IMG/VR virus record: IMGVR_UViG_3300002242_000268 | Span: 13,194 to 34,323 of that record | DNA: 21,130 bases | DNA from: a virus | Reading direction: 5' to 3' (one strand) | Shown: piece by piece, positions 1 to 21,130 of the stretch | Numbering within the stretch: the stretch's first letter is position 1 | Layout of the letters: the number at the start of each line of letters is the position of its first letter | Made by a program: the position numbers and the translations under genes | The notes under the pieces: generated by a model | The model's input: the letters and a program-made list of their open reading frames with translations, nothing else | Told to the model about the DNA's origin: nothing | The model's database searches: none

Positions 1-1929
1 TTAATAGGCACTGTTAATGATTTATTTCCTGCTGATGCAGATGGCACTGGTGCTCCTACCTTAAATGAAAACGCGATATATGACGATACATCAAAACCTT
101 TATTAGCTAAGTTTTCAACTCAACAAAGATTAGGTATTACAGAAGCCCAATATACAACGCCTGCTGTAGGTAGTGGTAATTATCCATATGCACCAAACTT
201 AGGTTTAGCTGTGCTAGAAACAGTACCGATGGTTTCTCCTTTAGAGTTATTTTATGAAACATCGACAAGTGATTTAATATCTCAGTTAAATTTAGACGTA
301 CAAAATGTTAGCACAGATATAACAGGTAATACTTGGGATAACACTGTAAAAGACTTTACTGAAAACGATCCTATAAACAGTATTGTGACGGGTTATTTTT
401 ACCCTACCGCAAGTGGTCAACAAGTTACCACTGCTACTGCTGAAGTTTTAAGTATATTTTCTAGATCATATCCATCAAATGTAATTGATGCTACGATAGA
501 TTATGGACCTAATGGAAGTAATAGACTTACAATTGACTCAAATGGCGCAGGTGGTTATGCTATTAAGACATTAGATACTTTTTATGCTGGTAACGGCGCT
601 GTAGGTGAATCAAATTTTGATGTAACCACAAGAGGTAATTTTCAAATAAATATAAGATGGACACAAGCAAACGGTACTACTGTTGACCAAAGTATAGATT
701 TACAATTACAAAACAGTCCGCCAGAAGTATTTAATGTACCTGCTTCTTTTGAAGTTCAATCAACAAGTACAACTATTTTAACTGGAAGTACATCTAATAT
801 ATACTTTAATTCACCACAAGGATTCAATGGTTGCGCTGCTAATACAGCTGCATTACAAACAGCTCATCCAACAGACAACTCTTCAACCTTTGGTGGTCTT
901 GGTTCTAGTTCAGGTTATTCTGTTATCAGTGTAACAAAAACAGGTGGTCCTACTAACACCACAACATATTACGGCGCTTTAGATTCAACTGGAAACAATC
1001 CTATATCTGATATTTTACAAGGAACAAATGGAGTTGTTTTCCAAAACTCTCAATTTTACCCTGCAGGTGTTGGCAATATAGAGTATTTAACAATGTCGAT
1101 GAATTGCGTTAATACTGTTGGTAACGAACCTGGATATACTTATTGTGTTGATATGAGATTAACTGATTCATTAGGTGCTTCAACAGATTTTAGTTTTTGC
1201 TATACAGTAGGTACTCTTGATTTTACAGGTCAAGTAATATCAACACCTTATCAATTTGCAGCAACTATCGGTGGTAGTGGTTATAGTCAAGTACCTCATT
1301 TAAATTCTCCAAACAACGGTAACACTTCTCAGAATATGGATTTTACTACTGGAGGACCTGGGTATACTTTACCAAGGTGGATAGGTCAAATTCAAAACTG
1401 GACTGGACAAACTGTTTATGTTTGGGGTAACGCTGTTCCTGGATCAGGATCTAGTGGGTCATCTGGCACTGTTACATTTCAAGGCGTCGCTGGAACTCGT
1501 CCTGATGGAACAAGCACAAATATATTTACAACATGGTCAACTAGTTATAACTTAGCAGCTCCTGCTAATTATTATGTTGCATTAATGACACTTACCCCAT
1601 TTACTCCTAATGCTGCACAAATAGCAGCTGGTGTAAGACCAGGGCAAAAATGTACAAATGGTGCTGCTTGCGCAGGTGGTGCAAACTATGACTTTTCCGG
1701 ATGTGCAGCTGTTAATTATGAATTCCAAGCTACTCAAATTTTTACAGGAGCTTATATGTCTGTAAATTGGAATAACTCTGCTGTTAACCCACCTAATCCT
1801 AATACTCTTACTGCTATAAGTACAGTTAGCAACACGTTGCCTCCTTTTTATCCATCAGCTGATGGTACTAGTGTAACTAACCCAAGTCAAAGATGGGCAA
1901 CATCTACACCAATTGCATCAGGACCATAA
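1..1929 (+). CDS. Large beta-rich virion structural protein, 3' part (5' end outside window)
   Basis: The frame is open from base 1, so this is the C-terminal 642 residues of a longer protein; an internal GTG at 211 is not a credible start. The composition is Thr/Ser/Asn/Gly-rich with alternating hydrophobic residues and little charge, as in beta-sandwich phage tail or fibre proteins. A segment at about bases 211-300 (VLETVPMVSPLELFYETSTS, then DLISQLN) resembles a motif I recall from structural proteins of environmental phages. Downstream come Ig/cadherin-like stretches (for example DSLGASTDFSFCYTV) and a few cysteines, some possibly paired. It sits directly upstream of the 431-aa structural protein in the same transcription direction. 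A tail fibre, receptor-binding or head-decoration role is possible but not decided by the sequence. It ends with TAA, followed by 34 AT-rich bases with no hairpin. Confidence 0.7.
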   Translation, partial: LIGTVNDLFPADADGTGAPTLNENAIYDDTSKPLLAKFSTQQRLGITEAQYTTPAVGSGNYPYAPNLGLAVLETVPMVSPLELFYETSTSDLISQLNLDVQNVSTDITGNTWDNTVKDFTENDPINSIVTGYFYPTASGQQVTTATAEVLSIFSRSYPSNVIDATIDYGPNGSNRLTIDSNGAGGYAIKTLDTFYAGNGAVGESNFDVTTRGNFQINIRWTQANGTTVDQSIDLQLQNSPPEVFNVPASFEVQSTSTTILTGSTSNIYFNSPQGFNGCAANTAALQTAHPTDNSSTFGGLGSSSGYSVISVTKTGGPTNTTTYYGALDSTGNNPISDILQGTNGVVFQNSQFYPAGVGNIEYLTMSMNCVNTVGNEPGYTYCVDMRLTDSLGASTDFSFCYTVGTLDFTGQVISTPYQFAATIGGSGYSQVPHLNSPNNGNTSQNMDFTTGGPGYTLPRWIGQIQNWTGQTVYVWGNAVPGSGSSGSSGTVTFQGVAGTRPDGTSTNIFTTWSTSYNLAAPANYYVALMTLTPFTPNAAQIAAGVRPGQKCTNGAACAGGANYDFSGCAAVNYEFQATQIFTGAYMSVNWNNSAVNPPNPNTLTAISTVSNTLPPFYPSADGTSVTNPSQRWATSTPIASGP

Positions 1930-1963
1930 GGTTAAAAAAATAAAAAACAAGTAATAATAATAT

Positions 1964-3259
1964 ATGAGTGTTTCTCTAAAAGTAAAGTATTATAACTCTT
2001 ACATGTTAAAGAAAATAAATAGAGTCGGTATTTCGTCTTTATATGATTGGTATGTAGAAGAATCTAGAATAAAAGGAGGTTTTAATAATGTACAAACAGG
2101 TTTAGCTCCTAGAGCTTTTTTAGCCTCAGAAAATAATGCGCAAAAACCTAGACCTTCTTCAATAATATATTCTGGTATATTTAATTCTAGAACAGGTATA
2201 AATCAATCAAATGTTTTTCCTTCAGGTGAAGAAATAACTAGAACTGTGGATCCCGCTAAAGGTTCAATACAGAAGCTTTACGCTGAAGATACTAATTTAA
2301 CTATATTTCAAGAAAGAAAAGTTAATAGAGCTTTAATAGATAAAGACGCAGTTTACACACAAGAAGGTCAACCAATTCAAACAGCGTCTAATGTTGTTAT
2401 TGGTGGTATAACACCTTATTTAGGTGATTATGGTATTAGTAGAAACCCAGAAAGCTTTGCTGTGTATGGTTATAATAAATATTTTACAGACAAAGATAAA
2501 GGAGCTGTATTAAGATTAGGTAATAATGGTATTACTGAGATATCATCATTTGGTATGTATGATTATTTTAGAGATGCACTTGCTAGTGTGTCTGATGATA
2601 GAGTTAGAGCTGGGTGGGATATATATAATAATTGTTATACTATATCTTTGTTTATTTCATCACAACAAGCTGCTGGAGAATTTACAGCTTTAAGCTTTGA
2701 TGACTCAGTTAATGGTTGGGTGAGTAGATATAATTTTTTACCAGGACAAATGTTTAGTGTACAAAATAGATTTTATAGTACTTTTCAAGGAGCTATATAT
2801 CAACACTATTCAACAAATGTAAATAGAGCTACATTTTACAATAATTCTCAAGGAGGAACTACAAACTCTACAGTTACCAGTATATTTAACCAAAATCCTT
2901 CTATGGTTAAAAGATTTAGAACTATAAATTATGAAGGTGATAATAACTGGGCTTTAGATAGTTTTGTAACTAGCGATGGTGATACTGTTACACCTGTATC
3001 AGCTCCTGTTGTACCTACAACTTTATCACAAATGAACGATCAGTTATTTCAAAATATATTTAAACCAAAAGAAAATAAATATTTTGCAAATATTATAAAT
3101 AGTTCTGGAGCTACACAAGGAGAGGTTATTTATGGTAGTCAAGTATCTGGTGTTAAAGGATTTTTTGCAAATGCTAAGTTTTCAGCTACTAATACAGCTG
3201 ACACAGGTAAAAATGAATTATTTGCTGTATCTACTGAGTACAACGAATCTTCTTATTAA
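1964..3259 (+). CDS. Phage virion structural protein, tail/stopper-like, crAss-like family resemblance
   Basis: This 431-aa protein has no signal peptide or membrane segment. Diagnostic stretches are SRIKGGFNN near residue 36, SIIYSGIFNSRTG near 66, GSIQKLYAEDTNLTIFQE near 101-118, ALIDKDAVYTQEGQP near 123, and GDYGISRNPESFAVYGYNKY near 153-174 followed by FTDKDKGAVLRL. From memory, this set of motifs (YSGIxNS, GSIQKL, DKDAxY, G(D/E)YGIS(R/K)NPESFAxYG, YFTDKxRGAVxRL) belongs to a virion protein family of crAss-like and other Bacteroidetes phages, annotated there as tail tubular or structural protein. Position upstream of the ejection proteins fits a tail nozzle or hub role. The start is ATG 1964 after an AT-rich leader; ATG 2003 (residue 14) is an alternative. 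The precise virion role is inferred. Confidence 0.75.
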   Translation: MSVSLKVKYYNSYMLKKINRVGISSLYDWYVEESRIKGGFNNVQTGLAPRAFLASENNAQKPRPSSIIYSGIFNSRTGINQSNVFPSGEEITRTVDPAKGSIQKLYAEDTNLTIFQERKVNRALIDKDAVYTQEGQPIQTASNVVIGGITPYLGDYGISRNPESFAVYGYNKYFTDKDKGAVLRLGNNGITEISSFGMYDYFRDALASVSDDRVRAGWDIYNNCYTISLFISSQQAAGEFTALSFDDSVNGWVSRYNFLPGQMFSVQNRFYSTFQGAIYQHYSTNVNRATFYNNSQGGTTNSTVTSIFNQNPSMVKRFRTINYEGDNNWALDSFVTSDGDTVTPVSAPVVPTTLSQMNDQLFQNIFKPKENKYFANIINSSGATQGEVIYGSQVSGVKGFFANAKFSATNTADTGKNELFAVSTEYNESSY

Positions 3260-3269
3260 ATAAAATTAA

Positions 3270-3731
3270 ATGAACAAATTAACTAAAAAACTAAGAAATA
3301 AAATACTTAGTTTTGAAGAAAGCTTACATAATTTACCTAAAGGTAAAGTATTTTTTAATGACACTGAAAATTGCCCTGTTAAAAATACATTTGCAGATGG
3401 TATGCATATAAGACAAATAACTATACCAAAAGGAATATTTGCAATAGGTAAAATACATTTACATGAACATGTTAGTTTTTTGTTAAAAGGTAAAATGGTT
3501 ATAGTAGATGAAGAAAATGGTAGAAAAACTATATCAGCTCCTGAAACTATAATATCAAAACCAGGTATAAAAAGAGCTGTATATGCTTTAGAAGAGTGTG
3601 TGTTTACGAATGTGTTTGCTAATCCCACTAATGAAAAAAACATTAAAAAATTAGAAAAAAATAATGTTGTTAATACATATGATGAATATTATTTACAACT
3701 AGAAAATCAAAAAAAAATAGATAAAATATGA
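3270..3731 (+). CDS. Small cupin-fold protein within the structural operon
   Basis: This 153-aa protein has a single cupin-like core from about residue 42 to 118: HIRQITIPKGIFAIGKIHLH, then EHVSFLLKGKMVIVDEENG and a third strand set ending NVFANP. The HxHxH cluster at residues 63-67 is where cupins place metal-binding histidines, and the LLKGK turn is typical of cupin motif 1. A second-motif histidine is not evident, so metal binding may be incomplete. The C-terminal 30 residues are charged and helical. Small cupins occur in phage structural operons, where they may be virion decorations or modifying enzymes; no substrate can be read here. The leader TAAATAAAATTAAATG follows the previous stop by 10 bases, and its TGA stop overlaps the next ATG (ATGA). 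Confidence 0.7.
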   Translation: MNKLTKKLRNKILSFEESLHNLPKGKVFFNDTENCPVKNTFADGMHIRQITIPKGIFAIGKIHLHEHVSFLLKGKMVIVDEENGRKTISAPETIISKPGIKRAVYALEECVFTNVFANPTNEKNIKKLEKNNVVNTYDEYYLQLENQKKIDKI

Positions 3732-4447
3732 GTTACGTAGCTGTTGGCGGCGGTGTTTTAAGCATTGCTAGCGGAATATTCGGTGGTGGTAAAGCCAGAA
3801 GAGCAAGAAAAAGAGCGGCGAGAAGAAGAGCGGCTCTTGGCAAGAAGCTTAAGCAGCTTGAATCTAATAGACAAGCTATTATAAATCCATACGCTGGGGT
3901 AACAAGTTTAGCCAGTCTTGCTACCGATTTATCTGATAAAATAAGCAACCCTTTTGCTAACTTATCTGTTGCCACGCAGGCAGCTGAAATGAAGATAGAA
4001 CAAAGCAATATCGCTTTAGCCAATACATTAGATACTATTAGAGCTACTGGTGCAAGCGCGGGTGGTGCAACTGCTTTAGCTCAAGCGGCATTGCAAGCAA
4101 AGCAAGGTGTCGCGGCTAGTATAGAAGCTCAAGAGAAGGCAAACGAAGACAAAAGAGCACAAGGTGAAGCTCAAATGGAAGCTAGACAAGTAGCAGAAGC
4201 CAGAAGACTACAATCAATAGGTATAAGTGAAGGTGCAAGAGAACAATCAGCACAAGCACAAGGATTACAATTTAAGTTTAATGCTAGAGAAAGAAGACAA
4301 GACAATCAAATAAATAGAGTTGAAAGACAACTTGGTATGGCAGCTAGAGCAGAATCACAAGCTAGAGCTGATCAAACTTCAGCTATAACAGGTATGCTTG
4401 GTGGATTATCAAGTATAGCTGGTAGCGCATTATCAGGTGATGGTTAA
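3728..4447 (+). CDS. Probable internal virion / DNA-ejection protein (T7 gp14-like role)
   Basis: This 239-aa protein is rich in Ala, Arg, Gln and Glu and reads as one long helix bracketed by glycine-zipper-like hydrophobic ends (residues 1-22, GGGVLSIASGIFGGG, and about 217-236, AITGMLGGLSSIAGSALSG). A strongly basic patch, RRARKRAARRRAALGKK, lies at 24-40. Small Ala-rich proteins with a glycine-rich hydrophobic N-terminus are typical of podovirus internal core proteins just upstream of large ejection proteins, which is the arrangement here. Inference: it inserts into or spans the host envelope during genome delivery. ATG 3728 overlaps the upstream TGA. The first half is visibly richer in GC than its neighbours (GCG, GGC, AGC codons), partly because of its Ala/Arg content. 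No enzymatic motif is seen. Confidence 0.65.
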   Translation: MSYVAVGGGVLSIASGIFGGGKARRARKRAARRRAALGKKLKQLESNRQAIINPYAGVTSLASLATDLSDKISNPFANLSVATQAAEMKIEQSNIALANTLDTIRATGASAGGATALAQAALQAKQGVAASIEAQEKANEDKRAQGEAQMEARQVAEARRLQSIGISEGAREQSAQAQGLQFKFNARERRQDNQINRVERQLGMAARAESQARADQTSAITGMLGGLSSIAGSALSGDG

Positions 4448-5564
4448 TAAAAACATAAGTATGGAAAATAAAAATATAACTACAAACCTTCTTATAAAGC
4501 AAATGATAGAGACAGATGCTATGGCTTATAATAGAGATTATCTTGCCTCTTCAACCGACTCTGAGTTTGGTATTTTTAACAAAGCCTATCAAGATAAAGG
4601 TAAGCTATATGCAAAACTAAGTCTAGCTGTTCAAAATAATAACTGTATAAGCGATAATTGCGTTTATGAAATTAAACAACTTAGGCAACTAGATAATGCT
4701 CCTGCTGCTTCTATTGAGTTTATGGAAGTTTTAAATTCTGAGTTAATGGTTACAGAAGAAGATAGCTACGATGTTAATAATTATTACGGTTATTTAGTTG
4801 CTTATTGCATTATTACAAACAAACCTGGCTTTTCTAAAAACGACGGTTATGATGTTAATCTTTATTTAAATGAAGATGGTAGCCAAACTATTGTTTTTTC
4901 TGGTCCTGCCTTAAAACAAGATTTAGTTATTAATAGTTTTACTTTAAAAGCTTTAATAGATTCTGATACTTCTTTAGTTGTCTCAACGCCAGATATAAAT
5001 AAAGACATGTTAAGATTATTAACAGAAGTCGGTTTGTTTGATCCTGAATTTGTAGATGTTGAAAAAGAACAACTTAAAACTAATGCTAAAATATTACATG
5101 AATTTATATTAAAAACAGAAACAGGTGAACCTGATTATAGAATAATAGACATAGGTAATGGTAAAGGTAAAAACGTTTTACAGTTTGATATGGAAAAAAT
5201 ACAAGCTAAAATAAATCCTTTTATAAATGCAGAAGTTGCTGGTTTACTAAGCTCTGAGCAGGATGCTGTGGCAGCATGGAACGTTTATATTGGAAGAGGT
5301 TCTAGTGTAGATGAAGATGCTCAAATGGTACAAGACGCTAACGCTGGTAGTTTGTCATGGTCTTATGAAGAAGACTTACCTTTATCTCAAGATAAAAAAG
5401 TTGAATTTGAATCTAAATACAAAGAGTATTTTATAAATAATTATCTAAAAGAGTTTATGACTAATAAGTTTCCAACAGTAAAAGAAGATGCTGCTGTTTT
5501 TGATTTAGAAGAAGCTAAACAAAATAAAGCTCAAAAGTTTTTAGACGACAACAATTTAAACTAA
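4440..5564 (+). CDS. Uncharacterised protein between two putative ejection proteins
   Basis: I do not recognise this protein of about 374 residues. It is acidic, has no signal peptide or membrane segment, and looks mixed alpha/beta. A folded central region contains DGYDVNLYLNEDGSQTIVFS, then a Leu/Asp-rich helix region with LLTEVGLFDPEFVDVEKEQL. The C-terminal 60 residues are charged and helical. Two cysteines sit five residues apart in NNNCISDNCVYE. Its place between the gp14-like protein and the giant protein matches the middle internal core protein (gp15 position) of T7-like phages, but no sequence similarity supports that beyond location. ATG 4440 overlaps the upstream gene by 8 bases. 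ATG 4461 (MENKNITTN) is an attractive alternative because it clears the overlap and has an A-rich leader. Confidence 0.6.
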   Translation: MVNKNISMENKNITTNLLIKQMIETDAMAYNRDYLASSTDSEFGIFNKAYQDKGKLYAKLSLAVQNNNCISDNCVYEIKQLRQLDNAPAASIEFMEVLNSELMVTEEDSYDVNNYYGYLVAYCIITNKPGFSKNDGYDVNLYLNEDGSQTIVFSGPALKQDLVINSFTLKALIDSDTSLVVSTPDINKDMLRLLTEVGLFDPEFVDVEKEQLKTNAKILHEFILKTETGEPDYRIIDIGNGKGKNVLQFDMEKIQAKINPFINAEVAGLLSSEQDAVAAWNVYIGRGSSVDEDAQMVQDANAGSLSWSYEEDLPLSQDKKVEFESKYKEYFINNYLKEFMTNKFPTVKEDAAVFDLEEAKQNKAQKFLDDNNLN

Positions 5565-5569
5565 ATTAA

Positions 5570-8500
5570 ATGACTGAACTACTAAAATATGTGGCTTCAC
5601 TCCAAGATCAAGGCTTTAATAAAACAGAAATTGAAGCTAAAGTAAAAGAGTGGAAAGCAGCTAATCAACCTTTAGATACAAAAAAAGAGGACGATCCTAC
5701 GCCAAAGCCTAAAAAATTTTTTAAAGATGACGGTAGTGGTGAGTTTAATTTAGATGCTTTTGAAACTGAATCTACAAGAAACGTAGCTAAAAAAGTAAAC
5801 GAACAAAAAGATAAAGGTGATCCTTTAGCTGATTATATAAGTGAAGATAGTAAAAACGAAGACTTAAAAATAAATAAATCTTTTTTTACAAAAAGAGGTG
5901 ATGAAACAATATTTGATTTAGATGCTTTTGCTAGTGAAGAAACTAGAAGTTTAGCTAGACAAGTTAATTTACCTGAAAATGATAAAACATATAATATAGG
6001 ATCTGGTGCTTACAAAGTTGTGTATAATGAAGGAGGTGCGCCTGTTTTCTATTCCAAACCTATTGGTGATTCAGAATGGTCTAGCGCAGAAGGTGATCCA
6101 CTTAGAACAGCTACAATAGCTCAAATACTGGGTGTAGGTGATGTTAATTTTGATGTAGATAAGTATGACGTTGAAATACCACAAATACAAGAATTAGAAG
6201 AAGAAGAAAAAGAAACAGAACTAGTAATGGGTTCTGAAAACTTAGACGAAATACAAATACCTTTACTTGTTGAAAACAAAAGTAAATATAAAATAAATGG
6301 TAATGTATATACTTACGAAAAATTAGACACAAGAATAAGAAACAATGAGCCAGGTTTTGAAAAAATAACTAGTGTATCAGAATATTTAAATCTTATAAAA
6401 GCAGATGGTGCTATTGTAGAAGTTTTACCAGGCGACTACGAAGGATCTATAGAAGAAAAATATGATAATTTTGTAAATATAACAACTATAAGTTCGGAAA
6501 AAGAACTTGAAATAGATAGGTTTGTAAATGACATAAACTTTACACCTTATAAACAAAATGTAGTTAAACCTGTTTTTATTCCAGGCGCTACCAGTGGAGG
6601 CGCGCTTCCAACGACATCTTCCACGCAAGAAGTTTCACCATATGAAGAGGAACTAGATAAAGCTAGATTAATTTTAGAAAATGAAAGAAAAGAAGAAGGT
6701 AGTAACGAACCTATAACAAAGCAAGAAATAGAAGGACTAGCTAGGCAAATTATAAAAAATGAAAAAGTTTTTGAAGCTAATAATCAACTTAAAAAAGATT
6801 ATTTAGAAAATCTACCAAATGACGAAAGAGAAGCTTTATTTAGTTTTGTTCTTGATAGAGTAAGAGAAAATGAAAAAATATATTTAGGTAAACTACCAAA
6901 ACAATATACGGATCCTAAAACAGGTGAAAGATATACTAGAAAAGAATTAGAAGAAAGATTTGATTTTGAAGCTAGGTTTGATGATATAAAAAACAGTACT
7001 TTAGTTTCTAATATAAAAAATCTTACTTCAGCAATAAATGTAGATCAACAAAAATTAGTTTCTCTTGCTAAAAAAATAAAAGAAAACCAAGCCAACGGTT
7101 TTGACGTAACAGAGTTATCTCAAGAATACAATACTATTTTAACATATTTAAATAGAAGAGTCGAGGGTGTTAATTCTTATAAAAAAGATTTAAAGTACGC
7201 AATAAGAGACGTACAGCTTGATTATAGCAATTATATTAAAAAAGGTCAAGAATATCAAGATGATGTATATGAATTAGAATGGCTAAAAAGAAATTATAGC
7301 CAAATGAAAAAATATTTTGGAGGATTAGGTGAGGCTGGAGATATAACTATAAACTCTATAAATTACGCTTTAGGTGGTCTTCAGCAATTGCTAGCTGTTA
7401 TAGAAATGACTGCTTCACCAGCTTCTAAACCTGCACTACGACTTAAACAGCAAGAACTTCTTCAGGTTCAAAGTGATGTTTTAGATTTTAGAAGAAAAAG
7501 ATTAGATCGCTATGTTAAAGCTCCTGAATTTAAAAATGCTTTTGATAGCATAGAAAACTTTGGTGAATATACTTTAAACTATGGTCTTGAGCTAGCTCCT
7601 TTCTATGCTACTATGATAGGTACTACTTATTTAACAGGTAATCCTTATGCTGGTATAACAGCAGCCTCAGGTACTACTGGTGGTATGTATGCAGGTGAAA
7701 GATATAATGAGATGTTGAACGGAGGTAGGCCGTACGATCCTTGTGAAATGAATTTAACTATGACTGGTTATAGTATAGCTGAAATAGCAGGTACTATACC
7801 TGAGTTTAAAATATTAAAAGGAGTAAAAACTAGATTTAAAGGTAGCACTGGAGGTGAAGCTTTAGAAGGTGGTATTAAAGGTTGGGCTACAAGAAGATTA
7901 CAAGGTATACCAGAATATGCTAAGCTAATAGGTTTAGATTTTGGAGGAGAAATAGGAATAACTTTAACTACACAGAACTTGTTAGATGGTAAACCTTTGT
8001 TTGCTGGATTTGATGAAGCAGCTTTCAATACTTTACTTTTTTCAAACACAATGTATGTTACTCCTATTATGGCGGGTGGAATATATAATTCTTTATCAAC
8101 GCCTAAAATAAACGCTGAATTTAAAAGTAACGTAGCTGAATATAACAATATAGAGTTTTCTCTTTATGATAAAAGATTTAAAAATAAAGTTATAAAAAAC
8201 AGTTTAACGCCAGATCAAGTTAAACAAATGAAACAAACTCAATTAGATTTACTTAAAGCTAATGAGAATATTTTATTAGAGTTGAATAAGAAAATTAAAG
8301 AAATGGACGCTCAGGGTTTTAAAATATACGCCGATGCCATGACTGAAATTGCTGATCTTCAAAATAAAGCTAATGAAATAAGAAATAATCCAGCTTATGA
8401 CTTTTTAACTAAAGAAAGATTAATAAAACCTTTAAGAGAAAGATTTGAAAAACTAGTAAATGCTAGAAATGTATTTACTGAAGCCTTTACTAAGACGTTT

Positions 8501-10045
8501 AGATTACTTCCTAAAGATGAGCAAAAAAGAATAAATGCTTTAGCTGTATCAAATTTAAAAAGAAGAGAAGGAATAGATAATCCTACTGACAATCAAATAT
8601 ATGAAGAATCTGAGCAAATACATATAGAAGAGAAATTTGAAAGCAACATAGACAAAGGCATAGAGCTTTTAACATCTATGAAAGAAAAAGGCATAAATGT
8701 AAATTTTTCTTTAGGTAGAACAAATAAAGAGACTATAGCTAGGTATAAAAAAATGTTAAATGATAGGGTTAAAGATCCTAAAAATAACTTGACACAAGAA
8801 GAGGCAAATGCAGAACTAGAAGAATTTATAGAGGGTATAAATGATGGAACTATAAATGGTACTACTTTTGTAAGTACAGTTACAAATGCTAAAGGTGAAA
8901 CAAGGTTTGTTTACGATGTTGTAGTGTCACAGCAAAATTCTATAGCTAATCAAGCAAGTGAAACAACTTTTCATGAACTTAATCATGTAATATTTTCTGA
9001 AGCACTAGGAACTAAGTCTGAAGCATTTACGCCTGTTGCCGGTGCGATATTGAATTATTTAGCAGAAAATAATCAAAACGCATATATAAGAATAATAACA
9101 AAAGCTGATACTACTAGAGCAGACGAGGTTATAATAGCGTTTCTAGAAGAGTTGTCAGCAAAAAGAATAAACATTAAAAAAGCTAATAATTTTAACTTAT
9201 GGAATATATTAGCATTTGGCGTTAACAATTCTGTAAAAGCTAATACTACTTCAGATTTTAATATGGATTTTTCTGGTCCAGATGGAGCTTTAGAGTTTTT
9301 CCAAACTTTAGCTGATGCTTGGAACAATAAAGAATTATCAGTTGATACATTAAATAAAATAGTAGATAGTGATGTGTGGCAGGGCGATACTGCTGGTGGA
9401 ACTCTTGATGAAGTTGTTATAACAGCTTCTAGCAAAAAAAGATCTCAAAGAATATCACCAAGAGGTATAGAATTTATAGAGGGTTTTAACGAAGGTCTTT
9501 ATACAAATGAAGATTTAGTTGAAATAGTAAGAAGCAACAATGAAACAGATAAATACGCTGCAGCAGAAGCAATTATAGAAAAGAATTTTGGTTTAATATC
9601 AGGTATTATAGGTTTTGAAAGAAGAGGTACAAAAGGTGTTAGTGTTGAAGGTATAAAACAAGCTTTAATAGAGATAATATTAGGTGGTGATATAGCGAGT
9701 TGGAGTGGTAAGACTACACCTTTGTTTGAAGAAGGAGAAGGTTTTAATCCTGACACAGCTAAAGTTACTACGTTTTTAGGAAGACTTAGAAATAGAGGTG
9801 AAATATTTGAAAGAGCTAGAGACTTAGGTGATACGGTTATTGATCAAACAGTAGATCAAGAAGAAGGTACTACGGAAATACCTGAAGTAACAACAACACA
9901 AGAAACAGTTGTAGAAACAGATCCATTTAAAGTTTTACCTAATGTAGATGTACAGTCTGTTGTTGATGCTGTAAGTCAAGAAATAGAACTAGGTAATCTA
10001 GATATAGATAACGTAACGTTAAAAGATTTAAAACCTTTTCTCTGA
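5570..10045 (+). CDS. Giant polyvalent/ejection protein, N-terminal part, with HExxH metallopeptidase motif
   Basis: This 1,491-aa frame is the first half of a giant protein. Residues 50-77 and 105-133 are a duplicated module. An acidic, low-complexity region follows, then long coiled-coil-like segments (about 400-620). Gly/Ala-rich hydrophobic stretches at about 663-716, 730-748 and 783-842 could be membrane-inserting. A zincin motif, FHELNH (H1135, E1136, H1139), is followed by ADEVIIAFLEE, where E1186 is a candidate third zinc ligand. Large virion proteins that combine a protease with other domains are known as phage polyvalent proteins, injected with DNA to handle host or virion targets. 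The frame stops at TGA 10043 shortly after a T run, and the protein sense continues immediately in the next frame. The leader TAAATTAAATG lies six bases after the previous stop. A virion location is inferred from context. Confidence 0.75.
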   Translation: MTELLKYVASLQDQGFNKTEIEAKVKEWKAANQPLDTKKEDDPTPKPKKFFKDDGSGEFNLDAFETESTRNVAKKVNEQKDKGDPLADYISEDSKNEDLKINKSFFTKRGDETIFDLDAFASEETRSLARQVNLPENDKTYNIGSGAYKVVYNEGGAPVFYSKPIGDSEWSSAEGDPLRTATIAQILGVGDVNFDVDKYDVEIPQIQELEEEEKETELVMGSENLDEIQIPLLVENKSKYKINGNVYTYEKLDTRIRNNEPGFEKITSVSEYLNLIKADGAIVEVLPGDYEGSIEEKYDNFVNITTISSEKELEIDRFVNDINFTPYKQNVVKPVFIPGATSGGALPTTSSTQEVSPYEEELDKARLILENERKEEGSNEPITKQEIEGLARQIIKNEKVFEANNQLKKDYLENLPNDEREALFSFVLDRVRENEKIYLGKLPKQYTDPKTGERYTRKELEERFDFEARFDDIKNSTLVSNIKNLTSAINVDQQKLVSLAKKIKENQANGFDVTELSQEYNTILTYLNRRVEGVNSYKKDLKYAIRDVQLDYSNYIKKGQEYQDDVYELEWLKRNYSQMKKYFGGLGEAGDITINSINYALGGLQQLLAVIEMTASPASKPALRLKQQELLQVQSDVLDFRRKRLDRYVKAPEFKNAFDSIENFGEYTLNYGLELAPFYATMIGTTYLTGNPYAGITAASGTTGGMYAGERYNEMLNGGRPYDPCEMNLTMTGYSIAEIAGTIPEFKILKGVKTRFKGSTGGEALEGGIKGWATRRLQGIPEYAKLIGLDFGGEIGITLTTQNLLDGKPLFAGFDEAAFNTLLFSNTMYVTPIMAGGIYNSLSTPKINAEFKSNVAEYNNIEFSLYDKRFKNKVIKNSLTPDQVKQMKQTQLDLLKANENILLELNKKIKEMDAQGFKIYADAMTEIADLQNKANEIRNNPAYDFLTKERLIKPLRERFEKLVNARNVFTEAFTKTFRLLPKDEQKRINALAVSNLKRREGIDNPTDNQIYEESEQIHIEEKFESNIDKGIELLTSMKEKGINVNFSLGRTNKETIARYKKMLNDRVKDPKNNLTQEEANAELEEFIEGINDGTINGTTFVSTVTNAKGETRFVYDVVVSQQNSIANQASETTFHELNHVIFSEALGTKSEAFTPVAGAILNYLAENNQNAYIRIITKADTTRADEVIIAFLEELSAKRINIKKANNFNLWNILAFGVNNSVKANTTSDFNMDFSGPDGALEFFQTLADAWNNKELSVDTLNKIVDSDVWQGDTAGGTLDEVVITASSKKRSQRISPRGIEFIEGFNEGLYTNEDLVEIVRSNNETDKYAAAEAIIEKNFGLISGIIGFERRGTKGVSVEGIKQALIEIILGGDIASWSGKTTPLFEEGEGFNPDTAKVTTFLGRLRNRGEIFERARDLGDTVIDQTVDQEEGTTEIPEVTTTQETVVETDPFKVLPNVDVQSVVDAVSQEIELGNLDIDNVTLKDLKPFL
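5717..5968 (+). repeat. Two diverged copies of a 28-29-residue module in the giant protein
   Basis: Residues 50-77 (FFKDDGSGEFNLDAFETEST, continuing RNVAKKVN) and 105-133 (FFTKRGDETIFDLDAFASEE, continuing TRSLARQVN) share the pattern FFxxxGxxxF(N/D)LDAFxxExTRxxAxxVN. The coding DNA has diverged, so this is an old duplication at protein level, not a recent DNA repeat. The copies are separated by an acidic linker of about 27 residues. Confidence 0.7.
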
Positions 10046-13000
10046 AGCAGCTGCACAACAAATAGCTGATGAGTTAGGAATACCAGTATCCCGTATATTA
10101 AATCCAAAAGACAACTTACGTAAAGGTGAAGTAACACCTATACAAATGTTTATAAAAAAGAATGGACCAGCTTTGTTAGCGTTGTTAAAACAAGTTAAAG
10201 GCAATGCTGATTTAATAACTGTTACAGACAGTAAGGGTAGAACTAAAAAAATAGGTGGTGAAGGAAGAAGAATAGCTCAAAAAATATTAGACGCGTTTTT
10301 TGTAAAAGGTGATAAAGTAAATAACCAAATACAATATAAATTAGATTTATCTAAATTAGATTTACCTTATTTTTACTCTGTGTTTGGCATGGATGCTGCA
10401 GGTAATATAAAAGATGCTAGATCAGGAACAGCTCAAGCCGCAAAAGGATTTTTAGAATTATTAGCAAGACTACAAACACTTAGCGCTATTGAGGCATCTA
10501 TAGACATACAAGTAGAACAAGGAACTATAACAGAGCCAGAGGCTAAGCGCAAAAAAGTATCAGTAAAACGTAGTCAATTTAATTTTAAAAGAGGTGAATT
10601 TGTTTTTGATAAAAGATTTGTAGACTATATATTTGGCACAAGAGTAAATAGCAAAGGTAAAACTGTAAAAGTAAGAAAGTACGACTTAACTACAAAAAAT
10701 GGTATAGAACTTATTAACACGTTAAATGAATTTTTTAAAGAAAATCCTAAATTATCTTATTTATTTAGAACTGGAATGACAGGTGGTTCTAATTTAACAT
10801 TTGATACAGTTGGTAATTTTAACAAAATATTTGGTGAAATTGAAGTTGGACCATTAGGTAGAAACAAATATACGCTTGCTGGAGCCATACAGAGCTCGAC
10901 AGCGATAAACAAACTAATAAGTGATCCTAGTATACAGGCTAAAAAATTAAAGCTCTTAAAAGACTTGTTTTTAAAAATACAAGATTATTTAAAAAAGCCA
11001 GAAAACAAAGGTAAAGGTTGGGTTTTTCAGCAATTTTTAATTGACGGAACAAAAGATCAAAACCATCCATTAAGATTTTTAGCACCAACAACTTTTTATG
11101 CTATTAATCCTATAACAGGTAAGGCTAACATTATAGATAAAGTAACTGAAGAACATTTAAATCCAGCAGTTCAAATTGGTAAAACACTGTTAGATGCAGC
11201 TGTAAAAGGTAATGTTGAAACTGTTTTTGACAATGTAGTTTCTAAGTCTTATGCACAAGGTGGTTTATTAAGAACTAATGATTTAGATTTAGGTATTTTT
11301 AATTTACAAGATAAAATGCCAGAAATATATTACAGTAAAGTTTTACCTTTGTTGGAAGCTGGAAAATTAGATTTTATTAAAGGAGGTATGGCTTCTTGGA
11401 TAAGATATAGTGAAAACAATGTAGCAAATCCTTTTTCTTATAAATTAATAAATCCTAATATTACAATAGGTGAATTTTTTGTAGGTAAACTAGATTTAAA
11501 AGGAATTGAAAATAAACAAGCAGCTATTGACATGGCTGGTCTTAAAGCAAATGGTTTAATAACACAGGTTTTAACAGGTGAAATAACTATAGCTGAAGCA
11601 AAAGCAGAATTTAAATCATACTCAACAAAAGTTCTACCTTTAAAAGCTAAAGCTTTTACAAATATTAACAACACTTTTGGTAATAAAACAAAATTAAGTA
11701 CAACTGTTGGTGCTCAAATAGAAGTTTTAACAAATTATCAAAAAGCTATTGAATTATCTAGAGATCCTAATGCTCCAGAGAAAGGTATATCTGTTTTAGA
11801 CTTTGATGATACTGTAGCTATAACAAGCAGTAAAGTAATAGTAACTATGCCTGATGGTAGTACTAGAAGTATAAGCGCTACTGATTTTGCATTAGAGCAC
11901 GATGCTTTAACAGCGGAAGGAGCTAAATTTGATTTTAGTGATTTTAATAAAGTAGTAGGTGGTAAGCGTGGACCTTTGTTTAATAAGCTTAAAAAAGCTG
12001 TAGGAAAATTTGGTAACAAAAATGTATTTATCCTTACGGCTAGAGCTCCAGAAGCAGCTCCTGCTATATATGAGTGGTTAAAATCAGAAGATATAGTATT
12101 AATAGAAAGTAATATTGTAGGTTTAGCTAATGGATCACCACAGGCAAAAGCTAATTGGGTTGTAAGTAAAGCTGCAGAAGGTTATAATGATTTCTATTTT
12201 GCGGATGATGCTATATTAAATGTAAAAGCAGTTCAAGATGTTTACAATGTATTAGATATAAAAGGCACAGCTCAAATAGCTTTAAGAAGTAAACAAAATT
12301 CATTTGATACTATAATTAATGATATTATAGAGAAGAAAACAGGTATAGAGGCTTATAAAGAATATTCATCAGCTAAAGCAAAAACAATTGGTGCTGGTAA
12401 AGGTTTGTTTAATTTTTACATACCACCATCGGCAGAAGATTTTACAGGATTATTATACCGCATGTTAGGCAAAGGAAAAGTTGGTGATGCTCAAATGGCA
12501 TTTTTTAAAGACAATTTACTTGATCCTTACAATAGAGCTGAAATAGAAATTGAATCATCTAAGGTTTCTGCTTCAAATGATTTTAACGCTTTAAAAGCTG
12601 CATTTCCTAAAATACCTAAAAGTCTTAAAAAAGAAACAGGTGTAGGTAAGTTTACTTACGAGCATGCAATTAGAGTATATATATGGGATCAACAAGGTAT
12701 GACAGTACCTGGATTATCTAAAAGAGATCAACAAAGGCTTGTTAGTTTCATTAAATCTGACCCTGACTTAAAAGTTTTTAGTGATGAAATAATTAAAATT
12801 CAAAAAGGTGATCTTTATCCTGGACCTGGAAATAGTGATGGTTGGGTAGCTGGCACAATAAGTACAGATATTATATCTAATATAAACAAGGTTAGTAGAC
12901 AAAAATACTTGGCTCAATGGCAAGAAAACGTAGACATTATATTTAGTCCAAAAAATTTAAATAAAATTGAAGCGGCTTTTGGAACTTCATATGTTACTGC

Positions 13001-14468
13001 TTTAAAAAATTCATTAGCTGCAATGAAAAAAGGTAGCAACAGAGCCTCTGGTCAAGATCAAATAACTAGAAGATGGTATGATTGGATAAATAACTCTGTT
13101 GGTGTTGTAATGTTCCTTAATACTAGATCAGCTTTATTACAGTTAATTTCTAATGTTAACTTTATTAACTGGAAAGATAATAATCCTTATCAAGCAGGTA
13201 AAGCATTTGCAAATCAACCTCAGTACTGGAAAGATGTAATGTTTTTATTAAACTCGCCTTATTTAACAACAAGAAGAGAAGGTTTAAAAATAAATATTAC
13301 AGAGTCAGAAATAGCTGATTTAGCAGCAGATAAAAGTGGTAATAAAATACAAAGGTTTATTGCTTTAGCGTTAAATAAAGGTTTTGTATTTACAAGATAT
13401 GCTGATAGTTTTGCTATAGCAACAGGTGGTGCAACTTTTTACAGAAACAGAGTTAATAGTTATTTAGAACAAGGTTTTGATCAACAAACAGCAGAACAAC
13501 AAGCTTTTGAAGATTTTAGAGAAACATCTGAAACAAGTCAACAGTCTAGTAACGCTGCTAAAATAAGTGATCAGCAAAGATCAGCTGCAGGTCGTTTAAT
13601 ATTATCTTTTGGTAATACTCAAATGCAGTATGCAAGAATACAAAAAAGAGCTATACAAGATCTTATAAATGGTAGAGGTGATTGGAAACAAAATATATCT
13701 AAAATAGTTTACTACGGCGGTATACAGAATTTAATATTTAACTCGCTACAACAAGGTGTTCAGTTTTTATTATTTGACGGTGATGAGTCTGACGAAAAAG
13801 ACCAAACTAAAAGACAACAAAGAATAGATAGAACTTTAAATGGTATGTTTGATTCTCAAGTTAGAGGTTTTGGTATACAAGGAGCTTTAGCTGTTACACT
13901 TAAACATGTATTAATGGAGATAGCAGAACAAACTGGTAAAAAATCACCGGAATATGAAGAAGCTGTAGATGCTTTATTTTCTATATCTCCGCCAATACAA
14001 GCTAAATTAAGAAAGTTAAATAGCGCTGCAAGAAGTTTTTCATGGAACATGGAAGAAATGAAAGCACAAGGTATAGATATTGATAATCCAGCTTATTTAG
14101 CAGTTGCTCAAGTTATATCAGCATTGACAAATTTACCAACAGATGAAGCTGTTCAAAAAACAAATGCTATAAGAAATATAATTAGCGATCAAACAGCGGC
14201 TTGGCAAAAAGTAGCTTTATTATTAGGTTGGAGTACTTGGGATGTAGGTTTACCTTACTACGGTGTTGAAGAAAAGGTTATTATAACACCTGAAATGGAA
14301 GCTGAATTAAAAGTAGAAAACATGATGAAAGACACTACTAAACCGCAACAAGTAGAAACTTTAATAAAACTAGGTTTAAGTAAAAAAGAAATAAAAGCTT
14401 TAAAATACGAAGTTGATAGAGTAAATAAAATAATTGAATTACAAAATAAAAAAGAAAATGGAAAGTAG
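10041..14468 (+). CDS. Giant polyvalent/ejection protein, C-terminal part, with HAD phosphatase domain
   Basis: The frame is open without an ATG from 10041 (SEAAAQQIADELGIPVSRIL); the first ATG is 10146 and gives 1,440 aa, numbered from there below. The lack of an initiator, with protein-like sequence upstream, argues for continuation of the preceding gene. A HAD-superfamily domain spans about 548-720: motif I DFDDT (nucleophile D552, acid D554, T556), motif II ILTAR with T631, a lysine in SPQAKANW for motif III, and motif IV FADD (D687, D688). After it comes a long helical C-terminal half with conserved-looking segments (NTRSALLQLISNVNFINW; RLILSFGNTQMQYARIQKRA; then a hydrophobic stretch near 1,190-1,225) that resemble the scaffold region of other large phage polyvalent proteins. 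The substrate of the HAD domain (nucleic-acid ends, nucleotides or other phosphates) is unknown. The end overlaps the next gene. Confidence 0.75.
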   Translation, partial: SEAAAQQIADELGIPVSRILNPKDNLRKGEVTPIQMFIKKNGPALLALLKQVKGNADLITVTDSKGRTKKIGGEGRRIAQKILDAFFVKGDKVNNQIQYKLDLSKLDLPYFYSVFGMDAAGNIKDARSGTAQAAKGFLELLARLQTLSAIEASIDIQVEQGTITEPEAKRKKVSVKRSQFNFKRGEFVFDKRFVDYIFGTRVNSKGKTVKVRKYDLTTKNGIELINTLNEFFKENPKLSYLFRTGMTGGSNLTFDTVGNFNKIFGEIEVGPLGRNKYTLAGAIQSSTAINKLISDPSIQAKKLKLLKDLFLKIQDYLKKPENKGKGWVFQQFLIDGTKDQNHPLRFLAPTTFYAINPITGKANIIDKVTEEHLNPAVQIGKTLLDAAVKGNVETVFDNVVSKSYAQGGLLRTNDLDLGIFNLQDKMPEIYYSKVLPLLEAGKLDFIKGGMASWIRYSENNVANPFSYKLINPNITIGEFFVGKLDLKGIENKQAAIDMAGLKANGLITQVLTGEITIAEAKAEFKSYSTKVLPLKAKAFTNINNTFGNKTKLSTTVGAQIEVLTNYQKAIELSRDPNAPEKGISVLDFDDTVAITSSKVIVTMPDGSTRSISATDFALEHDALTAEGAKFDFSDFNKVVGGKRGPLFNKLKKAVGKFGNKNVFILTARAPEAAPAIYEWLKSEDIVLIESNIVGLANGSPQAKANWVVSKAAEGYNDFYFADDAILNVKAVQDVYNVLDIKGTAQIALRSKQNSFDTIINDIIEKKTGIEAYKEYSSAKAKTIGAGKGLFNFYIPPSAEDFTGLLYRMLGKGKVGDAQMAFFKDNLLDPYNRAEIEIESSKVSASNDFNALKAAFPKIPKSLKKETGVGKFTYEHAIRVYIWDQQGMTVPGLSKRDQQRLVSFIKSDPDLKVFSDEIIKIQKGDLYPGPGNSDGWVAGTISTDIISNINKVSRQKYLAQWQENVDIIFSPKNLNKIEAAFGTSYVTALKNSLAAMKKGSNRASGQDQITRRWYDWINNSVGVVMFLNTRSALLQLISNVNFINWKDNNPYQAGKAFANQPQYWKDVMFLLNSPYLTTRREGLKINITESEIADLAADKSGNKIQRFIALALNKGFVFTRYADSFAIATGGATFYRNRVNSYLEQGFDQQTAEQQAFEDFRETSETSQQSSNAAKISDQQRSAAGRLILSFGNTQMQYARIQKRAIQDLINGRGDWKQNISKIVYYGGIQNLIFNSLQQGVQFLLFDGDESDEKDQTKRQQRIDRTLNGMFDSQVRGFGIQGALAVTLKHVLMEIAEQTGKKSPEYEEAVDALFSISPPIQAKLRKLNSAARSFSWNMEEMKAQGIDIDNPAYLAVAQVISALTNLPTDEAVQKTNAIRNIISDQTAAWQKVALLLGWSTWDVGLPYYGVEEKVIITPEMEAELKVENMMKDTTKPQQVETLIKLGLSKKEIKALKYEVDRVNKIIELQNKKENGK

Positions 14469-14616
14469 TCCTTTGTACGGTAAGATTAGCTCGGCTTGTA
14501 AAACAGCTGCAAAAAAGAAATTTAAGGTTTGGCCAAGTGCTTATGCTTCAGGTTGGGGTGTAAGATGTACAAAAGCCGGTGGACCTGGTAAATTTGGCGG
14601 AGGTAAAAAGAAATAA
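14458..14616 (+). CDS. Small basic Gly/Lys-rich phage protein
   Basis: A 52-aa, very basic protein (about a quarter Lys/Arg) with an N-terminal helical part, KTAAKKKFKVWPSAYASGWG, and a C-terminal GGPGKFGGGKKK tail. The KFKxWPSAYASG segment resembles a motif I recall from small uncharacterised basic proteins of environmental phages. ATG 14458 was chosen because it has the A-rich leader AAAAAGAAAATG and overlaps the TAG stop of the giant gene by 11 bases; an upstream in-frame ATG at 14434 would only add residues buried in the previous gene. Nucleic-acid binding or a virion filler role is inference from charge. The position between giant virion protein and lysis cassette is consistent with a late protein. 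Confidence 0.6.
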   Translation: MESSPLYGKISSACKTAAKKKFKVWPSAYASGWGVRCTKAGGPGKFGGGKKK

Positions 14617-14618
14617 AA

Positions 14619-15086
14619 ATGGCATATACATCACCCTTTAATAAAGACAAAACACTATCTAGTGTTGTTTCTCAACTTAAAAAAGCTTCTAAAATGCATT
14701 TAGCACAAGCTGAAATAGTTGAAGATCATATAGATGAAATGAAAGAAGGATCTCCTCTTAATTGTTGGGATGGTTACGAAAGAGTACCTGGCACTGTCAA
14801 AGGCGCTAAAGGTAGTTGTCGTAAAAAAGGTTCACCTGCTACTAAACAAAAAGGTGGTGGCACTACAAAAACATGTTTACCTAAAGCTAAGCTTGATAAC
14901 ATGTCAGAAGAAAAGAAAAAAGAACTAGTTGACGCTAAAAAATCATCGGGATCTAGCGGTGAATATAAAAGATCGAGTGATACTAATGTAAAAGGCGCTC
15001 GTAAAAAAGGAGCTACACTTAGAGATTGGTTTGAAAATGAAGACTGGAGAAGAGTAGATGATCCTTCTAAAAAATGTGGAGAATAA
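14619..15086 (+). CDS. Lys/Gly-rich basic protein with spaced cysteines
   Basis: This 155-aa protein begins with a 45-residue amphipathic helical part (SSVVSQLKKASKMHLAQAEI, VEDHIDEMKEG). A Gly/Lys-rich middle carries CWDGYERVPGT (C49), GSCRKK (C67) and KTCLPKAKL (C86). The last 30 residues, KGARKKGATLRDWFENEDWR, end with KKCGE (C153). The CWDGY...GSCRKK pattern and the RKKGxTLRDWFxxExW tail look like conserved modules found in small basic proteins of environmental phages; I cannot assign a function. The four cysteines could form disulfides or bind a metal. It starts two bases after the preceding stop, with leader AAATAAAAATG, so it is probably co-translated with its neighbour. No membrane segment is present. 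Confidence 0.6.
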   Translation: MAYTSPFNKDKTLSSVVSQLKKASKMHLAQAEIVEDHIDEMKEGSPLNCWDGYERVPGTVKGAKGSCRKKGSPATKQKGGGTTKTCLPKAKLDNMSEEKKKELVDAKKSSGSSGEYKRSSDTNVKGARKKGATLRDWFENEDWRRVDDPSKKCGE

Positions 15087-15098
15087 AATAAATATATT

Positions 15099-15332
15099 AT
15101 GTGGAAATTAACAAAACAATATTGGATTGATGTTTGGAATTTACTTTGGAGTAAAACAAATGTAGACGAAAAAGCAATAGCTACAGTAAAAGAAATTAAA
15201 AAAAGATATAAATTAACTGCCCAAGAACTATCAGACGTTGCTAGCGCAATTAAAGAAGTAGGTAATCAACTTGGAGACATAGACGATGCTTTGAAAGGTG
15301 AAGCTCGCAAAGGTAGAAAACTAAAAAAATAA
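15099..15332 (+). CDS. Small helical protein with amphipathic Trp-rich N-terminus
   Basis: This 77-aa protein is not recognised. Residues 1-17 (MWKLTKQYWIDVWNLLW) form a Trp-rich amphipathic helix that could lie on a membrane, but they are not a clear transmembrane segment. Residues 23-66 form a charged helix (KEIKKRYKLTAQELSDVASA, IKEVGNQLGDI), and the tail GEARKGRKLKK is basic. It lies directly before the outer-membrane protein gene and after the basic proteins, so a role in lysis or membrane targeting is possible from context only. The leader is AATAAAATAAATATATTATG. The gap of 12 bases upstream and 13 downstream supports a single transcription unit. Confidence 0.55.
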   Translation: MWKLTKQYWIDVWNLLWSKTNVDEKAIATVKEIKKRYKLTAQELSDVASAIKEVGNQLGDIDDALKGEARKGRKLKK

Positions 15333-15345
15333 ACAACTATGAAAA

Positions 15346-16338
15346 ATGAAAAAAATTTTATGTGTCCTTTTTGCATTGGGTGTATTTGCAAGTAATGCTC
15401 AAGATAAAAAAAATATATTTACAGAGCTTTATAAGGATTTTTTAAAATACGGAACAGTTTACGCGGCTGGTGATGTTAGAAATGCTTATGAAAACTCTAG
15501 AAAAGATTTCTTTGTAGAACGACCTGATGAAGGTGATCTATATGCTATACCTAACGTTGTTGAAGTTACAGAATATTTTGACTTTGATTATAGAATAGGT
15601 ATTGGTATACGTAAACTAGGTAGATTTGGGTATGAAAGAAAACCTGGAAACTTTTGGACAGGTAATGCTTACAGAGAAAATCAACAAGCATTGTCATCAC
15701 CCACATCTGCAGTAGATGGTTTTGAATATTTATTTCATTTTGAAAAAGAAAGATTACGTGGTGAAGAGTTTACTAATTTTAGATATTTCTTAAGACATAC
15801 GGGTAAATATCATATAGCTAAAGTAGAAGCTAGAGAGCAAGGTACTTTTGATTTTTCTTATAAATCAGCAGAGCTAAGAACTAGAATACCTATTGGTAAA
15901 AAGTTTAGTATATCTGCGGGTCTTATATACCGTACACACGAAAGAGCTTATGGATATAATCCTATAGAAATATGGTTAAATGAAACTGAAACGTTTACAA
16001 CACCTGATGGTGAAGTTATAGAATATCCAGTAAACCCGTGGTATGCTTTAGGTTTTGAATATGGCTATGACGATATATATTATACATCAGAAGATGAAAA
16101 CGGAAATGAAACATCTGACTGGTATTGGGTGGATCCTGATGGTAACACAGTAGCATACACTGATTTACAATTTCGTAATACAGTTTTTAGAGATCTTATT
16201 AATAGGTATAACAACGAGCAATGGGATATGATCGGAGAGTTTGGTTTGTTGTCACCTATTGTCGGTGCAGATTTTTATCATTATAAAAATAATTTTTGGT
16301 CTTCATGCCTACGTAAATTACTTACCTGGTTATCATAA
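15346..16338 (+). CDS. Signal-peptide-bearing outer-membrane beta-barrel protein, N-terminal part (frameshifted)
   Basis: The protein begins MKKILCVLFALGVFASNAQD: a typical Sec signal peptide with predicted cleavage A18|Q19, and Gln at +1 as is common in Bacteroidetes. The mature part is rich in alternating aromatic/polar strands (YRIGIGIRKLGRFGYERK, FRYFLRHTGKYHIAKVEARE, FSISAGLIYRTHERAYGY), which suggests transmembrane beta-strands. An acidic loop near 240-275 is likely surface-exposed. The frame runs off after residue 317 into a short nonsense tail (SSCLRKLLTWLS). Barrel-like sequence continues in the next frame from 16295, so the intact gene is 15346-16567, 406 aa. Location beside the endolysin suggests envelope disruption, exclusion of other phages or receptor masking; none is proven. 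ATG 15346 gives the signal peptide; the ATG at 15340 is out of frame. Confidence 0.7.
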   Translation: MKKILCVLFALGVFASNAQDKKNIFTELYKDFLKYGTVYAAGDVRNAYENSRKDFFVERPDEGDLYAIPNVVEVTEYFDFDYRIGIGIRKLGRFGYERKPGNFWTGNAYRENQQALSSPTSAVDGFEYLFHFEKERLRGEEFTNFRYFLRHTGKYHIAKVEAREQGTFDFSYKSAELRTRIPIGKKFSISAGLIYRTHERAYGYNPIEIWLNETETFTTPDGEVIEYPVNPWYALGFEYGYDDIYYTSEDENGNETSDWYWVDPDGNTVAYTDLQFRNTVFRDLINRYNNEQWDMIGEFGLLSPIVGADFYHYKNNFWSSCLRKLLTWLS

Positions 16339-16567
16339 ATATGTTTCTGGAGATACTGACTTTAGCTACTTAAACAGAAATAACTGGGGTAAAGGAGGAT
16401 TAAGACAAGACGCTCAACCAGAGCAATGGGAAGACTATCAGGTTGGATTAAACTTTGGTTGGAAAATTGGAAAACATTTAGGTGTTTTTGTTGAAGGAGA
16501 GTATAATAAAATGTGGGACACTAAGTTTTACAATTCAACATTTGGAATAAACTATACATTTAAATAA
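16295..16567 (+). CDS. Outer-membrane beta-barrel protein, C-terminal part (continuation after frameshift)
   Basis: From the T run at 16293-16297 the reading continues as FGLHAYVNYLPGYHKYVSGD, a polar loop (NNWGKGGLRQDAQPEQWEDY), then three strand-like segments (QVGLNFGWKIGKHLGVFVEG, EYNKMWDTKF, YNSTFGINYTFK). The end alternates aromatic and polar residues and closes YTFK, like the C-terminal beta-signal recognised by the BAM complex. This fragment has no start of its own; a TTG at 16241 opens the frame, but the first 50 bases are the out-of-frame shadow of the true gene. Removing one T yields a continuous 406-aa protein with the preceding part. It ends one base before the next gene's ATG. 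Confidence 0.65.
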   Translation, partial: FGLHAYVNYLPGYHKYVSGDTDFSYLNRNNWGKGGLRQDAQPEQWEDYQVGLNFGWKIGKHLGVFVEGEYNKMWDTKFYNSTFGINYTFK

Positions 16568-16568
16568 A

Positions 16569-16859
16569 ATGGCAGGAGCACCACAAATAGGAGAAGATAC
16601 AAAGGTAACTTTAGATTTAAAAACAATAGGCATGGTAGTAGGTTTTGTAATAACATTGTCAGGTATGTGGTATACTTTGCAAGCGGATATTGCAGAAGCT
16701 ATGGTAAAACCTGAACCTGTTATTGATAGAGTAGAGTATGATTTAAAAGACGAATTAATTCGTCAGACAATTATGGATACACAAGATGATGTTGATAAGA
16801 TTTTAGAAGATCTAAAAAAGATTGATGAAAGATTATACGACATACAAAAAAATAGATAA
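16569..16859 (+). CDS. One-TM coiled-coil membrane protein, holin or inner-membrane spanin candidate
   Basis: This 96-aa protein has a short polar N-terminus, one transmembrane segment at about residues 19-37 (TIGMVVGFVITLSGMWYTL), and then a charged tail with a heptad-like coiled coil (about 52-95: VEYDLKDELIRQTIMDTQDD, VDKILEDLKKIDERLYDI). Few positive charges flank the membrane segment, so orientation is uncertain. Its place two genes before a leaderless peptidoglycan peptidase makes it the best candidate in the window for the protein that permeabilises the inner membrane or links to the outer membrane. One-TM coiled-coil architecture is also seen in phage spanins and XhlA-like proteins (where the TM is C-terminal). 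No sequence family is recognised. The leader TTAAATAAAATG is typical here, and the TAA stop overlaps the next ATG (TAATG). Confidence 0.55.
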   Translation: MAGAPQIGEDTKVTLDLKTIGMVVGFVITLSGMWYTLQADIAEAMVKPEPVIDRVEYDLKDELIRQTIMDTQDDVDKILEDLKKIDERLYDIQKNR

Positions 16860-17266
16860 TGAAATACTTAAGTTTAATTTTAATACCATTTTTTAGTTTT
16901 AGTCAAGTAGATGTTCCAAGTGAATACTGGGTCGATGATTCAAGTTTACAAAAAGTTATATCAAGTGAAGCTTTTGGTGATGATAATGAAAACACTGTTG
17001 TAATAGAATTTTGGGCAAAATTTAATGAAAAAAATTGTTTTTATGATTGGGACAAAATAAAAAATGCTAAATACTATAGAATAGATATAGCAAAAGCTCC
17101 TAAGTCTAAAAAAGAATATAGAGTACGGATGGCTCCAACATTATTAATATTTAAAAACGGTGTTGTTGAAGAGTCGTTTAAAGCTGGGTTAGACTTACTA
17201 CTTCCTACGGATCTTGTTGAAATACAAAAAACTATAGACGATATTAACGAGGCTAATAAATTCTAG
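16859..17266 (+). CDS. Secreted thioredoxin-fold protein lacking the CxxC active site
   Basis: This 135-aa protein starts with a short signal peptide, MKYLSLILIPFFSFSQVD, cleavable before Q16 in Bacteroidetes style. The body has a thioredoxin layout: strand VVIEFWAKF (47-55), a helix, strand KYYRIDIAKAP (71-81), the cis-proline segment MAPTLLIFKNG (91-101, P93), then a final helix. The position of the redox WCGPC is occupied by FNEKN, leaving a single cysteine one place later (C60). Dithiol oxidoreductase activity is therefore unlikely; a monothiol, structural, chaperone or inhibitor role is possible. It would act in the periplasm. It overlaps the upstream TM-protein stop and lies two bases before the endolysin gene, so it is part of the same cassette. 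Thioredoxin fold confidence is high; function is unknown. Confidence 0.7.
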   Translation: MKYLSLILIPFFSFSQVDVPSEYWVDDSSLQKVISSEAFGDDNENTVVIEFWAKFNEKNCFYDWDKIKNAKYYRIDIAKAPKSKKEYRVRMAPTLLIFKNGVVEESFKAGLDLLLPTDLVEIQKTIDDINEANKF

Positions 17267-17268
17267 TT

Positions 17269-17730
17269 ATGGAAAAAATAAGCAAACATATAACTTACGC
17301 AGAAGCTATACACTCAAATACAGCTAAGCGAAAAGGTATTGACAATACACCTAGTCCTACACATGTTGAGACTATGAAAGAAACAGCTAATAAAATATTT
17401 GAACCACTAAGAGAATTTGTTGGTGGACCAATAAAAGTTACTAGTATGTTTAGATCAGCAGCTTTAAACGAAGCTATAGGAGGAGCCAAAAGCTCACAGC
17501 ATATGAAAGGTCAAGCATTAGACTTAGATGACGTCTATGGTTATAAAACTAATGCTGAGATGTATCAGTGGATAAAAGAAAACTTAAACTTTGATCAGCT
17601 AATATGGGAATTTGGCACAGATACAAATCCTAATTGGATTCACGTATCATATGTTAGTGATGAAGATAACAGAAATAGATGTTTAAAAGCTTACAAAGAA
17701 AACGGTAAAACAAAATACAAAGTAATATGA
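17269..17730 (+). CDS. M15-family zinc peptidase, probable endolysin
   Basis: This 153-aa protein has the signature of the M15 D-Ala-D-Ala carboxypeptidase / L-Ala-D-Glu endopeptidase fold. SSQHMKGQALDLD gives zinc ligands H78 and D85, NWIHVSY gives H125, and E114 in QLIWEFG is a candidate catalytic base. The upstream segment KVTSMFRSAALNEAIGG matches the family's conserved TSxxRsxxlNxxvGG approach to the active site. Length is normal for a single-domain M15_3-type phage lysin; there is no separate cell-wall-binding domain. No signal peptide is present, so release from the cytoplasm would need a holin, possibly the 96-aa protein two genes upstream. It presumably cuts peptidoglycan stem peptides at the end of infection. 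The TGA stop overlaps the next ATG (ATGA). Confidence 0.88.
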   Translation: MEKISKHITYAEAIHSNTAKRKGIDNTPSPTHVETMKETANKIFEPLREFVGGPIKVTSMFRSAALNEAIGGAKSSQHMKGQALDLDDVYGYKTNAEMYQWIKENLNFDQLIWEFGTDTNPNWIHVSYVSDEDNRNRCLKAYKENGKTKYKVI

Positions 17731-18008
17731 AATCACCTGTAAAAATAAAAGAAAAAGCTTACGAAAAACAGAATAGAGCTATGCGAGCAGAGCATAAGCG
17801 AGATACTGGTAAAACATTAGGTTCTAGACAAACATCTGGAACAGGTAAACGCAGAGTGTCATTTGCTTGTAGATTTGCTGGTATGGCTGGATCTTTAAAA
17901 GATGCTAAAGGTGAACCAACTAAATTAAAAATGGCATTAAAAAAATGGGGCTTTGGAAGTAAAGAAGCTGCTAGAAACTTTTGTAACAAACATAAATCAA
18001 AAAAATAA
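17727..18008 (+). CDS. Small basic phage protein with conserved GFGSKEAARNFCNKH tail
   Basis: A 93-aa, highly basic protein. The N-terminal third is a charged helix (KIKEKAYEKQNRAMRAEHKR). The centre, KRRVSFACRFAGMAGSLKDA, and the end, ALKKWGFGSKEAARNFCNKH, carry two cysteines (C48 and C86). The RRVSFACRFAGMxG...KGEPTKxxMALKKWGFGSKEAA pattern resembles a domain of unknown function that I recall in small basic proteins of environmental phages (DUF6321-like; not checked). The ATG overlaps the endolysin stop, so translation is probably coupled. Function is unknown; DNA binding or a virion-packaged role would fit the charge. It is the last sizeable gene before the terminator. Confidence 0.62.
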   Translation: MKSPVKIKEKAYEKQNRAMRAEHKRDTGKTLGSRQTSGTGKRRVSFACRFAGMAGSLKDAKGEPTKLKMALKKWGFGSKEAARNFCNKHKSKK

Positions 18009-18022
18009 GGAACAAAAATAAA

Positions 18023-18094
18023 ATGGGCGTACCATACCCAAAAGTTCCTGTAACCAAGAAAGGGGATCCGTTGAGATCCCCTTTTTTGACTTAA
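18023..18094 (+). CDS. Possible 23-residue peptide overlapping the terminator
   Basis: ATG 18023 is preceded by AAAAATAAA, the same leader type as accepted genes in this window, and follows the previous stop by 14 bases. It encodes MGVPYPKVPVTKKGDPLRSP plus FLT and ends TAA at 18092. Its last codons are the terminator hairpin and T run, so the peptide could only be made in full from transcripts that read through or end beyond the hairpin. There is no other evidence for it, and chance is quite possible for 23 codons. Confidence 0.25.
   Translation: MGVPYPKVPVTKKGDPLRSPFLT
18059..18087 (+). terminator. Strong intrinsic terminator between convergent modules
   Basis: GGGGATC (18062-18068), loop CGTTGA, GATCCCC (18075-18081), then TTTTTT (18082-18087). 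The stem extends by AAA at 18059-18061 pairing with TTT. This is a perfect GC-rich stem in otherwise AT-rich DNA, downstream of the last plus-strand gene. Read on the minus strand it lies 12 bases past the nrdA stop but has a broken T run (TTTCTT), so it may work in both directions, more weakly on that side. Confidence 0.9.
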
Positions 18095-18098
18095 CTAA

Positions 18099-19796
18099 CT
18101 AACCATCACACGCTACACAGTCTTCACTCATAGCTTGTTGTGCAATATCTCCACGCAGTACAGATTCTGTACGAGTATAATATAATGTTTTAATACCTTT
18201 TTTCCAGGCTTCAAAATGAACTTTGTTAATCCATTTTGGTGTAGCTATACTAGGAAAAGCTAAATTTAAACTAACAGATTGATCTACATATTGTTGCCTT
18301 AAACCCGCTTGCCTAATTAATTCTAATTGATTTATTTCTTTAAATGTTTTGAATACTTCTTTGGTATCTTCTTCTAAACCTTTTATATCTTGCACCGAAC
18401 CACCATCGGCTAATATCTTGTCCCATATTTCTTTTGTATTTAATTTATATTTTCTTAAAACTTTAACTAACGTAGGATTTTTTCTTATAAATGTTCCTTT
18501 AGCTGATTGCTCTGTAAAAACATTAGCAGCCCAAGGTTCTATTCCTGGCGAAATATTTCCGCTAAGCTTTGAATTACTAACAGTGGGAGCAACAGCACGA
18601 AGGTGAGTATTGCGCATGCCAGTACCAGCACACCACAAAGGCTCGCCATAAGTTTCAGCAAGTACCATAGAAGCTCTTTCACTTTCAATTTTAATTTGGC
18701 TAAAAATTTTCCTAGTTTCAAACTGAGCAAGCAAACCTTCAAATGGTATGCCCTTTTCTTGAAGATAGGTATGCCATCCAAGCACACCCAACCCAAGTGC
18801 CCTTCCTTTATTTGCACTTCGTACTGCGTTTTCAAAGCCTCGTAATCCCTTTGCTCGTTGAATAAATTCTTCCATAACTCCATCAAGAAACCATATAGAG
18901 TCATAAATGAGGTTTGTACTTTTCCATTCTTCATATTTTGCTAAATTTAAAGATGACAAACAACATACAAAACTGTGGTTTTCATCTGTGTGTAATGTAA
19001 TTTCAGAACATATATTAGTCATATGTACTTTTAAACCATTATCTTTGTAAGATTTTGGGTTCTGCTTATTCGTATTTCCTTTAAATAAAATATAAGGTTC
19101 ACCAGTAGCTTTTCGTTTCTGTAACAACTTACTCCATTTTTTTCTGGCTTCTTTATCTCCAGCTTCAAGTCTTCGCATAAACTTATCGCCGACGACAGCA
19201 CATTGGTGTAAGTTAAGAGATTGTCTGTTGACATCTCCTTTTGGCTCTCTAATCTCGAGCCATTCTTCAAAATCGTCATGTTCAATATTGATATTAACTG
19301 ATGCAGCTCCTCTTCGGACAGATCCTTGATTTGTTGCAAGTATAGTTGAATCATATATTTTACAAAACGGTACAACTCCGTCACTTGTTCCATTACCTGT
19401 TATTTTTGCTCCGGCGGGTCTAATTTGATTTACACCGATACCAACTCCACCACCGTGTTTAGCGAGTAGCATCATCTCTAAGTTTTTCTGACCTATATCA
19501 ATAATAGAATCAGCGACATCAATGCCAAAACAACTAATAGGTAAGCCCCTATCAGTGCCAGTGTTCGATAAAACGGGTGATGCAAGGCATAACCAGCCTT
19601 TCCAAATATATTCGAAAAAACTTTCTTCCATTTCGGTTTTCTGTAATCTTCTCGCAACTGTTTTAGCAACTCTTCTGTACGCTTCTTTTGGTGTTTCTCC
19701 ATTGTATAAATAGCCTCCTCCTATTGTTTTTTTATATACCTCTGTATCACCCCACTCAGGATAATCTATTCCTTTTTTCCAATCATTATTCCACAT
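18099..19796 (-). CDS. nrdA: Class I ribonucleotide reductase, large (catalytic) subunit
   Basis: This 565-aa protein reduces ribonucleoside diphosphates to deoxyribonucleotides together with NrdB. Expected residues are visible: C89 in GLPISCFG (first redox cysteine), the loop NICSEI with N261, thiyl-radical C263 and E265, C278 in the CCLSSLNL segment (second redox cysteine), the radical-relay pair Y539-Y540 in LYYTRTE, and the mobile C-terminal CVAC (C560, C563). It is shorter than typical 700-760-residue NrdA proteins. It starts just ahead of the ten-helix domain, so the N-terminal ATP-cone that senses dATP is absent. This suggests escape from dATP feedback, as seen in some phage reductases. 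Glycine loops (AKHGGGVGIG) and SVRRGAASVNI are intact. ATG 19796 overlaps the upstream 78-aa gene by 11 bases; the stop is TAG. Confidence 0.95.
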   Translation of the reverse strand: MWNNDWKKGIDYPEWGDTEVYKKTIGGGYLYNGETPKEAYRRVAKTVARRLQKTEMEESFFEYIWKGWLCLASPVLSNTGTDRGLPISCFGIDVADSIIDIGQKNLEMMLLAKHGGGVGIGVNQIRPAGAKITGNGTSDGVVPFCKIYDSTILATNQGSVRRGAASVNINIEHDDFEEWLEIREPKGDVNRQSLNLHQCAVVGDKFMRRLEAGDKEARKKWSKLLQKRKATGEPYILFKGNTNKQNPKSYKDNGLKVHMTNICSEITLHTDENHSFVCCLSSLNLAKYEEWKSTNLIYDSIWFLDGVMEEFIQRAKGLRGFENAVRSANKGRALGLGVLGWHTYLQEKGIPFEGLLAQFETRKIFSQIKIESERASMVLAETYGEPLWCAGTGMRNTHLRAVAPTVSNSKLSGNISPGIEPWAANVFTEQSAKGTFIRKNPTLVKVLRKYKLNTKEIWDKILADGGSVQDIKGLEEDTKEVFKTFKEINQLELIRQAGLRQQYVDQSVSLNLAFPSIATPKWINKVHFEAWKKGIKTLYYTRTESVLRGDIAQQAMSEDCVACDG

Positions 19797-20022
19797 TTAC
19801 ATCTAATTTTTTTTCATTAATACCTGCTGCCGCAGCGTGTTTTCTTTCTTCTACATGTTTTAACTCTTCAACTATTTTATCCCAGTCTTCTTTACCAACA
19901 TGTATTTTAAACGCGGCTAAGGTACCTTCACAAATAGTGGCATTCGTTTGTACTTCTTTAATTAAAGCTTGAACAACTTTAGTTAATGATTCTACTTTTT
20001 GTTTTAATTTATTTTGTGGCAT
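19786..20022 (-). CDS. Small coiled-coil protein between nrdB and nrdA
   Basis: A 78-aa protein made almost wholly of helix: residues 3-28 (QNKLKQKVESLTKVVQALIK) have heptad spacing, and WDKIVEELKHVEERKHAAAA forms a second helix. One cysteine (C31) is present. I do not recognise the family. The leader TAAAATAAAATTAAATG matches the phage start pattern, and its 3' end overlaps nrdA, so it is translated from the nrd transcript. A scaffold or regulator of the reductase is a guess from position only; it could equally be an unrelated early protein. Confidence 0.6.
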   Translation of the reverse strand: MPQNKLKQKVESLTKVVQALIKEVQTNATICEGTLAAFKIHVGKEDWDKIVEELKHVEERKHAAAAGINEKKLDVNVE

Positions 20023-20028
20023 TTAATT

Positions 20029-20277
20029 TTATTTTAAAAAATGATTAATCCATGCAACTAAACCATTCATGTTTAGTGCAACTAAGTTCCATTGTTTGCG
20101 GGATGATACTTGTATTATAACACAACAAAATCCTATTATAAATAATCTAGGATCTAAAGTCCATTGCCCTGCTATTAAAAATGCAGCTCCCATATATCCT
20201 ACACGAGATGCAAATTTCTGATAGCTTGTTAATTTATTTGTATAAGCTAATAGCTTAAGTATTTTTCTTTTTACCAT
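20029..20277 (-). CDS. Small two-TM membrane protein in the nrd operon
   Basis: An 82-aa protein with a basic N-terminus (MVKRKILKLL) and a hydrophobic centre that reads as two short transmembrane segments: about 26-40 (VGYMGAAFLIAGQW) and 45-59 (LFIIGFCCVIIQV), separated by the tight turn TLDPR. A third weakly hydrophobic stretch (LNMNGLVAWINHFL) ends the protein. The QWTLDPRLFIIGF...RKQWNLVALNMNG region looks conserved in style, with two Trp and an Asp-Pro turn, but I cannot name a family. ATG 20277 overlaps the end of nrdB (ATGGTAA), and its TAA stop is six bases before the next ATG. It is expressed with the reductase; a link to nucleotide metabolism is not shown. Confidence 0.6.
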   Translation of the reverse strand: MVKRKILKLLAYTNKLTSYQKFASRVGYMGAAFLIAGQWTLDPRLFIIGFCCVIIQVSSRKQWNLVALNMNGLVAWINHFLK

Positions 20278-21130
20278 ATGTCTTCAAAATCTTCTCCTTC
20301 ATTCGCTTTACTATAGTCAGTCGGCCTAATCGCAAAAAAGTCAGTGTGAGTGTGACCCCCAGTAAGATGATAGAACCAATCAAGATTCGCTGCTGCATCC
20401 TTGTCATAGTTGAAAAATCTTCTCTTATCTGAGTAACCCAATTCTTGTAGTTTTTCATTTGTTCTTTTTCTAATAAATTGTTTTAAGTCATATGACTTTA
20501 GGTTTTCAATATCTCCCATCTCAAACATTTTATCTATATATTTCTCTTCAAGATCTACCATAATTTTAGCAGCCTCGTATATATCTTCTTTACATTGATC
20601 TTTTAAATCAGGTATTTCTTCACACATGTGTCTAAATAATTGACAGCCCATTCTACTATGTAATGATTCGTCTCTTACAGACCATTTCATTTGTTGTCCT
20701 ATTCCTTTGAGAAGGTTGCGAAGCTGAAAACTATATAAAACAGCGAAAAGCTGAGTACAGACTAACACCTTCTGCGAAAGCCGAAAACACGGCCAAGCTT
20801 CTACCAATCCCCACAGGATCAGTACCGTTATAAGAGACCAAATTATCAAATCTTTCCGATGTTGCGGGTTCGTGAAGAAACGCTTCAAAGTCTTCCAATC
20901 CAAGTGTTTCATTTAAATAACTATATGCAACAGCGTGTATTGTTTCTTGTGAGCCAAATATCATAGCCATCTGTTGCACCTCGTGTTTTGGGAACCATGA
21001 TACGTACTTTTTGTGTCCAGTAATCTGATACTGCACATTCAGTCTGAGCAAAACCTAGTAAGATATTTCCTACTAAGTTTTTTTCAGCTGGAGTCAATTT
21101 TTCGTTCCAATCCTTTACATCACCGGACAT
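20271..21130 (-). CDS. nrdB: Class I ribonucleotide reductase, small (radical) subunit; 5' truncated, read in three frames
   Basis: NrdB houses the dimetal-tyrosyl radical cofactor for NrdA. Coding sense runs in frame 1 from 21130 to about 21012 (VKDWNEKLTPAEKNLVGNIL and on to SDYWTQK), frame 2 to about 20750 (WFPKHEVQQMAMIFGSQETI and on to SLYSAF), and frame 3 to 20271 (AVLYSFQLRNLLKGIGQQMK and on to EDFEDIW). Metal ligands are visible: a Glu in FAQTECAV at the first-ligand position, SQETIH (Glu, His) with the radical Tyr four residues after the His (HAVAY), FAEG (Glu), and RDESLH (Glu, His). Both breaks vanish if one base is dropped from the T run 21008-21012 and one from the A run 20746-20749 (plus-strand view), giving 285 visible residues. 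The ATG at the window edge is internal: similar proteins continue upstream of VKDWNEKLT. All catalytic residues survive, so the gene is probably functional in nature. Confidence 0.85.

Follow-up and report, generated by a model that had tools for sequence, protein, structure and literature searches.

Giant structural proteins have been described in podophages of flavobacteria. In Cellulophaga phages phi38:1 and phi40:1 (Pervagoviridae), gp101 (1,691 aa) ends the terminase-portal-muzzle block; the phi40:1 copy, 99.9% identical to that of phi38:1, is annotated 'structural protein, experimental MS/MS', and the whole phi40:1 set gp97-gp101 carries annotations based on virion MS/MS. The notes of the phi38:1 record cite 'phi18:1 gp101', a gene not present in phi18:1; the MS/MS note sits on phi40:1. 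Flavobacterium Elemovirus gp20 (3,694 aa) and Tenacibaculum phage Gundel_1 gp74 (2,482 aa) are both named 'structural protein'. Giant packaged proteins with an HExxH domain are represented by the N4 virion RNA polymerase gp50 and the crAss001 cargo protein gp47, and in crAss001 the genes for cargo gp45-gp47 follow a crAss-type muzzle. Large polyvalent proteins of phages carry several unrelated catalytic domains per chain (Iyer et al. 2017, PMC5512222); zincins, the rarer HExxxH form included, are a hub in these proteins, and auto-processing has been attributed to them (PMC5512222).

The window analysed here is the whole stretch of 21,130 nt, and all coordinates are positions in it. Like crAss001 gp45-gp47, its giant gene lies downstream of a crAss-type muzzle, and like phi38:1/phi40:1 gp101 it ends a terminase-portal-muzzle block. 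The encoded protein of ~2,965 residues comprises a duplicated N-terminal module, a helical Gly/Ala-rich core, a zincin domain, a HAD domain and a helical C-terminus.

Features of the giant gene and the genes preceding it
Feature	Position	Strand	Basis or remark
N-terminal muzzle gene, its end (starts upstream of the window)	1..1929	+	PF25731 above cut-off on the upstream part
crAss-type muzzle, C-terminal part	1964..3259	+	PF25729 above cut-off
Short tail-fibre/adhesin-like protein, phi40:1 gp98 position	3270..3731	+	
Small Gly/Ala- and helix-rich protein, 239 aa, probable phi38:1/phi40:1 gp99 homologue	3728..4447	+	E 2e-7 (small database), weak homology
375-aa gene just upstream of the giant, phi40:1 gp100 position	4437..5564	+	Position
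Giant gene, 5' part (residues 1-1491)	5570..10045	+	ATG start; ends in a stop, at the frame break; 1,491 aa
N-terminal module, copy 1 (residues 36-77)	5675..5800	+	44% identity to copy 2
N-terminal module, copy 2 (residues 93-133)	5846..5968	+	Duplicate of copy 1
Helical Gly/Ala-rich core (residues ~607-1082)	7388..8815	+	Homologous to flavobacterial podophage giant structural proteins; model pLDDT 77
Zincin domain; HELNH at 8972-8986 (residues 1135-1139), distal Glu 1186	8747..9349	+	Invariant motifs
Interval with the single-base frame change	10036..10047	+	Intact in relatives
Giant gene, 3' part (joined residues ~1493-2965)	10047..14468	+	One ORF with the 5' part in close relatives
HAD phosphatase domain (residues 2045-2290); DFDDT, LTAR, K2193, FADD	11703..12440	+	Invariants, PHROG_415, T4 Pnkp structural match
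Conserved helical C-terminal module (residues 2291-2965)	12441..14465	+	42-83% identity; Gundel_1 gp74 1.3e-10; fold matches

Integrity of the giant gene

In this record the gene is divided between two long frames, which the sequence-only reading had joined by a one-base change. The second frame, already open ahead of 10047, runs to 14468; at the gene's base composition (31% GC), 1,473 codons would stay open by chance with a probability of ~5e-61. That reading also took the second frame to be coding before its first ATG, at 10146; the 33 open codons there are weak evidence taken alone (chance 0.045), and it is the relatives, which align straight across this stretch, that bear the proposal out. 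At nine related loci the alignment of a single ORF passes from the end of the first frame straight into the beginning of the second (in L004, residues 1-1494 and then 1494-2967 match the two frames in succession), and in the L003 contig, with 96% DNA identity over 9900-10200, the frame is unbroken. A single ORF holds the core, zincin, HAD and C-terminus at 73 of 79 related IMG/VR loci (67 distinct sequences), and the giant measures 2,277-3,353 aa in the 68 loci not cut by a contig end. Where this is checkable, related proteins in uncultured phages are almost always encoded by one unbroken gene. Sequence comparison thus confirms that the two frames are one gene interrupted by a single-base frame change near 10040.

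The record as given, with its two ORFs and an ATG at 10146, could be taken to encode two separate proteins, one of 1,491 residues and a C-terminal one that either starts near 10146 or is reached by programmed frameshifting from the first. We consider this barely credible, given the single ORF of the 73 relatives and the intact frame of so similar a contig as L003. The Met at 10146, which an independent start would use, lies inside the protein and is shared by just 7 of 64 aligned sequences, and since close relatives keep one frame we rejected both a programmed frameshift and a separate C-terminal gene. Halves encoded as separate genes in related phages, which the sequence-only reading had named as evidence against itself, were found in a single relative (L076), whose first ORF retains the zincin match; a 38-residue stretch is duplicated at its junction, which looks like an assembly artefact, and we rejected this locus as a counter-example. 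NrdB in the same record has two frame breaks too, which, together with the in-frame relatives, makes a sequence error or a private lesion likelier than a programmed frameshift; a sequence error is the most likely source of the frame change.

Structural gene context and the shared core

The giant is the last gene after the muzzle, which is split over two genes in this clade, the short fibre, and the gp99 and gp100 positions, the same order as in phi40:1. The two genes directly before it had been labelled gp14-like and gp15-position, and these labels are not supported: the preceding genes gave no PHROG or Pfam match to the T7 gp14/gp15/gp16 families, and T7 gp15-gp16 turned up only at Foldseek E 0.31. 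They are better named phi40:1 gp99-like and gp100-position. In phi38:1/phi40:1, gp99 is a virion MS/MS protein; between the 375-aa protein and phi40:1 gp100, which is MS/MS-annotated, homology was undetectable.

Profile comparison relates the core to phi38:1 gp101 and to Gundel_1 gp74 (E 8e-31 each), to Elemovirus gp20 (4e-29) and to phi46:3 gp120 (2e-21), against a best E of 0.19 in shuffled controls. The kinship extends to the core and zincin in Elemovirus gp20 and to the core, zincin and C-terminus in Gundel_1 gp74. By contrast, gp101 of phi38:1/phi40:1 is ~1,270 residues shorter than the giant and lacks an HExxH, a HAD and a matching C-terminus, neither Elemovirus gp20 nor Gundel_1 gp74 matches the HAD profile, and Elemovirus bears a DUF3293 domain. 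Because phi38:1 gp101 lacks the zincin and the isolate giants lack a HAD match, it is through the shared core only that packaging is indicated. Core homology to a protein whose phi40:1 copy is MS/MS-annotated and synteny both support the earlier proposal of a virion protein, and the giant is very probably packaged in the virion. We take the phage to be a podovirus with affinities to the flavobacterial Pervagoviridae, Pachyviridae and genus Elemovirus and with a crAss-type muzzle, and the host of this marine phage is probably a member of the Bacteroidota.

Ahead of the core, the duplication of the N-terminal module proposed from the sequence holds (43 columns, E 4e-8). Gly/Ala-rich, membrane-like segments had been proposed as well; the core is Gly/Ala-rich, but the membrane character is weak, with no strong transmembrane helix found and no 19-residue window exceeding a Kyte-Doolittle mean of ~1.25.

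Zincin, HAD and C-terminal modules

The protease and phosphatase domains assigned to the joined protein are both conserved across the family. In the zincin, the H, E, H and distal E are invariant in 53 sequences while the rest of the domain falls to 11-20% identity, and the predicted model has the element order strand-strand-helix(HExxH)-helix(E). Its profile matches Elemovirus gp20 (6e-7) and Gundel_1 (3e-4); an HExxxH form occurs in L008, L010 and L012, and three relatives (L033, L074 and L080) lack a profile match to the domain. Three-dimensional support for the zincin is indirect, since its model had no significant fold match: its VIA rows were mostly helical-bundle matches with Z < 8, and a match to the zincin-type anthrax lethal factor (Z 5.9) was too weak for use.

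The HAD motifs (D-x-D-x-T, motif II T/S, K and DD) form a complete set in 73 of 73 sequences. A PHROG polynucleotide-kinase family matches the domain in 38 of 46 members (PHROG_415, best 1.4e-8), in agreement with an independent structural comparison, in which the top match of the HAD model was the T4 Pnkp 3'-phosphatase (Z 10.4, rmsd 2.4, 119 residues, 13% identity). Pnkp phosphatase takes ranks 1-3 (Z 9.8-10.4) with the next match at Z 8.3; its margin over other HAD phosphatases is modest. The domain thus resembles the 3'-phosphatase of T4 polynucleotide kinase-phosphatase in modelled fold and PHROG family, whereas it sits inside a giant virion-type protein, where its activity is putative, and no kinase domain was found. 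RNA ligase PF09414 was absent from 18 phage contigs and RtcB from 14, so that a complete repair pathway is not evident and RNA repair within the same genome is not supported. Two wider relatives (L109 and L110) have no HAD or a broken one, so the domain is not essential to the giant protein. crAss001 gp61 ('polynucleotide kinase'), tried as a comparator, gave no match to it. The HAD module is the new element in this protein: none of the isolate giants in the comparison has it, and deposited phage genomes gave no match to it.

For the C-terminal model, fold matches were obtained to phage proteins annotated as polyvalent and to proteins annotated with LPD (large polyvalent protein-associated) domains. 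Neither a sequence search of the PDB with the HAD, zincin and C-terminal profiles (nothing significant) nor Foldseek against the PDB with both models (nothing at E < 0.001) added a relative. The same HAD and C-terminal module recurs, in fold and sequence, in four uncultured marine virus proteins (UniProt A0A218MMX7, A0A218ML07, A0A218MLT5 and A0A7S9STY3; 28-41% identity, E 1e-47 to 4e-61), which are uncharacterized and were deposited without a function for this module.

These features agree with the earlier assignment to the polyvalent proteins: two unrelated catalytic domains share one ORF in the 73 relatives, the zincin pairs its HExxH helix with a second, Glu-bearing helix, and the gene stands in a portal-terminase structural context. 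It differs from the described proteins in two respects. No named LPD domain gave a family-wide Pfam match here, the fold matches to LPD-annotated proteins apart, and the main text of the survey (PMC5512222) does not mention haloacid, phosphatase or polynucleotide kinase, whereas the giant has a HAD.

Proposed role and alternatives

We think it likely that the giant is one packaged, ejected polyvalent protein, with a zincin and Pnkp-type HAD that act after entry. It would close a three-gene cargo/ejection set that follows the tail muzzle, as the largest of its proteins after those of 239 aa and 375 aa. Stored in the head, it would exit via portal and muzzle, either ahead of the DNA or along with it, to reach the host cell. 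The N-terminal and core modules, common to isolated flavophage giants, one of them MS-annotated, would serve packaging and envelope passage, and the enzymatic modules would act afterwards in the periplasm or cytoplasm. The zinc metallopeptidase would most likely process its own polypeptide. The HAD phosphatase, of the Pnkp 3'-phosphatase type, would most likely strip 3'-phosphates from the termini that host nucleases leave on nucleic acids, a repair role. We put forward a more specific version tentatively, as a minority possibility: the virion-delivered 3'-phosphatase, possibly freed by the zincin, would heal DNA or RNA ends that defence nucleases of the host have cut during the opening minutes of infection.

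The likeness of the HAD to polynucleotide-kinase-type enzymes, usually early cytoplasmic proteins, would also suit a non-virion early protein for host take-over or replication that merely adjoins the structural genes; the place of the giant at the close of a muzzle-fibre-gp99-gp100-giant block whose phi40:1 counterparts are all virion MS/MS-annotated, and the homology of its core to phi40:1 gp101, make this improbable. Only slightly less so is an ejection protein of purely structural function, whose zincin and HAD folds persist as scaffold relics without catalytic roles. Packaging does not need active sites, and each domain is lacking in a few relatives, three without the zincin by profile and two with the HAD lost or broken; against this, zincin ligands held invariant within so divergent a domain and a full HAD motif set in every sequence are the pattern expected of active enzymes. 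Size class, HExxH domain and cargo position would moreover fit a virion RNA polymerase like N4 vRNAP or crAss001 gp47, with a diverged polymerase hidden in the middle or C-terminal region. We regard this as very unlikely: the core, zincin and C-terminus have no detectable sequence similarity to crAss001 gp45-gp50, and, unlike N4 gp50 and crAss001 gp47, the giant has no detected polymerase domain (the structural models lie outside residues ~1300-2040). A PF00940 polymerase search returned nothing in 15 contigs, but its control likewise matched nowhere, so it does not decide the matter.

Relatives of the second half of the giant are encoded in 556 IMG/VR stretches, whereas this half had no match among 50,697 deposited phage records, which marks the giant as a common but unstudied virion-type protein. 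As a packaged polyvalent protein, the giant would link the flavophage giants, which have virion MS support, with crAss-type muzzle/cargo systems and polyvalent proteins, and would add to the polyvalent repertoire a phosphatase module that the survey's main text leaves unmentioned (PMC5512222). Were the phosphatase injected and active, it would provide a defined enzyme with which to test phage protection of nucleic-acid ends at entry and, if the end-healing proposal is true, an anti-defence enzyme carried in the particle and widespread in uncultured phages of probable marine Bacteroidota hosts.

One gene with a frame break

The sequence-only reading joined two frames into one giant protein of about 2,965 residues, and comparison with related loci bears this out. 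All four domains (core, zincin, HAD and C-terminus) lie within one ORF in 73 of 79 related viral loci, so the halves are not generally separate genes in related phages. In nine related loci, a single ORF spans the end of part 1 directly into the start of part 2, and the related locus L003, with DNA 96% identical across 9900–10200, is in frame there. The complete single-ORF relatives (n = 68) measure 2,277–3,353 aa; the loci outside the 73 are truncated contigs, three that lack a zincin match, and L076, whose split coincides with an assembly-type duplication. The window spans bases 13194–34323 of a 34,323-base IMG/VR virus record, near whose right end two breaks divide the NrdB gene (ribonucleotide reductase small subunit) among three frames; in relatives it is one ORF of 322–331 codons, which points to additional sequence errors in the record. 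Since relatives carry intact copies of the giant gene and the same record breaks NrdB twice, the likeliest cause of the break near 10040 is an error in sequence or assembly, or else a private lesion.

Relatives of the second half are encoded by 556 IMG/VR stretches, and UniProt holds marine-virus homologues labelled 'uncharacterized'; a search of 50,697 deposited phage records gave no match even at E 1. Genome assemblies contribute 17 loci: 8 fall in Bacteroidota bins and the rest in scattered bins that look like binning contamination, and we infer a Bacteroidota host.

Features of the giant and associated genes (window positions, contig positions or residues of the joined protein unless stated)
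Feature	Coordinates	Evidence or description
Giant gene, two frames as recorded	ORF 5570–10045; open frame 10047–14468	frames re-checked, match earlier description
N-terminal duplicated module	residues 36–77 and 93–133	44% identity, E 4e-8
Core, helical, Gly/Ala-rich	residues about 607–1082	predicted model, pLDDT 77 over residues 600–1300
2qp2 match in core	7796–8101, residues about 743–844	E 2e-4, ~110 residues
Zincin domain	residues 1060–1260	invariant metal-site motif, predicted fold order
HAD domain	residues 2045–2290	conserved motifs, PHROG match, structural match
C-terminal helical module	residues 2291–2965	42–83% identity across family
Muzzle, two adjacent genes	contig L002:10182 to window 1929; window 1964–3259	one profile in isolates
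Fib_succ_major (FISUMP) domain	L002:10182–13400, residues about 220–392 of muzzle	E 7e-20
Portal, two adjacent genes	L002:1935–3896 and 3916–4326	one profile in isolates
NrdB	20274–21130 (− strand)	
MW202828 giant	L088:741–12320	3,859 aa, HExxH at 1615 and 2500 of this protein

Lineage and probable virion gene block

Terminase and portal group the phage with Flavobacterium Elemovirus, Cellulophaga Pervagoviridae and Pachyviridae, Tenacibaculum phage Gundel_1, Maribacter phage Panino and the spring-water genome MW202828. Judged by terminase, MW202828 is the closest among deposited relatives; its giant has two HExxH motifs but gives poor matches, or none, with the core, HAD and C-terminal profiles. 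The muzzle of the tail is of the crAss type (PF25731, PF25729) and is encoded, as in relatives, by two genes; the FISUMP domain in its N-terminal part is possibly a receptor-binding insert.

The gene order is that of phi40:1 gp97 (muzzle) to gp101 (giant structural protein), all five annotated 'experimental MS/MS proteomics analysis'. A 239-aa gene weakly matches gp99, and a 375-aa gene occupies the gp100 position without detectable similarity to gp100; the T7 gp14/gp15 labels proposed for the preceding genes are unsupported. The gp101 proteins of phi38:1 and phi40:1 are 99.9% identical. The phi38:1 notes (NC_021796) cite 'phi18:1 gp91-gp101', although phi18:1 has 65 genes; their MS/MS source is evidently phi40:1.

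Domains of the giant

By profile comparison the core matches phi38:1 gp101 and Gundel_1 gp74 (both 8e-31), Elemovirus gp20 (4e-29), phi46:3 gp120 (2e-21) and Panino (2e-6); the best match with shuffled sequences was 0.19. Proposed membrane segments found no support. The core profile had one unexpected PDB match, 2qp2, labelled 'Unknown protein' in the match table, which we take to be a MACPF/perforin-like protein of Photorhabdus; this sequence match could be chance or a hint of membrane action.

Both predicted enzymatic domains held up. All 53 zincin sequences keep H1135, E1136, H1139 and E1186 while identity drops to 11–20%, and the domain is shared with Elemovirus (6e-7) and Gundel_1 (3e-4). 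In the model two strands precede the HExxH helix and then the Glu helix, an arrangement also described for polyvalent-protein zincins (Iyer et al. 2017, PMC5512222), which include the HExxxH form that three relatives carry.

The predicted phosphatase, a HAD domain, conserves D2077, D2079, T2081, T2156, R2158, K2193, D2212 and D2213. A match to PHROG_415 (polynucleotide kinase) is seen in 38 of the 46 members, the strongest at 1.4e-8, and T4 Pnkp 3'-phosphatase and Pnkp1 took ranks 1–3 in a second structural comparison (Z 9.8–10.4). An insertion of ~200 residues enlarges this region in L026, L027, L028, L031, L032 and L042 (450–457 versus 246 aa). The wider relatives L109 and L110 keep the C-terminus; HAD is absent in L109, and in L110 the region (residues 1899–2006) lacks the DD motif and nucleophile. 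The C-terminus matches Gundel_1 (1.3e-10) and resembles phage polyvalent proteins by fold.

Proposed working and mosaic make-up

The central claim, one virion-packaged giant with protease and phosphatase domains, emerges stronger than stated because a homologue carries an annotation that comes from virion mass spectrometry. In crassviruses and N4, giant cargo proteins are held in the particle and extruded via the tail ahead of DNA; on that model the giant would be packaged, then ejected through the tail before the DNA. The core would probably serve packaging and passage, being the part common to MS-annotated gp101. Polyvalent-protein zincins are proposed to process their own chain (PMC5512222), as this one probably would, although its target may instead be host proteins. 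Judged only from fold and family resemblance, HAD would probably remove 3'-phosphates from nucleic-acid ends; the phage contigs searched yielded no ligase partner for end repair.

Core, zincin and C-terminus are shared with different sets of isolates and the HAD profile matches none of phi38:1 gp101, Gundel_1 gp74, Elemovirus gp20, phi46:3 gp120 and Panino; the giant is thus a mosaic of modules with differing distribution, in which the core is a common flavophage virion module, the zincin is common but variable, and HAD is lineage-specific.
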